This document shows positions 1-64,000 of a DNA stretch of 64,000 nt, one piece after another; positions within the stretch are counted from its first letter, which is position 1, and each line of letters opens with the position of its first letter. The notes below the pieces were generated by a model. The model searched no databases. It was not told where the DNA came from and saw only the letters and a list, made by a program, of their open reading frames with translations. The DNA comes from an uncultured Alphaproteobacteria bacterium (GTDB lineage Bacteria; Pseudomonadota; Alphaproteobacteria; Rhodobacterales; Rhodobacteraceae): assembly GCA_902531755.1 (NCBI GenBank), contig CACAFI010000003.1, positions 1-64,000 on the forward strand. Direction: 5' to 3'. Made by a program: the position numbers and the translations under genes.

Positions 1-359
1 TTCAAAATTAAGGTATAATGCTTTAAGAAAAATATCATCAGTTGTCTGTTGCAATGGGTTACACTAACTAACTCGACTCACAAAAAATCACTAACTACCC
101 TGCTCAGAAAAAAAGTTATAGTTTAAAAAAAACGTAAGATATTGATATTATTGCCTTAAAATTTAATATATCAGAATGACAAGATTTTTGTTTGCGTTAC
201 GCAACTTGAACGCAAAATATTTGAGCTTATAAAATGTATTGAAGTTAAAGAAGATCAACATATCTTCAGCATACCTCCCTTTCCGTCAATACTTATTCTA
301 TACCATCTGCTATTTCCTTTAGATCATCGATCTGGAAAATATTTATTAATTTCCAACCC
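1..359. other. Intergenic region at the left edge, no gene recognised
   Basis: No convincing reading frame or RNA gene is visible. The stretch is AT-rich and contains a short perfect inverted repeat at 192-204 (TTGCG, 3-nt spacer, CGCAA). It lies downstream of the leftward ankyrin gene, so it could hold that gene's 3' end, but there is no clear stem followed by a T-run. Confidence 0.5.
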
Positions 360-1667
360 TTAATCACAAATGCCGAACAGATTAGTAAAAAAGTTTCCTT
401 TTCCACAAGTTGCTGTTCTTAGTGCAATGTAACCATCAGAGCCCTTCAAATCGCCACTGATGAGGTCCCAAGGCCTTTCCCCTTCTAAATTTTTGGCATT
501 TACGTCTGCCCCGGCATCAATCAGTAATTTGATGTTATTCGAATACATTTTTACTTCGTCGGGTTCTAAACCTTTTTTATTAACGGCATAATGTAACGGT
601 GTGTTCCCATATGTACCTTCTGCAACATTAACGTTGGCCCCAGCATCAATCAACGCTTGAATGCAGCCAGGTTCACTGTAGGATGAATTAACATAGTGTA
701 ACGCTGTTTTTTTATCGTCATTTAGAGCGTTTACTTCTGCTCCCTCTTCTAAAAGTATTTGGATAATTTCAACGCCATCCCCCGCTCGATAGTGCAAAGG
801 CGACGAGCCAATAAAATCTTTAGAATTTACGCTAACTCCAGCTTTAATAAAGGATTGGAGCTTTAAAATATTATCTTTTCTGCCAAAGTCTTTATGCAGG
901 AGCGTTCCCAAATCATTATCTTTTGCCAAAGGATCAGCACCTTCCTCTAAGAGTATTTCAACAAATGTAATGTCACCATAACTTGAAGCGTAGAACAGTG
1001 GGGTCTGTCCTCGGTCATCTTTTGTGTTAGGAGAAGCTCGGGTGTAAAGCTCATCTTTTAAATCTGTATGTGAGGCTTCAAACCACCATGCCGGATCGCA
1101 TAGTTTGTCACACGTGTTCAGAGTATCTAATAACTTACTAAAATCCTCAGTTATGTCCGGGAGTGTTTCTAATATTTTTCCAGTCTCCTCAGGGGTAAAA
1201 CCAGCAGCGTTAGCTTGAGCGTCGGCACCCGCTTCTAGAAAGAGCTGGATAACTTTTGGCAATTTTTTGCCTAGGTAGACCCAATGAAGCGGGGTTAAAC
1301 CAAACAAATCTGTTACATTGGGGTTTGCGCCTGCTTTGAGCAATAAATTAACAACAGAGGGTGTGCCGTTAAAAGCAGCATTATGCAATGGTGTGAATTT
1401 TTTAGAGTCGGAAGCGTTAACATTTGCGCCAGAATCTAATAAAACCTGAACGATTCCTGGTGTGCCCTTTAAAGCTGCCCAGTGCAATGGTGTCCATTCT
1501 GAATCATTCTTTGTCGCATTGACATCTGCCCCCGCTTCAATTTCAGCTTTCACATCATCTGTCGATGCAGTGCTAAGAAATTCAAGTGAACAAAGTTTTA
1601 AACACTCGGACCACCCTGGAGCCGAAAGCAAAATAGTTATTGTTATCGTTGCCAAAAATGTGCGCAT
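360..1667 (-). CDS. Secreted ankyrin-repeat protein with two duplicated modules
   Basis: 435 aa. Residues 1-20 form a signal peptide (MRT, hydrophobic core, small residues before E21), so the product is predicted periplasmic or secreted. The rest is ankyrin repeats recognisable from TPLH and GADVN/GANVN turns, roughly residues 33-165 and 205-405. Each block opens with the same short module: Cys-x3-Cys (C22/C26 and C186/C190) followed by a (S/H)-T-D-x-(V/L)-K helix, which indicates duplication of a whole Cys-plus-ankyrin unit. Ankyrin stacks mediate protein-protein contacts; the partner is unknown. The ATG is preceded by a clear GGAGGA site, which fixes the start. It stands alone between long non-coding stretches. 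Confidence 0.85.
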   Translation of the reverse strand: MRTFLATITITILLSAPGWSECLKLCSLEFLSTASTDDVKAEIEAGADVNATKNDSEWTPLHWAALKGTPGIVQVLLDSGANVNASDSKKFTPLHNAAFNGTPSVVNLLLKAGANPNVTDLFGLTPLHWVYLGKKLPKVIQLFLEAGADAQANAAGFTPEETGKILETLPDITEDFSKLLDTLNTCDKLCDPAWWFEASHTDLKDELYTRASPNTKDDRGQTPLFYASSYGDITFVEILLEEGADPLAKDNDLGTLLHKDFGRKDNILKLQSFIKAGVSVNSKDFIGSSPLHYRAGDGVEIIQILLEEGAEVNALNDDKKTALHYVNSSYSEPGCIQALIDAGANVNVAEGTYGNTPLHYAVNKKGLEPDEVKMYSNNIKLLIDAGADVNAKNLEGERPWDLISGDLKGSDGYIALRTATCGKGNFFTNLFGICD

Positions 1668-1811
1668 CTTTTTTCCTCCATCTCACTAAACAGAAGTTTA
1701 TATCTCAATATTGCATTATTAACTATATTTTGTAAATTTCTTAAAAGTATTAGCTCAATAAACAGAATGCTCAGGTAGCTTAGGTTTTCCAAAAGGGAAT
1801 CCTGCCCTAAT

Positions 1812-1827
1812 ATATATTATACGCCAG
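1812..1827 (+). repeat. 16-bp direct repeat, copy 1
   Basis: The sequence TATATATTATACGCCA occurs here and again, identically, 233 bp downstream. Copy 1 runs straight into a GCCAG/CTGGC hairpin. It could be a regulator site, a recombination scar or chance in AT-rich DNA; the non-AT end (ACGCCA) makes pure chance less likely. Confidence 0.5.
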
Positions 1828-2044
1828 TTAGTTTGCTGGCAAAGGCTAAACAGCAAGTAAAACTCCATAATGCATGGCATACTAAGCGTAATCTTATAAG
1901 CGGGAGCCAACAAGTAAGCAATAAAGACTAACTAATATCATCAGCAAAGCCAGTGCGTCGAGACTGACTAGACAGACTGACCTGACAAGCCTTGAATCTC
2001 TAATTTGGCTGAGTAATAGAAGGCTATGTTCATTGTAAACATCT

Positions 2045-2060
2045 TATATATTATACGCCA
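2045..2060 (+). repeat. 16-bp direct repeat, copy 2
   Basis: Exact second copy of TATATATTATACGCCA in the same intergenic region. A looser look-alike (TATTATATGCC) lies near 8556-8566 in another spacer. Confidence 0.5.
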
Positions 2061-2407
2061 AATAGACTTTACCCAAATACACAGACGTAATTAACATTAA
2101 CCAAGATAATCAATCGTTTATATCAACTATCTCAACTCCTAATCTCAAAACTCGTTCTACTGCTCAATATTATTATCCAATCAAATCAACTATTTGCATT
2201 TACAAAATGATTAAACAAATTGCTTGTAAACTATTCAATTTTTTTAACAAAGCTAATTGTTTAATTAATCTTTAGGTTTCTATTGCACTCTTAATTAAAG
2301 GAACAATTTTTTTGTTAAAATATGGAAATAATAATAATTAAGAAAAACAGACTCGACTTTTACTATTTTTTTTGTTTGAATCGAAAAACAAAAATAATGA
2401 GATTTTT

Positions 2408-2803
2408 ATGTCAATAGCTATACTTCAGACCATGGTTTTAGCTGCATTTGCCGATGGAAAGCTTGATCCAGAGGAAAAAAATTTGATTAGAACCTATCAG
2501 TTATTATACCCTCCCCTTCAAGACATCCCAAAAGAAGAACTGGACGAGGAGATGATTAATATTGCAAAAAAAAAGGCTCTAAAAGTAAAAGATAGACATA
2601 TAATTGAAGATATTGGAGAAAAAATGTCGAAGTCTGAAAAAGAAACAGCATTTGCACTTGCTGCTGAAATCTGTGCTTCAAACTTTAAGTTTGTTCCTCC
2701 AGAGAATGACTTACTAGATTTTCTCCAAGTTAATTGGGGTATAAAAAAAAATACAGCTCTTGCAGTTTATAAGTCACTAAAACTTCGCTATGCTTCCAAG
2801 TAA
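2408..2803 (+). CDS. TerB-like small acidic-helical protein
   Basis: 131 aa from the ATG at 2408. The frame is open back to a TTG at 2372, but the conserved part begins at the ATG (MSIAILQ). The segment A-D-G-K-L-D-P-E-E-K near residue 18 is the signature of TerB-like helical-bundle domains, in which acidic residues can bind metal. No signal peptide or membrane segment is visible, so it is predicted cytosolic. TerB domains recur in tellurite and stress systems next to membrane and DUF2135/TerD-type proteins, which fits the two leftward genes that follow. A related TerB-like domain ends the M48 protease at 28.2 kb. The family call is good; the function is unknown. Confidence 0.75.
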   Translation: MSIAILQTMVLAAFADGKLDPEEKNLIRTYQLLYPPLQDIPKEELDEEMINIAKKKALKVKDRHIIEDIGEKMSKSEKETAFALAAEICASNFKFVPPENDLLDFLQVNWGIKKNTALAVYKSLKLRYASK

Positions 2804-2835
2804 AGCTTTTCAAGATTAATTTTGAATATCCCTGC

Positions 2836-3801
2836 CTAAGTACCAGTATTATGCGTATAGGTTAGAATTTTTGTGAGAGAGTTTTTTAGCTTAGTAGTTC
2901 TGTGACTTATTTTATTAACATGAAACTCTTTTAGAATTCCGCCTTCATATACTAAAATCTCAAAATTTGTATGTCCATTTCTGTTAGCTGTTCTATCGTT
3001 GTGTAAACTAACCCAAACTTCATATTCACCTTCCATGGCTTCTTGGAAATTTATATTCTCTATTGGTTGATTAGTATAATTTGACACATTTTTGTCTAAG
3101 TCTAGTCTTCCACCAAACTTACCTGGAAGATAGGGACTAGTATAACTAATAATTTTCCTATCTGGTCTCTTGACATGTATATCTAGGTCGTTAGTATTCT
3201 CCCACTTCAGCAAAAAGCTCAATGCTTTTCCTTGAATGTTAACATTATTTTTTCTTAGTCGCTCTTTCGCAATTCTATTTGTATTCTTAATCTCGTTCTG
3301 ATCAGGTTTTAAAATATTTTCTCCAGTTGTAACATTGGGTTGTCTATTTACGTTCTGTGAAGGTTGGTTTTCCAATAATTGCTGAATTTCTCTCAGTTTT
3401 TTTTCGGTTATCTCGCCATCGCCCTGAGACAAAATACTTTTAATTTTTTCATATATAACTGGGTCAGTATTATTTATGTACAAAGGAAAATATTTTATAA
3501 CTTCGATGACTTTATCCACTTTTACCTGTTCTATTACTCGTTCGATTTCTACTTTGGGTACTCGAACTATTTTATCAATTTCTTTTATTTTTTCCTGTTT
3601 TATAATCCAAATAAAGATACCAAGAGCGATTAATAATATGGCTAATGCACATGCAATAAGTATTAAAGGCAACCCCAATCTTTTTAGATTGTCTATAAAG
3701 AGCCTCCAAGTTAGAATTCTTTCTCTTTTTGCTAACTCGTCTACATGCCGGTCAACAGCCGAAAAATCTCTTGTAACATACTCTGCATTATCTTTTTCCA
3801 T
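2836..3801 (-). CDS. Membrane-anchored protein with C-terminal DUF2135-like domain
   Basis: 321 aa. A single membrane helix at about residues 42-67 follows a charged N-terminus. Residues 75-108 carry a Val/Pro/Lys/Glu repeat ending in YFPLY. A low-complexity Asn/Gln linker (about 140-190) leads to a beta-rich domain (196-300) whose L-K-W-E-N-T-x-D-L-D-I-H-V start and GEYEVWVSLHN segment resemble DUF2135 (YfaP-like) domains. It lies 44 bp downstream of, and on the same strand as, the DUF4407-like gene, so the two are probably cotranscribed. Both share the juxtamembrane repeat, suggesting one complex. No enzymatic motif is visible. The DUF2135 assignment is from the motif only. Confidence 0.7.
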   Translation of the reverse strand: MEKDNAEYVTRDFSAVDRHVDELAKRERILTWRLFIDNLKRLGLPLILIACALAILLIALGIFIWIIKQEKIKEIDKIVRVPKVEIERVIEQVKVDKVIEVIKYFPLYINNTDPVIYEKIKSILSQGDGEITEKKLREIQQLLENQPSQNVNRQPNVTTGENILKPDQNEIKNTNRIAKERLRKNNVNIQGKALSFLLKWENTNDLDIHVKRPDRKIISYTSPYLPGKFGGRLDLDKNVSNYTNQPIENINFQEAMEGEYEVWVSLHNDRTANRNGHTNFEILVYEGGILKEFHVNKISHRTTKLKNSLTKILTYTHNTGT

Positions 3802-3845
3802 GAAGTGTTTCTATAGGTTTATTTAGATATGTATTGTAATTTGTC

Positions 3846-6032
3846 TCATTTATTTGCAGGAGTTGGTTTCCGCGAGGCAGTTCTTTTTGCTCTTGCCGTT
3901 TTATTTGCTGTAGTCTTTGGCTTTGTAGCTTTTGCTTTAGGTTTTGAATTTGTCGATTCTGCCTCTCGACCTTTTTCATTTGAGCCCTTTTTATTAGGTT
4001 TTACCTCATCTTTAATTTCTACATCAATAATTTGAGATTCTGTTTCGATAGAATTATTTCCTTCAATTGTTTGAACAGGTATCTTTGAATTCTTCAAAAC
4101 GTTAGTAGCATCAACTACACCGGCTTCGGTAGCATAAAAGGGAACGTGAACTAACTCTTTTCGGACTATTTCAACTGGTACCTCTTTAAGGGCTATCTTT
4201 TCAACTGGAATTTCCTTTTCTACCTCTACAATTCTATCAACCGGAACCTCTTTTATAACCTCTTTAATTATTTCTACTTCTTTTTCGACCTCTTTTTCGA
4301 TCTCTACAATCTTCTCTACTTCTACAGGAACTTCTACCTTTCTCGGCTTATTTATCCGTCTCCTTAGGGCTACCGCCAATAATCGGATAGCTCTCCTTAC
4401 AGGCGTACTTTTTATCATTTTCTGTTTTTCTCTAAATGCTTCAGGATCTTGCATTATACTAGAAATTAAAGCCAGGATTGTACCTACTGTAGCACAAATT
4501 AGTGCAATAGAACCGAACCAGAGAAATCCAACGAAGGACAAATCTCCTTCTGAAACTTCCAAGATATCGATTTTCTTACCCTCAGCTAAGTTCTTATCTC
4601 TGTCCATAAAGCTTCGATATTTTTTTGCAAACCTATAGATCTGATTTTTTTCTGCTTCTCTCCTTAAGCTATTTTTCTTTGATGTGATCTTCTTATTAAG
4701 ATTTGTTATCTCTTTATCGAGATCTTTTTCTCTATCTTTCTCTGCACTTATTGTTGAAGTCAGATTACTTTTTTGCTCTTCTAAACTGTTTATCTTTATA
4801 TTAAATTGCTGCTTATCGGTATCTTGTTCCTCCTTAGAGTTTCTATTTAATTCCGCAATTAAGTCTCTCTTTTTTTCAATTTTTTTATCTAACTCTTTTA
4901 CTTCTGGGACTTTTGTCTGTTGCTTGAGTAATTCATCCCTCTCTTCGGTGTATTTATTTATTTTGTTTTCTTCTTCATTAATCTCTCTTTCTTTATTTTC
5001 CCTATTAAGATCCCTCGACTTTTTATAGTCCTTTCTAATAGTGTCGATTTCCTCACGAATATCGTCAATTTTGTCTTGTTGCTGCGATAGGAAATTGTCT
5101 ACATTTCTATTTGTGTTAGGACCCCTCTTTCCATCTTCTGTCACCCCAATCATATTTTGAGCCAACTTTATCTGTCCTGTCTCACCACTAGTCACATAAT
5201 TTTTAACTTTATCCATGAGGGTCTTAATATCATCAATATTTTTTAGTTTTTGATCTATTCCGTCGACTTCGCCTGACTCAATAGCATTAAGTTCTTCTCG
5301 TAATTCAGAAATTCTTGTTGCACTTTTTTGCTCTTGTTGTTCTAAAAAGGATATTCTTTTTATTGAAGCCTTGAGGATTTCATCCTTTCTGGCATTGAAA
5401 CCCTTTATTTCTTCTTGAATTTTTTTTGTCGCCTCATTTAAGCTGTCTCTGGCATTTTCTGTTTCGCCTTTTCTGCTGTTTTTAAGGGTTTTTATTTGTT
5501 CATCAAGATCTTTAGTTGCGTCAGGTATTGATAGTTGTTTTATTCTTTGTTTTTCTTTATTTAAGTCGACTATTTCATCTTCATAAGCACGAATTTCGTC
5601 TTTCCCTTCTGTGACTATTGCAGTGGTGTTTGTTACTTGCCTTTCTAGCCCTGTAAAAATGGTTTCAAAAGTAACAACAGTTAGACCTATCAGTGCAATA
5701 AGGATCAGAAGTTTCCAACCCAAATGCTTTACTTTATACAGACCGAGTGCCAAGGGTATTTTTGTGGGCTCTATTACTGCTATTAGAACAAAAGGGAGTG
5801 CACCCAATATAGCGCCTATAAGTTTAGAATCAGAACTTGACGTGTAGGCGTCGTAAGCCATAAAAAAGGCTATGCAAAGACCAAGAGATGCTGCCAAAAT
5901 CTCAACAGCCCAGGCTGTTATATATATTCTTCTCCCGAACTGCTGTTCTTTAGCAAACTTATCTTTGGTAAAGTCATCTCCAAAAAAAGACTCGAAAGCA
6001 CTAGTATCAATAATATTTTTTTCTTCAGCCAT
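3846..6032 (-). CDS. DUF4407-like coiled-coil membrane protein
   Basis: 728 aa from the ATG at 6032. An in-frame TTG 24 bp upstream lacks a ribosome site, whereas CTGGGAA precedes the ATG. N-terminal membrane helices (about residues 35-130) are followed by a very long Lys/Glu coiled coil (about 140-495), another membrane helix (about 510-535), then a repeat of V-P-V-E-x-I-V-E type units (about 565-640) ending in HVPFY, and a Lys/Ala/Thr-rich basic tail. This architecture matches DUF4407 proteins, whose function is unknown. The preceding spacer of 261 bp probably holds the promoter. The coiled coil suggests an oligomeric scaffold. The basic tail might contact nucleic acid or the acidic inner leaflet (speculative). 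Confidence 0.75.
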   Translation of the reverse strand: MAEEKNIIDTSAFESFFGDDFTKDKFAKEQQFGRRIYITAWAVEILAASLGLCIAFFMAYDAYTSSSDSKLIGAILGALPFVLIAVIEPTKIPLALGLYKVKHLGWKLLILIALIGLTVVTFETIFTGLERQVTNTTAIVTEGKDEIRAYEDEIVDLNKEKQRIKQLSIPDATKDLDEQIKTLKNSRKGETENARDSLNEATKKIQEEIKGFNARKDEILKASIKRISFLEQQEQKSATRISELREELNAIESGEVDGIDQKLKNIDDIKTLMDKVKNYVTSGETGQIKLAQNMIGVTEDGKRGPNTNRNVDNFLSQQQDKIDDIREEIDTIRKDYKKSRDLNRENKEREINEEENKINKYTEERDELLKQQTKVPEVKELDKKIEKKRDLIAELNRNSKEEQDTDKQQFNIKINSLEEQKSNLTSTISAEKDREKDLDKEITNLNKKITSKKNSLRREAEKNQIYRFAKKYRSFMDRDKNLAEGKKIDILEVSEGDLSFVGFLWFGSIALICATVGTILALISSIMQDPEAFREKQKMIKSTPVRRAIRLLAVALRRRINKPRKVEVPVEVEKIVEIEKEVEKEVEIIKEVIKEVPVDRIVEVEKEIPVEKIALKEVPVEIVRKELVHVPFYATEAGVVDATNVLKNSKIPVQTIEGNNSIETESQIIDVEIKDEVKPNKKGSNEKGREAESTNSKPKAKATKPKTTANKTARAKRTASRKPTPANK

Positions 6033-6293
6033 TACATTTCCCAGATTACCTTCCAACGAGCCATGGTGCTAGAAGTGGATCACGTCTACCTTTTAAAAAA
6101 TTTACAGTCAGAAAAGGTTACAGTTAATCTTTAAAAAATCAATTACAATATTTGAGAGCTGTTTAGAATAATGAAATAATCTAGATAAGCAGAAATAATT
6201 TGATGCAATTTAAAAAATAAATTAATTTTTGATAATGCCAAATTGAATAGAAATTTAGTTGAGAAAAGATAATGCTTATTGTTTAATTTACCT

Positions 6294-6956
6294 ATGATAA
6301 CAATTCTTCTCACATTCTTGCCTAGCTTACTTATTGTTAGTATTTTAGTCTTTTCAGATAAGTTTAAAGAACCTAAGGGAATGATCTTTTCTACCTTTAT
6401 TCTTGGGTTTTTAATTTGTTTTCCAGCAGGCATCTTGAATGGCTGGATGATTTGGGACAGAGATAACCCAGACAACTTCGCCTATTTAGCTGGGCTGAGC
6501 GAAGAGACACTAAAATTTCTTTGCCTTTATTTCTTTATTAAAGATAGGGTAGAATTTAATGAGCCAATGGATGCAATTATTTATGGAACATTAATTTCTT
6601 TAGGATTTGCAACCTATGAAAATTTTGAATACGTTTATATTTATAATGAAAATGTGCCATCTTTTGAAATTGCATTAGTAAGGTCTCTGACTGCAATACC
6701 TCTTCATGCTCTCTGCGGAGTTATAATGGGTTATTTTTTTGGGTTATATATTTTTAGGCAATCAAAAATTTCTCTAGTGAAGTGTTTGGCGTTACCAATT
6801 TTTTTTCACGGATTTTATAATTACCTTCTTTCAACTACGCAAATTATTGTAGTTTTATATCTCGGGGCTTTGTTGGCTTATGCGTTCTTCCTTCACAAAC
6901 AATTTAGAAATGAACAAAAGCTAAAATTAGATGAGCAGGAAGAGAAATATGTTTAA
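6294..6956 (+). CDS. prsW: PrsW-type intramembrane metalloprotease
   Basis: 220 aa from the ATG at 6294; an in-frame TTG at 6279 is possible and neither start has a good ribosome site. Several hydrophobic helices span the protein. The putative metal-site residues of the PrsW/CAAX-like superfamily are in place: Glu-Glu-x-x-K (E70/E71), an E-N-x-E pair near 109-112, P-L-H (H138) and F-H-G-F-Y-N (H172). PrsW in Bacillus cleaves anti-sigma factor RsiW; here no sigma/anti-sigma pair is adjacent. The stop overlaps the start of the ion-channel gene by 8 nt, so the protease and the channel are probably translationally coupled and functionally linked. Confidence 0.85.
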   Translation: MITILLTFLPSLLIVSILVFSDKFKEPKGMIFSTFILGFLICFPAGILNGWMIWDRDNPDNFAYLAGLSEETLKFLCLYFFIKDRVEFNEPMDAIIYGTLISLGFATYENFEYVYIYNENVPSFEIALVRSLTAIPLHALCGVIMGYFFGLYIFRQSKISLVKCLALPIFFHGFYNYLLSTTQIIVVLYLGALLAYAFFLHKQFRNEQKLKLDEQEEKYV

Positions 6957-8418
6957 GTTTTTGCTGTTTATTTTATTTTTATTTCCTTTTCAGGTCATGA
7001 GTTTTACAAATTTTGATGAATGTTCACTCCTTATGTCAAAAATGATAGAGAAAAAAGAGATGATGGACTTTGATACCCCAACTCATACTTCTTATTTTTA
7101 CCACGGAATAGAGATTCAAAAAGATTTTAAAAATGGAATACGACCATATATCAAAAGAATTCATCCTGATACTTTAGAAGATGATAATGAAATGGAGGGT
7201 TATGAAAAAAACTATGAGATTTGGAACGAAGATATACTCACTATTAATGGAATTGACACACTAAATATTTCTGAGGAAGAATTTGAAGCAGAGTTTGATA
7301 AAGACGAAATAGAGTTATCGTTTAAGAACGTAAAAAAAACATATAAGTTTACAAAAAAAGATTATTCCTCAAGAGAATTATTTGTCACAAGCGATATTAA
7401 AACTATCAATAATATCGATACCAAAAATTCTACTTTTGATGCAGTATTCGATGTAAATGTAACTTGGAATGACTATAATTTATCGGAAATTGCGTTTAAT
7501 GTAGCAAAGGAAGCTGAAAAGGCAGTTGAGGGCTCGATAGAAAATACTAATTATCTTTGTGTTTTACCAATCGACTTTATGCTCTCTATCGGATACCTGT
7601 TGCCACAAATGTCCATCAGTAATTTCAAAACATCAATTGATTATAAGGAATTAGAAAATGTAGTTTTTGATTATTATGATCCTGAAAGTTGTGATGATGA
7701 CTGCTTAGATGAAGAGAAAGAATTTGGAATTGTTCAACTACATTTTACAGAAAAATATCAAGGTACAATAACTAATCCTCTTAATTTACATAAATTTCCT
7801 TTTGATAAGCATGATTTGGACATAAACATCGTGTTTAAATATGATTACTTTTACGACGAACCATACTTTTCAGATCTGCAAGAAAAAACTCTAAGTTCAA
7901 ATTTTTCAAATTTAGTAAGCGCTGAATGGAGTTTTAATGACCATTACCAGATATACGGAAGTGACTATTTGCCGTCAACTAATGTAAGGGTTCCAACGCT
8001 TACTTTAGGTTTCGAAATCGAAAGAGCATATTCCTATTTTATATTTAAAATAATCTTTCCGATAATATGCTTATTGCTAGTCTGCTGGTCTACTTTCTGG
8101 ATCTCACCTAATGAATTGGAAAGTCGTGTAACTATAAGCATTGTTTGTCTACTTTCCCTGATTGCTTATAACTTTGTAATAGATACAGATATTCCTAAAC
8201 TTTCCTATTTAACATTTTTAGACCAGTTTATTCTAATTTCATATCTTTTTGCAGGACTTCCAACAATTCAAACTGTCTTAAGTCGAAATGTTTTTGAAAA
8301 AAAGGGTAACGACGCTGCTACAAGTTTTGATAAATATTTTAAAATATTAGTTCCTTCTATATACGTTTTTTCCATTGCCTCATTAGTTGTTCAGACTGAG
8401 ATAGGCTTTGGTTCATAG
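6949..8418 (+). CDS. Pentameric ligand-gated ion channel (GLIC/Cys-loop family) with an N-terminal PDZ-like domain
   Basis: 489 aa from the ATG at 6949, chosen for its GGAAGAG site and immediate signal peptide (residues 1-18). Residues about 48-138 look like a PDZ-like fold (D-I-L-T-I-N-G-I-D turn, then I-E-L-S-F). The ligand-binding beta domain runs about 148-358 and has the family's F-P-F-D (283-286) without the Cys-loop cysteines, as in other prokaryotic members. Four membrane helices follow: M1 361-385 with Pro371, M2 392-412, M3 420-446, M4 464-483. The M2-M3 stretch (D-T-D-I-P-K-L-S-Y-L-T) closely parallels GLIC. Glu391 sits at the -2' position, predicting cation selectivity; Arg393 is 0' and Leu402 is 9'. 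The ligand is unknown. An acidic CDDDC loop (248-252) precedes the FPFD strand. Confidence 0.9.
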   Translation: MFKFLLFILFLFPFQVMSFTNFDECSLLMSKMIEKKEMMDFDTPTHTSYFYHGIEIQKDFKNGIRPYIKRIHPDTLEDDNEMEGYEKNYEIWNEDILTINGIDTLNISEEEFEAEFDKDEIELSFKNVKKTYKFTKKDYSSRELFVTSDIKTINNIDTKNSTFDAVFDVNVTWNDYNLSEIAFNVAKEAEKAVEGSIENTNYLCVLPIDFMLSIGYLLPQMSISNFKTSIDYKELENVVFDYYDPESCDDDCLDEEKEFGIVQLHFTEKYQGTITNPLNLHKFPFDKHDLDINIVFKYDYFYDEPYFSDLQEKTLSSNFSNLVSAEWSFNDHYQIYGSDYLPSTNVRVPTLTLGFEIERAYSYFIFKIIFPIICLLLVCWSTFWISPNELESRVTISIVCLLSLIAYNFVIDTDIPKLSYLTFLDQFILISYLFAGLPTIQTVLSRNVFEKKGNDAATSFDKYFKILVPSIYVFSIASLVVQTEIGFGS

Positions 8419-8592
8419 AATTATTTTGCTAAACTTTAGATTATATTTAAATTAAGTGCTTTTTAAGCATTAATTATTAGGCTTTTTTCCAAATATTTTT
8501 AGTCAATACAACTTAACCTCTCTAGCTAACCCACTGCAGATCTGAACACCTATATTATTATATGCCGAAAGTTAAAGAATTAATTTGTAGGG

Positions 8593-10200
8593 CTATACAG
8601 CAAGTGCAACTCCATCATGCCCAGGATCCGCTCCCCCATCCATCTCACCATTAACAATTCTGATGCCATGAACAGCTGCTATTCCAAAGGTTAAAGGACT
8701 TCTAACAACTTGATAGCCCTGCTTTTCGAGCATAAGGGTTATATATTTAGGAATTCTATTAGTAACGTCGATAATATTACTAGTGGAAGAAAACCTAGGT
8801 GCTGAAACCGCTTCAAGCATAGTCATATCAAAGTCAATTACGTTGATTATTGCTTGAAGAAGTCCCATAGCTATCTGAGTACCACCGGGGGCGCCTAATA
8901 CGATGTGAGGGTTGCCATCTTTAGTTACTATAGTTGGAGCGAGGGAGCTAAACCTACTTTTGCCTGGAACAATAGATCCTGCACGACCAGGCCGAGGATC
9001 AAAGACAGCCATACACCCATTGAACATGAACCCTAAACCGTCAGTTATAACACCCGAAGGCATCCCTAGGGAATGGGTCATTGTTACACAACTCCCTTCC
9101 CTATCAATAACCGAAACATGTGTTGTGTCCTTTGACTCTTTTTGTCCAACGCGATTAATAAATGTTCTTTCATTTTGCTTTATTCTATTGGAAGCATTTA
9201 AAGCGTACTCTTTGGACAAAAGTTTCTCTAGAGGAACATCCACAAATAATGGATCTCCAACATACATTTCTTTATCCAGAGTTGCTCTCTTCATTGCCTC
9301 AGAAACAATTCTAATATATTCAGATGAATTGTGTGCCATATTTCTTAAATCAAAGTTCTCGAGTACGTTGAGCATTTCTAAAAGCATTACACCTCCACCT
9401 GGAGGCTGGTTTGTGTATATCTCGAAATCTCGATAGTTGCTGGAAAGTGGGGAAGTCCTAGTGGTTGCGTAAGAAGATAAGTCTGAGTATGACAGCAAGC
9501 CACCATTTGCAAGCATATCTTCAGAGATTTTTTCAGCAATTTCTCCCTTATAAAAAATATCTGGACCAAATTTTGCTATTTTTTTGAGAGTCTCAGCCAT
9601 TCCAGGAATTTTTACGTGATCCCCTACTCTCTTGAGATTTCCATTTTTATTAAAATATGCTTCTCTACCTGTTTTAGAAAATTTCAACCTCTCCTCTAAC
9701 CCTACTCGACCATAGTTAGCACCATAATTCCAAAAAAAATCAACATGAGGTCTAACAATAAACCCGTCTTCAGCGTGTTTTATTGCTGGTTTGATTATAT
9801 CACACCAATCCCATGTACCAAAATCTGAAACTGCCTCATGAAAAGCCTTCAAACTGCCTGGAGTTGCAACGGATTGATAACCAAGGTCGTTAACATTATC
9901 TTTAAGCACAAAACCGAAACCGTCACGCGTTTCTGAGATAATTAAATCTTCCCACATGTTTTCTCTAGCAGATGAAGGCGTTTTTCCATGAAAATCAATG
10001 CAAGTATGTATCCCTCTTGAAGGCATAATGATTTGACAATTACCAAATCCAGCTATGCCACACATTTGTGGATCAACGGTTCCTTGAACTAAGGCGGCGC
10101 AAATAGCAGCATCTACTGCATTACCTCCATCTAACAATACTTTTGCACCTGCCTCTACTGCCTCTGGCTGCGCTGCTACAATCATTGATTTAGAAAACAT
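8593..10200 (-). CDS. ggt: Gamma-glutamyltransferase family protein
   Basis: 535 aa, the usual length for the self-processing Ntn hydrolase that transfers or hydrolyses gamma-glutamyl groups of glutathione and related amides. The processing/catalytic site T-T-H-V-S-V-I-D is at 359-366, with Thr359 as the predicted new N-terminus of the small subunit. The G-G-N-A-V-D-A-A motif near 25 and the P-P-G-G-G motif at 266-270 are also present. Unlike periplasmic GGTs it has no signal peptide: the protein starts directly with the V-A-A-x-x-P-x-A-x-x-A-G core, so a cytosolic acylase or gamma-glutamyl hydrolase role is likely. AGGGAT precedes the ATG. It lies downstream of the LIC12162 gene on the same strand with a 100-bp gap. 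Confidence 0.88.
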   Translation of the reverse strand: MFSKSMIVAAQPEAVEAGAKVLLDGGNAVDAAICAALVQGTVDPQMCGIAGFGNCQIIMPSRGIHTCIDFHGKTPSSARENMWEDLIISETRDGFGFVLKDNVNDLGYQSVATPGSLKAFHEAVSDFGTWDWCDIIKPAIKHAEDGFIVRPHVDFFWNYGANYGRVGLEERLKFSKTGREAYFNKNGNLKRVGDHVKIPGMAETLKKIAKFGPDIFYKGEIAEKISEDMLANGGLLSYSDLSSYATTRTSPLSSNYRDFEIYTNQPPGGGVMLLEMLNVLENFDLRNMAHNSSEYIRIVSEAMKRATLDKEMYVGDPLFVDVPLEKLLSKEYALNASNRIKQNERTFINRVGQKESKDTTHVSVIDREGSCVTMTHSLGMPSGVITDGLGFMFNGCMAVFDPRPGRAGSIVPGKSRFSSLAPTIVTKDGNPHIVLGAPGGTQIAMGLLQAIINVIDFDMTMLEAVSAPRFSSTSNIIDVTNRIPKYITLMLEKQGYQVVRSPLTFGIAAVHGIRIVNGEMDGGADPGHDGVALAV

Positions 10201-10300
10201 ATATTAAATCCCTGTTTCCAATAGAAAACCAAAAAGTTGGACCTTAAAAAACAACACCCTCTTCTTAAGATAAAACATCCAAAAGTCCTACTCTCTCCTT

Positions 10301-12058
10301 TTATATATTTTTAGGATCAGCCTCTCTAAGCTCTTTGATCCAAATATTGATCCAATTCCCTGAGGTAGAAGCATACTTATCAACAAATTTTTTTCGAGCT
10401 TCTTGCACCGAATCGCTGAACCACCAGTCATTTAATTTATTATAAACTTCGTTTACATGAATAGCGGCGGATTTACCCTTGAAAAATACAATTTTCATTG
10501 TTTCTAGATCTTTTAGGTATGGTTTAAATGCATCTCGGAACAAGTAACTAGTTTTATTAAGGAAACAAACTGTTGGAATATTGGCCTGCATCGACTCTAA
10601 AAAACCCGTTCCCAAATGATCTGTTACAAGAATTTTGCATTTCTCTAGAGAAACATAAAAAGATTTATTTCTATCTTCCCTAATATTAGGAAAGCGCTCT
10701 TTTATTCTTTCTCTATTTTGCCACTTTCGTAGATTATGCGCTGGATGGTGCCTAATATTTACCAAACTTAAGTAATCTAAATTTTTCAAGAATTCAATTG
10801 GGAAATCTACATGATCAGTCAAATTTTTTGTTGAAGCTGGAGCGTGTATAAAGCGAACCACATATCTATCTCTTACTGTTGTCAAAAATAAGATATCATT
10901 ATTAGATTTATTTCTTTTTATATTTTCTAATAACTTAGGCATTGGAAGAGGCTTGGTTTTATTATCTTCTATCCAGCCATATGTATAAAAGATATCAGAT
11001 ATTGACCTTTCTAATTTCTCCCCTTCATGCCATTTATCCATTCCAAATGCTGAACCATGTTGAGCAGAACAAACCGTATGATCTTTATACCAGTTTGCTA
11101 TAAAGTATTGGAAAGGTACGTTTCCATACAGACCATTATATGTAAGAAAAACATGACCTTTTTCGGGATAAAGATATGATACTATCTTTTTGTATCGCAT
11201 ATGATCCTCAAGGTAACATCGAGGGATATTTGATAAAGCGAGTTGTGAAATCCAGGTTGAAAAATCTTTATTTTTTTTTTGTTTACTTCGTCTCAAAGCA
11301 AAATCAGGATTTTTTCTCTCAAGATCAAAAGAATAAACGAATTCATCAAAAATAATTTTCCCATAAGATTTTAAAGTTAAAAGAAGATAAAACTTTATTT
11401 TATTTCTTTTAAAGTAAGGGTTAACAATTATTATTTTTTTTCTATAATTTAGAGCTGAAGACATCTTCAAAATAATATTTTTGATAAGTCGCTTGACTGA
11501 TTTTAAGATAATACGAAGAGGTTTTTCTGTTTTTTCAATATGACCAAATTTAAAAGGGTTATTGAGAGTCTTCGTGACAGTTTTAATTTCAGAATATTTA
11601 GCTACTTGGGAGAAAAGCTGCAACTGAAAGAAGTCATCTGTTGATTTCGTTATGAAATCATTAAAGTCATATGGATAATAATAATGAGTTTCATCTAGAA
11701 CCCATGTATAGGAAGCCCCATTTTTTTTTGCTAATTCGAATATCTTAAACTTATCATATGCTTGATGGATAAAATGTATAAGCCAATTCCCAAGTAGAAT
11801 TCTATAGTATTGCTTCTCTTTTTCTATACCCAAGTATTTGTTTAGATCATTTGCTAATATTGAAAGAGATTTTTCATAAACTTTGTTACAATATACTTGG
11901 GCTTTGTAAACATCTTCAGCATATTTCCATTGATATGACAGACAGTGTAAATTTGCTTTGTATTTCTTTTTATAACTTAGGCACCATTCCCCTGCCAAGA
12001 TTATATCCTTTTGACTAGAATCCCAAAGATCTTCATTCGCGGTTGTGGCTAAAAACAA
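10301..12058 (-). CDS. LIC12162-family putative transferase (surface polysaccharide)
   Basis: 585 aa. The N-terminal M-F-L-A-T-T-A-N-E-D-L-W start and the Rossmann-like C-terminal half are characteristic of the LIC12162 family (TIGR04331), found in O-antigen and surface-glycan loci and thought to be glycosyl- or similar transferases. The start is TTG at 12058, backed by GGATAAG 5 nt upstream and by the family's conserved N-terminus. Only 5 bp separate it from the upstream GNAT gene, so the two form one operon. The expected wider polysaccharide locus is absent here; the pair sits isolated between ggt and a pseudogene, which suggests a transferred fragment. The exact substrate is unknown. Confidence 0.8.
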   Translation of the reverse strand: MFLATTANEDLWDSSQKDIILAGEWCLSYKKKYKANLHCLSYQWKYAEDVYKAQVYCNKVYEKSLSILANDLNKYLGIEKEKQYYRILLGNWLIHFIHQAYDKFKIFELAKKNGASYTWVLDETHYYYPYDFNDFITKSTDDFFQLQLFSQVAKYSEIKTVTKTLNNPFKFGHIEKTEKPLRIILKSVKRLIKNIILKMSSALNYRKKIIIVNPYFKRNKIKFYLLLTLKSYGKIIFDEFVYSFDLERKNPDFALRRSKQKKNKDFSTWISQLALSNIPRCYLEDHMRYKKIVSYLYPEKGHVFLTYNGLYGNVPFQYFIANWYKDHTVCSAQHGSAFGMDKWHEGEKLERSISDIFYTYGWIEDNKTKPLPMPKLLENIKRNKSNNDILFLTTVRDRYVVRFIHAPASTKNLTDHVDFPIEFLKNLDYLSLVNIRHHPAHNLRKWQNRERIKERFPNIREDRNKSFYVSLEKCKILVTDHLGTGFLESMQANIPTVCFLNKTSYLFRDAFKPYLKDLETMKIVFFKGKSAAIHVNEVYNKLNDWWFSDSVQEARKKFVDKYASTSGNWINIWIKELREADPKNI

Positions 12059-12063
12059 TGCGC

Positions 12064-13020
12064 TTATCCATAATCAGTGTCAGTTAATTGATAATCTAAA
12101 GTGTATAGTTCTGAAAATTTGTTATCTAAACATACATAATTGAACCAAGTATCTCTTAAATATAAATTTTTACTTTTTAAGTATTTTTGTGTGTACCCAT
12201 TAATATTGGCGTTAAAAATAACCTCTGAATTTTGTTCTTTAAAAAAATTTCTAAAATCAATCATGTCGCAGCAGTCAACTAAACCTGCCTTTTGACCATT
12301 TGAAAAAGATTCTGACAAAATATTAATTTTTCTTAAGCCCGGAAGACCACTTCTTAGCGCAAATATCAGTTGTTTTTTTTTAATATTTACCTCATAAAAT
12401 TCAAACGTTACATTGGGGCGTGAAAATACCCAGTTTAGATAATCTTGATTTGCAACGCACAATCTTGGAAAATCAACCGTTTTTTCAATATACTTTTTTC
12501 TTGTTATTTTTAATATTTTATCTTTCTTTAAATATACTTCGATATCTTTTGGAAAATAACTCAAAAATCTTATTGTTTTATTTTCAGAAACCACATAATT
12601 CATTCTCTTATTAGCATTTACCGTTCCTCTATTTGGTGTCCCAATGATCAACGGAATATTTTTATTTTTATTGAATGTATAATTAACCATTTTTGAAAAA
12701 AATCCTTTTTTTCTGTGGTTTGGGTCAACAAAAGATTCTCCTGTCTCAAGTACTTTTATGTTCTTTCCCTTGTAACAGATTATCCGAGGATATCCGTAAT
12801 TATGCCCTACTATAGTATCGTTAAGTTGAATCGTAATAAAAAAACCTTCACCCATGGGATTTTCAAATAGGGTCCAAAATATTCTCTTAATTTTGTGTTT
12901 TTTATTTTTATTCCTTAGAAGTAGTTGCTCAAGTAATGACTTATCCTTAAAAGTCCAATACTTAAATTGAAATCCATATTTTGCAAATTTTTTGCTGTCG
13001 TAATATTCTCTTTCCGCCAT
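12064..13020 (-). CDS. GNAT-fold acyltransferase-like protein
   Basis: 318 aa from the ATG at 13020 (a TTG lies one codon upstream; GGTGAG precedes). The segment G-E-S-F-V-D-P-N-H-R-K-K-G-F-F-S-K near residue 95 is the GNAT motif A acyl-CoA pyrophosphate loop, followed by a P-L-I-I-G-T-P-N strand. The C-terminal half is a second, diverged domain rich in Lys, Asn and aromatic residues. Such two-domain GNATs occur in surface-glycan loci, acylating amino sugars or nucleotide sugars. Translation probably couples to the LIC12162 transferase that follows. The substrate cannot be told from sequence. Confidence 0.75.
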   Translation of the reverse strand: MAEREYYDSKKFAKYGFQFKYWTFKDKSLLEQLLLRNKNKKHKIKRIFWTLFENPMGEGFFITIQLNDTIVGHNYGYPRIICYKGKNIKVLETGESFVDPNHRKKGFFSKMVNYTFNKNKNIPLIIGTPNRGTVNANKRMNYVVSENKTIRFLSYFPKDIEVYLKKDKILKITRKKYIEKTVDFPRLCVANQDYLNWVFSRPNVTFEFYEVNIKKKQLIFALRSGLPGLRKINILSESFSNGQKAGLVDCCDMIDFRNFFKEQNSEVIFNANINGYTQKYLKSKNLYLRDTWFNYVCLDNKFSELYTLDYQLTDTDYG

Positions 13021-13192
13021 CAATACTCACCATATTCGAAGAAGAAACGTGTATAATAAAAGCAAAAAAACTACTATAAAGATAAGTACTAAAATATACT
13101 ACGAGACAATGTTGATACATATTTTCAAAATTTGCAAGAGATGATTGTCGACCTGCGCCAGTTGAAAACCGCTCTAACCCCGCTGCCCCTTC

Positions 13193-13922
13193 CTAGGAAT
13201 TAGCGTCTACTCCATTCATCAAATCCAATCTCAAACCTTCTTGGACAGTCAACCCCCTAGTCTCGATAATAGATCTGCGATCAGCTAATACTGTTGCCTG
13301 AGGAAATAGAGAAATTTCACGTGCCATGGACTCTGCCTCTTTACGAGTGCTTCCAGTGCTCACAATTTTCTTTCAACTTTTTATATTATGTGCATCTTGA
13401 ACTGTCACTTTACGGCCAGTCATAACAATCTCTAGTGCTTTTCGCTGACCAATAAGTCTAGAAAGACGAACTGTGACTCGATCAAGCAAAGGTATTCCCA
13501 AACGGCGATAGTAAATACCAAAATAAGCATCTTCAGCCATAATTCTTATATCGTACCAAAGTACAAGTTCCATTCCCCCAGCTACTGTAGGGCCTACTAT
13601 TGCTCCTATTAAAGGTTTATTAAACTCCACTCTAGATGACCCTAAAGAACTTCTTGGAGGCTCAGAAGAACCTATCGGAAAATCAAGTTTGTAAAGCTAT
13701 TCCTTGCTTTTACCCAAAGTATGCGCATATTTGAGATCCCACCCAGCAAAAAATGCTACTCACTTACCATAAAAAAACTCCAACTTTCGTGTCACTATAA
13801 TTGAGTTTGTTAATTGCCTCTACTATATCATCTGCTGACTCTGGGTCTATCGCATTCCTTACTTCAGTACGATTTTATATAATTGTCCAAATATCATCTG
13901 CTTTGTATATTTCTGATGTCAT
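13193..13922 (-). pseudogene. Decayed enoyl-CoA hydratase/isomerase (crotonase) gene
   Basis: Remnant of a crotonase gene read leftward. The N-terminus starts at an ATG (13920-13922) with an in-frame stop soon after, then N-R-T-E-V-R-N-A-I-D, typical of crotonase strand 1. The middle (13373-13630) is an intact 85-codon fragment with the oxyanion-hole G-G-M-E-L motif and G-I-P-L-L segment. The C-terminus (A-R-E-I-S, then A-D-R-R-S) lies in another frame and ends at a TAG at 13193. At least two stops and frameshifts interrupt it, so it cannot give a full protein. It is not a copy of the intact CaiD-like gene at 43.9 kb as far as motifs show. Confidence 0.8.
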
Positions 13923-14052
13923 TTTTAATTTTTATTAATTAATGGGTTCATTTTGTGAATTGACTTAAATTAATTAAAAAGATTTTTATTAGCCAAGTTT
14001 GTCTTATTTGGCTAGCATTGGTTTTTAACAACTAATATCTAATGCGCCTAAT

Positions 14053-14574
14053 TTAAGTCCTCAACCAAACCCATAAATATACTCTTATTGAAAAAATTTC
14101 TGATAACAAAGGGTAATAAACACTAGGTCTTCTCTCTAGACTCTCGATATAACTTGTTGATAAATTATTTTCTTTTGCAGCACTAATTAGAATTTTTAAA
14201 TATCTCTTAGATGGAGGAATATCTTTTGTTTCGTTGGTTATATATATCAATGTATATGCAGTTTTTGTTTTACCCTCTGTATAAACCGATAATTTTTCTA
14301 ACTGATAATCTTCTCCCTCTGTATTCACAATCTTTTGCAAATCCTTTTTATCAATTTCATGGATTACCCCCTCTACACTAAAACACTCATATTTCCTAAT
14401 ATTTGCAAATGAAGGCTCGAGAAAATTAGGTCCACCCATATTCATAATTAATTGGTAACCTTTTAGAACTCCAACTTTACTAGAGATAGGGATAATTTTT
14501 CTTCTTTTAATTAGATACTGAGTTGACATATTTGACCCATACCCAAAATAAAAAAGCGTTTTTGGTTTACTCAT
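14053..14574 (-). CDS. Gamma-glutamylcyclotransferase-like (GGCT/AIG2 fold) protein
   Basis: 173 aa. The N-terminal F-Y-F-G-Y-G-S-N-M at residues 8-16 is the nucleotide-free P-loop-like signature of the GGCT fold, and the T-E-G-E-D-Y segment near 90-95 offers the expected catalytic Glu. GGCT enzymes release 5-oxoproline from gamma-glutamyl amines or dipeptides. The nearby ggt gene (8.6 kb) might supply gamma-glutamyl substrates, though the two are separated by other genes. No signal peptide is seen. The ribosome site is weak. It lies downstream of the cyclase gene on the same strand with a 107-bp gap and probably has its own promoter. Confidence 0.8.
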   Translation of the reverse strand: MSKPKTLFYFGYGSNMSTQYLIKRRKIIPISSKVGVLKGYQLIMNMGGPNFLEPSFANIRKYECFSVEGVIHEIDKKDLQKIVNTEGEDYQLEKLSVYTEGKTKTAYTLIYITNETKDIPPSKRYLKILISAAKENNLSTSYIESLERRPSVYYPLLSEIFSIRVYLWVWLRT

Positions 14575-14681
14575 AATTTAACCAAATTGATTGGCATAAT
14601 CTAATTCCTATTAAGCTACTTAAGCGCATTTTAAAATAGATGTAATCTTTAAAATCAGACACACAATAGTTTTTTGTAAAT

Positions 14682-15965
14682 TCAAACCATTAATTTATGA
14701 AGCGTAATTTTATTATCCCTTCCCCTGACCCCAAAATTCTTCACCTCTTCGGTGGGTAAGTTTTCGCTAAGTCGCAATTTAACTTCATCCGAAATTAATA
14801 CATCAGATTTCACCTCTTTACATGCTTCACAAATTCTACTGGCTACGTTCACAGTATCTCCGATAACAGTAAATTCAACTCTGTCTTTACTACCAACATT
14901 TCCAACAAAGCATGATCCATAATGAACCCCTACCCTGTGTTTGATAATCGGCAAACCATTATCAGTTCTCTCTTTTTCCCATTCGCGCATAGAAATCTGC
15001 ATTTGTCTTATACAATTCAGTGCATTTTGTGCATCGTTGCCCCTTGACACCGGTGTCCCAAAGGTAGCCATCACACTATCACCAATAAACTTATCTACCG
15101 ATCCCCCATTTTGAAAAACTGCGGCAACCATTTTTGTTTGATACTCTGACAGAAGTTCAAGCACTTTCTTGGGCTCTAAACCCTCAGATAGCGTTGTGAA
15201 ATCAGAAATATCTGTAAACATAACCGCTATATTTTGTTCTTTTTCTGCGCTTTCATTCAAGTCAAATTTGTTTTTCTCTATTTCATCCCTTACTTCTGGA
15301 GAAAAATACCTTCCCAATATACTGTTAGAGCGCTCTTGAAGAGTGGCTTCTCTTAAGTTGCTCTCTATTACCCAAGCGAGGGTAATTAAACCAACTGCTA
15401 CAACAAATAAATATGTTAAATTTTGGGAAAAAGCACCCCCATTTATTGCATTAATGTTTGATGCTATCTCGTTATAATTAAATGAAAAAAAAGTTTTTTC
15501 TAGCCTCACATTATTATAAACTTGTAAAAGCGCGAGAAGAACGTTGTATATCACAAAAAATATTGAAAGATAGAATCTTGCAAACAAAACCGATACAACC
15601 ATAGGCCCTGCAGCTCCAATGAATGCGTAATCCATCAACCTACCCCCGAAGAGCTCATTGCCATTAATCATTGAGAATTCATAATTTATCAGTGCACCAA
15701 AGACTAAGGGAAATGCAACCTGCATAGCCACTGCGAAAAACAAACACAGTTTGTAATTTCGATCTCCTATCAAAGTAGCAATAGCTCCAAAAACAATAAA
15801 CCCTGTTACCATTAGCATGGTAGCCATCTGTTTCACAAATAATGTTTGAATTCCAGGAACGAAAGTTATATTTAAAAAACCAATTAAGTACAAACCGAAT
15901 AAAGTTATGGATGCCAATCTAAGACCTTTCACATATCTTTTATTAATAAAAAGCTCGTTTTCCAT
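14682..15965 (-). CDS. Membrane-bound class III adenylate cyclase
   Basis: 427 aa. About six membrane helices fill residues 15-200, followed by a short helical linker (S-I-L-G-R-Y-F-S-P-E-V) and a class III cyclase domain (about 245-425). Catalytic residues are complete: metal-binding Asp252 (F-T-D-I-S) and Asp296 (I-G-D-S-V), adenine-selecting Lys292 and Asp370, and transition-state Asn373/Arg377. The Lys/Asp pair predicts ATP rather than GTP, giving cAMP. The N-terminal membrane domain resembles those of CyaA-like marine alphaproteobacterial cyclases and could be a sensor. It is monocistronic. The start ATG has an AAGAAG upstream. No CRP-type effector gene is seen in the window. Confidence 0.92.
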   Translation of the reverse strand: MENELFINKRYVKGLRLASITLFGLYLIGFLNITFVPGIQTLFVKQMATMLMVTGFIVFGAIATLIGDRNYKLCLFFAVAMQVAFPLVFGALINYEFSMINGNELFGGRLMDYAFIGAAGPMVVSVLFARFYLSIFFVIYNVLLALLQVYNNVRLEKTFFSFNYNEIASNINAINGGAFSQNLTYLFVVAVGLITLAWVIESNLREATLQERSNSILGRYFSPEVRDEIEKNKFDLNESAEKEQNIAVMFTDISDFTTLSEGLEPKKVLELLSEYQTKMVAAVFQNGGSVDKFIGDSVMATFGTPVSRGNDAQNALNCIRQMQISMREWEKERTDNGLPIIKHRVGVHYGSCFVGNVGSKDRVEFTVIGDTVNVASRICEACKEVKSDVLISDEVKLRLSENLPTEEVKNFGVRGRDNKITLHKLMV

Positions 15966-16077
15966 CTCTTACTTCTTAAGTATTCTATCTGAACTATTTT
16001 CTTACAAATTTAATAAATAGGCAAGCATTGAGTACTTGCTGATATACCGATAAAAGACCTAAATTTTTTTAGAAAGA

Positions 16078-16137
16078 AATGCCTGTCTTTCCAAAAAACC
16101 TGAGACTTTTTAAGGTTCAATTTCCTTCTCAGGCATT
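16078..16137 (+). promoter_or_regulatory. Two mutually exclusive stems upstream of the LDI-like gene
   Basis: AATGCCTG at 16078-16085 can pair with CAGGCATT at 16130-16137. Inside it, CCTGAGA at 16099-16105 can pair with TCTCAGG at 16127-16133. Both use the CAGG at 16130-16133, so only one can form at a time. No T-run follows, so it is not a plain terminator. It may be a leader switch or a terminator for the opposite direction. Confidence 0.4.
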
Positions 16138-16185
16138 AAACACTCTATTTAGTAAAATATGTAAGCAAATTAATTTTCTATTATT

Positions 16186-16218
16186 AATTAATAAGTTTCA
16201 ATTAGAAACTTATTAATT
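16186..16218. promoter_or_regulatory. Perfect 14-bp palindrome upstream of the LDI-like gene
   Basis: Arms AATTAATAAGTTTC (16186-16199) and GAAACTTATTAATT (16205-16218) are perfectly complementary around a 5-nt spacer. A TATGAT box at about 16231-16236 would be a -10 element, only 8 bp before the ATG at 16244. The right arm of the palindrome would then cover the -35 region, as expected for a repressor operator. The closeness of the -10 box to the ATG suggests a leaderless or nearly leaderless mRNA. Confidence 0.6.
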
Positions 16219-16243
16219 TCTTTCATTTATGGTATGATTAAAT

Positions 16244-17905
16244 ATGAGTAACGAAACACTTCCATCATTAAATGATAAAACGCTTGGATGGTTAAGTTTT
16301 TTATACCGAAAAGTTTTAATTAATGATGATTGGTCCGAAGATGGTGAGCCACTTGATTGGTGGGATAAAACATCAAACCCTCCTGTATTAAATTTTGCAA
16401 GATTTGATCTTTCAGAGTCAAGTTATGCAATAGGACTAATGGCTGATGTTACACCTGCATGGCGAGAGGTGTATGCTTTTATTCTGAAAGGATTGAGTGA
16501 ACGGCATCTCACCTTTTGGGCCGCATATGATTGGCTAACACAGATTGGACCTGATCCTAATCGAAATAAATATCCAAAAGAATGGATAGATCTTTGGATA
16601 CCTGATCACTTGGTCGGAGAATACGACACTCCAGGTTGGGTTGCAAATGGTGTTGAGCCCTGGGGGCTACAAAGGGATCCTATAGGAGCAGACGGAAATT
16701 TATTTTTTAAAGGTTGGTTAAATTTAATTCAAAGCCTACATATTTATATGACTGGTGAAGATACATGGGGTACAACCTTTCAAGTTGCTGGCGTGGATAG
16801 GACAAGGTTTGATTGGACACAACATAAATTAGTTGAACATTTATCTTCGCAATGGATGAAAAACAGAATGGGACCCCATTGTGAAAACACAAAAATTTGG
16901 CCCTATTGCTTATCTGCAGCAGGTTTAGGACTTCAGCTTTACGATGCAATTTTTCAAAAAAATACCCATTCCGTTTACCCAGAATGGGTAGAAAATACTA
17001 AAGATAAGTATTATGGCTTTGATAAGTCAGGAGCACTAGAATGGACTCCAATTTACTATGACCCATTAATCGATCATATTCACGCAGCTGGACCATCCAA
17101 TGGATTGACAATTGCATTTTACATGATGCCCCAAGATCCAGTTTTTGCAGAGTTTTTATATAGAACGGCTGTTAAAAAACTTGGTTGGGACAATATCAAC
17201 AAAGAAATAAAAATGAAGCCTGAACCGCGTTTTATGGCGCTTGGATTAGCCTGCGCAAAGGAATTTGGAGACACAACTGTGGAAATGCGTTTAAGAACAT
17301 TTGCCGAAGCAAACTTTGAGCCAAGATGGTTTGGAGAGAATAACACAAACTTTGGCTATTGGTTCAATTTAGATGAGAAATGGCCAAGAGGACAGTGGGC
17401 AGCACTAGCAATGATGGCTGAAGTTGGAAAATCAAGAGCATGGACAAACTTATTTAGAAGCCCTAACTTAGAAAAATTTGATGCTCCAACCCTTGAAGGA
17501 GTTGACTTTCCAAATATTTTAGTAAAGCAGGCATTTAATGATTCAAAAAATCAAACATTAAATATTAAACTAAAAACAACAAATAAATTTAAGGAAAGAA
17601 GAACCTCCAATATATTTATAAAAAAGTTACCAGACTTATCTACTGTTAAGGTCAAAAGGGATGGCTACCTCTATGATATGTGGAGAGCAAAAGGAAAAAG
17701 TTCAATTGAAATCGATATTTCTTATTCCGATATTGAGCTCGAAATCTATACTGGATGGTCCGGTGAGAAAAAAAGAAATGAATTTAACAAGGTGATTAAA
17801 AAAGATAATTTAGCGAGCATGAGTCCGGGAATAATACAAAGACCCCAGTCTCTTAAAATAATAAATACATCATTATGCCCGTGTTGTACTTCTGTTGGCA
17901 ATTAA
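16244..17905 (+). CDS. Linalool dehydratase/isomerase-like protein
   Basis: 553 aa. The P-H-C-E-N-T-K-I-W-P-Y-C segment places Cys213 and Cys222 nine residues apart, the same spacing as the active-site Cys171/Cys180 of linalool dehydratase/isomerase (LDI), and the following L-Q-L-Y-D helix also matches. The upstream G-W-L-N-L-I-Q-S-L-H-I-Y-M-T-G-E-D segment parallels the LDI helix bearing His129, but that His appears to be Trp158 here, so the chemistry may differ. LDI interconverts linalool, geraniol and myrcene. No signal peptide is seen, unlike the secreted founding enzyme. The C-terminal 110 residues form an extra beta-rich domain ending in C-P-C-C. It is a single gene behind a palindrome. 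The fold is fairly sure; the substrate is unknown. Confidence 0.7.
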   Translation: MSNETLPSLNDKTLGWLSFLYRKVLINDDWSEDGEPLDWWDKTSNPPVLNFARFDLSESSYAIGLMADVTPAWREVYAFILKGLSERHLTFWAAYDWLTQIGPDPNRNKYPKEWIDLWIPDHLVGEYDTPGWVANGVEPWGLQRDPIGADGNLFFKGWLNLIQSLHIYMTGEDTWGTTFQVAGVDRTRFDWTQHKLVEHLSSQWMKNRMGPHCENTKIWPYCLSAAGLGLQLYDAIFQKNTHSVYPEWVENTKDKYYGFDKSGALEWTPIYYDPLIDHIHAAGPSNGLTIAFYMMPQDPVFAEFLYRTAVKKLGWDNINKEIKMKPEPRFMALGLACAKEFGDTTVEMRLRTFAEANFEPRWFGENNTNFGYWFNLDEKWPRGQWAALAMMAEVGKSRAWTNLFRSPNLEKFDAPTLEGVDFPNILVKQAFNDSKNQTLNIKLKTTNKFKERRTSNIFIKKLPDLSTVKVKRDGYLYDMWRAKGKSSIEIDISYSDIELEIYTGWSGEKKRNEFNKVIKKDNLASMSPGIIQRPQSLKIINTSLCPCCTSVGN

Positions 17906-17924
17906 CGTTTTTGAGAAAGAGATA

Positions 17925-18593
17925 TTACTTCTTAAACTCAAGCTTATAGACTTTTTCTTTTGTTAAAGGAAAAATTTCGTACTGTTTATCGAATAACTTT
18001 TGTATTTCGGAACTCTTTATAGAGAGCCCTCCCGTATAATAACCATATGAAGGCATCAGTAATCTTTCTTTATTTAAAATAAAGCATGGGGTCCAAATTC
18101 CTCTAGAATTTACTGTAAGCTTAACTTTTGGATGATAATGACCAAAAACAGAAAACCTCTGATCAATTGATGGGAAATGACTGAAACAAATACCATCAAT
18201 AATAATATTATCAGTTAAGTTTAATCCAATATCTTTGAGAAAACTCATATTATCATGGTTCCCAACAGTTAAGGTGCAATTAATATTTTCAAGGATTCTA
18301 AAAAAAATTTTCTTTGAATTTTCAGACATCCTTTGAAAGGCTAATTTATCGTGGATTAAATCGCCAAGAAAAATTATTTTTTCGACAGGATTATCGTTTA
18401 TAAAATTTGTGAGCTGTATAAGCGTCTCAAAAGTATCAAAGGGTGGAATAAACTGATTTGATTCAGAGAAAAATGAACCTTTTTCAAAATGAAGATCAGA
18501 AATAATCAAAGTCTTTTTGTTTTGCCAATATAGTTCGCCATTTGAGAAAATGGAGAATTTCTTACCAGCAAAATACACATCCTTATAATGCAT
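17925..18593 (-). CDS. pdeM: Ligase-associated metallophosphoesterase (PdeM-like)
   Basis: 222 aa calcineurin-like phosphoesterase with all metal motifs: S-D-L-H (32-35), G-D-L-I-H-D, G-N-H-D and G-H-Y-H-P. Members next to an Lhr-like helicase, an MBL exonuclease and an ATP-dependent ligase are annotated as the ligase-associated DNA damage response endonuclease PdeM. Its ATG overlaps the end of the helicase gene by 11 nt, so the two are cotranslated. Convergent with the LDI-like gene, with 19 bp between the stops and no terminator visible. Confidence 0.9.
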   Translation of the reverse strand: MHYKDVYFAGKKFSIFSNGELYWQNKKTLIISDLHFEKGSFFSESNQFIPPFDTFETLIQLTNFINDNPVEKIIFLGDLIHDKLAFQRMSENSKKIFFRILENINCTLTVGNHDNMSFLKDIGLNLTDNIIIDGICFSHFPSIDQRFSVFGHYHPKVKLTVNSRGIWTPCFILNKERLLMPSYGYYTGGLSIKSSEIQKLFDKQYEIFPLTKEKVYKLEFKK

Positions 18594-20994
18594 TGACTTC
18601 TTCTAGCAATTCGTTTTCGAGCTTCTCTAAATAAAAATTATCTAGTTCATTTTTATCTGGTTTCTCTTTATGATATTCAAAGAGTAATGAGAAGGCTAAA
18701 GCAGACGCCCTATTGAGTTTATTTATCTTTATTTTGTTTTTAATTCTTAATAAAAACCTTGAAAGCCTATCAAGATCAACGAGGTCCTTTTTTGCGTTTT
18801 CTGTTGTTATTTTTAATAATATATGGTGCGGTTCATGCTTTCTTAATACTTCAAAAATCAAGTCAGTATTAAAAGTCACTTGTTTACCCGTTTTTTGATT
18901 GCCCGGAAGGTTTTTATAAATTAGCCCTGAGATTATAGCGATTTCTCTAAATAATCTCTTTATTAATGGGGTTTCTTCTAACCATTCGTATAAATCTTCG
19001 ATTAAAATATCTTGAGAAAAAAGGAAGTCAATATCTTTAATTTCTTTAGAAAATGAAAATAAAATAGAATAATCATTCGCAACAAATCCAAATGGTTGCA
19101 CGCCAAGCTTTTTAATTCGTCTTAGAATAAGAAAACCTAGAGTTTGATGCGTATTTCTTCCCTCAAAGGGATGAGCTGCCAAGTAATAGTTTTCATGCTT
19201 TCCATTTTTTCTTTTAAATGTTTCAACAAGAAATTCATTCTCTTTTGGGAAGGAAGAAAACTTTGTCTGCAGTTCTGACCATTTTTTTAAGCTATCAGGA
19301 AGATCTACTCCCTCAAGTCGCTGGGAAAAAATCTCTCTCACAGTTTTTGAGAGATGCGTCGACAGGGGTAAATTTCCTCCTTTAAAAGATGGTATTTTTT
19401 TATGCTCAAGGGCGGTTATTTTAGCATAAGCAATATTACCGACAACCTTTTCAAACATCAGTCTCTTTCCACCAAATATAAACGTGTCCCCTGCTGATAA
19501 ACCATTAATGAACCACTCCTCAATATTTCCTAAATATCTATTGCCTACTCTTAGACGCAACATTTCAGCTTCAACAATAGTTCCAACATTCATCTTATAT
19601 TTTGTGACTAGTGATTTATCCCTAATTTGAAAATAATCTCCATCACTCCTCAATCGTGAATACTCTTCATAGGCTTGAAGGGAATAACCTCCGTTTTCAA
19701 CAAATGACAGCGTTTTTTCAAAATCATCTATATTAAGGTTTCTGTACGGCCATGCTTCTTTTATTTGTTTGTATAAATCTTCTTTTTTAAATTTTTGGGA
19801 AATTGCAACACCGACAATATGCTGAGCAAGCACATCTAACGAGCCTTCAGAGTATTTTTCATCTTCTAGAATATTTAACTCAACGCACTTTTTTGCAGCA
19901 ATACATTCAACAAACTCAAAACAATTAGTTGGAACTAAAATAGCTCTTGAAGGAGTATTGATTGTGTGATTTGCTCTACCAATTCTCTGGACCAATCTTG
20001 CTACTCCTTTAGGAGCTCCTATCTGCATTACCAAGTCAATGTTACCCCAATCAAGACCCAAATCTAATGAACTTGTCGCAACTACACACTCAACATGCCC
20101 TTCTATTATTTCCTTTTCTACTTTTTTCCTTAGCTCTTTTTCTAGGCTTCCATGATGAATAGCTATTTTTTTATTTTTATTGTTAATTGCCCACAGGCTT
20201 TCAAATAATACTTCTGCTTGAGCTCGTGTGTTTACAAAAAGAATAGATGATTTAAATTTTAGTATTTCTGAATATATTTCTGAAATAGCATACCTAGGGG
20301 AATGACCTGACCAAGGAATTCTATTAGCTGACTTTAATATCGTTATTTCAGGAACGACTTTTGAATGAGTACTTACAAGCTTTGTATCCTTAATATTCGA
20401 TATATATTTTTTTGCCAGATCAGTATCCTTTAGGGTAGCTGAGAGTCCAATTATTTGAAACGGTTTTATTGATCGTAACCTTGCCAAATTTAAGCTTAAT
20501 AAGTGCCCTCTTTTTGAATCGAAAAATGTATGGAGCTCATCGATAATGACAAATTTTAAATTTTTAAACAAATCAATGACGTCCGTCCTTGCCATTAATA
20601 GTGCAAATGACTCTGGTGTTGTCATTAAAAAGTTAGGCGGCTTTTTAATTTGCTTTGCTTTATTGTATGTAGAAGTGTCACTTGTTCGTGTTTCCACTTT
20701 AATATTTAGACTTAAGCTATTGATTGGATCAAGTAAATTTCTTTGCACGTCAGCCGTTAGAGCTTTTAAAGGTGATATGTATAAAGTATGAAATGGCTGA
20801 CTTTTGTAGTTATTGTTTATAAAATCGTCAATTGATGGCATAAATCCGCCAATCGTTTTACCGCCACCCGTTGGCGCGTGTAAGATCACATCGAAACCCT
20901 GCTTAATAAAGTTTAGGGTTTCAATTTGGTGGTCATATAAAACCCAACCTTTTTTCTTGAGCCACAAGCCAATTGGATTATGTTTAAATTTCAC
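18583..20994 (-). CDS. Ligase-associated Lhr-like DEXH-box DNA helicase
   Basis: 803 aa superfamily 2 helicase. Walker A A-P-T-G-G-G-K-T (Lys46), the D-E-L-H box, S-A-T motif III and the Q-R-I-G-R-A motif VI are intact. The C-terminal half matches the DNA-gripping winged-helix and beta-barrel parts of Lhr-core helicases, 3'-5' ssDNA translocases. The length suits the short ligase-associated class rather than full Lhr. The start is GTG at 20994; the Q-motif region begins close behind it, so a later start is unlikely. It diverges from the exonuclease gene with only 23 bp between the start codons. With its neighbours it forms the conserved four-gene repair cluster. Confidence 0.93.
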   Translation of the reverse strand: MKFKHNPIGLWLKKKGWVLYDHQIETLNFIKQGFDVILHAPTGGGKTIGGFMPSIDDFINNNYKSQPFHTLYISPLKALTADVQRNLLDPINSLSLNIKVETRTSDTSTYNKAKQIKKPPNFLMTTPESFALLMARTDVIDLFKNLKFVIIDELHTFFDSKRGHLLSLNLARLRSIKPFQIIGLSATLKDTDLAKKYISNIKDTKLVSTHSKVVPEITILKSANRIPWSGHSPRYAISEIYSEILKFKSSILFVNTRAQAEVLFESLWAINNKNKKIAIHHGSLEKELRKKVEKEIIEGHVECVVATSSLDLGLDWGNIDLVMQIGAPKGVARLVQRIGRANHTINTPSRAILVPTNCFEFVECIAAKKCVELNILEDEKYSEGSLDVLAQHIVGVAISQKFKKEDLYKQIKEAWPYRNLNIDDFEKTLSFVENGGYSLQAYEEYSRLRSDGDYFQIRDKSLVTKYKMNVGTIVEAEMLRLRVGNRYLGNIEEWFINGLSAGDTFIFGGKRLMFEKVVGNIAYAKITALEHKKIPSFKGGNLPLSTHLSKTVREIFSQRLEGVDLPDSLKKWSELQTKFSSFPKENEFLVETFKRKNGKHENYYLAAHPFEGRNTHQTLGFLILRRIKKLGVQPFGFVANDYSILFSFSKEIKDIDFLFSQDILIEDLYEWLEETPLIKRLFREIAIISGLIYKNLPGNQKTGKQVTFNTDLIFEVLRKHEPHHILLKITTENAKKDLVDLDRLSRFLLRIKNKIKINKLNRASALAFSLLFEYHKEKPDKNELDNFYLEKLENELLEEVNAL

Positions 20995-21017
20995 AGTAAT
21001 AACTAATCTTTCTAAAT

Positions 21018-22007
21018 ATGATATCTATTGACAACAAACTTTATATTAGAGACATCGATACATATATAGACCCTTTTTTTCCTGTAGAAAGGGCGATTAT
21101 AACCCATGGTCACGCGGATCACGCAAGAGCAGGACACAAACATGTGCTCTGCACCCTTGAAACCTCAGAAATTATGAAAATTAGATATGGGGAGAACTGT
21201 GCTAACAATTTTCAAACAATCCAATACGGGCATTCTGTGAAAATAGGCAAAATAAAGGTAACGCTTTACCCTGCAGCACATATATTGGGCAGTGCACAAG
21301 TTTTACTTGAAACACCAAAGCATAGAATTGTGGTCACTGGGGACTATAAAACAACACTGGATCGACATTTAGATCCATTTGAGGTCGTTCCCTGTGACTT
21401 ATTTATTACTGAGGCTACCTTTGGGTTGCCAATATTTAAATTCAACAAACCAGAAATCGAAATTGAGCGATTGCTAGACAATATTTCCAAAAATAGAGAA
21501 AATACATTTTTAATAGGAGCTTATTCACTTGGAAAGGCACAAAGAATTATTTGGCTTATTCGAGAGGCAGGTTTTTCAGACGATATTTTTGTTCATGGAT
21601 CAATGGATAAATTGTGTGATTTTTATCAAAGTAAGGGGATTAAACTAGGCACTCTAAGAAAGGCAACATTAGAAAACAAAAATGACTTTAAAGGGAAAAT
21701 TGTAGTTGCACCCCCCTCAGCACTCAAGGATAGATGGTCACGACGTTTTGAAAACATTACTAGATGTTATGCTTCAGGCTGGATGCAAGTGAAACAGCGA
21801 GCCAAGCAAAGCCAAATCGAAATTCCTCTTGTTATATCTGATCATTCTGACTGGAATGATCTTACTAATACTATTAAACAAACTGGTGCAGAAAAAGTTT
21901 GGATAACGCACGGAAGAGAAGACGCTCTAAAATATTGGTGCGAAAAAAATGGAATTCAAGCAGAACCACTTTCTCTTCAACATAGAGATGAAACAAGCGA
22001 ACTATAA
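21018..22007 (+). CDS. Ligase-associated MBL-fold exonuclease
   Basis: 329 aa metallo-beta-lactamase/beta-CASP nuclease of the SNM1/CPSF type. The H-x-H-x-D-H motif is at 30-35 (T-H-G-H-A-D-H), a G-D-Y-K and an A-E/T-E-A-T-F strand follow, and the C-terminal D-H-S-D-W and T-H-G-R-E supply the remaining ligands. It is the DNA-end trimming nuclease of the ligase-associated repair set. Its stop (TAATG) overlaps the ligase start by 1 nt, so the two are coupled. The ATG lies 23 bp from the divergent helicase start, leaving almost no room for a separate promoter. Confidence 0.92.
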   Translation: MISIDNKLYIRDIDTYIDPFFPVERAIITHGHADHARAGHKHVLCTLETSEIMKIRYGENCANNFQTIQYGHSVKIGKIKVTLYPAAHILGSAQVLLETPKHRIVVTGDYKTTLDRHLDPFEVVPCDLFITEATFGLPIFKFNKPEIEIERLLDNISKNRENTFLIGAYSLGKAQRIIWLIREAGFSDDIFVHGSMDKLCDFYQSKGIKLGTLRKATLENKNDFKGKIVVAPPSALKDRWSRRFENITRCYASGWMQVKQRAKQSQIEIPLVISDHSDWNDLTNTIKQTGAEKVWITHGREDALKYWCEKNGIQAEPLSLQHRDETSEL

Positions 22008-23575
22008 TGAAAGCTTTTTCTAATTTACTATCTGATCTGATTTTGACCAGCTCAAGGAACAGAAAAATATCACTATTAGCACATTATTTTAGCTCAACAC
22101 CTGACCCTGACCGAGGTTATGCTTTAGCCGTACTTACCGGCTCACTAAACTTTAAAAACATTAAAGCTTCATTCTTTAAAGAATTAATCAAAGAAAAGAA
22201 AGACAAATACTTATTTGATCTATCTTACGACTATGTAGGTGATTTAGCTGAAACAGTATCCCTATTATGGGATCAAAAAAAAGATGGCAATATGCCGTGT
22301 ATTTCTTCTTTATTTAAAAGCCTAACAACGACCAAAAAAGAAGAGCTTAAGAGAAATGTTATTGACATTCTAGATATCAGCACTGCTGATCAGAGATGGG
22401 CTTTTATAAAGCTTTTTACGGGCAACCTGCGCATAGGAGTGTCAAGTAGGCTTGTAAAGCAAGCACTTGCTAATTATGGCAATGTAGATCTAGAAGAAAT
22501 TGAGAAGATTTGGCATGGTTTACACTTACCTTACATTAATTTGTTTTCTTGGCTCGAAAAGAAGGGTAGCAAACCGCAGATTTCGATCTATGATATCTTT
22601 CATCCAATGATGCTTGCTCACCCACTTGTTAAAGAAAAAGATTTAACAAAAGCTAACCCAAAAGATTTCATTGCCGAATATAAGTGGGATGGGATTAGAG
22701 TTCAAATTGTAAGCCATAGTAAAGGATGTCGCCTTTATTCGAGGACGGGAGATGAGATCTCCAAATCTTTTCCAGAAATCATTGAGATAATAAATGGTGA
22801 TTTTGTACTAGATGGAGAATTACTTGCTGGAATTGATAATGAACCTAGAACGTTCAATGATCTTCAGCAAAGACTAAACAAAAAATCTCCCACAGAAAAG
22901 TTTATAGAAACAAATCCCTGTTTCATAAAAGTTTATGATGTTTTGTTTTTTAATGGCATCGATTTAAGGGATAAACCACTTATTGAAAGAAAAAAAGTTC
23001 TTAATTCCTATTTTAGCACGAATAGATCTCCGTTATTTTTATCTGAAACGATTAAGTTTAAGGACTGGGAATTCTTAGATAAAGCGAGAGATATTTCTAA
23101 TAACCAATTGCATGAAGGTGTAATGATCAAATCTATTTTAAGCCTTTATATTGCCGGAAGACCGCGTGGCAAATGGTTCAAGTGGAAAAGAAACCCAAAA
23201 AGTGTAGATGCGATAATAATGTATGCGCAGAGAGGACATGGAAAACGGAGTTCTTTTTACTCAGACTATACTTTTGGTGTATTTAACAGAAAAAAAGAAC
23301 TTGTTCCAATTGGCAAGGCTTACTCAGGATTCACTGATGAAGAGTTAAATAGATTAGATAAATTTGTAAGAGCAAAAACCATAAACCGATTTGGACCTGT
23401 AAGAGAAGTCGAGAAAACACTGGTCGTGGAAATTGCTTTTGATGATATGTCTTTTAGTAAAAGGCACAAATCTGGGATTGCTTTAAGATTTCCCAGATTT
23501 AAAAGAATTAGATGGGATAAACCTACCGATGAAGTAGAAACTTTGGAGCAAGTTAGAAAAAGCTTTTTAGAATAA
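22007..23575 (+). CDS. ATP-dependent DNA ligase, cisplatin damage response type
   Basis: 522 aa. The adenylation motif E-Y-K-W-D-G-I-R puts the catalytic lysine at 226. An N-terminal DNA-binding domain (1-195), the nucleotidyltransferase domain, and the OB fold with the K-W-K-R motif V (about 400) follow in the standard order. The bacterial family next to Lhr helicase, PdeM and MBL exonuclease is annotated as cisplatin damage response ligase and probably seals breaks after end processing. Start coupled to the exonuclease by TAATG. The stop directly abuts the stop of the convergent GlxD-like gene with no base between them. Confidence 0.95.
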   Translation: MKAFSNLLSDLILTSSRNRKISLLAHYFSSTPDPDRGYALAVLTGSLNFKNIKASFFKELIKEKKDKYLFDLSYDYVGDLAETVSLLWDQKKDGNMPCISSLFKSLTTTKKEELKRNVIDILDISTADQRWAFIKLFTGNLRIGVSSRLVKQALANYGNVDLEEIEKIWHGLHLPYINLFSWLEKKGSKPQISIYDIFHPMMLAHPLVKEKDLTKANPKDFIAEYKWDGIRVQIVSHSKGCRLYSRTGDEISKSFPEIIEIINGDFVLDGELLAGIDNEPRTFNDLQQRLNKKSPTEKFIETNPCFIKVYDVLFFNGIDLRDKPLIERKKVLNSYFSTNRSPLFLSETIKFKDWEFLDKARDISNNQLHEGVMIKSILSLYIAGRPRGKWFKWKRNPKSVDAIIMYAQRGHGKRSSFYSDYTFGVFNRKKELVPIGKAYSGFTDEELNRLDKFVRAKTINRFGPVREVEKTLVVEIAFDDMSFSKRHKSGIALRFPRFKRIRWDKPTDEVETLEQVRKSFLE

Positions 23576-24892
23576 CTATGCTCCAGGTATCCAACTGGTC
23601 CCAGCTAATGGCACTCCAGCCATTGCGGCTGACTCCACCGTTAGAGCGCACAGATCCTCTGGTTCTAGGTTTCTAAGGTCATTTTTGCCACAAGCCCTAG
23701 CAATTGTTTGAGCTTCCATAGTCATAACATTGAGGTAATTCGCTAATCGTCTTCCTCCAAGCTTTGGATCTAAACGTTTTGATAATCTTTTATCTTGAGT
23801 TGTGATTCCAGCAGGATCAAGTCCTTCATGCCAATCATCAAATGATCCTGCAGTTGAACCTAATTTTTCATAATCTTTCTGATACCTAGGATCATTGTCA
23901 CCAAGTGCAATCAAAGCGGCTGATCCAATTGATACTGCGTCTGCTCCCAAAGCCATTGCCTTCGCAACATCAGCACCATTTCTTATTCCTCCTGAAACAA
24001 CAAGCTGCACTTTTCTATGCAAACCTAATTCTTGGAGTGCTTTTACAGCTGGTCTCACACAAGCTAGCGTCGGTATGCCAACATTTTCGATAAAAACTTC
24101 TTGCGTTGCGGCAGTGCCCCCTTGCATTCCATCGACAACTACTACGTCAGCTCCTGCCTTAGCGGCTAAGGCCACATCATAATATGGTCTGGAACCAGCA
24201 ACTTTTACAAATATGGGAACCTTCCATCCAGTAATTTCTCTTAGCTCAAGTATCTTTATTTCCATATCGTCAGGTCCAGTCCAGTCAGGGTGCCTACATG
24301 GTGATCTTTGATCAATTCCTTTAGGGAGTGTCCGCATTTCTGCAACTCTATCATTTATCTTTTGGCCAAGTAGCATTCCACCACCACCTGGCTTTGCGCC
24401 TTGACCTACAACGATTTCCAATGCATCTGCCTTTCTAAGGTCATCTGGATTCATACCATACCTAGATGGAAGAAGTTGATAAACTAATTGCTTTGAACAC
24501 GCTCGTTCCTCTTTTGTCATTCCTCCGTCACCGGTTGTTGTAGAGGTTCCAACTAAGCTAGCCCCTCGTCCTAATGCCTCTTTTGCTTGAGCAGAAAGAG
24601 CACCAAAACTCATTCCGGCAATAGTTATTGGAATAGCAAGATTGAGAGGATTAGAACTAAACCTATCACCCAGAGTAACTTTTGTATTACAGGACTCTCT
24701 ATAGCCCTCTAATGGATATCTAGAAATTGATGCGCCGAGGAACAGTAGATCATCAAAATTTGGCAATTTTCTCTTAGATCCCCCTCCTCTTATATCATAT
24801 ATACCCGTCTCTGCCGCTCTTCTGATTTCAGAGTTTGTATAAGCATCAAAAGTGTGTGAAGCTCTTGGGTATGTTATTGGCTTTTTTGTCAC
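23576..24892 (-). CDS. glxD: FMN-binding glutamate synthase-like subunit (GlxD/MgsC family)
   Basis: 438 aa, the size of the stand-alone FMN barrel of glutamate synthase large subunit. Conserved features are T-T-T-G-D-G-G-M near 110, the Q-G-A-K-P-G-G-G-G-M-L-L-G loop, V-V-D-G-M-Q-G-G-T and S-G-G-I-R-N-G, which bind FMN and the substrate. It is the synthase part of either N-methylglutamate synthase (MgsC) or the related GlxD. The start is GTG at 24892 with AGGAAA upstream. It is the last of the trio GATase, GXGXG, FMN barrel, in the usual order. No gmaS or mgd gene is adjacent, so the methylamine role is unproven. Confidence 0.88.
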   Translation of the reverse strand: MTKKPITYPRASHTFDAYTNSEIRRAAETGIYDIRGGGSKRKLPNFDDLLFLGASISRYPLEGYRESCNTKVTLGDRFSSNPLNLAIPITIAGMSFGALSAQAKEALGRGASLVGTSTTTGDGGMTKEERACSKQLVYQLLPSRYGMNPDDLRKADALEIVVGQGAKPGGGGMLLGQKINDRVAEMRTLPKGIDQRSPCRHPDWTGPDDMEIKILELREITGWKVPIFVKVAGSRPYYDVALAAKAGADVVVVDGMQGGTAATQEVFIENVGIPTLACVRPAVKALQELGLHRKVQLVVSGGIRNGADVAKAMALGADAVSIGSAALIALGDNDPRYQKDYEKLGSTAGSFDDWHEGLDPAGITTQDKRLSKRLDPKLGGRRLANYLNVMTMEAQTIARACGKNDLRNLEPEDLCALTVESAAMAGVPLAGTSWIPGA

Positions 24893-24907
24893 TTAATTTT
24901 CCTAAGT

Positions 24908-25579
24908 TTATTTGGCATTATCTACCTTAAAGTTATAGAGAGATCGAGCAGACCCAAATCGCTTAAAGCTATCTAAATTATTAATAGCTATATTGGCATT
25001 TGTTAAAATCTTTCTTAAATCATTTTGGTGTTTTTTTGTCATTTTTTTCTCGACGCAATCTGTTCCTAGTGAAGCGACCTCACCGGCAACATATATGTTG
25101 GCCTCATATATGCTATCGCCCAAGGCGTGTCCGGCATTACCAAAAACAACCAAACTTCCCTTCTGTGCCATAAAAGCAGACATATGACCAACATTTCCCT
25201 TTACAATTATATCTATGCCCTTCATTGAAATACCACATCTTGAAGAAGCATTTCCATCAATAATAATATTTCCACCATGCCCCGAAGCGCCGGCATACTG
25301 ACTTACATCGCCAGTGACATGAACAATTCCTGACATCATATTTTCGCCTAATCCTGGACCAGCTGATCCTTCAATTTTGATATTCGAGAACTTATTCATG
25401 CCTGCACAGTAATAACCTACACTACCGACAACATTCACATCCATTTTTTTATTAATGCCAACGGCCAACGCATGACTCCCTTTAGGATTCTTTATGGAAA
25501 ATGAACTATGTTTATTGGCATCTTGCAAAGTTCTATTGATGTCTCTCAGTGATAATTTTTCAAAATCTAGGATGTGCAT
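24908..25579 (-). CDS. glxC: GXGXG-motif glutamate synthase-like subunit (GlxC/MgsB family)
   Basis: 223 aa from the ATG at 25579, two bases after the stop of the upstream gene and preceded by GGGGGC; a longer TTG frame overlaps the amidotransferase and is rejected. The protein is a right-handed beta-helix of G-x-x-G-x-x-x-G repeats (V-V-G-S-V-G-Y-Y, G-A-S-G-H-G-G-N, G-N-A-G-H-A-L-G), the structural C-terminal domain of glutamate synthase as a separate subunit. It bridges the glutaminase and FMN subunits. A functional partner of the genes on either side. Confidence 0.9.
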   Translation of the reverse strand: MHILDFEKLSLRDINRTLQDANKHSSFSIKNPKGSHALAVGINKKMDVNVVGSVGYYCAGMNKFSNIKIEGSAGPGLGENMMSGIVHVTGDVSQYAGASGHGGNIIIDGNASSRCGISMKGIDIIVKGNVGHMSAFMAQKGSLVVFGNAGHALGDSIYEANIYVAGEVASLGTDCVEKKMTKKHQNDLRKILTNANIAINNLDSFKRFGSARSLYNFKVDNAK

Positions 25580-25581
25580 CT

Positions 25582-26478
25582 CTAATGCCCCCAAAAATAA
25601 ACAGTGGCGGGCTCTGGTTCCCAAACTTTTGCTTTTTCAATATTTGGCAAAGATGTAAGCGCTCTATACTCTGATCCAAAAGCTACATAGTCAGAAGTTT
25701 CTGCAAGCACAGCTGGTTTACAAGCAATTGGGTCCCTTAGAACTCCAAAACCATTTTCTGTACCAACTACGAAAGTAAAAAAACCATCGAGCTCTAAAAG
25801 AGCACTTTCCAGAGCTTCTTTGAGTGTTTGTCCGTCGTTCATTCTGCAAGAAATGAAGCTCGCGGCTACCTCAGAGTCATTTTCTGTTTCAAAGGTCATA
25901 TCTTTCCTTATCAGTTCCCGACGAAGAGAATTGTGGTTTGAGAGCGACCCATTATGAACTAAACATTGATCCTCTCCTGTTGAAAAAGGATGCGCACCAA
26001 GTGTTGTCACTGCAGACTCAGTTGCCATTCGTGTATGCCCAATACCATGAGAACCTTTCATTTTATTAATGCTAAATCTTTTAACAACTTCAACTGGTTT
26101 GCCTACCTCTTTATAAATTTCCATTTTTTTGCCGACACTTAATATTCTTAAGTTCGGAAAAGTATTATTAATAAGATCCGTAACCAGATCTTTATTGTTT
26201 ATGTGGAGTTTTATAACCGCATGCGTAGAATGAATTATTAAATTAAAGGGTAATGATTTCTTAGATGATAAAAACTTTTTTAACTTTTGAAAATCAGTCT
26301 CAGGAGATTGAGACTGAACCATTATTTTAGTTTTCTTTGCGATTGGCTTTCCATAAATAGCCAACCCGGCGCTATCAGGACCCCTATCACTCATACTTTC
26401 TAGCATTTTTGATAGATGCAAACCTAAATTAGAAGAAATAAATTCTTTCTTAGCAAAGAGACCAACTATTCCACACAT
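25582..26478 (-). CDS. glxB: Class II glutamine amidotransferase subunit (GlxB/MgsA family)
   Basis: 298 aa. It begins M-C-G-I-V-G-L-F, so Cys2 becomes the N-terminal nucleophile that releases ammonia from glutamine. The R-G-P-D-S-A-G loop, the G-H-T-R-M-A-T motif and the H-N-G-S-L-S-N stretch complete the glutaminase site. There is no synthase domain: it is the glutaminase subunit of a split glutamate synthase-like enzyme. GGGG lies before the ATG. It is the first gene of the trio, 70 bp downstream of the TPR gene on the same strand. A Lys-rich insert near residues 45-125 varies in this family. Confidence 0.9.
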   Translation of the reverse strand: MCGIVGLFAKKEFISSNLGLHLSKMLESMSDRGPDSAGLAIYGKPIAKKTKIMVQSQSPETDFQKLKKFLSSKKSLPFNLIIHSTHAVIKLHINNKDLVTDLINNTFPNLRILSVGKKMEIYKEVGKPVEVVKRFSINKMKGSHGIGHTRMATESAVTTLGAHPFSTGEDQCLVHNGSLSNHNSLRRELIRKDMTFETENDSEVAASFISCRMNDGQTLKEALESALLELDGFFTFVVGTENGFGVLRDPIACKPAVLAETSDYVAFGSEYRALTSLPNIEKAKVWEPEPATVYFWGH

Positions 26479-26548
26479 AACAACCCCAAATAAGAAAGTT
26501 TCAAGTTTCTAACAATAGAGTGTCTCGAAGCAACAGCTTCAATATATC

Positions 26549-27061
26549 TTACTTGAAACTTTCAATAGCCTTCTTTAATTCCTTATACTCCTTACAGTTT
26601 ACACCGCAAATCTGTTCAAGCAACTTCAGATTAGCTCTAGCCTTTTCTACATTTTTGTACTGAAGAAATAACTCCCCCTGGTACTCCAAGGCTCCTTTAT
26701 GCATAGGGTTAATTTGAAGGGCTTTTTTATAGTAAGCCTCACTTTTTCCTAATTTATCCATTTTACGACTAACAAAGCCTAAATAATTTTGAATATCTGC
26801 GTTTTGTGGAAATTTAACTTCTAAAGAAATTAATCTCTTTTCAGCCTTTTTGTACTTCTTTCCATAAACAAGTGACTGCACCAAGTTTAGACCATTTTTT
26901 AGTTCTAGCGCATTTAAGGGATTTACTATGGCGCTAGTGCCACCACCTGAGTTACTGTAAGAAGATGATCCACTAGAGTTTGAAGTAGGTAAGCCCCCTG
27001 CACCTGCAAGAACTAGAAATGAAAAAATGAATGCTGCGAACGTAAAAAATCTATATGCCAT
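26549..27061 (-). CDS. Secreted TPR protein
   Basis: 170 aa from the ATG at 27061, set by a perfect AAGGAGG site 6 nt upstream; a longer frame starting at 27091 runs through this site and is rejected. A signal peptide (about 1-22, A-G-A-G end) is followed by a Ser/Gly-rich linker and then tetratricopeptide repeats (Y-L-G-F-V-S-R-K, Y-Y-K-K-A-L-Q-I-N-P, A-L-E-Y-Q-G-E-L). Two Cys near the C-terminus (C-G-V-N-C) may form a disulfide. It is probably a periplasmic scaffold. Its place between a ureohydrolase and the GlxBCD trio may be incidental. Confidence 0.82.
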   Translation of the reverse strand: MAYRFFTFAAFIFSFLVLAGAGGLPTSNSSGSSSYSNSGGGTSAIVNPLNALELKNGLNLVQSLVYGKKYKKAEKRLISLEVKFPQNADIQNYLGFVSRKMDKLGKSEAYYKKALQINPMHKGALEYQGELFLQYKNVEKARANLKLLEQICGVNCKEYKELKKAIESFK

Positions 27062-27131
27062 AAAGACCTCCTTGGAACTCCTTCTTAACAATTAGTCGCT
27101 ATCTTGAGAAAAACAAAAAATGTTCTCAATT

Positions 27132-28112
27132 TTAGAAACTTTTTTTGTTTTCAGCCATTACGCATATCATCTCAAACATAATAGCCATAGCTGTATGAGC
27201 GGTTATGTTATTTGGACTATCTTTTGTTGGCATCATACAAACAATATCTCCCCCAATAACATTCATACCTCGCGTTAATCTAATTAAACTTATAGCTTCA
27301 TCTATATCGAAACCTTTTGAGTTCGCCTCTAAATTTGCCACTGCGGGTGCAATTGTGGGGTCAAGACAATCAAGATCAAATGTAATGTAGACCGGCCTAT
27401 CATTGAGCATTTGCTTAGCTTGAGAAATAACAGACTCCATGCCTCTTTTTCTAAACTCTCTCATAGTAACTACGTTATATCCATATTCATAACTTGGTTC
27501 CAACCAGTCTAAAGTCCGAGGATGTCCTCTAAGACCAATCTGCATAGACGTTTTTGGATCAATGTTATCCTGATCAGCAAGATAAGCGCCCCAATGAGCA
27601 GCTGATTTCTTTGCGCCTAAGAAATGATCTACTTTTGTAAATACATCCGTATGGGCATCTAAATGAAGTAAGCTTACAGGCTCTCCATCAGAGAGGTTTC
27701 CTTTTCCAAGAGCCTGAAGAATGCCACCAGTTATAGAATGATCTCCACCAATGGAGATAGGTTTCGACTTGGCTTGGTCAATAGATTTAAAGAAACTAGT
27801 TATCTGGTTAATACAATCCTCATTATTATTTGCTCTAGGAAATGGCACGTCACCAGCGTCAACAATTTTTGCAATATCCCACGGATTTATCCCAAAATCT
27901 AAATGAACACGGCGTCCAATTGCTGAAATATTGCGAAGTGCTCGTGGACCTAAGTGCTGATCTCTCTCTGTGGTTCCATTACCTGTAGAATGAGGAACGC
28001 CCACAAGGGATATATCGCTTCCTACTGGATCTCGGTTTGGGCAGCGAAATAAAGTTGGTATACCCCACCAATAGAGGTTTTCCATCATTGATTTATCGTG
28101 CTCTTCTGCCAT
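27132..28112 (-). CDS. Agmatinase/guanidino-acid ureohydrolase family protein
   Basis: 326 aa arginase-fold Mn enzyme. Metal motifs are intact: G-G-D-H-S, D-A-H-T-D and F-D-L-D-C-L-D-P. The length and the DAHTD form fit agmatinase, guanidinobutyrase or related guanidino-acid hydrolases better than arginase. Such enzymes release urea and leave an amine or amino acid. An AGGGAAG site precedes the ATG. It heads a leftward block of ureohydrolase, TPR protein, GlxB, GlxC, GlxD; the nitrogen link suggests shared use of a guanidino or methylated-amine compound, but the substrate cannot be read from sequence. No urease genes are in the window. Confidence 0.85.
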   Translation of the reverse strand: MAEEHDKSMMENLYWWGIPTLFRCPNRDPVGSDISLVGVPHSTGNGTTERDQHLGPRALRNISAIGRRVHLDFGINPWDIAKIVDAGDVPFPRANNNEDCINQITSFFKSIDQAKSKPISIGGDHSITGGILQALGKGNLSDGEPVSLLHLDAHTDVFTKVDHFLGAKKSAAHWGAYLADQDNIDPKTSMQIGLRGHPRTLDWLEPSYEYGYNVVTMREFRKRGMESVISQAKQMLNDRPVYITFDLDCLDPTIAPAVANLEANSKGFDIDEAISLIRLTRGMNVIGGDIVCMMPTKDSPNNITAHTAMAIMFEMICVMAENKKSF

Positions 28113-28174
28113 TCTCAGCTTCCCTAACTCTTATTAATTAATGATTTTACAAAATCCTATGAATTATTTTTTAT

Positions 28175-30094
28175 TTATATTTTAGGATGAGGGCAACCTA
28201 ATGCCTCAAAAATTGCGTACTGCAATTCTTTTTCTTCAGTAGTTATCTTTTTATCAAAATTTATAGTTTCAGAGAACGCATTGAGACATACCTCTTTTTT
28301 CTTAAATATTGAATTTGATAAAGTCTCTAATGATTTCAATACATCTTCTGGTGTTACCTCGCTTAAAGGCGTAAGTTTACTTGAGTGTTTTGAAAAAAAA
28401 GGTGATCTTTTGCATACATTTAACCCTTTTTCTATAGCTTTTTTTGTATTAACTTCACTCATTTTACCTTTGCTCGCTATAAAACAAACAACTCTACTTA
28501 TAGACAAGCATTCAACATCCTCGTTGTTTGAGCCAAAATTATCGTCTTTATCATTCAATGCAGACTTTAAGATCTGTATAGCAGCGATTTCAAGAGTAGA
28601 GATTTTTCCATCTGCCAAAGCCAGACCTTTAACACAAAATTTTACCAGGCTTTTTTCCTTTTCCGTCAACTGCTTTATGCTTGGAATAATTAAATTTAGG
28701 AGTGGCAACCGATAACCTAAGTCTAATCTTTTTATTGACTCAGTTTTGTCTTCTAAGTCTTTGAAAGATATATCACTTCCATATTTTTCGGAAATAATTC
28801 GTTTTTGAATTGATCCGATAAGCTTTGTCTGTTTTGATCCAGCCATTATTAGAGCATATAGTAAGGGTGTAGCCTCTGTTTTTTTTGACGCATAACTTAA
28901 AAGCTGATCCGGAATTTTCTTAAGAATTTCACTGGCCTTTTTTATATTAACTGACTGAACATTACCCGCCTGAGTGGCAACTATTGCTCCTGCCACATTT
29001 TCAATAAAAGCCTTATTATCTCTTTTAACTTTTTTTGTCGTTGGCGCTTTTGATTTTTGATCACCATAGGATTTAGAAAAATCGAAGGTAGGGTCTATCC
29101 TTTTAATTCTATCTATTAATGGTGGATGGGTACCAAAGGCACTAAAACCAGACGAATTTGCTGGTGTGCCAAAAAACATATGACTAAATTTACTGCTTGA
29201 TGCGCTGGTTACCTCGGATCCAAATCCAGAACGAATTTTATTTAAGGCATTAGCGATACCATTGGGATTTCTGGTAAATTGAACCGCTGATGCATCTGCC
29301 AAAAACTCTCTCTGTTTAGATACCAAGCTACCAATAATATTTGCTAAAACTCTACCGAGCAACCCAATAACAAAGAGTGCTATAGCAATAATAATTATAA
29401 TTCCACCCGCACCTCCTTTTTTATTAGATCGCCTTCTACTTCCTCTAGTGAAAAATCTTAAAAGGAACTCTCCTATATAATAAATTACGGTCAGCCCGAA
29501 TACAATGCCTGCAAAACGGAGGTTAATTTTTACATCACCATTTAAGATATGGCTGTATTCATGTGCTATTACTCCTTGTAGTTCCTCTCTCGTGAGAGCA
29601 TTAATAGCTCCAGAAGTAACACCAATCACTGAATTAAGAGGCGAATAGCCAGCTGCAAAAGCATTTACGCCTTCATCTTCAATCAAGTATAAATTAGGAA
29701 CTGGAACTCCAGAAGCTAAAGCCATTTCCTTGTTTATATTCATTAACACTTTGATTTTATGTTGAGGCACATCCCCTATATTTTCTAGATTTCCTACCTC
29801 AAGCAAAATACCTCCCAACTCCTTGGCTACCTGCGTCCCTCCACCCCTTCTAAGTTGTATTATCTTTATCCAAGTGGCTGACAAAAGAATAATTACAAAA
29901 ACCACTGTGAACAAAAGAGCAAAAGAGAAGGCTTCCTCTTCTATATAGTAGTACTCGTCTTCAAAAACCGTAATATACCCAAGGTAGACGGCAAAAAATG
30001 CGATTATTCCTAAAGTGACAATGCTTAATAAAAACAGGCCTACAAGTCTGAAAGTTTTAGACCTTGCCTTATCTTGCTGTTCAAAAAAATTCAT
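28175..30094 (-). CDS. M48 (HtpX-like) membrane metalloprotease with TerB-like tail
   Basis: 639 aa. Two N-terminal membrane helices (about 16-42 and 57-78) precede the M48 domain with zinc motif H178-E-Y-S-H182; the third ligand Glu lies in K-Q-R-E-F-L-A-D near 270, after a helix hairpin (about 190-255). The C-terminal 300 residues include a TerB-like domain (A-D-G-K-I-S-T-L-E near 510). M48 proteases of this kind degrade misfolded membrane proteins. The LemA gene sits 9 bp upstream; LemA plus M48 is a widely conserved pair. The TerB tail echoes the free TerB-like protein at 2.4 kb. Confidence 0.93.
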   Translation of the reverse strand: MNFFEQQDKARSKTFRLVGLFLLSIVTLGIIAFFAVYLGYITVFEDEYYYIEEEAFSFALLFTVVFVIILLSATWIKIIQLRRGGGTQVAKELGGILLEVGNLENIGDVPQHKIKVLMNINKEMALASGVPVPNLYLIEDEGVNAFAAGYSPLNSVIGVTSGAINALTREELQGVIAHEYSHILNGDVKINLRFAGIVFGLTVIYYIGEFLLRFFTRGSRRRSNKKGGAGGIIIIIAIALFVIGLLGRVLANIIGSLVSKQREFLADASAVQFTRNPNGIANALNKIRSGFGSEVTSASSSKFSHMFFGTPANSSGFSAFGTHPPLIDRIKRIDPTFDFSKSYGDQKSKAPTTKKVKRDNKAFIENVAGAIVATQAGNVQSVNIKKASEILKKIPDQLLSYASKKTEATPLLYALIMAGSKQTKLIGSIQKRIISEKYGSDISFKDLEDKTESIKRLDLGYRLPLLNLIIPSIKQLTEKEKSLVKFCVKGLALADGKISTLEIAAIQILKSALNDKDDNFGSNNEDVECLSISRVVCFIASKGKMSEVNTKKAIEKGLNVCKRSPFFSKHSSKLTPLSEVTPEDVLKSLETLSNSIFKKKEVCLNAFSETINFDKKITTEEKELQYAIFEALGCPHPKI

Positions 30095-30103
30095 GTAACT
30101 ATC

Positions 30104-30694
30104 TTAAAACGTCACTTTAACGTTCTTTCTGGCCTCCTGATCTTCGATTTGCCATTCAGTCGCTTGCGTAAACTTAAACTGGTTAGCTATAAGAGAATTA
30201 GGAAACATCTCAATACCGGTGTTATATTGCATTACAGCGTCATTAAATGCCTGTCTCGAAAATCCGACTTTGTTTTCGGTTGTGGCTAACTCTTCCTGCA
30301 ATGCCAACATATTTGTATTTGCTTTTAAATCAGGATAGCCTTCTGCCAATGCCTGAAAGTTCATCATAGCTCCTTGGAGCTTCTGCTCGCTTTCTTGAAG
30401 ACCTTTGATTGCATTTTGATCAGATGGATCCCCGGATGCTGTTTTTGCGGCTTCATTGGCAGCATTTCTGGCATCTATAACCATCTTCAAGGTTTCTTTC
30501 TCGTGCTTCATGTAACCTTTAGCTGTTTCTACTAAATTAGGAATTAAGTCATAGCGCCGTTGAAGCTGTACATCTATTTGCGCCCAACCATTATCGACCC
30601 TATTCTTAAGAGATACAATTTTATTGTAGATAGAAATTAGGTAAAATATTAGCCCTAAGACGACCACTGCTGCGATAATTAACTCAATAGACAT
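30104..30694 (-). CDS. lemA: LemA family protein
   Basis: 196 aa. One N-terminal membrane helix (about 3-22) is followed by the LemA helical bundle, with the conserved N-R-V-D-N-G-W-A-Q-I-D-V-Q-L-Q-R-R-Y-D-L-I-P pattern near 32-53. A GGAGG site precedes the ATG. It lies 9 bp from the M48 protease gene in the classic LemA-HtpX arrangement, probably helping present or regulate substrates at the membrane. Its precise role remains unknown. Confidence 0.95.
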   Translation of the reverse strand: MSIELIIAAVVVLGLIFYLISIYNKIVSLKNRVDNGWAQIDVQLQRRYDLIPNLVETAKGYMKHEKETLKMVIDARNAANEAAKTASGDPSDQNAIKGLQESEQKLQGAMMNFQALAEGYPDLKANTNMLALQEELATTENKVGFSRQAFNDAVMQYNTGIEMFPNSLIANQFKFTQATEWQIEDQEARKNVKVTF

Positions 30695-30839
30695 TTATTC
30701 CTCCACTGTATTTATCAACAGTGTAACAGAAATTTACTTGTTTTGAAGTAAAGTAATATTAAGCTTAAAACAATTTTTTTTTATATTAAGTGAATAGAAT
30801 GTAAGCTTGATTTGGTGATTCCTAAAGAAGGTTTTCGTT

Positions 30840-31889
30840 GTGTTACCAATTTTTAAATACCTGAGATACCTGCTAATGATATTTCTCTGGGGGTTGCTAT
30901 TATCTTTGTTCACGAGCGTTTTACTTGATGTTTTTTATAAGCCCTCTGATTTGTATCAAGACTACACTCTTGTTTTTATTGCTTTCTTTGCATTTCTTGT
31001 AGCAGGTTTAATATTTCAGTGGTTAATTAATGCTTTTATAAATTTATTTACCCCACCAGAAGCTAAGCCAAAACCTGAACAGTCAAAGGTAACAAATATT
31101 ATTAATAAACTTATTGAATTTTTTATAAGGGCAATTCTTTACTCAATCGTTCTTGCTGTCGGATTTTTATATATTTTTGCCGCTTTTAAGTCAGAAACCG
31201 TTACGTATTTAGAGGTAATAAGAGGATTATTTGGCTATTTGTTTTCAATAATTATAATTTTGTTCATCGAATGGTGGCTCTTAGGAAACCTTATTAGCAA
31301 AAGATGGAGGCCACTTGCCATAAAAAAATCCGGTAACGCCAGGCTTTTACATATCGGTTGGCTCAATGTCTTATCTAACTTTTTGAGTGTTTATATTATT
31401 TTTATTCTAATCAATTATTTATTATCTTCTATTGCCAGCAATGTTGATTTTGCAGAGTTGTTTTCGTTCTTGTTTTTAGCGGGGATGTGGTTTGGGTCCT
31501 ATATCGTTATTATGATAAAAGTGCCTAATTCGTTTATCTTCACATCTTTTTCATTGAAGACAAAACAAGTGACTAACTATTCTATAAAACTAAATGGAAT
31601 ATTTTTATTTGTTATATTTTGGAAAAGAAAAGCAGTAGTTTCTGCAAAAAAAATACCATTCGACAATATCGCATATGTACGGACCTGGGTTCAAACTATA
31701 GAAGCAACATCATATAATGCGATCGCTTTCATGCAAAAATATGACCTATTCAAATTCCCAACTGTTGGCCTGAATTTAAAGCAAGCAGAATCAACAGAAG
31801 ACAAGGAAATTGTTTTAGTCAGGGGTCAATATCTCGATATGGAAAAAACTAAGGCAGATATAGAGAGTATTCTAAACAAGTCTATCTAA
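30840..31889 (+). CDS. Multi-pass membrane protein of unknown function, paralogue A
   Basis: 349 aa with about six hydrophobic helices (near 10-32, 45-70, 92-112, 128-150, 180-200, 205-225) and a soluble C-terminal domain (about 240-349). The start is GTG at 30840 with GAAGG 9-10 nt upstream. It shares a G-N-A-R/K-x-x-H-x-G-W-x-N-x-L motif and the tail (V/L)-V-L-V-R-G-x-x-L-x-x-E-x-T-x-x-x-I-E with the next gene, so the two are paralogues. I do not recognise the family. Divergent from the LemA-M48 pair, with a 145-bp promoter region between them. The conserved tail domain faces the cytosol if the helix count is even. Confidence 0.7.
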   Translation: MLPIFKYLRYLLMIFLWGLLLSLFTSVLLDVFYKPSDLYQDYTLVFIAFFAFLVAGLIFQWLINAFINLFTPPEAKPKPEQSKVTNIINKLIEFFIRAILYSIVLAVGFLYIFAAFKSETVTYLEVIRGLFGYLFSIIIILFIEWWLLGNLISKRWRPLAIKKSGNARLLHIGWLNVLSNFLSVYIIFILINYLLSSIASNVDFAELFSFLFLAGMWFGSYIVIMIKVPNSFIFTSFSLKTKQVTNYSIKLNGIFLFVIFWKRKAVVSAKKIPFDNIAYVRTWVQTIEATSYNAIAFMQKYDLFKFPTVGLNLKQAESTEDKEIVLVRGQYLDMEKTKADIESILNKSI

Positions 31890-32018
31890 GTCCAACTTAA
31901 TAAAATCCTGTCGAATACGCTAAGTTATTATATGGTTCAAACAAATGAAGGTTAAAAGATTATTTTACTTAATTAATATTTGATAGATAATTACAAAGCC
32001 ATTCATAAGGAAACCGAT

Positions 32019-32762
32019 ATGAAATATTTGATGTATTTTTTGGTTGGAATACCGTGGGCCATAACCCTGTTTGTCATATTGGTTTTAACAGGGCTTTGCT
32101 TGTCTGAAGGATGCCACATGTCAGGTAGCATTGATTTCACTGTGTTCAGTGTCATCGGAATTGTATTTATTTTAGGGTCTCTTTGGTTACAATTCTTTAT
32201 TATTTCCCTGTTTAGAGATTGGCTCCCCTTTAAAATTAAGAATGATGGCAATGCCAAAATGACACATTTCGGCTGGGTTAATCTACCATTGATAATTTTA
32301 GGTGGAGGATTTGCCTATATTTTGTATTTAATGGCAAGGTCGGAGGGGGACACAACATTTACTATTTTAGGAATAGTTTGTTTTGTTTTTCCATTAGCGA
32401 TAATGTATCAATACCCGAATATATACATAAGAAATGAATTTGACGGAACTAACCAACAACTTAAATATTTTGCATTAACTTTTAAAGGATTGGTATCAAA
32501 ATCCATTCCTTTCTTATCAATAAAAGCAATTAAAACCTATAAAACTGAAGTACAAGAACGACGAAGATCGGTGGCATTTTTTAGGTCCAATCAAACAGTG
32601 TTTTCATTACATACTGTAGAAATAATTTATGAAACTGAAGAAGCAGAAGATAAAAACCTTGTTTTAGTACGAGGCAGAGATCTTGGTGGGGAGGAAACGG
32701 TAAAGCAAATTGAGGCTTTCATAGCTGACTCTCTTGCTAAACACGCTCATAAATCCTTATAA
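32019..32762 (+). CDS. Membrane protein of unknown function, paralogue B
   Basis: 247 aa from the ATG at 32019, preceded by AAGGAAA; a TTG 39 bp upstream is rejected. Four hydrophobic helices (about 3-25, 42-66, 92-112, 120-138) and a C-terminal domain (about 150-247). It repeats the G-N-A-K-x-x-H-x-G-W motif and the L-V-L-V-R-G-R-D-L tail of paralogue A but lacks the first two helices. A gap of 129 bp separates the genes. The family is not recognised. Confidence 0.68.
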   Translation: MKYLMYFLVGIPWAITLFVILVLTGLCLSEGCHMSGSIDFTVFSVIGIVFILGSLWLQFFIISLFRDWLPFKIKNDGNAKMTHFGWVNLPLIILGGGFAYILYLMARSEGDTTFTILGIVCFVFPLAIMYQYPNIYIRNEFDGTNQQLKYFALTFKGLVSKSIPFLSIKAIKTYKTEVQERRRSVAFFRSNQTVFSLHTVEIIYETEEAEDKNLVLVRGRDLGGEETVKQIEAFIADSLAKHAHKSL

Positions 32763-32801
32763 AAGCGATTCAATTATTCAAAAAACGTCATTACTAAATT
32801 T

Positions 32802-33737
32802 CTATTTTGCCTTCATTGTTGAATCTAAGCGCTTGATACAAATTCCTATTCCAATAGCTATCACGCCACCAATAACAACTGAAGCCGGCTCCATTTCCAA
32901 AATAGTAAACCATTGAGTATAGAAATGAATGGCTCCAAAAATAGATGAAACTGTTACGACCCAACGCCTGTTTACTCTCCATCCCCAGACCGCAAAACTA
33001 ATAAGACCCAGTGCCCATGCAATTGATATAAGCTCAGGAGAAACCTCAAGCTCGCTTCCTCCACCCCAAAGAGACCCAACCCAGAACCCAAAGTTAGCGA
33101 GAAGCACTGATGTTCTTGACCCGGTTATCATTATATTTTGATACCTTGATAAAATAGAAAGAGAAAGATAGTAAAGAAAAAATGCTAGCGCACTGAAAAT
33201 AACAATAGTTACTACGGGCGAACTAACCCATATTGTGTAAGATGCTGTAAAATAACTCGTTCCCGCTCCAGTAATCTGTGCAATAGACAGGATGCTTAAG
33301 GCCGCCAAGATATTACTCATCAAAAATACAGATGATGCTATCAAAATAGAAGTTGTTAAAATTTCAACATTAATAGCCAAGGGTAAAAAGACGGACTCAG
33401 ACTCATAAGCCTCAATCAGCCATATGTTCATTCCACCAATAAATATCAGCACACCACTGATTGAACAGCAACTAGATAATACCGACCACTCTTTAGTTCC
33501 TCTAAATTTAATTAACACCCCGATTAGAAATGTTAACAGCCCCATAATCAAGGCAGTAGAAGCAGCTTGAGTTAAAGTAATTACGCCTAGACAAACCATA
33601 AATATTCCGAACCCAATAAGCAGGTTTAAAGCTAAGCTTCCAGTTTGATTTTTCGAAAGAGATAATAACTTATCATATTCTGCCTGATTAATTTTACCCT
33701 CTTCGAGTAACTCTTTAATATTCAGAATAATTTTCAA
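32802..33737 (-). CDS. DUF2157-like polytopic membrane protein
   Basis: 311 aa with about nine hydrophobic helices after an N-terminal soluble helix pair containing G-K-I-N-Q-A-E-Y-D-K-L-L, the pattern seen at the start of DUF2157 proteins. The start is TTG at 33737, supported by a perfect AAGGAG 8 nt upstream; no ATG fits. Convergent with paralogue B (39-bp gap). The function is unknown. The nine-helix count and lack of charged residues in the helices argue for a transporter-like or sensor role, but no motif confirms this. Confidence 0.7.
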   Translation of the reverse strand: MKIILNIKELLEEGKINQAEYDKLLSLSKNQTGSLALNLLIGFGIFMVCLGVITLTQAASTALIMGLLTFLIGVLIKFRGTKEWSVLSSCCSISGVLIFIGGMNIWLIEAYESESVFLPLAINVEILTTSILIASSVFLMSNILAALSILSIAQITGAGTSYFTASYTIWVSSPVVTIVIFSALAFFLYYLSLSILSRYQNIMITGSRTSVLLANFGFWVGSLWGGGSELEVSPELISIAWALGLISFAVWGWRVNRRWVVTVSSIFGAIHFYTQWFTILEMEPASVVIGGVIAIGIGICIKRLDSTMKAK

Positions 33738-33772
33738 TATTTTATCTCCTTATTAAAGAAAATTCAGTCTTT

Positions 33773-34480
33773 CTAGTTCCTGCCCCAAATTTCTTGTAAG
33801 GCAAGAATATCTAATTCTGTAAAAAAAGTCCTCACCTTTCCTGGAGGGTCTCTATACGCCATAAGTGTGTGTCCCGTATGAGCAGAACCTTCACTCCATG
33901 GGTCAACAGAACCAATACAGTCTCCATCAGATTTATCAAAGGGGTGCTCGAGCCCTAACACATGTCCAAGCTCATGCAAAAAAAGGGTTTCTGGCGGGTG
34001 TTTTGAAGAAAAGGGAGTATTACAGCCATTAAGTGTCATAATGGCTTTTGTACCGTCAAGAGACGTCGTAACAATGCCATCCAAGACAGTTTCTCTTTCA
34101 CAAACCCCTAAAATGATGAAGTCGGCTTCCTTTCTTGTTTTAACTTGAAAAAAATCCAGGCCAATATATTTATCTACTTCATTCAACAACGCTTTCCCAA
34201 GGGCAACTTCCTGGCTATAAAATGGATCAGAGCGGACCTTTATCGGGCCATCAATATTTAAAATATAATCAATGCTTTCTTGCTCAAAGTAATAATAAAG
34301 CTTCTTCCTACCATTTAAGTATGCCTTGTCTTTAGCCACCCAATCTGAGATTATTCCTTGAGTATTTAAAGATTGAGTGCACGCTGAAAACAACGGATAA
34401 CAGAAAATAAAAAAGGTTATCAAAACAAAAAATAAGAAATAAAAATAGTTTTTTAAAGAAATAGTCATTTTATTCCACAT
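33773..34480 (-). CDS. Matrixin-type zinc metalloprotease, exported
   Basis: 235 aa. An N-terminal hydrophobic segment (about 12-32) ends in F-S-A-C, a signal peptide and possibly a poor lipobox. The zinc site is H-E-L-G-H-V-L-G-L-E-H (HExxHxxGxxH, metzincin class) near 172-182, followed by a D-x-x-D-G-D acidic loop and a late Met in T-L-M-A-Y as the Met-turn. The protein therefore looks like a small secreted or anchored matrixin. Two ATGs (34480, 34468) are possible; neither has a strong ribosome site. It lies 35 bp downstream of the DUF2157 gene's start region on the same strand. Confidence 0.82.
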   Translation of the reverse strand: MWNKMTISLKNYFYFLFFVLITFFIFCYPLFSACTQSLNTQGIISDWVAKDKAYLNGRKKLYYYFEQESIDYILNIDGPIKVRSDPFYSQEVALGKALLNEVDKYIGLDFFQVKTRKEADFIILGVCERETVLDGIVTTSLDGTKAIMTLNGCNTPFSSKHPPETLFLHELGHVLGLEHPFDKSDGDCIGSVDPWSEGSAHTGHTLMAYRDPPGKVRTFFTELDILALQEIWGRN

Positions 34481-34595
34481 TATTTGATAACAATATTAGC
34501 TTTATAATATTTTACTCAAAACAATGTAAGAATAAATGAAAATATTTATAGCGCCTATGCTACAAGGTCTTAATAATATGAATTGATATAAAGAA

Positions 34596-35210
34596 TTAAT
34601 CATTGTCAATATTCCCAGCCCCTGCGCCCTTTTTCCGAGATAATTCGCTTTCCGGCACTAGCATATTTGATGCAAGCTTAATAAGTTCTTGAAATGTGTT
34701 TTTATCTAATGACATCCTAGTACCTTTTGCTAAAGGATTGTCTAACTGACTATCATTTAAACAAATTTCTATATCATTGCTGCTTTTGTAGATTTCGTGC
34801 TTACAAACGAGTTCATCATTAAAAATGCTAGCATACACTACTTTATGTTTATAAAAGCTAAAACTAGATCCACGGTAATTAGAAGCCAAACCAAGCAAAA
34901 GCATCTGTGAATCAATATTTTTTAAAATCACACTTTCACAAACTTCTGACACTAAAAAATCGATTGCGGTAACACCTTCAAAGATTGCTCTTGCGTTGCA
35001 AAAAACAAGACGCGAGCCTTTTTTTTGTGGAGGTAAAGATGGGTGCCGCTTACATTTTAGAGAATTCAAAAACTCTTTTCCACCAGGCAAAGATCGCGAT
35101 TCCAGGAAGGTAACAGCCCATGATAAATCTTCGCCAATGCCAGCCGCCAGTTTACTACCCAAACTTGCATTAAATATTAAATCTTTTAGCTCAGAAAAAG
35201 AAAGATCCAT
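34596..35210 (-). CDS. DUF3726-like protein
   Basis: 204 aa from the ATG at 35210, which overlaps the stop of the upstream gene by one base (TAATG). The N-terminal D-L-S-F-S-E-L-K-D-L-I-F-N-A-S-L-G and the I-G-E-D-L-S-W-A stretch resemble DUF3726, a family of unknown function in Proteobacteria. No signal peptide. Coupled to the 571-aa unknown, which itself overlaps the M19-like dipeptidase gene, so the three probably act together at the end of the leftward catabolic operon. Confidence 0.65.
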   Translation of the reverse strand: MDLSFSELKDLIFNASLGSKLAAGIGEDLSWAVTFLESRSLPGGKEFLNSLKCKRHPSLPPQKKGSRLVFCNARAIFEGVTAIDFLVSEVCESVILKNIDSQMLLLGLASNYRGSSFSFYKHKVVYASIFNDELVCKHEIYKSSNDIEICLNDSQLDNPLAKGTRMSLDKNTFQELIKLASNMLVPESELSRKKGAGAGNIDND

Positions 35211-36925
35211 TAGGAATAGTCTAGTACAGGCATCCACCAATCATCATTTTTTGGATCATTGAGCTCGCTTTTTAGTGGAGCTCCTTGGAACAGATTCACC
35301 CTAACCCATCTATCAGATTTCGGATCAAATTTAGATGCCCCAAAAAATGACAGTTTACATCGAAGCATATCAATTGGCATACACGCTTCGTCAATTAAAT
35401 TATCTTGAATTTCGGAATATGGAGCCCAAGCATTTGTTTGTATCCTACGGATAACAAACCGATGAACCGGGTAATTCATTAGGAATTCTGCAATAATCAT
35501 GTCTTTATCTACGTTTTCTAGATCGGAATCCAGAGAACACACTCTCCTGGCAATATCTAAAGGTCTTTCTAACTCCTGTCCTTCTTCTTCAAATCTGCTT
35601 CCTAATCTTGGTTCTAATTTTTCTTCCGAAACATACCAAAATCTTGCTTCGTTTTCTTTCAAAGAAAAATTAATTTTTAAAGCCCATGAAAAGTTTCTTC
35701 TTATTAAATCAACTAACTGATGCACTTTCATCTTCGGGTATAGCATAGGTAGTTTTGTGCTCTCTAAGCAAAGATCCAGACCGTCAATAAGATCGCCACC
35801 AACCTCAAGTAGTAACGATACGATAAGTTCTTGGCATTCAGTAGAACACTCTCCTGAAAGTTTAAAAAAATCTCTTAAGGCATTAGTTTTTAATAGATAA
35901 CCTGAATCAATTTTTTCTGAAATAGATATCCATTCTTTTTTCAAAGTTCCAATTCTTTGTTTCTGTCTATTGTCGTCAGTATCCCATGAGTCTGTGAATC
36001 TTTTTACTCTTGCTATTAGCTCGACTAATTTTTTAGCCTTTTCTTCGGATAGGTTAGTTACGTTAAGCATTCTTGACAATGCGGTTTCTCGAACCTGGAA
36101 CCAATTATTCAATAAAACCGGGTGTTTAACTAAAAACGGAGCCATTCCAAGACCAGTTGCATTTCCGATTCCAAGGTGTTTTTGAATTTTTCTACAAAGT
36201 GGCACAAATTTTTTAGGATTACGGGCTTTTGCAACATGATTGATAAGGTCCAGCGAGAAATTTCTAATTAAATAGACCGTCAACATCTCAAGTTGAAACG
36301 GAACAGAGAAATCAGAAAGCTCACAATGGTTTTTTCTATCATCAATACCAAATTTTCCATTTCCATACACTGCAGTTGTACGCATTAAATATCCAATATC
36401 ATTTATGAGCTTATGAGGAGGCTGTTTGCCTTCGCTTAATGAGTGCGCAACAAGTTCAAACATTCTGACAGATTTATTAGCCCTACTTAGAACCAACTCG
36501 GTTTTATTGTAACGACCCGCCTCTTGAAGAGGTAATTGCGTTTCGAGCCTTTTTATATCAGAAATCGATGGTACCCCATCAAACAAAGCAAAAGAAGTAT
36601 CCCATGATGATGCAATAACTCTATCGGTTCTTTGAGAGGGGTCTAAATAATTAGCAAATGCGATAAGCGCCAAGTTCTTACCAAACAAGTTCAGGTGATA
36701 AACAGCATTGCCAAACCCTTCTTTATCTATCTTCCATCGCGAACATTTAATTTTAGTCTTTTGCTCGATCATTTTTCGGATCAATATTCTTGCAAAAGAG
36801 AGTCTTGACGGATGAAAAGAACCCATTCTTTCCAATTTCATCACTTCTGAAGGTTCCCTTACATTTAACTCAGGGCCACATTGCTCAAATTTTTTCTCTA
36901 CAGCCAACTTATTTCTCTTTCTCAA
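35210..36925 (-). CDS. Unknown protein, 571 aa, coupled to DUF3726
   Basis: 571 aa with no signal peptide or membrane helix; Arg-, Lys- and Glu-rich and predicted mostly helical. I do not recognise a domain. Conserved-looking segments are G-S-F-H-P-S-R-L near 37 and G-L-G-M-A-P-F-L near 260. The ORF opens with a TTG at 36925 that overlaps the dipeptidase end by 17 nt; a second TTG at 36907 or the later ATGs are possible, so the start is uncertain. Its stop overlaps the DUF3726 start by one base. The tight coupling suggests the pair forms one complex, perhaps an enzyme of the adjacent pathway. Confidence 0.6.
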   Translation of the reverse strand: MRKRNKLAVEKKFEQCGPELNVREPSEVMKLERMGSFHPSRLSFARILIRKMIEQKTKIKCSRWKIDKEGFGNAVYHLNLFGKNLALIAFANYLDPSQRTDRVIASSWDTSFALFDGVPSISDIKRLETQLPLQEAGRYNKTELVLSRANKSVRMFELVAHSLSEGKQPPHKLINDIGYLMRTTAVYGNGKFGIDDRKNHCELSDFSVPFQLEMLTVYLIRNFSLDLINHVAKARNPKKFVPLCRKIQKHLGIGNATGLGMAPFLVKHPVLLNNWFQVRETALSRMLNVTNLSEEKAKKLVELIARVKRFTDSWDTDDNRQKQRIGTLKKEWISISEKIDSGYLLKTNALRDFFKLSGECSTECQELIVSLLLEVGGDLIDGLDLCLESTKLPMLYPKMKVHQLVDLIRRNFSWALKINFSLKENEARFWYVSEEKLEPRLGSRFEEEGQELERPLDIARRVCSLDSDLENVDKDMIIAEFLMNYPVHRFVIRRIQTNAWAPYSEIQDNLIDEACMPIDMLRCKLSFFGASKFDPKSDRWVRVNLFQGAPLKSELNDPKNDDWWMPVLDYS

Positions 36926-37913
36926 AAGAATTTTTGAAGAAATTCATCCAATTAAGGCCCATAATAGAATTTATTTCTGTATTATCAAATCCAATATGCT
37001 TTAATCCCGCTTTAATATTGCTGAAATCCATATTTGATTCAAACCATTTAGGCTGAGGGGGAAATCCAGGATTGGCAAAAGATCCTTCGCCAAAATCTCT
37101 AGTTTTTGTCCATCTACCATTTCTCATCCACTCAACGATACTGTCGGGTTGGTTTTGACAAAGGTCACTACCTATTCCTATGTTTTTTGACCCAAATTTT
37201 TCTGCTGTTTTTGCGATCATTTTACAAAAGTCTTTGATAGTACAATTACTCCCATTATGTAAATGGTGAGGATAAAGAGAAAATCCCAACATACCACCAT
37301 TTTTAAACATTCGGTCTAGAACTTCATCTGACTTATTTCTTAAAGCAGAATGCCAAAAAGCAGGATTAGCATGGGTAATTGCAATGGGTCGTGAGGAATA
37401 ATCGATCGCTTCTAATGTAGATCGATCGGAGGAATGACTCATATCCACAACAATTCCAAGTCTATTCATTTCTCTAATTACTTCTTTGCCCATTCTTGTT
37501 AAGCCTGGATCATCCTCCTCATAGCAGCCTGTAGCAAGAAGCGATTGATTGTTGTAAGATAGTTGCATAAAACGAATGCCAAGCTTTTGCCAAACTTCTA
37601 GCAATGAAATATCGTCTTCTATTGGAGACGGGTTTTGAAAACCGAAAATAATTGCTGTTTTATTATTTTTCTTAGCAGATAATATTTCATTATAGCTACC
37701 CGCATGAACAATGTATTCAGAATATGAATTAAAATAATCATTCCATTTCTCAAGGTTTAAAATAGTTTCCCGAAAATTTTCATGGTAGGCAATGGTTACG
37801 TGGACACAGTCAACCCCACCTTGTCTCATCTGCTCAAATATTTCCTTCGACCAATTAGCATACTGCAAACAATCTACCGTAAAATTATTGTTTGTTTTCG
37901 ATTCAATAGACAA
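36909..37913 (-). CDS. M19 membrane-dipeptidase-like amidohydrolase lacking the first metal motif
   Basis: 334 aa. The barrel follows the renal dipeptidase (M19) family: V-D-M-S-H-S near 157, I-T-H-A-N near 182 and I-G-S-D-L near 250 supply metal and substrate residues. The N-terminal H-x-D pair that normally binds the first zinc is missing (V-D-C-L-Q-Y there), so the enzyme may use one metal and a non-peptide substrate. The start is TTG at 37913 with GGGGGG 7 nt upstream. In the leftward operon behind an aldehyde dehydrogenase; it probably hydrolyses an amide or lactam intermediate rather than dipeptides (inference). Confidence 0.8.
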   Translation of the reverse strand: MSIESKTNNNFTVDCLQYANWSKEIFEQMRQGGVDCVHVTIAYHENFRETILNLEKWNDYFNSYSEYIVHAGSYNEILSAKKNNKTAIIFGFQNPSPIEDDISLLEVWQKLGIRFMQLSYNNQSLLATGCYEEDDPGLTRMGKEVIREMNRLGIVVDMSHSSDRSTLEAIDYSSRPIAITHANPAFWHSALRNKSDEVLDRMFKNGGMLGFSLYPHHLHNGSNCTIKDFCKMIAKTAEKFGSKNIGIGSDLCQNQPDSIVEWMRNGRWTKTRDFGEGSFANPGFPPQPKWFESNMDFSNIKAGLKHIGFDNTEINSIMGLNWMNFFKNSFEKEK

Positions 37914-37937
37914 ATCAAATCCCCCCGCTGATATCCT

Positions 37938-39353
37938 TTACTCCATTATTGCTTTAGTCTCTAAGAATTCTTCCAAACCCCACTCAGCCTTCTCACGCCC
38001 ATTACCCGATTGCTTAAAACCACCAAATGGAGCGTTCGTTCCGCCACTACCATAATTAACATGGATTTGACCTGCTCTTATTTGCCTGGCGACACTCCTT
38101 AATTTTTCTGGATCACTACCACATACGTAGGCTGAAAGGCCATAGCTTGTATCATTAGCAATCTGAACCGCATTATCAATATCTTCATACGGTATTACAG
38201 ATAAGACGGGGCCAAATATTTCTTCTTGCGCGATTTCCATGGAGTTTTTTACATCTCCAAAAACAGTTGGCTTAGCAAAATAACCTGCATTAACACCAAT
38301 AGGCTTTCCTAATCCACCAGTCACTAATTGAGCACCAGCCTTAATCCCAGATTCAATTAACCTTTGCACTTTGTCGAATTGAGCTTGACTTACTAAAGGA
38401 CCAATGTCTGTTTCTTCTTTTGTGGGGTCACCAGTTATCAATTTTTCTGCAACATTTTTAGCAATTTCCAAAGCTTCATCTTGTCGATTTTTTGGTACTA
38501 TCATTCGAGTTGGGGCATTACAAGACTGTCCAGTATTCTCCATAATTTTTTGCACACCGATAGTTACCGACTGCTCAAACTTTTCATCATCAAAAATTAT
38601 ATTTGGTGATTTTCCCCCAAGTTCCTGACTTACTCTCTTAACCGATTTTGCTGCAGCCTGAGCAACAGCGACCCCTCCCCTGGTTGAACCAGTAAAAGAC
38701 ATCATATCTACATCCTTATGGTTAGATAAGGCCTCTCCTACAACCGGACCCAAGCCATGCACCATATTAAAAACTCCTTTAGGAACTTTTGCGGCATCCA
38801 TTATTTCAGCAATTATATTAGCTGATAGTGGTGATATTTCGCTTGGTTTCAAGATCGCTGTGCACCCTGAGGCAAGACACGGTCCGAGCTTCGATATGGT
38901 TTGGTTTATTGGCCAATTCCAAGGTGTGATAAGCCCACAAACTCCAATTGGTTCGTGCCTTACAGTGTAGCCATTAAAAGGGTATTCAAATTTATGCTCT
39001 TCTAGTACCCTTATTGCCGTCTTTAAATGGCCTAACCCTACAGCTGCTTGTGCACCGCGAGAGAGCTTTACAGGTGACCCCATTTCTTTAGTGATAGCTT
39101 CCACAAAATCCTCAAAGCGATTCTTAAACTGGTTTCTTATTTCTTTCAACAGGTCTAAACGCTCATCTACACTTGTTCGCGCATAGCTTGAAAACGCTGT
39201 TTTTGCAGCCTCTACTGCCTTTTCAATATCCTGCTGAGAGCCAACGCTTAGTGTCCCAATAACTGATTCATCTGATGGATTAATAATATCAATCTTTTCA
39301 TCTTTTACAGGGGAGACCCATTCGCCATTAATGTAGAATTTATCTAGTTTCAT
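37938..39353 (-). CDS. Aldehyde dehydrogenase, leftward operon
   Basis: 471 aa from the ATG at 39353 (AAGG 8 nt upstream; a GTG three codons earlier is less likely). NAD(P) aldehyde dehydrogenase with T-P-W-N-W-P-I-N, the general base Glu in Q-E-L-G-G-K-S-P and the nucleophile Cys in T-G-Q-S-C-N-A-P. Closest in outline to broad semialdehyde/betaine-aldehyde dehydrogenases. A second, distinct aldehyde dehydrogenase starts the divergent operon, so the pathway seems to have two aldehyde oxidations. It follows the DUF1185 gene by 17 bp. Substrate unknown. Confidence 0.9.
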   Translation of the reverse strand: MKLDKFYINGEWVSPVKDEKIDIINPSDESVIGTLSVGSQQDIEKAVEAAKTAFSSYARTSVDERLDLLKEIRNQFKNRFEDFVEAITKEMGSPVKLSRGAQAAVGLGHLKTAIRVLEEHKFEYPFNGYTVRHEPIGVCGLITPWNWPINQTISKLGPCLASGCTAILKPSEISPLSANIIAEIMDAAKVPKGVFNMVHGLGPVVGEALSNHKDVDMMSFTGSTRGGVAVAQAAAKSVKRVSQELGGKSPNIIFDDEKFEQSVTIGVQKIMENTGQSCNAPTRMIVPKNRQDEALEIAKNVAEKLITGDPTKEETDIGPLVSQAQFDKVQRLIESGIKAGAQLVTGGLGKPIGVNAGYFAKPTVFGDVKNSMEIAQEEIFGPVLSVIPYEDIDNAVQIANDTSYGLSAYVCGSDPEKLRSVARQIRAGQIHVNYGSGGTNAPFGGFKQSGNGREKAEWGLEEFLETKAIME

Positions 39354-39370
39354 TGATTTCACCTTTTCGA

Positions 39371-39973
39371 TTATATACCAGCTGGATTATCAACAGATTT
39401 GCCTAGGGCTTTTAGATCTGAGTATCGGTCACCTATTCTATGATGGGGCCTACCGCTTGTAGCAGCTCCAAGAGCACACACTATTTCGTCGACATCAGGC
39501 GCATCATATATAGAGAACTGAACGGTCAAATAATGCGATCGCCTTCCAGTGTCATGCTTATCCATTAATGGTATTTGAATTTGTGTATTTGCTGGACCCC
39601 TTGTGTTTGTGAAACCTAGATAACTTTTCGCACCAACCGCTTCCCTATAAAAGTTTCCAAATTGCAAAGTATGAATAATAGCTGAAGCATGCTCTATTTC
39701 ACAACGGGTACCAGCTAATGCTGCCTTCCCGTATGCTTCAATTTTTTCTCCACTACCGACCATTGAGATCAAACGGTCGGTCAGAGCTTTACCCATTACT
39801 GGAGCGATTCTTTTAATTTCTGGTTGCAAGTCCTCTACAAATCCCTGATTTTTCCAAGGATTAGATAATACTGCAGCAACACCTATTATACGAAGAATAG
39901 GATCAGTTTCTTTTCCTCCCTCACTGTATATATCTTCATCAAAGGTGACAATCTTTCTCAATTCTTTAAGCAT
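39371..39973 (-). CDS. DUF1185 (AA_synth) family protein
   Basis: 200 aa, the full length of the DUF1185 family (PF06684), named for a suggested amino acid synthesis role from gene context only. Typical parts are the acidic N-terminus, the G-K-A-A-L-A-G-T-R-C-E-I-E-H-A-S motif near 85-100 and the C-terminal G-R-P-H-H-R-I-G-D. No signal peptide. In the present operon it sits between an alpha/beta hydrolase and an aldehyde dehydrogenase, opposite a luciferase-like monooxygenase. The combination is a clue that DUF1185 works in breakdown of a nitrogenous compound (inference). Confidence 0.82.
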   Translation of the reverse strand: MLKELRKIVTFDEDIYSEGGKETDPILRIIGVAAVLSNPWKNQGFVEDLQPEIKRIAPVMGKALTDRLISMVGSGEKIEAYGKAALAGTRCEIEHASAIIHTLQFGNFYREAVGAKSYLGFTNTRGPANTQIQIPLMDKHDTGRRSHYLTVQFSIYDAPDVDEIVCALGAATSGRPHHRIGDRYSDLKALGKSVDNPAGI

Positions 39974-40055
39974 CTAGAGTTCCTATCCTTTAGCAAATAA
40001 ATAAAGTGCGTTACGATCTTTAAAACTACATTGTAATTAAGTATAAAACAAAATA

Positions 40056-40850
40056 TTAATGCAAATTCAATGATACTAAAAATTCATCAATTTTTACAAA
40101 AACAGTGTTGTAGTCCTCGACCAATGCCATATGCCTCAATTTTTGTAAAATACAAACATTGCTATTTTTAAAATTTTTTGCAATCTCGTTTGCAGCATCA
40201 GGACCATTAGCAAAATCTTGATCACAGGTTATTATAAGAGTCGGTTTGCTCTCATGTAGCGATTTAAGGTCAATAGATCCGTAATAGAGTATGGGGTAAA
40301 CTTTTGAATAGATTTCTTTTTTATTGTTATTCACCCAGTTACGTACAAGCTGAACGATATGAGGATTACTTTTCTGAAAAGTATTACTAAACCATCTTTT
40401 TATCGCCGCATCAGTTGTAGACTCTGGACCCTCGTCTTTCAACAACATTGCTCTTTCTAAAATTTCATCCCTTTCCTGATCTAATAGCCTATTAGGTGAA
40501 TTTAGAAGAACTAACGCTTCAACTATGCTTGGATGTAAAGACGAAAATTTTCGAGAAATCATTGATCCCAGAGAAAAACCAATTAGTATAATTTTTTCTA
40601 ACTTAATGTGATTAATTATTTGTAGAAGTTGATCTGCAAACAAACTTAAAGAAATTTCGCCTTCAGGATCTTTGCTGTCACCATGACCAAGAAGATCATA
40701 TATAAGTACATTATGCTTTTTAAACAATGAAACCTGCCATGACCAGACATCTTGGTTGAGGCCTAAACCATGTATAAAAACAATAGTTTTAAACTTGGGA
40801 TTCTTGAAAAAATATTTAAAGCAGTTTCCATTAAAATATTGCCTCTTCAT
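40056..40850 (-). CDS. Alpha/beta hydrolase
   Basis: 264 aa. The F-I-H-G-L-G oxyanion motif near 27, the nucleophile elbow G-F-S-L-G-S near 98, an acid Asp in T-C-D-Q-D near 215 and the base His in L-R-H-M-A near 243 form a complete triad. Cytosolic. It starts two bases before the RidA stop region, so the two are coupled. Likely an ester, lactone or C-C bond (MhpC-like) hydrolase in the pathway. No lid-specific motif tells the substrate. Confidence 0.88.
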   Translation of the reverse strand: MKRQYFNGNCFKYFFKNPKFKTIVFIHGLGLNQDVWSWQVSLFKKHNVLIYDLLGHGDSKDPEGEISLSLFADQLLQIINHIKLEKIILIGFSLGSMISRKFSSLHPSIVEALVLLNSPNRLLDQERDEILERAMLLKDEGPESTTDAAIKRWFSNTFQKSNPHIVQLVRNWVNNNKKEIYSKVYPILYYGSIDLKSLHESKPTLIITCDQDFANGPDAANEIAKNFKNSNVCILQKLRHMALVEDYNTVFVKIDEFLVSLNLH

Positions 40851-40851
40851 G

Positions 40852-41238
40852 TCACAACTCAGGTTTATAAGCTACTACTTCTACTTCAACTAAAACATCT
40901 ACCAAAAGATCGCTGACCACGGCAGATCTAGCTGGTGGCTCATGGTCAAAATACTCACCGTAAATCGAATTAAACCCTGGGAAGTCTTCTCTATTTTTCA
41001 GCCAAACCATAGCTTTAATAACATCCTGCAATTCACATCCAGCCTCTAACAATGTATTTTTAATTTCATCGAGCACTATTCTTGTTTGTTCCTCTATGGT
41101 GCCTTCAGTTATGACCACACTGTTTTTCATAGGAACTTGACCAGTTAAATACACAAAGTCACCAGCTCTAACAGCCTTAGATAATGACAGCTTCCGTCCA
41201 TTTATAATCAATGGATCGCCAATAATTTTTTTAGACAT
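40852..41238 (-). CDS. RidA family enamine/imine deaminase-like protein
   Basis: 128 aa from the ATG at 41238 (AGGTGA upstream; a GTG three codons earlier is less likely). YjgF/YER057c/UK114 fold: A-V-R-A-G-D-F-V-Y-L-T-G-Q near 25, the active-site Arg in P-A-R-S-A-V near 101, and E-V-E-V-V-A-Y at the end. RidA proteins release ammonia from reactive imines or enamines. First gene of the leftward operon, next to the divergent control region. Its presence implies an enamine or imine intermediate in the pathway. Confidence 0.9.
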   Translation of the reverse strand: MSKKIIGDPLIINGRKLSLSKAVRAGDFVYLTGQVPMKNSVVITEGTIEEQTRIVLDEIKNTLLEAGCELQDVIKAMVWLKNREDFPGFNSIYGEYFDHEPPARSAVVSDLLVDVLVEVEVVAYKPEL

Positions 41239-41386
41239 TTTATTCACCTATATTTATTGTTTGATTATTGGTTAAAATAAAGGTTATGAAAATAATTTTT
41301 TATTTATCATACAATAAATAGTTATTGTTTTTGATCATTTTTCTCTTGTAGACTTAAGGGCGAATAAAGAGAAAGTGTGAGCAAAA
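41239..41386. promoter_or_regulatory. Divergent control region between the two catabolic operons
   Basis: 148 bp separate the RidA start (leftward) from the aldehyde dehydrogenase start (rightward). It is very AT-rich. TATTTATTGT at 41251-41260 is repeated inverted as ACAATAAATA at 41311-41320, and TTATTGTTT occurs directly at 41254-41262 and 41322-41330. The pattern suggests paired binding sites for one regulator of both operons. No regulator gene is next to it. Confidence 0.55.
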
Positions 41387-42868
41387 ATGGGCAGATTAGA
41401 AAACTTTAAAATGTTAATTGATGGAGAATGGGTCTTATCCTCTGATAATAAGACCTTTGAAAGCTCAAACCCCACAACGGGAGAGAGTTGGTGCACTATA
41501 CCAGAAGCATCAAACACGGATGTTAATAGCGCAGTAGAAGCGGCTCACAAAGCATTTATTGATGGACCATGGTCAAAAATGACTCCGACAGAAAGAGGAG
41601 AGCATCTTAGAAAATTAGCCGATATACTAGCTAGCAAATCTGAGGAATTGGGTAAAATTGAAACCATAGATACCGGGAAAATGTTAAAGGAAACTAAATG
41701 GCAAGCAAAATATATCTCGCAATTTTTTAACTTCTTTGCTGGGTGCGCTGATAAAGTCTCTGGTCAAACATTACCAATTGATAAACCAGATTTATTTGTA
41801 TTTACAAACAGAGAGCCATTGGGCGTTGTAGCAGCAATTGTTCCGTGGAATTCACAATTGTTTCTTGTTGCCGTAAAGATTGGTCCAGCATTGGCCGCAG
41901 GAAATACTATCGTTTTGAAAGCGTCCGAACACGCATCTGCGGCTATGCTTGCTTTTGGTAAATGCGTTGAAGAAGCGGGTATACCTCCTGGAGTAGTGAA
42001 TATAATAACCGGCCATGCAGATCCTTGTGGAAAAGAGTTAACAAGTCACCCCAAAGTTGCCAGGATATCGTTCACCGGAGGGCCAATTTCTGCTCGGCAT
42101 GTGATTAGAAATTCTGCCGAAAATTTTGCAGAGGTATCTCTAGAGCTGGGGGGTAAGTCACCTTTTATTGTATTTGATGATGCTGATATAGAAAACGCAG
42201 TTAACTGTTCTATAGCTGGAATTTTTGGCGCAACAGGTCAAAGTTGTGTTGCTGGATCAAGATTATACCTTCAGGAAAATATAGCAGATGAATTTTTAAG
42301 CTTAATTGTTGCACATGCAAAAAAAATAAAAATTGGCGACCCTTTATTGGATGAAACCCAAATGGGCCCTCTATGCACTATAGGGCAGCTCGAAAATATT
42401 AAAACTGAACTTGCATTTGCTGTAGGAGAAGGTGCAACTTTGTTGTGCGGAGGCAAGTCACCTGAAGGTCTTGGTGAATTGTTTTTTGAGCCTACAATTG
42501 TCGACTGCCCAAGTCAGAAACTGAAAATAGTAGATACAGAATTATTTGGGCCTGTACTATCCGTAATAAAATTTAAAACAGAAGAAGAGGTCATATCTCT
42601 TGCTAATGATACAAAACACGGTTTGGCAGCAGGCATTTTTTCAAAAAGTAATTCTAGGTGCCTAAGAGTAAGTAAGGCAGTTCATGCTGGAATAGTATGG
42701 GTTAACACATATAGGGTCGTGTCTCCGATTGCAGAATTTGGAGGCTTTAAAAACTCAGGTTATGGTCGAGAGAGCGGGTTTCAAGCTATATATGACTACA
42801 CTCGCCCTAAAACGGTTTGGATAAATATGTCAGATGAACCGGCAGCTAACCCATTTGTCATGAAATAA
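41387..42868 (+). CDS. Aldehyde dehydrogenase, first gene of the carnitine-type operon
   Basis: 493 aa. Complete NAD(P) aldehyde dehydrogenase with V-P-W-N-S-Q near 168, the base Glu in L-E-L-G-G-K-S-P near 265 and the nucleophile in T-G-Q-S-C-V-A-G near 300. Related in outline to betaine-aldehyde and 4-trimethylaminobutyraldehyde dehydrogenases; in the context of CaiD, carnitine dehydrogenase and BKACE, the latter (giving gamma-butyrobetaine) is a reasonable guess. It could equally act on a semialdehyde made by the flavin monooxygenase downstream. First gene after the divergent control region. GTGAG precedes the ATG. Confidence 0.9.
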   Translation: MGRLENFKMLIDGEWVLSSDNKTFESSNPTTGESWCTIPEASNTDVNSAVEAAHKAFIDGPWSKMTPTERGEHLRKLADILASKSEELGKIETIDTGKMLKETKWQAKYISQFFNFFAGCADKVSGQTLPIDKPDLFVFTNREPLGVVAAIVPWNSQLFLVAVKIGPALAAGNTIVLKASEHASAAMLAFGKCVEEAGIPPGVVNIITGHADPCGKELTSHPKVARISFTGGPISARHVIRNSAENFAEVSLELGGKSPFIVFDDADIENAVNCSIAGIFGATGQSCVAGSRLYLQENIADEFLSLIVAHAKKIKIGDPLLDETQMGPLCTIGQLENIKTELAFAVGEGATLLCGGKSPEGLGELFFEPTIVDCPSQKLKIVDTELFGPVLSVIKFKTEEEVISLANDTKHGLAAGIFSKSNSRCLRVSKAVHAGIVWVNTYRVVSPIAEFGGFKNSGYGRESGFQAIYDYTRPKTVWINMSDEPAANPFVMK

Positions 42869-42900
42869 AGAAAAAAAAATTTTTTAGGGGGAGTAAGTGT

Positions 42901-43938
42901 ATGAAATTTGATTTAGCAATAAATCTGGAAAGAGCAGACAACTCTTTGTCAATGAAGGATGTGAAAAACCATACACTTGAGATGGTGCAAATGGCTGATC
43001 AAAGTGGTTTTAACATTGTGTGGGCCGCCGAACACCATGCCTTGGAAATGACAATTGCTCCAAACCCTTTTCAAATAATAACTTGGTGGGCAGAAAACAC
43101 TAACGATGTAAGGCTTGGCACAGCTGTAGCAGCTGCACCCTATTGGCATCCAATTAAACTTGCGGGAGAGGCTGCTTTTACAGACCTAATTACAGAGGGT
43201 CGCCTTGAATTTGGTATAGGTTCGGGAGCATATCAAAGAGAATTTGATCGAATGCACCCAGGCCTAAAGCAATCTGATGCATGGAAATATATGCAGGAGA
43301 GTCTTCCAGTAATAAAGAAACTGTGGGAAGGAGATTATGAGCATAATGGTGAATTTTGGTCTTTCCCATTATCTACGTCTGTTCCGAAGCCTGTTCAAAA
43401 AGGCGGGCCTCCTATATGGGTAGCTGCTAGAGCACCTATAACCTATGACTATGCAGTAAAAAATCATTGCAATATAATGTCTTGGCCTTTAACTAGACCA
43501 TTTTCAGAGGCAGAGCTTTATAAACAGCGCCTCGATGATGCTTTAGAAAATGCATCTAATGGCTTTAAACCCACTTTTGCAATGATGAGGCATTCTGCTG
43601 TCTATAAAAACAAAGAAGAATCGAGTATTTATATCAGAGCAATTCAACGTATATTGGGCCAATTTGAAAATTTATTTAAGAATTTAGGCGACGTTAAAGA
43701 CGGATTTCCTAAGGAAATTGCTTTGAAAGAACTTGAAAATAGAGAAGAATATAATCCAAATATGTTAGAAGAAAATCTGATGTTTGGAACACCGGACGAG
43801 GTTATTAAAAAATTAAAGCGTTATGAAGGTCTAGGAGTAGATAATTTTATCTATTATGCATCAATGGGGTTGGATCATGAATCACAGAAAAAATCACTCA
43901 AGTTGTTCTGTAAAGAAGTTCTTCCTGCTTTTCGATAG
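42901..43938 (+). CDS. LLM-class (luciferase-like) flavin-dependent monooxygenase
   Basis: 345 aa TIM-barrel F420/FMN-type oxygenase. Typical segments are A-D-Q-S-G-F-N-I-V-W-A-A-E-H-H, R-L-G-T-A-V-A-A-A-P, E-G-R-L-E-F-G-I-G-S-G and G-G-P-P-I-W-V-A-A-R. A strong AGGGGGAG site precedes the ATG. Such enzymes open N-heterocycles or oxidise amines and need reduced flavin from a partner reductase; no reductase gene is seen in the window. It sits between an aldehyde dehydrogenase and CaiD and opposite RidA, hydrolase and DUF1185 genes, so it may start the oxidative branch of this pathway. Confidence 0.88.
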   Translation: MKFDLAINLERADNSLSMKDVKNHTLEMVQMADQSGFNIVWAAEHHALEMTIAPNPFQIITWWAENTNDVRLGTAVAAAPYWHPIKLAGEAAFTDLITEGRLEFGIGSGAYQREFDRMHPGLKQSDAWKYMQESLPVIKKLWEGDYEHNGEFWSFPLSTSVPKPVQKGGPPIWVAARAPITYDYAVKNHCNIMSWPLTRPFSEAELYKQRLDDALENASNGFKPTFAMMRHSAVYKNKEESSIYIRAIQRILGQFENLFKNLGDVKDGFPKEIALKELENREEYNPNMLEENLMFGTPDEVIKKLKRYEGLGVDNFIYYASMGLDHESQKKSLKLFCKEVLPAFR

Positions 43939-43947
43939 GGATAAAAA

Positions 43948-44751
43948 ATGACAAGTCATCTAGAGGTAGAAGTTAAAGAAAAAGTACTAGAAATTAAAAT
44001 CAATAAACCAAAAGTAAATGCTATAGACCTTAAACTTAGTCAAGATCTTGGAAAAGCTTTTGCAGAATTACGAGATAATCCCAACCTTAGAGTTGGAATA
44101 ATTACTGGTGAAGGAGATAAGATTTTTTCAGCTGGATGGGACCTCAAAGCCGTTAATTCTGGGGAAATGGAGCTAGACAATTGGTGGGAAAAAGCAGACT
44201 ACGGTGACGGTGGTTTTGCCGGGCTAACAGAAAATTGGAATTTAAATAAGCCGGTGATTTGCGCTCTGAATGGTCACGCAATTGGAGGCGGCTTTGAATT
44301 AGCCATGTCATGCGATTTAATAATAGCAGCAGAGCATGTTGAGTTTGGGTTGCCTGAAATGCCACTTGGTATAGTGCCTGACGCGGGTGCGTTGCAAAGA
44401 CTACCTAGAAGAATTCCTTACAATATAGCAATGGAAATGTTCTTTCTTGGTCGGAGAATGTCAGCTCAGGAAGCAAAAAGTTTTGGATTGGTAAATAAAG
44501 TAGTTGATAAATGTTCACTTTTAGATACCGCGAGAGAGTGGGCAGATAAAATGGCGCAAACAGCTCCTCTAGCAATGCAAAGCGTAAAGGAGGTTTTAAG
44601 AGCAATAGAATGTATAGCTTTAAAAGACGCTTTTTCAGAAATGCGATCGGGTAATTTGTTGACATATTCAAATATGCTAAAATCTGATGACGCAGCTGAA
44701 GGTGTGGCAGCGTTTGTTGAAAAAAGAGATCCAAATTTTAAAGGAAAATAG
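43948..44751 (+). CDS. caiD: Carnitinyl-CoA dehydratase (CaiD-like crotonase)
   Basis: 267 aa crotonase. Strong match to E. coli CaiD at motif level: N-A-I-D near 24, F-S-A-G-W-D-L-K-A at 60-68, G-G-F-A-G-L-T-E, then Glu117 (G-G-G-F-E-L-A) and Glu137 (L-P-E-M-P-L-G), equivalent to CaiD Glu111/Glu131, and the C-terminal E-K-R-D-P. CaiD hydrates crotonobetainyl-CoA to L-carnitinyl-CoA. An AGGGAT site precedes the ATG. It comes before carnitine dehydrogenase and BKACE, fitting a route from crotonobetainyl-CoA to carnitine and on. A CoA transferase of the CaiB type is not seen, so CoA handling must differ. Confidence 0.85.
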   Translation: MTSHLEVEVKEKVLEIKINKPKVNAIDLKLSQDLGKAFAELRDNPNLRVGIITGEGDKIFSAGWDLKAVNSGEMELDNWWEKADYGDGGFAGLTENWNLNKPVICALNGHAIGGGFELAMSCDLIIAAEHVEFGLPEMPLGIVPDAGALQRLPRRIPYNIAMEMFFLGRRMSAQEAKSFGLVNKVVDKCSLLDTAREWADKMAQTAPLAMQSVKEVLRAIECIALKDAFSEMRSGNLLTYSNMLKSDDAAEGVAAFVEKRDPNFKGK

Positions 44752-44752
44752 C

Positions 44753-45700
44753 TTGAAAAGTTTTAATAAGATCTCAACAGTCGCCAGCATTGGAGGCGGA
44801 CCCATAGGAGCTGGGTGGGCTGCTCACTTTCTAGCCAAAGGTCTAAATGTAAAATGTTATCTCCACTCAGAAGATGAAATCGATGATTACAAATCATTAA
44901 TCAAAACGGCTTGGGAAACATTAGAAAAGTTAGGCATTGATAAAACAGCATCGTTAGAAAAAATGCAGATTTTCACTAACTTAAAAGAGAGCTTAACCGA
45001 GGTCGACTTCGTGCAGGAAAGCATTCCAGAGATATTGAATGTAAAGCAAGATTTTTATTCCCAAATTGATTTATTTTTAAAACCTAGTGTTATTATAGCT
45101 TCATCAACGTCTGGGCTATTAATTTCAGACATCGTAAAGAACTGCAATACAAGAGATAGAGCAATAGTAGGACATCCTTTCAACCCTCCCTACTTACTAC
45201 CACTGGTAGAGGTTGTTGCTAGTGAATACACCAATAATCTATGTGTTGATCAGGCGGTTAGCTTTTATAAGGCGGTCGGTAAAGTCCCAATTGTGCTTAA
45301 AAAAGAAATTCCAGGATTTATTGCAACTCGTTTACAGGAAGCATTGTGGCGAGAGGCATTACACATGGTCGCAAATGACGAAGCAACTCCTGAACAAATT
45401 GATTTAGCACTAATTAATGGGCCAGCACCTAGAATGGCTTACCAAGGTCAATGCATGGCATTTCACGTAGCCTGTGGCGAAGGAGGTATGGCTACAAATC
45501 TAGACCAATTCGGTCCTGCATTACAATTACCATGGACTAGACTTAAAGCACCGGAATTAACACAAGAATTACGTGATAAGATGGTTAATGGGTGTAAAGA
45601 TATGTCAAAAGGAAGGCATTTTCTTGAAATGGCTAAAGATCGCGATAATGCAATTGCTGCGATTTTGAGCGCTATAAAAAATAATCATCCAAATAATTAA
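44753..45700 (+). CDS. lcdH: L-carnitine 3-dehydrogenase-like 3-hydroxyacyl dehydrogenase
   Basis: 315 aa from a TTG at 44753, one base after the CaiD stop and with AAGGAAA upstream; the longer ATG frame overlaps CaiD by 65 bp and is rejected. The NAD site is [48 protein letters not shown] and Q-F-G-P-A-L-x-L-P-W-T match characterised L-carnitine dehydrogenases (CdhA/LcdH) better than fatty-acyl enzymes. It oxidises L-carnitine to 3-dehydrocarnitine with NAD. The BKACE gene follows by 10 bp and uses that product. Confidence 0.9.
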
Positions 45701-45710
45701 TGAGGTTAGT

Positions 45711-46598
45711 ATGAATTTTGAGGTAATAGTGACATGTGCGGTTACAGGAGCCGGTGAGACTGTTGATAAAAGTCCTCATGTTCCTGTGACTCCAAAAGAG
45801 GTTGCGGATGCTGCTATCGAAGCTGCGAAAGCAGGTGCGTCTGCGGCCCATATTCATGTTCGAGATCCAGAAACTGGCAAAGGATCCCGAGATGTAAACT
45901 TATTTAAAGAAGCAGTCGACAGAATAAGAGATGATAAAACTGATGTAGTGATAAATCTTACTGCAGGAATGGGCGGTGATTGGGTTCCTGATGAAAATGA
46001 TTTTTCGATGCCTGGCCCCGGAACGGACATGATAGGTCCTGATGAGAGACTTGCGCATATAAAGATATGTAAGCCAGAAATTTGTTCCTTAGATTGTGGA
46101 ACCTTAAATTTTGGTGTCAACGATCATTCTATTTATATATCTACTCTACCTATCCTGAGAAGAATGGCCGAATTGACAAAATCTTGGGGAGTAAAGCCAG
46201 AATTAGAGGTTTTTGACTTAGGTCATATTAGATTAGCCAAACAGTTAATTGAAGAGGGATTAATTAAAGAACCTCCAATGTTCCAAATATGTTTAGGAAT
46301 ACCGTGGGGAGCTGATCAAAGTGTTGATACTATGAAGGTAATGAAGGATCATCTCCCATCAAACGCAACTTGGTCTGGGTTTGGCATTTCAAGAATGCAA
46401 ATACCTATGGCCGCTGCAGCCGTTACTATGGGGGGAAATGTTCGTGTTGGCTTAGAAGATAATCTTTATCTTTCAAAAGGCGTGCTTGCTACGAATGGAC
46501 AATTGGTTGAAAAAGTTATAAATATAATCAATCTAATGGGTGGAAGAGTTCTTACCCCAGATGAAACAAGAAAAAAGCTTTCATTAATAAAAAACTAA
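45711..46598 (+). CDS. BKACE family beta-keto acid cleavage enzyme (3-dehydrocarnitine type)
   Basis: 295 aa, the usual BKACE (DUF849) length. The zinc-binding [10 protein letters not shown] stretch near 48 and the late R-V-G-L-E-D-N with its Glu are conserved. BKACEs condense a beta-keto acid with acetyl-CoA and split it; the carnitine type turns 3-dehydrocarnitine plus acetyl-CoA into betainyl-CoA plus acetoacetate. Direct placement after carnitine dehydrogenase (10 bp) supports this substrate. TGAGG precedes the ATG. It corresponds to CdhC in pseudomonad carnitine loci. Confidence 0.9.
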
Positions 46599-46613
46599 TT
46601 ATTGAGATAAACT

Positions 46614-47771
46614 ATGTATGACACTTCAAGCGATTCAAAAATTCTATTAGATACTGTCCAAAAATTCATGGCTGACGAAATTTATCCTCATGAAAACCGT
46701 GTGGATAAACTTGGTCATGTTCCCGATGAAATAGGTAAACAAATAGAAGAAAAATCAAAAGAAGTTGGATTATTTGCAGCTAATCTGCCAGAGAAATATG
46801 GCGGTGGAGGGTTGGATTATTCTTCAATGATGGTTGTTGAAAGGGAGTACGGAAAAACTTCACATGCTTTGCATTCTTGGATAGCGCGTCCTACCGAAAT
46901 ACTTCTAGCCTGTAACGAAAAGCAAATGGAAGAATATCTTTATCCCTGCGTAAAAGGCGATAAACGCGAATTATTTGCATTAACAGAACCTGACGCGGGC
47001 TCTGATATAATGAGTATGAAGTCGAATGCCAAGAAAGAAGGAGCTGACTGGATTTTGAATGGTTCAAAGCATTTTATTTCTGGACCATGCATGCCAGACT
47101 TCGCGATTGTTTTTGCTGCTACTGGAGAAGATGAAACACCACGTGGAAAAAGAAAAAGAATTACAGCTTTTCTTGTTGATGTTGGAATTCCAGGGTTTGA
47201 CATACAAGAAGGCACTAAGTGCATAAGCTATAGGGGATATAAAAACTACCAATTGAGCTTTAATGACGTTAGGCTTTCTGATGATAAGATTTTAGGTAGT
47301 GAGGGTAATGGCCTTTCATTATCTGGGAAATGGCTTAGCATGGGCCGCATATGGGTTGGAGCGACTTGTTGTGGAAAGGCAGAACGAATTCTTGATTTAG
47401 CTTTAGATTGGGCCGCTCAGAGAAAACAGTTTGGAAAGCCAATTGGAACTTTTCAAGCAACAGGATTTAAACTAGCAGACATGAAAATGAACTTAAGAGC
47501 CTCAGATCTTTTAGTAAAAGACGCTGTAGATAGGGCTTTGTCAGGAAAAATGACAGATGAAGATGCCGCTATTGTTAAAATTTTCTGTTCAGAAATGCTC
47601 AATAAAGTAGCTGATGATGCTGTGCAAATTTTTGGAGGAATGGGTTTAATGGAAGAGATGCCTATTGAAAGACTATGGCGAGACTCTAGGTTAGAAAGAA
47701 TTTGGGATGGCACTTCAGAAATACAAAGACACATCGTTACTCGCTCAATGCTTAGACCTCTTGGTGCATGA
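46614..47771 (+). CDS. Acyl-CoA dehydrogenase, candidate gamma-butyrobetainyl-CoA dehydrogenase
   Basis: 385 aa flavoprotein with the family's A-L-T-E-P-D-A-G-S-D, N-G-S-K-H-F-I-S-G, R-K-Q-F-G-K-P-I-G and C-terminal R-I-W-D-G-T-S-E-I-Q segments. At the usual catalytic Glu (Y-E-G-T in MCAD) it has Asp (W-D-G-T), as some branched or special-substrate members do. In this operon it fits oxidation of gamma-butyrobetainyl-CoA to crotonobetainyl-CoA, the step before CaiD. An ETF pair is not in the window. Its TGA overlaps the next ATG (ATGA), so the two are translationally coupled. Confidence 0.85.
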   Translation: MYDTSSDSKILLDTVQKFMADEIYPHENRVDKLGHVPDEIGKQIEEKSKEVGLFAANLPEKYGGGGLDYSSMMVVEREYGKTSHALHSWIARPTEILLACNEKQMEEYLYPCVKGDKRELFALTEPDAGSDIMSMKSNAKKEGADWILNGSKHFISGPCMPDFAIVFAATGEDETPRGKRKRITAFLVDVGIPGFDIQEGTKCISYRGYKNYQLSFNDVRLSDDKILGSEGNGLSLSGKWLSMGRIWVGATCCGKAERILDLALDWAAQRKQFGKPIGTFQATGFKLADMKMNLRASDLLVKDAVDRALSGKMTDEDAAIVKIFCSEMLNKVADDAVQIFGGMGLMEEMPIERLWRDSRLERIWDGTSEIQRHIVTRSMLRPLGA

Positions 47772-49840
47772 TTTTAACTTCTTTTAAAAACATCGATCGT
47801 TTTTTTAAAGCAAAGTCAGTCGTTTTTATTGGAGGCAAAGAAATATTTGTTCCGATTAGAGAATTAAAAAGAAGAGGTTTCAAAGGTAAAATATTTGTTG
47901 TTAACCCCAAAAGATTAAAAATAGAAAATTATAAATGCTTACGCAAAATCTCTGACCTTCCATTGAGTCCAGATGCTGCGTTTATCGCTGTGCCTGCTAG
48001 CGAGGTTATTTCTACAGTCAAAGAACTTAAAGCCATGAGGTGTAAGGGAATAGTATGTTATTCCGCTGGGTTTAAAGAGACTGGAAAAACTGGCAAATAT
48101 CTTGAGGACAGCCTTATTAAGGAATGCGGCGATATGCCATTAATAGGCCCCAACTGCTATGGCTTTATAAATTTTTCTGACGATGTTGCACTTTGGCCAT
48201 TTTCACACAAAGGCGCTCGTTGCAAAAAAGGAATTGCCCTTATCACTCAAAGCGGAATGCTATCGTCAGACATTATAATGGCAACGAGGTCACTCCCTAT
48301 AAGCTTCATGGTGTCTGTAGGCAACCAAGCCGTGACAAAAATCGAAGACTTAATTTTCTATTTTTGTAAAAAGACTGAGGTATCCTGTATTGCTATTCAT
48401 ATAGAAGGAATTTCTGACTTAACAAAATTTGTAGAAGCCTCAAAATTTTCTTTTAATGCATGTAAACCCATTATTGTTTATAAAACTGGTAGATCACAAA
48501 TTGGCAAAAGAATTGCTAAAAGCCATACAGGATCTCTGTCCGGAAATAATGAAGTATATTCAGCACTTTTTAAACAACTTGCTATAACGGAAGTACATGA
48601 CCCAATACAGTTACTTGAAACAGCTAAGTTATTTAGCATTTCAAGCCCTATAAAAACAAACAGAATTCTAGCCTTTACTTGTTCTGGTGGTGGAGCAGCA
48701 ATGGTAGCTGATAACGCAGAAGAACTTAAGCTTAGATTACCAGATTTTAGCAAAAGTCAGAAAACATCGCTAAAGAAAGTGTTGCCAAAAATAGCAACTA
48801 TCTCTAACCCGCTGGATTACACGACGCCTATATGGGGAATACTAGAAAAAACAGGCCCAGTTTTCAAACTCGCACTAAAAAACAAATATTCAACTGCAAT
48901 TTTGGTACAAGATTTTCCAAACGCACAAATAAACGATACAGAAAAATTTTATTTAAATGACACAAGAGCTTTTATAAATGAATGCAAATTAGCCGGATAT
49001 ACTCCTATTATATGTTCAACGCTACCAGAGAATATAAATGAAGACATTGGAAATAAAATATTGAAGTTAGGTGGTGTCCCTATGCAAGGGATATTTAACT
49101 GTCTAAAGGCCATCAAGCACCTTTTAGACTACTACAATTTTAATAACAAAAAAGAAATCCAGAGTTTTCATTTGGCCCACTACAAAAGTTACAAATCTAA
49201 ATTTATGACAGAGTATGATGGAAAGCTTCAAATTAAAGCTAAAGGTATAAAGGTTCCTTTTGGAAGGATTATTGACGATTCTAAAGTGTTAGAAAAAGAA
49301 AAAGTTCAATTCCCACTAGCTTTAAAATTTACTACTCCGACAGTTTTACATAAAACAGAAATGGGTGCAGTGGAGTTAAATATCAATAACCACGAAGATC
49401 TTGTAAAAAAGTATTTGAAAATGAAAAAAAAAGTGGGGAAAAAATCAATAGAAAATGGATCTTTCTTTATCGAAGAAATGCTTCCTACACCAATTGCTGA
49501 AATGTTTTTAAGCATAAGACAAGATAAAGTATTTGGTGACATTTTGGTTCTTGGTATGGGCGGATCATTAACGGAATTATATAGAGACATAAAAACATTT
49601 ATATTACCGACATCAAAAAAATATATATCAAAAGAAATAAAAAAAATGAAATTTTTCAAATTAATCAATGGCTTTCGCAATAAACGCAAAGTTGATTTAG
49701 ATATGCTTACTCGTGAAATACTTAAAATAGTAAAATTTCATCAAGAAGAAGGCAACCGATGCGACTGCATAGAAATTAATCCAGTATTCGTTTATGAGAA
49801 CACAATCATTGCATCTGATTGCGTTTTATGTACTGGCTAA
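47768..49840 (+). CDS. ADP-forming acyl-CoA synthetase (acetate-CoA ligase family)
   Basis: 690 aa single-chain NDP-forming CoA ligase: CoA-binding domain (1-130), succinyl-CoA synthetase-like domains with the phospho-His in S-H-T-G-S-L (His253), and a C-terminal ATP-grasp domain (about 470-690, with L-H-K-T-E-M-G-A-V). Unlike AMP-forming ligases it is reversible and conserves the thioester energy as ATP. In carnitine loci betainyl-CoA is normally split by a thioesterase, which is absent here, so this enzyme may take over that step and make glycine betaine plus ATP. It could also activate gamma-butyrobetaine. Coupled to the acyl-CoA dehydrogenase by ATGA. Last gene of the operon; 6 bp from the convergent transporter operon. 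Confidence 0.85.
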   Translation: MILTSFKNIDRFFKAKSVVFIGGKEIFVPIRELKRRGFKGKIFVVNPKRLKIENYKCLRKISDLPLSPDAAFIAVPASEVISTVKELKAMRCKGIVCYSAGFKETGKTGKYLEDSLIKECGDMPLIGPNCYGFINFSDDVALWPFSHKGARCKKGIALITQSGMLSSDIIMATRSLPISFMVSVGNQAVTKIEDLIFYFCKKTEVSCIAIHIEGISDLTKFVEASKFSFNACKPIIVYKTGRSQIGKRIAKSHTGSLSGNNEVYSALFKQLAITEVHDPIQLLETAKLFSISSPIKTNRILAFTCSGGGAAMVADNAEELKLRLPDFSKSQKTSLKKVLPKIATISNPLDYTTPIWGILEKTGPVFKLALKNKYSTAILVQDFPNAQINDTEKFYLNDTRAFINECKLAGYTPIICSTLPENINEDIGNKILKLGGVPMQGIFNCLKAIKHLLDYYNFNNKKEIQSFHLAHYKSYKSKFMTEYDGKLQIKAKGIKVPFGRIIDDSKVLEKEKVQFPLALKFTTPTVLHKTEMGAVELNINNHEDLVKKYLKMKKKVGKKSIENGSFFIEEMLPTPIAEMFLSIRQDKVFGDILVLGMGGSLTELYRDIKTFILPTSKKYISKEIKKMKFFKLINGFRNKRKVDLDMLTREILKIVKFHQEEGNRCDCIEINPVFVYENTIIASDCVLCTG

Positions 49841-49846
49841 CAAAAT

Positions 49847-50890
49847 CTACTTATATTTTTCTGATTTTTTTAGTGATTTTTCTCGAAAAAGTGCAGAAAT
49901 TGCCGCATCAAGAGTAACTTTGCCAATTTTTTTACCCTTATCATCAACTACACTGCATTCATTATTTTTTTCATTATTTAAAATTTTTAGAGCATCTTCA
50001 AGTGAACTAGAGCTATCTAAAGGGGCTCCCTTACTTGTACCTTTTTGCATAATAGATTTGACTTCTATAACCTTCCCACGATTAATATCTTTAATAAAAT
50101 CAGAAATATAGTCATCAGCAGGTTTCATAATTATCTCTTGAGGATTACCTTTTTGAATAATTTTACCATCTCGTAAAATTGCAATATTGTCTCCTATTCT
50201 AAGGGCCTCATCCAAATCATGAGTAATAAAAACGATCGTCTTATGAAGGTCTTTCTGAAGATCTAGAAGAATATTTTGCATATCCGTTCTAATCAGGGGG
50301 TCTAGAGCTGAAAAGGCCTCATCCATCAATAATATAGGCGCGTCGGTTGCTAATGCTCTTGCTAGCCCTACTCTTTGCTGCATACCTCCAGATAATTGAG
50401 ATGGATACCTCTCTTCAAAACCTGAGAGCCCCACGCTTTCAATCCACTTGTGACTTTTTTCCTTTGCCACTCCCTCTTGCTCGCCTTGAATGGTCAACCC
50501 ATATGCAACATTTTGTGCTACCGTTTTATGAGGCAAAAGAGCAAATTTCTGGAAAACCATCGAAGTTTTTTTTCGCCTAAATTCACGTAGCTGAACTTGT
50601 GACATAGAAAGAACATCTTCATCATCTACGGTTATCTCACCAGCGGTTGGCTCGATAAGGCGATTGATATGCCTTATTAGAGTTGACTTTCCTGACCCTG
50701 ATAGTCCCATGATCACTTGTATCCTTTGCTCAGGGATATCCAAAGTGATATCATTTAATCCTAAAACATGGCCATGGTTGTCTAAAAGCTCCTGTTTTGA
50801 TATTCCGTTTTTAACTGACTCTATAAAAGTTCTTCCCTTAGGACCAAAAATTTTATAGAGATTTTTTATTTTAAGCTTAGGTTTACTCAT
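49847..50890 (-). CDS. proV: Betaine/carnitine-type ABC transporter ATP-binding protein (ProV-like)
   Basis: 347 aa from the ATG at 50890, which overlaps the ProW stop by 8 nt; an upstream extension inside proW is rejected. Walker A G-L-S-G-S-G-K-S-T, signature L-S-G-G-M-Q-Q-R, Walker B I-L-L-M-D-E-A-F-S-A-L-D-P and a C-terminal CBS-like domain are present. The N-terminal Y-K-I-F-G-P-K is typical of the OpuAA/ProV class that takes up quaternary amines. CBS domains in this class sense ionic strength, so osmotic control is possible. Last gene of the proXWV operon. Confidence 0.93.
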   Translation of the reverse strand: MSKPKLKIKNLYKIFGPKGRTFIESVKNGISKQELLDNHGHVLGLNDITLDIPEQRIQVIMGLSGSGKSTLIRHINRLIEPTAGEITVDDEDVLSMSQVQLREFRRKKTSMVFQKFALLPHKTVAQNVAYGLTIQGEQEGVAKEKSHKWIESVGLSGFEERYPSQLSGGMQQRVGLARALATDAPILLMDEAFSALDPLIRTDMQNILLDLQKDLHKTIVFITHDLDEALRIGDNIAILRDGKIIQKGNPQEIIMKPADDYISDFIKDINRGKVIEVKSIMQKGTSKGAPLDSSSSLEDALKILNNEKNNECSVVDDKGKKIGKVTLDAAISALFREKSLKKSEKYK

Positions 50891-51773
50891 GTTCTTTTCC
50901 ATATCGATGAGCCTGAAGCCTTTGGCCATAACGCTGAGACACTCTGTCAAAAATAATCGCCAAGGCTACAATTGCTAAGCCATTCATTAAGCCTAAGGTT
51001 AAATATTGGTTTTGGACCGCCTGTAGAACTGGCATACCTAGACCTTTGACGCCAATCATTGAAGCAATAACAACCATCGCTAGAGCCATCATTATAGTTT
51101 GATTAACGCCTGCAAAGATATTGGGCAAAGCTAAAGGAATTTGCACAGAAAATAGCTTTTGCCTATAACTTGAACCAAAAGCATCTGCTGCCTCTAAAAT
51201 TTCTTTATCAACCAACCTTATCCCCAAGTTAGTTAAACGAATTATTGGAGGTAAAGCGTAAACACATACTGCAATTAAGCCGGGCACCCTACCAATACCT
51301 AGAAGCATTACGACAGGTAAAAGGTAAACAAATATAGGAATTGTTTGCATTAGATCTAAAATTGGTGTGATAGCGCTCTGAATACGATCATACCGCGACA
51401 TCAATATACCAATTGGTATTCCAACAGCTATACAAATCAGGGTCGATACAGATATTAGAGATATAGTGGCCATCATATCTTTCCACATACCGAAATAACC
51501 AATTAACATAAAAGAAATAACGGAACCTAAAGCTAGTTTCCAGCTTCGTGACCCAAGATAAGCAAAGCCTGCAACAAGCGCTAAAATTATTGGCCAGGGA
51601 GTCGCTATGAGCAGCTTTTCTAACCAAACTAAAAAAAAGTATAAGGGATCAAAAAATGCTTCAATCGCATCTCCATTTGATCTGGACCACTCCCTAAAAG
51701 ATCCATCGATACCTTTCTTTAAATCTCTTAAGTCTCTTTTACCTAAACTCGGAAATTCTGTCAGCCAATCCAT
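50883..51773 (-). CDS. proW: Betaine/carnitine-type ABC transporter permease (ProW-like)
   Basis: 296 aa. About six to seven membrane helices with the permease coupling loop E-A-A-D-A-F-G-S-S (EAA motif) near 193. An amphipathic N-terminal part (1-60) before the first helix is the ProW hallmark. GAGGG lies upstream of the ATG. Situated 68 bp after proX, with a strong hairpin in that gap, and overlapping proV by 8 nt. It moves quaternary amines such as glycine betaine, choline or carnitine across the inner membrane. Confidence 0.92.
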   Translation of the reverse strand: MDWLTEFPSLGKRDLRDLKKGIDGSFREWSRSNGDAIEAFFDPLYFFLVWLEKLLIATPWPIILALVAGFAYLGSRSWKLALGSVISFMLIGYFGMWKDMMATISLISVSTLICIAVGIPIGILMSRYDRIQSAITPILDLMQTIPIFVYLLPVVMLLGIGRVPGLIAVCVYALPPIIRLTNLGIRLVDKEILEAADAFGSSYRQKLFSVQIPLALPNIFAGVNQTIMMALAMVVIASMIGVKGLGMPVLQAVQNQYLTLGLMNGLAIVALAIIFDRVSQRYGQRLQAHRYGKEHE

Positions 51774-51793
51774 AGGAAGCCCTCATAAAATTA

Positions 51794-51827
51794 AATTGGT
51801 CGCCTCAGTTTCCTAAGGCGACCAATT
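51794..51827 (-). promoter_or_regulatory. Strong hairpin between proX and proW
   Basis: A perfect 12-bp inverted repeat (AATTGGTCGCCT at 51794-51805, AGGCGACCAATT at 51816-51827, 10-nt loop) lies in the gap after the proX stop. On the mRNA it is followed by UAAUUUUAUG without a long U-run. It probably shields the 3' end of proX mRNA or partly terminates, giving more binding protein than permease. Such stems are common after the binding-protein gene of ABC operons. Confidence 0.7.
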
Positions 51828-51841
51828 ACATACAGTTATTT

Positions 51842-52846
51842 TTAGAGTGATGCCTTAATCTTCTTGGCTATGTCTGCTGACACCCAAGGAGTCCAAACGT
51901 CTTCGTATTCAATTAAGAACTCTACAGCCGCATCAGGACCGTTTGCTTGGTTATCTTCCATATACACCAACATTTTATTCATTATTGGCCCTGGAAAGAT
52001 TCGCTTTGCAAAGTATCCCATAGCATCTGACCCAGCTGATTCCTTGAAGTTTGTGGTCACAATTGTGTGAACCTCAGACTTTGTCCAAGCTGAAGGCTTT
52101 GGGTCGGCACAATCTTGTTCTGCCTTTGCAATGCATCCATCCCAGTTTTCAGCACCAGCGAACGGAACTCCGAAAGGAACAAGTTGCATATTGAATTTTC
52201 CAATAGGAGCTGTTGGAGCCCAGTAATATCCAAACCAGTTATCTCCTCTTTGCACGGCTTTTGCCATAGATGCATCAAGACCGGCTTGTGAACCTGGATC
52301 AATTAGAATCCAACCTTTATCTTCCATTTTAAATGCTCGGAAAAGATTGATGTTTGAAAGTTGACATCCCCACCCTGCAGGACAGCCTATAAATTCTCCT
52401 TTTGAAGGATCTTCTTTTGCAGGGAAAAGATCTGGTCGTTCTAGAATATCCAATACTGTCTTAAGACCAGGGTTTTTAGTGAGCACGTAATCAGGAACCC
52501 ACCAACCTTCTCCGAGGTCAGTAATTGGCATTTCTCTCGCGGAGTGCAGCCTTCCCTCATCCATAGCTTTAAATAATGGCTCTCTTACAGCATTGATCCA
52601 AAGTTCTGCAGCAACATCTGGTTGACCTTTTTCATTCATAGACGCAAAAGTTGTAGTAGTTGCGCCAGCAACCATCTCGATTTCGCAGCCATAACCTTCT
52701 TCAAGGATGATCTTATCAACGTTTGCCATTAATGTGGCCGAGGGCCAGTTCATGTCAGCCATAGAAATTGATCCACATGCCGCATAGACATTTGTGGCCA
52801 AAGCCATGGTGCCAGCAACGACAGTTGACATCAAAAATTTATACAT
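51842..52846 (-). CDS. proX: Quaternary amine ABC transporter substrate-binding protein (ProX-like)
   Basis: 334 aa with a clear signal peptide (cleavage after V-Y-A near residue 22). OpuAC-type binding protein rich in Trp and Tyr (W-W-V-P-D-Y, W-F-G-Y-Y-W-A-P-T), which build the aromatic cage around a trimethylammonium group. Cys pairs (C-P-A-G-W-G-C and C-I-A-K-A-E-Q-D-C) may form disulfides, as in some choline/betaine-binding homologues. An AAGGAAAG site precedes the ATG. First gene of the operon, which sits between the carnitine genes and a CaiC-like ligase. Likely ligand: carnitine, gamma-butyrobetaine or glycine betaine. Confidence 0.92.
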   Translation of the reverse strand: MYKFLMSTVVAGTMALATNVYAACGSISMADMNWPSATLMANVDKIILEEGYGCEIEMVAGATTTTFASMNEKGQPDVAAELWINAVREPLFKAMDEGRLHSAREMPITDLGEGWWVPDYVLTKNPGLKTVLDILERPDLFPAKEDPSKGEFIGCPAGWGCQLSNINLFRAFKMEDKGWILIDPGSQAGLDASMAKAVQRGDNWFGYYWAPTAPIGKFNMQLVPFGVPFAGAENWDGCIAKAEQDCADPKPSAWTKSEVHTIVTTNFKESAGSDAMGYFAKRIFPGPIMNKMLVYMEDNQANGPDAAVEFLIEYEDVWTPWVSADIAKKIKASL

Positions 52847-53100
52847 ATCTCTTTCCTTCCGTTTGTGGTCATAATTTTTAGACCAAGATTTGTTTGATAT
52901 AAGGCTACCCGTTTCATAAAGCTCTTGTCAATAGCAGACAGGTTTTTTATATATGAGTTTAAAAAAGGCTACATTTAACTGTGCAATTAGATAGAGCAAA
53001 AAAAATATTGAAATTATTTTTTAAATAATAAAGTAATGCTATTGAGGTCGGTCGCTAGCCCTCATAAAAAAAGGCCTTTAACAAATATTTAGAGGCAAAA
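52847..53100. other. Spacer upstream of proX
   Basis: The 5' region of proX on the minus strand. It contains a short stem near 52864-52885 (TGGTC/GACCA) in the leader. A TTGACA lies on the minus strand, but no -10 box at normal distance is obvious. Nothing else is recognised. Confidence 0.4.
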
Positions 53101-53358
53101 ATAACTTTCTTTGATAAAATTTTAACAAAACTAAATGGTAAAAAATTAACCTATAAGGTTGGGCAACGGCTCTACTCGAATAAAAAACGCAAGAGCCTTG
53201 TTCTGGAAAGAGAAATTTTTGTAAATGAGATAAAACATTTCCGCGTTCGTATTGAAGGAATGACAATAAAAAAGGCCGTAATTTTAAGCGAAAATGCTCT
53301 ACTCCAAGATCAATACAATTGTGTAGAAGACATATCAAACAAAGAAATATTACTTTAA
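53101..53358 (+). CDS. Possible small protein with a non-ATG (AUA) start
   Basis: An open frame of 85 codons ends at a TAA at 53356-53358. It has a protein-like composition, rich in Lys, Glu, Ile and Leu (K-L-T-Y-K-V-G-Q-R-L-Y, K-S-L-V-L-E-R-E). It has no ATG, GTG or TTG before codon 62, but an AGAGG site at 53091-53095 lies 5 nt before an ATA codon at 53101. AUA starts are rare, so the frame may be a start-less remnant of an old gene. The opposite strand also has an open frame, with a Phe/Leu-rich composition typical of a shadow. Unknown function. Confidence 0.3.
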   Translation: MTFFDKILTKLNGKKLTYKVGQRLYSNKKRKSLVLEREIFVNEIKHFRVRIEGMTIKKAVILSENALLQDQYNCVEDISNKEILL

Positions 53359-53392
53359 TTTCTTAATACCGCAGAAGTACTATTCAAGGATG

Positions 53393-55024
53393 TTAGCGGT
53401 CCGGAATTAGTGTTATAGCATCGTCCGCAAGGCCTTCTTTCCTTACGTCAACTTTGCTTAGCTTCCCAGATCCAGTTTTCCTAATACTATCAACGACTCT
53501 CATATATTTTGGAACTGCAAACCTGGGCAACTTTTCCTGACAAAAAGAAAGAAAGTGGTCTGTGTTTAGTTGGTTTTCATTATTTTTCACAATGCAAATA
53601 AGCACTTCATCTTCACCACCCGATTTCTCAGTTTTTACTCCTATTGCCGCGCTCTCCTCGATTTCAGGATACGTGTTGATTACTTGTTCTAACTCAAAAG
53701 CAGATATATTTTCACCTCTGCGCCTGATACAATCTTTTATCCTGTCAAAATAATGCATCCTTCCCTTCTCGTCAAAATAGCATGCATCGCCTGTATGAAA
53801 CCATAAGTTTCGCCAAGCCTCTACGGTTTTCTCTGGCAATTTATAGTAACCTGCTGAAAAAATTCCCGGGTGTTTAGGCCTAATTAATAACTCTCCAACT
53901 TTATTTACAGGCAGAGTTTCATCATTCTCGGGATCAGCAATTTTGACCTCATATAATTCACTTACTGGGTAACCCGCACGCCCTGGGACACAAGTCTCTT
54001 CATTAAGTGAAGCCCAAAAACTCATGCCACTCTCAGTCATTCCGAAACCTTGCAAAAACTTAATATTAAAACGTTTTTCAAAATATTTTCCCCATTCACC
54101 AATAGGAACGGCACTAACTAATCTTAATGAATGATTTTTATCTTCCTTGCTCTCCTCGGTACTGTAAACAAACTCAGGCATAACACCAAGTAGATGTGTT
54201 GTTGTTGCTTTTGAGATTTGTACGTCACTTAACCATCGATTGGGGCTAAATCTTTCTACGCAATAAACACTCATGCCGGCATATAGAGCTGCAAAGCATT
54301 GAATGCTTAGTGCGTTAATATGAAATAAGGGCATACAGATGTACTGTGTGTCTTTATTAGAAAAATTAGCAACTTCAGCACTAATAATTGCGTAAGAAAA
54401 GAAGTGTCCATGAGGCAATAAGACACCTTTAGACGGACCAGTAGTTCCAGACGTATACATTATCGCACAAATTTTATGAATTGAAGCAGTTTCCAACAAA
54501 CTGATATCGCTATCATTAATGATATTATCTAAGCATGATTGAAAGGTTAAAACCTCTTCGGAATGAAGAGCCCTTGGCAATAATTTTTTATCAAAAAATT
54601 TAGTTACTATAGTACCTTTTAGTTGGTTTTTTTGTGGCTTTATATTTTTAAAAACCTCTAATAAAGTATTGTCTATTATAGATATTTTTGGCTCGCAATT
54701 AAAAAACTGGTGCTCTAGGAATTGCCCTCTTAATTCTGTATTTATCGGAACAAAAATAGCTCCAATCTTCATTACAGCAAATAGAGAAATAAGAAATTCT
54801 GGGCTATTTTTTAGAAGACAAAAGACATTTTCATCCTCTTTAAGTCCGATATCTAAAAGTTTATAAGCAAATTTGTCTGACTGCTCATCAAGTAATTTAA
54901 ACGAGAGGGAAGTGCCGGGGTCAAATCTAATGAATTCTTTGTCCCCATATTCAGACGCTCGGATCTTTAACAACTTCAAAATATTCCAGTTGGATTTCTC
55001 TGCAAAAACACCTCGTTCTTTCAT
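53393..55024 (-). CDS. AMP-forming acyl-CoA synthetase (CaiC-like)
   Basis: 543 aa ANL enzyme. The P-loop Y-T-S-G-T-T-G-P-S-K-G-V near 192, G-M-T-E-S-G near 328, W-F-H-T-G-D near 405, R-R-R-G-E-N-I-S near 432 and the C-terminal Lys in G-S-G-K-L-S-K are complete. Layout and size are near those of CaiC, the crotonobetaine/carnitine-CoA ligase. With CaiD and the carnitine genes about 4 kb away it is the best candidate for activating gamma-butyrobetaine or crotonobetaine. A GGAG site 7 nt before the ATG sets the start. The DMT transporter lies 35 bp upstream on the same strand. Fatty acid specificity cannot be excluded. Confidence 0.82.
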   Translation of the reverse strand: MKERGVFAEKSNWNILKLLKIRASEYGDKEFIRFDPGTSLSFKLLDEQSDKFAYKLLDIGLKEDENVFCLLKNSPEFLISLFAVMKIGAIFVPINTELRGQFLEHQFFNCEPKISIIDNTLLEVFKNIKPQKNQLKGTIVTKFFDKKLLPRALHSEEVLTFQSCLDNIINDSDISLLETASIHKICAIMYTSGTTGPSKGVLLPHGHFFSYAIISAEVANFSNKDTQYICMPLFHINALSIQCFAALYAGMSVYCVERFSPNRWLSDVQISKATTTHLLGVMPEFVYSTEESKEDKNHSLRLVSAVPIGEWGKYFEKRFNIKFLQGFGMTESGMSFWASLNEETCVPGRAGYPVSELYEVKIADPENDETLPVNKVGELLIRPKHPGIFSAGYYKLPEKTVEAWRNLWFHTGDACYFDEKGRMHYFDRIKDCIRRRGENISAFELEQVINTYPEIEESAAIGVKTEKSGGEDEVLICIVKNNENQLNTDHFLSFCQEKLPRFAVPKYMRVVDSIRKTGSGKLSKVDVRKEGLADDAITLIPDR

Positions 55025-55059
55025 AATAAAACTCCGTACTACAAAATAGCTTTAAATTA

Positions 55060-55932
55060 TTATTTTATTAATTTGTCGGTGTTAGAATACAATGCATTAT
55101 ATACCACAGCAAAGCAAATTAAAGATCCTCCTAGAATGGTATTGAGTAAAACCTCTTCCCCAATAAAGATCCATACCCAAACCGGTCCCAAAAATACCTC
55201 TCCAAGCATTAGTATGGTTAGTTGCGTTGCAGGCACAAATTTTGAGCCTAGAGTATATAAAACAAGGCCACCACCTACCTGGAAGACGCCTAAAATGAAA
55301 ATAATGAAGAAGTCTTTGCTGATAAGCTGAAAACTATAATTTGAAAACAATATAATTAAGAAAGCAACAGAGGATGCGATGATCCCAGAAGCGAAAACAG
55401 ATGGCAACATTTGCATATGTTTGTTTAGTCTTAGATTGATAGTAAAAAAAGAAAAGCCAATGGCTGAAATAACCGCGGATAAGTTTCCTTTCCAATCACC
55501 TCTACCAAAATCATCCCAAATCATTATAAAAACGCCTGTGAAAGCAATGGTAATGGACAGTAATGTTTTAATTGATATTGTTTCTTTTAGAAATATTGGT
55601 GACAAAATAGCTGTAAATATTGGAGCACAAGCAAATAATAAAAGAGCATTTGCTGCGGATGTAGTTAATAAAGCGTAAATTCCTCCTATATATGCAAAAA
55701 ATAGTGCAGTACCACCAGACAAATAAGACACCCAGTTTCTTAAAAGAAGAAAAAAGTTAAATCTGAAAAAAAAATAGAGCAAAAGCCCAATAAAAATTGA
55801 AATGAAAATTGAACGAAAAAATAATATTTCAAATGCATTAGCCTGCTCAATACTCTTGATACTTAATCCTATAGTGGACCAAATTATCCCTGCGGTAACA
55901 GCTAAAAGAATGCCAAAACTCTTATCTGTCAT
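55060..55932 (-). CDS. DMT (EamA) family transporter
   Basis: 290 aa with ten hydrophobic helices in two EamA repeats (about 5-135 and 145-285). G-G-T-A-L-F-F-A-Y-I-G and G-G-G-L-V-L-Y-T-L-G are the paired loops. Such carriers move amino acids, metabolites or drugs. Upstream of the CaiC-like gene by 35 bp, so it may export or import a pathway product. No ribosome site stands out before the ATG. It diverges from the glutamate dehydrogenase gene (113-bp gap). Confidence 0.9.
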   Translation of the reverse strand: MTDKSFGILLAVTAGIIWSTIGLSIKSIEQANAFEILFFRSIFISIFIGLLLYFFFRFNFFLLLRNWVSYLSGGTALFFAYIGGIYALLTTSAANALLLFACAPIFTAILSPIFLKETISIKTLLSITIAFTGVFIMIWDDFGRGDWKGNLSAVISAIGFSFFTINLRLNKHMQMLPSVFASGIIASSVAFLIILFSNYSFQLISKDFFIIFILGVFQVGGGLVLYTLGSKFVPATQLTILMLGEVFLGPVWVWIFIGEEVLLNTILGGSLICFAVVYNALYSNTDKLIK

Positions 55933-56045
55933 AGTGTTCTAAAGTTTGCAATATTCTTATTGACCTTTTCTCATAAAGACAAAGAATCTCTAATAGCTTT
56001 GAGTAATAAAGTAAACATGTTAAACTTTCCGTAGGGGGAATTGAA

Positions 56046-57467
56046 ATGGCAGGAAAAGAATTTTTAGAGTCGATTGAAATCAATTTCAAGCAAGCTATAA
56101 AATTTTTAAACATTAATAAATCAGAGAGTGCTTTAACTGACGATCTTGCAGAACAAATTATGCAAGCAAATTCAACTTATTTAGTAAGATTTGGCGTTAG
56201 ATTAAGGAATAAAGTTTTTACATTTCAAGGATATAGATCAGTACACTCTGATCACTTTGAACCTGTGAAAGGCGGTATCAGGTACGATTTAGATGTAAAT
56301 CAAGAGGAAGTTGAAGCTTTAGCAGCTCTTATGACTTATAAGTGTTCGCTTGTTGAGGTACCTTTCGGGGGATCAAAAGGAGGCCTAATCATTGATCCAA
56401 AAGAATGGAGTGCCGAAGAGTTAGAAAAAATTACCCGACGGTTTACTCAAGAACTGGCTAAAAGAGATTTAATTCATCCATCACAGAATGTACCAGCACC
56501 TGATGTGGGCACAGGGGAACGAGAAATGGCCTGGATGGCAGACGAATATAGGAGGTTGAACCCCACCGATTTAAATGCATGGGCCTGCGTTACTGGAAAA
56601 CCTGTAAGCAAAGGAGGGATTGCTGGCAGAACTGAAGCTACTGGGCGTGGCGTAAAATACGCACTAAACGCATTCTTTGACAGTAAAATTGATTTAGAAA
56701 AAACGGGACTCTCTCGGGGATTAAGTGGAAAACGAGTAATAGTACAGGGTCTGGGTAATGTTGGTTATCATGCCGCACTATTTTTATCTATGGAGGATGG
56801 CACAAAAATAACTCATGTTTTGGAGCGGGGTGGTGCGATAATAAATGAGCAAGGGATCGATATCCAGAGATTACGAGACCATATAATAAAAAATGGCTCA
56901 ATAAAAGGCTATCCGGGGTTTACCGATAAAGGCCCAGAGCTTCTGGAAGCTGATGCCGATATTCTGATTCCTGCAGCAATGGAGTTGGTAATAACTGAAG
57001 AAAATGCTGCAAGAATTAAGGCTCCTCTAATCATTGAAGCAGCAAACGGACCAATTTCTTCCAGTGCTGACAAGATATTAAATAAAAATAGTAAAATCAT
57101 TATTCCAGATTTATATGCTAATGCTGGTGGAGTTACAGTTAGCTACTTCGAATGGATCAAAAATTTAAGCAGAATAAGATTTGGTAGACTACAAAGACGT
57201 GCTCAAGAAAACCAACTGTCTTCCTTAATCAGTGGAATTGAATCTATGACTAAGGAAAAGTTTTCTGACGAGTTTAAAAAAGAGATTGTTAAAGGCGACT
57301 CAGAGCTTGATTTAGTAAGATCAGGACTAGAAGATACCATGCGAACTACGTATGATGTAATAAGCGCTCGTTGGAACTCAGATACAAATATTCCTGACCT
57401 GCGCACTGCTGCTATGATGGTTTCGATAAGTAGAGTAGCCAGCACCTATTCAACGTTAGGCATTTGA
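56046..57467 (+). CDS. Glu/Leu/Phe/Val-type glutamate dehydrogenase
   Basis: 473 aa. P-V-K-G-G-I-R-Y near 77 and the catalytic Lys in F-G-G-S-K-G-G near 113 bind glutamate; G-R-G-V near 200 and G-L-G-N-V-G near 237 make the Rossmann part. It deaminates glutamate to 2-oxoglutarate or works in reverse. A GGGGGAA site precedes the ATG. Single gene; convergent with the DsbA-like gene (31-bp gap). The GlxBCD trio, the ureohydrolase and RidA would all deliver nitrogen to the glutamate pool. Confidence 0.93.
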   Translation: MAGKEFLESIEINFKQAIKFLNINKSESALTDDLAEQIMQANSTYLVRFGVRLRNKVFTFQGYRSVHSDHFEPVKGGIRYDLDVNQEEVEALAALMTYKCSLVEVPFGGSKGGLIIDPKEWSAEELEKITRRFTQELAKRDLIHPSQNVPAPDVGTGEREMAWMADEYRRLNPTDLNAWACVTGKPVSKGGIAGRTEATGRGVKYALNAFFDSKIDLEKTGLSRGLSGKRVIVQGLGNVGYHAALFLSMEDGTKITHVLERGGAIINEQGIDIQRLRDHIIKNGSIKGYPGFTDKGPELLEADADILIPAAMELVITEENAARIKAPLIIEAANGPISSSADKILNKNSKIIIPDLYANAGGVTVSYFEWIKNLSRIRFGRLQRRAQENQLSSLISGIESMTKEKFSDEFKKEIVKGDSELDLVRSGLEDTMRTTYDVISARWNSDTNIPDLRTAAMMVSISRVASTYSTLGI

Positions 57468-57498
57468 GAGATTATAAATGTGTATGCAATCTATTCGT

Positions 57499-58263
57499 TT
57501 ACATTCTACTTTCTCTGATATCAGAAATAATTAGTTCAAGCTCCTCTAAAGGCACAAAGCCCGGGAAAAATTTACCCTCTATAATAAATAGAGGTGTGCC
57601 AGAAAAACCTATTCGTCTTGCTAGCGCAGTTGACTTTGCTATATGGTTTATAACGAATTCACTCTCCATGTCTTTTTTTAAGCTGGAGATATCAATCTTT
57701 AAATTTTTTGCTATTTCAAAAATTTTAGCCTCAGTTAAGCTGCCCTCTTTCATAAGCCTCCAATGATATTCTTTGTACTTGCCTTGTGCGATTGCTGCTA
57801 AAGCAGCTTTCGCGGCAATAACACTATTATTGTTTAAAATAGGCCACTCACGGGGTATAAACTTTATATTCTCATCAGATTTAATTAAATCTTGGAGATC
57901 TCTTGCAGCAGTTTTGCAATAAGGACAGTTATAATCGAAGAATTCAATAATTGTTATATCTCCGTCTGGATTACCAATAACAACCGTATCTTCAGTGTCA
58001 GTCAGTTCTGAACTATATTCTCTAATTTGCTTAGAGACATTATCATTCCTTTTTTGTTCTTCTCTAGCTTGGAGAATTCTAGAAGCCTCTCGCAGTATTT
58101 CAGGATTTTCGAGTAATGCTTCCAGCGCTAACTTTTTTATTGTTGCCATCTCATTTTCTGAAAAACTGTCGTTTATTTTTTCTTGAGCAAACAAAGGCAT
58201 GATTACAAAAACTGTAACTACTAAGAAGATGGTGTGCGAGATAGATTTAAGCTTCATAAGCAT
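57499..58263 (-). CDS. DsbA-family thiol:disulfide protein
   Basis: 254 aa with an N-terminal signal peptide (about 1-26). The thioredoxin fold carries C113-P-Y-C116 and the cis-Pro in S-G-T-P-L-F. A helical N-terminal extension (30-85) is typical of ScsC/DsbG-like or BdbD-like proteins. Periplasmic disulfide oxidation or isomerisation. Its ATG overlaps the M20 dipeptidase stop (TAATG), so the two are translationally coupled, an unusual pair. A second ATG two codons later is possible. Confidence 0.9.
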   Translation of the reverse strand: MLMKLKSISHTIFLVVTVFVIMPLFAQEKINDSFSENEMATIKKLALEALLENPEILREASRILQAREEQKRNDNVSKQIREYSSELTDTEDTVVIGNPDGDITIIEFFDYNCPYCKTAARDLQDLIKSDENIKFIPREWPILNNNSVIAAKAALAAIAQGKYKEYHWRLMKEGSLTEAKIFEIAKNLKIDISSLKKDMESEFVINHIAKSTALARRIGFSGTPLFIIEGKFFPGFVPLEELELIISDIRESRM

Positions 58264-59642
58264 TAGGAACTAAGACTCCCAATCTTATGAAACAATTGCC
58301 GATATGCCTCCTGCCCCTTATAAAAACTAGATAATCGGAAAAATTCATTAGGCGCATGCCAGTTTTCGTCATTAAGTTGAAAAGAAAATGTTGTTGTATA
58401 GACGCCCAAAAATCGGTAAAAAGCAGAAAGAATGGGAATTGAGCCTCCAACTCTAATAATATATGGATCTTTTCCATAAATATTTTTGAGTACCTCTTTT
58501 GCTAATTTCATTGAATTCAGGTCACTGGGAATTAATAAGGGATCGCCTTCATCTTGTAACGGGATAACCTTGCCAGTAACCCCCGAGGGCAGATGTTTTT
58601 CAACATGTTTTTCAATCTTTTTGAGAACCTCTTTTGGTTTTTGATCTGCCACTAAACGACAAGTTATTTTTGCAAATGCTTTTGAAGGCAGAACCGTTTT
58701 AGTACCTGCTCCTTGATAACCGCCCGAAATACCATTTAAATCAATAGTAGGGCGTGCGCTTACTCGCTCTAATGGTGTATAGCCAATTTCACCATCTAAG
58801 CAAATGGCACCTGTCTGTTCTACAAATTTTTTCTCATCAAAGGGCACTCGAGATATCTCCTCTCTATCTTTAGAGGTAAGAGGAATAACTTCATCATAAA
58901 AACCATCAACAGCGATCTCTCCCCTTTCATTCTTCATTGAAGCGATCAATTGTGATAACGCCATTACGGGGTTTGCAATCGCCGCACCATATAATCCCGA
59001 ATGCTTGTCAGTATCTGGGCCTGTAACCTCAATATCAAAACCTAAAATACCTTTATAAGCTACAGCTAGCTCACACTCATCTTCAGAAAACTGACCACCG
59101 TCAGCCGAAAAAATCATGTCACAGGTCAGTTTGTCAACATTTTTGGAAACAAACTCAGGCATGTTCGGTGAAGCCACCTCTTCTTCCCCTTCAAAAATAA
59201 ATTTTATATTGAACGGGAAAGTCTCTGAAGTCTTAAATATTGACTCAAACACAACGATAGGTATGAACATAGAACCCTTGTCATCAGAAGCTCCCCTCCC
59301 ATATATTTTATTATCTTTAATAATTGGTTTAAAAGGATCTATGTTCCACAAGTCGAGCGGATCTACGGGCTGAACATCAAAATGACCATATATAAGTGCC
59401 GTAGGTTTATCACTTCCGGCATGCAACCAATCACCATAAACTGCAGGTTGTCCACCAGTATCCATTATTTCCACATTCTCTATCCCTGCTTTAAACATTC
59501 GGTCTTTTAACCAGACCGCAGTCCTCTGAACGTCTTTAGCATGTTCTGGCAAAGCAGCAATCGAAGGTATAGAGATAAAATCTAACAAATCTTTGTTAAA
59601 TTTTTCTCTATTTTTTATGAGATATTTTTGATCATTTTCCAT
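58263..59642 (-). CDS. M20 family metallo-dipeptidase
   Basis: 459 aa. Metal motifs: G-H-F-D-V-Q-P near 87, G-R-G-A-S-D-D-K-G near 118, F-E-G-E-E-E-V near 152 with the catalytic Glu, and S-A-D-G near 182. The layout matches the dipeptidase/PepV-CNDP class (M20A-like). Cytosolic. It may help use peptides as carbon and nitrogen sources. No strong ribosome site before the ATG. Overlaps DsbA by one base. Confidence 0.93.
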   Translation of the reverse strand: MENDQKYLIKNREKFNKDLLDFISIPSIAALPEHAKDVQRTAVWLKDRMFKAGIENVEIMDTGGQPAVYGDWLHAGSDKPTALIYGHFDVQPVDPLDLWNIDPFKPIIKDNKIYGRGASDDKGSMFIPIVVFESIFKTSETFPFNIKFIFEGEEEVASPNMPEFVSKNVDKLTCDMIFSADGGQFSEDECELAVAYKGILGFDIEVTGPDTDKHSGLYGAAIANPVMALSQLIASMKNERGEIAVDGFYDEVIPLTSKDREEISRVPFDEKKFVEQTGAICLDGEIGYTPLERVSARPTIDLNGISGGYQGAGTKTVLPSKAFAKITCRLVADQKPKEVLKKIEKHVEKHLPSGVTGKVIPLQDEGDPLLIPSDLNSMKLAKEVLKNIYGKDPYIIRVGGSIPILSAFYRFLGVYTTTFSFQLNDENWHAPNEFFRLSSFYKGQEAYRQLFHKIGSLSS

Positions 59643-59787
59643 TACTTAAGCAACCTTATTAATATCTATCCTAACCATTTGATATGTTATACGTACAAAC
59701 GTGTTTAAAGTAACTTTTTTATTTAGTATTAGAAGTTATTTTATCTAAACAAACAGAAATAAAGTAACCTTAACACTCCTTCAGTAT

Positions 59788-60660
59788 TTAATTATAATAA
59801 AAACCAACCGAATGTTTGGCCTCAGCAAAAAATAACCATCTTGAAAAATAAATTCCTACAAGGTGAGAGGCAATTATTAAAACGCTAACGCTAAAATTAC
59901 CTGGAAAGATTAAAGTTAATGACATTGGAAAAACAAATGCCGCAAAGAAAGAGATATATCTTATTTTTATCGCATGTTTTCTAGCAACTTTATAAACCAT
60001 CTCATTAAGCAAATAGTTTCTATTAGTATGAGCAACATCAAAAGCTCTGATATCTTCATTTTTACTAAATCCCAGAGCGGTACCAACACTTGTTTCTTTA
60101 TAAATAAAACTTTGGTCAGCAATATACCAAAACAAGACTTGGAGAACTCCAAAAATTAGTAGCAAAACTAAGCTAGCGTAATCCATTAATAGAATTGAGC
60201 CACCAGCCAAAGCTGCAAAAATAAAAAGAGCAGGCGTTAATATATTATTCCAAGATGGAACGGTTTTTAACTGTGCATAAATCATGGAAGTAGTAAAAAT
60301 AGTAAATAAGGATAGAAGAAATAACACTATGCCAACCTCATTGATATATAGATTTTGAACAAAAACCCAACCAATGTTTCCTACAACAATTGATAGGCAG
60401 AAGATCGAGGAAATTGCCTCTCGACTGAGCCAGCTAGTTTGCCATTGAGACATGGATTTGATTGCATTTTTTTTGTTTGCAAGATGAAAAAAAGACGAGA
60501 TTAGTCCAACGGTTGAAAAAAATAGACCTATTAAAGAAAAAATAATAATATTAACCACGCTGATCTGATTAAAAAATTGAAGGAGCCCTATAATTGATAT
60601 AAGCCCAAAGCCGAAGCCAGAAAGAACAGTAAAAAGGATAATAGATGGAGCGGGATGCAT
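59788..60660 (-). CDS. soeC: Membrane anchor of sulfite dehydrogenase, DmsC-like (SoeC)
   Basis: 290 aa with eight hydrophobic helices, beginning M-H-P-A-P-S like many DmsC family anchors. It holds SoeAB on the inner face of the membrane and passes electrons to quinone. Its ATG overlaps the SoeB stop by one base (TAATG). The DmsC type of anchor plus the SoeA-like catalytic subunit points to SoeABC rather than to a periplasmic DMSO reductase. Confidence 0.85.
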   Translation of the reverse strand: MHPAPSIILFTVLSGFGFGLISIIGLLQFFNQISVVNIIIFSLIGLFFSTVGLISSFFHLANKKNAIKSMSQWQTSWLSREAISSIFCLSIVVGNIGWVFVQNLYINEVGIVLFLLSLFTIFTTSMIYAQLKTVPSWNNILTPALFIFAALAGGSILLMDYASLVLLLIFGVLQVLFWYIADQSFIYKETSVGTALGFSKNEDIRAFDVAHTNRNYLLNEMVYKVARKHAIKIRYISFFAAFVFPMSLTLIFPGNFSVSVLIIASHLVGIYFSRWLFFAEAKHSVGFYYN

Positions 60661-61403
60661 TACAGCTTACTTAGAGCCCTATCTACCCAACCAAGAAGCC
60701 CTGTGGCATTAGTCTCCTCCTCAACTCCCAAGCCCGAAGAAACTGATGAACTTTTGGACTTTATTCTGGGAAGCAGATACTTGTTGACTGGTTTCGTTTG
60801 CATCTCAGGCATAAGATCAACTCCACCTCTTTCTTTTACCTTTTTTGAAACATCAGAATTTGGGTCATTGAAATCGCCAAACGCTCTTGCCCCTGTAGGA
60901 CAACTCTTAACACATACCGGCACCCTATCCTCTGGCGGAATCTCTTCGTTATAAATCCTATCGACACAAAGGGTGCACTTTTTCATGACACCACTCACCA
61001 AGTCTAACTCTCTTGCACCATATGGGCATGCCCAAGCACAAAGACCACAGCCCATACAATCATCTTCATTGACAAGAACTATCCCATCTTCTTCTCTCTT
61101 AAAACTTGCTCCTGTTGGGCAAACAGTCACACAAGGTGCATCTTCACAATGAAGGCAAGATCTTGGAAAGTAAAAGGTCTCAGTTTCGTTCGTACTGCTG
61201 TTTTCTCTTTCATATGAATGAACACGATTTAAAAAAGTGCCAACTGGGTCCTTTTGATGAGAGTTAATATCACTTAATTGCTTTTCGTCACCCGATGAAT
61301 TCCACTCCTTACAACTCACCACACATCCGTGACATCCGACACAAGTGTCAAGATCAATTAAAAGCCCTAATTTTTTATCTTCGCATTTAGGTAATTTTGT
61401 CAA
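60660..61403 (-). CDS. soeB: Iron-sulfur subunit of sulfite dehydrogenase (SoeB)
   Basis: 247 aa. All four [4Fe-4S] motif sets are present: C-V-G-C-H-G-C-V-V-S-C, C-L-H-C-E-D-A-P-C-V-T-V-C-P, C-M-G-C-G-L-C-A-W-A-C-P and C-T-L-C with C-V-K-S-C-P. The start is TTG at 61403 with GTGAG upstream, 7 bp after the SoeA stop. The C-terminal part (V-N-K-Y-L-L-P-R) is the extension seen in SoeB-type subunits. Relays electrons from the molybdenum subunit to the membrane anchor. Confidence 0.88.
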   Translation of the reverse strand: MTKLPKCEDKKLGLLIDLDTCVGCHGCVVSCKEWNSSGDEKQLSDINSHQKDPVGTFLNRVHSYERENSSTNETETFYFPRSCLHCEDAPCVTVCPTGASFKREEDGIVLVNEDDCMGCGLCAWACPYGARELDLVSGVMKKCTLCVDRIYNEEIPPEDRVPVCVKSCPTGARAFGDFNDPNSDVSKKVKERGGVDLMPEMQTKPVNKYLLPRIKSKSSSVSSGLGVEEETNATGLLGWVDRALSKL

Positions 61404-61410
61404 TTCTTGC

Positions 61411-64000
61411 TCACTTCTTTTTATCTACCCCAACATTTACAGGAGAGCTCAATACTGGAAACTGTGGGAGAGATACCTTACTGGGGTTATCGAACTTTTC
61501 AATGTTAACCAATAGATCATACCATGCGGCTTGTCCAGTAATAGGATCAGAATTACTATATCTGTAGCCGCTCTTATTCTTGGGAAAGAGATCAGAAATA
61601 AGGTGATTTATTATAAAACCTTCATTAGCCTCCTCTACATCTTCATCTAAAGCCCAAGATCCTTTTCTTTTGCCAATTGCGTTCCATGTCCATACTGTAT
61701 TTTCGTTTTGCCCCTTCATAAGCGCAACCGGGACAACTATTGATGAGTTTTCTGATGTCAATCTTGCCCAATCCCCATCTTCGAAATTTTTTTCTTTCCA
61801 TATACTTTCAGACACAAATAGCTTATTAGAACCGTGAATTTGTCTTAACCATACATTCTGACTGCCCCAACTATGATACATTGCTGCAGGTCTCTGTGTA
61901 ATTGCATGTATTGGATATTGTTCGACTTTTTCTGCATCATGGTTTGACCACCAAGTTGGCAACGGATCCATTTTTTCTTCAATTCTTTTATATAAGTGCT
62001 TCTGAGGTTTCAAATTATTTGGCAATTGATGATAATTTTGTAACTTCGCTAGTGGTTCTAGATAAATTTGAAAGACAAAAGGCTCTTCTTTATCGTAGAA
62101 ACCCATTTCAACAGCCCATTTTTGATAAGCTTTATTCCAGGGTTTATAATATTGGGCCTCTGCAGGAATTTTCTTGCTCCAAAATCCTCCATTTTTTATA
62201 TAGTTGTCAATTTGATTTAAGCTAACGTCTCCTCTACCACAATCTGTATTAGTTTCACCTCTAAATCCCGCTAAGGGTCCGATGCCCGGGCGTCTCTGAT
62301 GTTTCTGCATGTAGTCGGCATAGTCTTCATATAATGGCCGCTTGTCTTTGTCTACCATTCCTGGTAGCTCCAGCATAACGCCAAGTTGTAGCAAAACATC
62401 TTGAAAGCTTCTTACATCTCGATCTGGTTTAACAACTGGCCAGCGTATTGCATCGCTAACTTGATCAGGCTCACCTATAGGCCGATCCAATAACGATATG
62501 CAATCATATCTTTCTAAATAGGTTGTATCGGGCAAAATAAGATCAGCATAGGCAACAGTCTCTGAGTAATAGCTATCGGAGTATATTATCCTAGGAATTT
62601 TATACTCGCCTGTGTCGACGTCTCGTTCTGTTAACTTCTTCATTGTTTCCTCAGTATTCATAGAGGAATTCCATGCCATATTTGCCATATAGAGAAATAA
62701 TGTATCTATTTTGTATGGGTCTCCACTGTGACAGTTAGTGATTACGGTATGCATTAATCCATGTGAAGACATAGGATTTTCCCATGTAAAACCTTTATCA
62801 ATTCTTGCTGGCCGACCATCCTCATTATAAGCTAGGTCTTCAGGTCCACCTATATATCCAAGATGAGGTCCATCTAATTCACTATCAGGACTAAATTTAA
62901 AATGTGGCTTAGGGTGCGCATCAAACGGCTTTGGATATGGCGGCTTATACCGAAATCCACCTGGAACATCGACGCTACCGATTAAAATTTGAAGCAAGTG
63001 TATAGCTCGGCAAGTTTGAAATCCATTGGAGTGAGCCGAAATACCTCTCATCGCATGAAAACTAACCGGCCTGCCGGTGAAAGCCGATCTTTTTTCACCC
63101 CTAAAGTCTACCCAATCTTGATCGATGTATATTGACTTGTTAAACGCGGTCGCAGCTATATCATCAGCTAAACTTAATATTTGTTCTTCCTTCAATCCGC
63201 ACTGAGGAGCAACTAATTTCGGAGAATATGATTCATCCAAATATTTTTCAGTTAACAAACTAAATACAGTCTTAAAGGAACCATCTTCATTTGAATAAGA
63301 CTTAGTCAAAGACGGTTTTACTCCCTTATCTGAAAATCTCTTCAATTCACCGGAAAAATGATCAATAACAAGAGGAAAACTATCGTTATCTTTTAAAAAC
63401 ATACCCTTGCTATTATTAGTTGATGTAACGTTGACTAGGAATGGGGAATTTGTAAAACTTTGCAAATAATCTAAATCAATTTTCTTCCTTTTAAGCAGTG
63501 TGTGTACAAGCGACAGAACCAAAAGCCCATCGGTTCCTGGGCGTATGCCTACCCATTGATCTGCAACTGAATTATAGCCAGTCCTAACCGGATTAATTGC
63601 TATAACTTTTGCACCTCTATTTTTTAACTTTCCTAACCCTCTTTTAATTGGATTACTGTCATGATCTTCTGCCACACCGAAAAGGAGCATTAGCTCTGTT
63701 TTATCCCAATCGGGAGAACCAAACTCCCAAAAAGAACCACCTATAGTATAAATACCCGCAGCAGCCATATTAACAGAACAAAATCCACCATGAGCTGCGT
63801 AATTGGGGGTGCCAAACTTTTGAGCCCACCAACCAGTAAATGACTGAGATTGATCTCGACCAGTATAAAAAACAAGTTTTTCTGGCGAGTTTTTACGAAT
63901 TGGGGATAACCACTTAACCGCAATCTTAAGAGCTTCATCCCAGGATATTTCTTCAAACTTCCCCTCTCCACGTTCACCAACCCTACGTAATGGCTTTTTT
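61411..64000 (-). CDS. soeA: Molybdopterin catalytic subunit, SoeA-like sulfite dehydrogenase (5' end cut)
   Basis: The frame runs without a stop to the window edge (863 codons visible), so the N-terminal [4Fe-4S] part lies outside. The first visible residues, R-R-V-G-E-R-G-E-G-K-F and S-W-D-E-A-L, are typical of the region just after it. H-G-G-F-C-S-V-N-M supplies a Cys molybdenum ligand. G-G-S-F-W-E-F-G, F-G-V-A-E-D-H-D-S-N-P-I-K and N-P-V-R-T-G-Y match cytosolic SoeA proteins. SoeABC oxidises sulfite from sulfonate or DMSP-sulfur breakdown and feeds electrons to quinone. The apparent ATG at 63768 is internal. DMSO reductase is less likely because it uses Ser. Confidence 0.85.
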   Translation of the reverse strand, partial: KKPLRRVGERGEGKFEEISWDEALKIAVKWLSPIRKNSPEKLVFYTGRDQSQSFTGWWAQKFGTPNYAAHGGFCSVNMAAAGIYTIGGSFWEFGSPDWDKTELMLLFGVAEDHDSNPIKRGLGKLKNRGAKVIAINPVRTGYNSVADQWVGIRPGTDGLLVLSLVHTLLKRKKIDLDYLQSFTNSPFLVNVTSTNNSKGMFLKDNDSFPLVIDHFSGELKRFSDKGVKPSLTKSYSNEDGSFKTVFSLLTEKYLDESYSPKLVAPQCGLKEEQILSLADDIAATAFNKSIYIDQDWVDFRGEKRSAFTGRPVSFHAMRGISAHSNGFQTCRAIHLLQILIGSVDVPGGFRYKPPYPKPFDAHPKPHFKFSPDSELDGPHLGYIGGPEDLAYNEDGRPARIDKGFTWENPMSSHGLMHTVITNCHSGDPYKIDTLFLYMANMAWNSSMNTEETMKKLTERDVDTGEYKIPRIIYSDSYYSETVAYADLILPDTTYLERYDCISLLDRPIGEPDQVSDAIRWPVVKPDRDVRSFQDVLLQLGVMLELPGMVDKDKRPLYEDYADYMQKHQRRPGIGPLAGFRGETNTDCGRGDVSLNQIDNYIKNGGFWSKKIPAEAQYYKPWNKAYQKWAVEMGFYDKEEPFVFQIYLEPLAKLQNYHQLPNNLKPQKHLYKRIEEKMDPLPTWWSNHDAEKVEQYPIHAITQRPAAMYHSWGSQNVWLRQIHGSNKLFVSESIWKEKNFEDGDWARLTSENSSIVVPVALMKGQNENTVWTWNAIGKRKGSWALDEDVEEANEGFIINHLISDLFPKNKSGYRYSNSDPITGQAAWYDLLVNIEKFDNPSKVSLPQFPVLSSPVNVGVDKKK

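Follow-up and report, generated by a model that had tools for sequence, protein, structure and literature searches.

A pentameric ligand-gated ion channel (pLGIC) subunit with a predicted PDZ domain is encoded directly downstream of a PrsW-family intramembrane protease in the window, the whole stretch of 64,000 nucleotides analysed here, and this pairing of PDZ-type channel and protease recurs across many very different marine bacteria. Because the protease gene overlaps, and is inherited together with, the gene of one particular membrane protein, the simplest reading is that PrsW acts on the adjacent sensor channel as a dedicated protease, a reading that we favour tentatively and at somewhat less than an even chance. 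The genome of the window (a 1.5-Mb assembly, 64.5% complete) probably belongs to a small-genome, marine alphaproteobacterium. Features of the locus are collected in Table 1.

Table 1. Observed and predicted features of the channel-protease locus, in window coordinates.
Feature	Position	Strand	Basis
PrsW-family intramembrane protease, 220 aa	6294..6956	+	PF13367, 5.9e-31; ATG 6294, stop 6954-6956
8-nt overlap ATGTTTAA of channel start and PrsW stop	6949..6956	+	Sequence; matching frame in congener L018 1516-1523
pLGIC subunit with predicted N-terminal PDZ domain, 489 aa	6949..8418	+	Pfam, phmmer, AF2, Foldseek
Predicted helix, residues 24-35, with Cys25	7018..7053	+	AF2 model; C in 69/75 long channels
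Predicted PDZ domain, residues ~47-142	7087..7374	+	AF2, Foldseek, VIA, profile search, Pfam matches of homologues
Predicted ligand-binding beta-sandwich, residues ~143-358; FPFD pro-loop at 7795-7806	7375..8022	+	phmmer, AF2, Foldseek
Predicted four-helix transmembrane domain, residues ~359-485; Glu391 at 8119-8121	8023..8403	+	Pfam, AF2

The channel and its predicted PDZ cap

Within the channel reading frame (6931/6949-8418), the ATG at 6949 aligns with the start of the congener's gene and yields an N-terminus that, judged by eye, is hydrophobic and signal-like. The channel matched the Pfam family Neur_chan_memb (PF02932, 4.8e-7) and, in a phmmer search of the PDB, an ELIC-GLIC chimera, sTeLIC and GLIC entries, with E-values from 1.8e-16; the PF02931 profile gave no match anywhere in the window's genome, the controls included, and is therefore uninformative. 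An AF2 model of the full channel, built from a 28-row alignment, reached a pLDDT of 81.1 and a pTM of 0.67. The 50 Foldseek matches listed for this model were all pLGICs by title, with sTeLIC as the best at 1e-19, and the model was also compared with GABAA and DeCLIC, showing the ligand-binding beta-sandwich followed by a four-helix transmembrane domain that defines a pLGIC. All elements of the pLGIC core named in the original prediction are present: FPFD at residues 283-286, whose beta6-beta7 loop proline does not vary across alignment A5 (28 rows), Pro371 in M1, and Glu391 in M2. The M2-M3 stretch had been described as very close to GLIC and in fact resembles it only at the ordinary level of pLGICs. 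By family, as judged from sequence and model, the gene encodes a true pLGIC, whose subunits would assemble into a pentamer. Glu391 aligns with a Glu of GLIC that we take to be position -2', and the residue is E in 88, D in 3 and R in 1 of the 92 channel ORFs. Since Glu at -2' predicts cation selectivity in the pLGIC family, the window's channel is predicted to be cation-selective.

A PDZ-like domain at residues 48-138, between the signal peptide and the ligand-binding domain, was part of the same prediction. Fold prediction, run as the test on which this proposal could fail, returned a PDZ fold at residues ~47-142, and structure comparison and profile search likewise point to a PDZ domain there. 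The window's own sequence gave no Pfam PDZ match; among 28 homologues at E<=1, PF00595 was matched by 12 (best 7.1e-6), PDZ_2 by 9 and PDZ_6 by 7, and a profile of 27 cap domains retrieved PDZ domains from the PDB, with an Aquifex site-2 protease providing the top match (2.1e-12). Residues 20-146 modelled alone by AF2 gave a pLDDT of 87.4 and a pTM of 0.73, with strands and helices in PDZ order. The 50 Foldseek matches listed for this cap model were PDZ domains or PDZ-bearing proteases, the best at 6.2e-3 and none at E<=0.001. The 50 listed by VIA were likewise PDZ domains or proteases containing one, with a best Z of 7.6 over 84 residues, a level at which the tool warns that a match may reflect a common arrangement. 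Some entries of both searches are presumably PDZ-bearing proteases although their titles are silent on this.

The loop glycine before beta2 is conserved in 26 of 27 aligned cap domains and is followed by F, I, L or V in 25 of them. We take this glycine to be part of the PDZ carboxylate-binding loop, and its conservation is compatible with peptide binding by the cap. Because Cys25 and Cys204 are nearly invariant (69 and 70 of the 75 long channels, respectively), a disulfide bridge between them likely joins the cap to the ligand-binding domain; the 13 short, PDZ-less channels have a cysteine near both places too.

The PrsW gene

The upstream partner had been read as a PrsW-type intramembrane protease; position 6294, where the stretch singled out in the original prediction begins, is the PrsW start, and its PF13367 score in the Pfam scan was 108 bits against a cut-off of 23.5. 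All 75 aligned relatives share residues E70, E71, K74, E109, H138 and H172. We take the conserved Glu-Glu and His residues of PrsW to be of the catalytic type, and because the six residues are invariant, the protein is probably an active intramembrane protease. The predicted overlap of the channel ATG with the PrsW stop amounts to 8 nt and is operon-like; translation of the two genes may be coupled.

Many PrsWs, the one in the window (6933-6953) included, have a C-terminal tail that is basic and closes with a hydrophobic residue (E-K-K-I/L or similar), and stand-alone PrsWs of that type keep such a tail as well. The hydrophobic C-terminus was considered as a ligand of the PDZ domain and rejected: it is common, but present in stand-alone PrsWs too, and the tail, being basic, is probably cytoplasmic.

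Distribution of the channel-PrsW pair

Two of the 22 genomes of the genus hold the channel, and the same two hold this PrsW. In the second congener (G157) the pair is again adjacent, its genes being 53% and 65% identical to those of the window, and the flanking genes differ. A scan of GTDB genomes with a channel alignment (four rows, two of them from PrsW-linked loci; search patterns within M2-M3) kept the best 80 of 92 relatives, corresponding to 77 distinct loci, mostly from SAR11 with some from SAR86 and other Alphaproteobacteria, and PrsW lies within 48 of these 77. The idea that the pairing might be unique to this genome, which was searched as a refuting test, thus did not hold. When the 92 channel ORFs, including that of the window, were grouped into 40 clusters at 50% identity, PrsW was found at most 30 nt from the channel in 25 clusters and at most 2.5 kb away in 30; among the 24 clusters of long channels that adjoin a PrsW, median mutual identity is 29%. 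Starting from the genomes of 43 of the 77 loci, chosen for diversity, we found PrsW in 35 genomes with 40 genes, of which 31 lie inside channel loci and two 6-7 kb from a channel; the other seven had no channel in the stretch retrieved, some of them lying at contig ends.

The four-row alignment found relatives in genome contigs, whereas single-sequence scans of genome and viral contigs found no channel relative; neither did the 28-row alignment in viral contigs, nor one SAR11 channel used as query against phage sequences. Plasmids yielded one partial channel match, from Legionella (41% covered, 27% identity).

Among 197 genomes of the SAR11 family, 11 hold both genes, 7 the channel only, 10 PrsW only and 169 neither (p 2.4e-8). 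PrsW was counted in the 21 genomes above the cut-off (24 of 197 matched) and a clear channel in the 18 with E<1e-15 (35 matched at E<=0.001). The other 17, at 1e-4 to 1e-3, matched the channel model nearly always within the N-terminal domain only, and three that were opened are RseP-like proteins matched at their PDZ domain. The centre of this set, genome G558, was chosen for having the pair; leaving it out raises p to 1.4e-7, and when the look-alikes G582, G675, G780 and G782 are in addition counted once, the counts become 7, 7, 10 and 169 (p 2.7e-5). In the 11 genomes with both genes, these always share one contig and lie at most 7 kb apart, with only three pairs directly adjacent (G558, G560, G569), two at ~0.4 kb (G769, G625), one at 1.2 kb (G600), one at 2.6 kb (G599) and the four look-alikes at 6.6-6.8 kb. 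The SAR86 order (203 genomes; 15 matched, of which the two with E<1e-90 were used) has a clear channel in L068, with PrsW adjacent, and in G562, whose channel and PrsW are both located at contig ends.

Patchy presence, as in 2 of 22 congeners, and differing flanking genes are what would be expected if PrsW and channel merely shared a variable island, their neighbourhood carrying no functional meaning. Tight adjacency across clusters with a median identity of only 29%, together with joint presence and joint divergence, argues against this explanation, which we regard as very improbable.

Joint inheritance and divergence

Over 30 directly adjacent pairs, the divergence of the channel and that of PrsW were correlated (Mantel r 0.63, with 0 of 2000 permutations as high). 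In the channel tree, SAR86 locus L068 joins the window and its congener in a three-member starred clade, followed by L069 (support 84); the PrsW tree has all four in a single starred clade. The trees disagree on how L068 and L069 branch and on where L070, which sits on a long branch, belongs. In both trees, the window and its congener stand apart from SAR11 and group with another alphaproteobacterium and a SAR86 bacterium, a position compatible with transfer of the unit.

The channel evolves faster than PrsW. In 34 non-independent comparisons in which the PrsWs share at least 75% identity, median identity of the channel is 69% in the transmembrane domain, 29% in the ligand-binding domain and 25% in the PDZ domain. 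The conserved part of the channel is thus the membrane part that PrsW could touch, a weak contrast because channels that lack PrsW likewise have the transmembrane domain as their conserved part. Specially accelerated sensor domains were considered and rejected: at 70-80% transmembrane identity, the median ligand-binding domain identity is similar in long (50.8%) and short (45.3%) channels. Comparison of linked with unlinked channels for a PrsW-contact signature likewise gave no clear PrsW-specific site.

Channels and proteases without the partner

Of the 149 genomes in the window's family, 16 have pLGICs; apart from the window's own genome, the matches begin at about residue 269 or later and have no detectable similarity to the PDZ cap. 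At 23 other pLGIC loci (16 from the family, 7 from the class; L031-L037, L039-L054) no PrsW was detected at E<0.1 within the stretch retrieved, the control PrsW model consisting of two rows and L031 starting inside the channel, with its upstream side outside the data. Most of these control loci lack the cap, but L032 and L033 do have a PDZ domain. PrsW was also absent from the stretch covered in 29 of the 77 channel loci (from the best 80 of 92 relatives), and in one cluster of 16 PDZ channels none has an adjacent PrsW. Pairing with PrsW therefore tracks PDZ-type channels, although not all of them have it.

These channels bear on the possibility that PrsW serves the assembly or quality control of a channel that is hard to fold, without any role in signalling. 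The overlapping genes, their joint inheritance and the small changes in PrsW while the channel changes much would all suit such a role; the many PDZ channels without a nearby PrsW argue that it is not generally needed for folding, and we consider this explanation rather doubtful.

Conversely, 10 of the 21 PrsW-bearing SAR11 genomes have no clear channel. Several stand-alone SAR11 PrsWs (L182-L191) adjoin signal-bearing membrane proteins, such as a DUF2167 protein (L186 5453-6388), which may be their partners. The PDZ channels of L032 (6942-8327) and L033 (7662-9014) are nearly identical in the PDZ and ligand-binding parts and diverged from M2 onward, which suggests an exchange of parts between channel genes.

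Comparison with known systems

The ligand-binding domain, FPFD, M1 proline, -2' Glu and four transmembrane helices are common to the window's channel and to GLIC, ELIC and sTeLIC. These three have PDB chains of 306-329 residues without a PDZ cap, however, and the accessible parts of the literature on them do not mention a protease partner. An extra periplasmic N-terminal domain is found in DeCLIC as well, where it consists of two jelly-roll lobes instead of a PDZ domain, according to the available part of the 2025 paper, which describes DeCLIC as the sole pLGIC whose N-terminal domain has been characterised in part (PMC12664993). The bacterial pLGICs of Tasneem et al. also have extra sensory domains, fused or neighbouring; these are PBP-I, Cache, MCP-N and PBP-II, and the words PDZ and protease are absent from the text searched. 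The available part of Jaiteh et al. 2016 (PMC4795631) discards the terminal parts, mentions Pelagibacter once and gives no biological role as known for any pLGIC of a unicellular organism.

PrsW of Bacillus subtilis is, like that of the window, a PF13367 intramembrane peptidase with several transmembrane segments, but its known substrate in the accessible part of the source is an anti-sigma factor (PMC3482391), whereas the neighbour in the window is a channel. Proteases of the RseP/DegS type have PDZ domains, that of RseP being related to the window's cap; there the PDZ domain lies within the protease, whereas the one predicted here caps a channel and the protease is a separate protein. Literature on pLGICs, PrsW and SAR11, mostly non-subscription, contained nothing on the PDZ cap or the pairing with PrsW among the matches listed. 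SAR11 rank with the most numerous cells of the ocean, and the PDZ cap and recurrent protease partner in this group make the role of bacterial relatives of nerve receptors directly testable. The key questions raised concern the substrate of PrsW and the partner bound by the PDZ domain.

Proposed function

In the mechanism that we propose, five subunits would form a cation pore, each contributing a ligand-binding domain and a PDZ cap that is probably pinned by the Cys25-Cys204 bridge. The PDZ groove would probably hold periplasmic peptides or proteins by their C-termini and thereby bias gating. The pair may also sense envelope stress, as the original prediction suggested. PrsW would sit beside the channel in the membrane and act on it, most likely by cutting its transmembrane or juxtamembrane part, which could end or reset signalling or clear damaged channels.

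The order of action could also be the reverse, with the channel as receptor and PrsW as effector, so that ligand binding activates PrsW, another membrane protein is cut and gene expression changes. Such a role has a precedent in the PrsW prototype, which makes the site-1 cut in the anti-sigma factor RsiW, as described in the available part of PMC3482391. A regulator could be supplied by a CII-like family of ~152 aa (for example L082 2264-2722), which may be regulatory and lies at most 2.5 kb from the channel in 58 of 78 loci, many of them close relatives; its Pfam match, in the one member scanned, is weak (0.0014, below the cut-off). Against this order, a scan of nine proteins around the pair identified no sigma or anti-sigma factor, all of them falling into other families or none, and no member of the CII-like family was detected close to the channel of the window. 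We judge it unlikely, and retain action of PrsW on the channel as the preferred reading.

An amine oxidase beside short channels

Twelve of 78 loci have a member of a flavin amine oxidase family at most 2.5 kb from the channel, in every case on the same strand; the member in L081 matched PF01593 at 1.3e-43, and we take its N-terminal start to be a twin-arginine-like motif. Seven oxidase loci that were opened (L071, L075, L078, L081, L099, L106, L111) have the order PrsW, oxidase, short channel, the last two directly adjacent; in L071 the oxidase (5550-6875) is directly upstream of the PDZ-less channel, and there are 11 further such SAR11 loci. Twelve of the 13 short-channel cluster members have the oxidase; L093 has another gene in its place. 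Because nine loci hold two channel genes, with PrsW and oxidase, mixed channels of two subunit types are possible.

The short channel of L071 (6878-8092) is nearest to sTeLIC (3.7e-26), then to ELIC (5.1e-25). One PDB entry of sTeLIC is titled as a complex with 4-bromophenethylamine, and ELIC is activated by primary amines, according to the available part of PMC3119659. The oxidase beside the PDZ-less sister subunit suggests a small amine rather than a peptide as ligand in that one SAR11 clade, where it could possibly be a ligand-clearing enzyme. The wider distribution of the oxidase speaks against a specific link. Its search matched 132 of 197 SAR11 genomes, of which the 7 with E<1e-90 were taken as clear: five of them (41-45% identical) have no clear channel, and the two close relatives (69 and 89%, one being the chosen centre) both adjoin channels. 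As no oxidase is adjacent to the channel in the window, the amine idea is not extended to it. An improbable extension for the SAR11 clade would be a synaptic-receptor-like module, in which a mixed channel of PDZ-capped and PDZ-less subunits is gated by an amine, a periplasmic oxidase encoded just upstream of the second subunit clears this ligand, and PrsW tunes or removes the receptor; the two-gene unit of the window would then be the minimal form, with fast-changing sensor heads on a conserved pore-protease core.

Other neighbouring genes

Upstream of the pair, the window contains a three-gene module (2372-6056) of a TerB-like gene, a protein with one transmembrane segment (321 aa) and a 736-aa coiled-coil membrane protein. 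The module recurs in genomes G159, G165 and G409, in G409 beside the channel in another order, and L077 and L084 encode a relative of the 736-aa protein close to a channel. We rejected these genes as members of the unit: just 4 of 78 loci have the coiled-coil family near the channel, and 3 of 22 congeners have the module, with no channel found in G159 and G165; the contig of G165 ends on the channel-relevant side, and the channel of G409 is on the opposite side of the module. A caspase-domain protein is encoded near channels in L113, L138, L139, L141, L142 and L143 (in L142 at 3249-4745, PF00656 3e-18), and the same six loci also carry a gene of a trypsin-like family that is found in 13 loci (for example L115 4177-5499).
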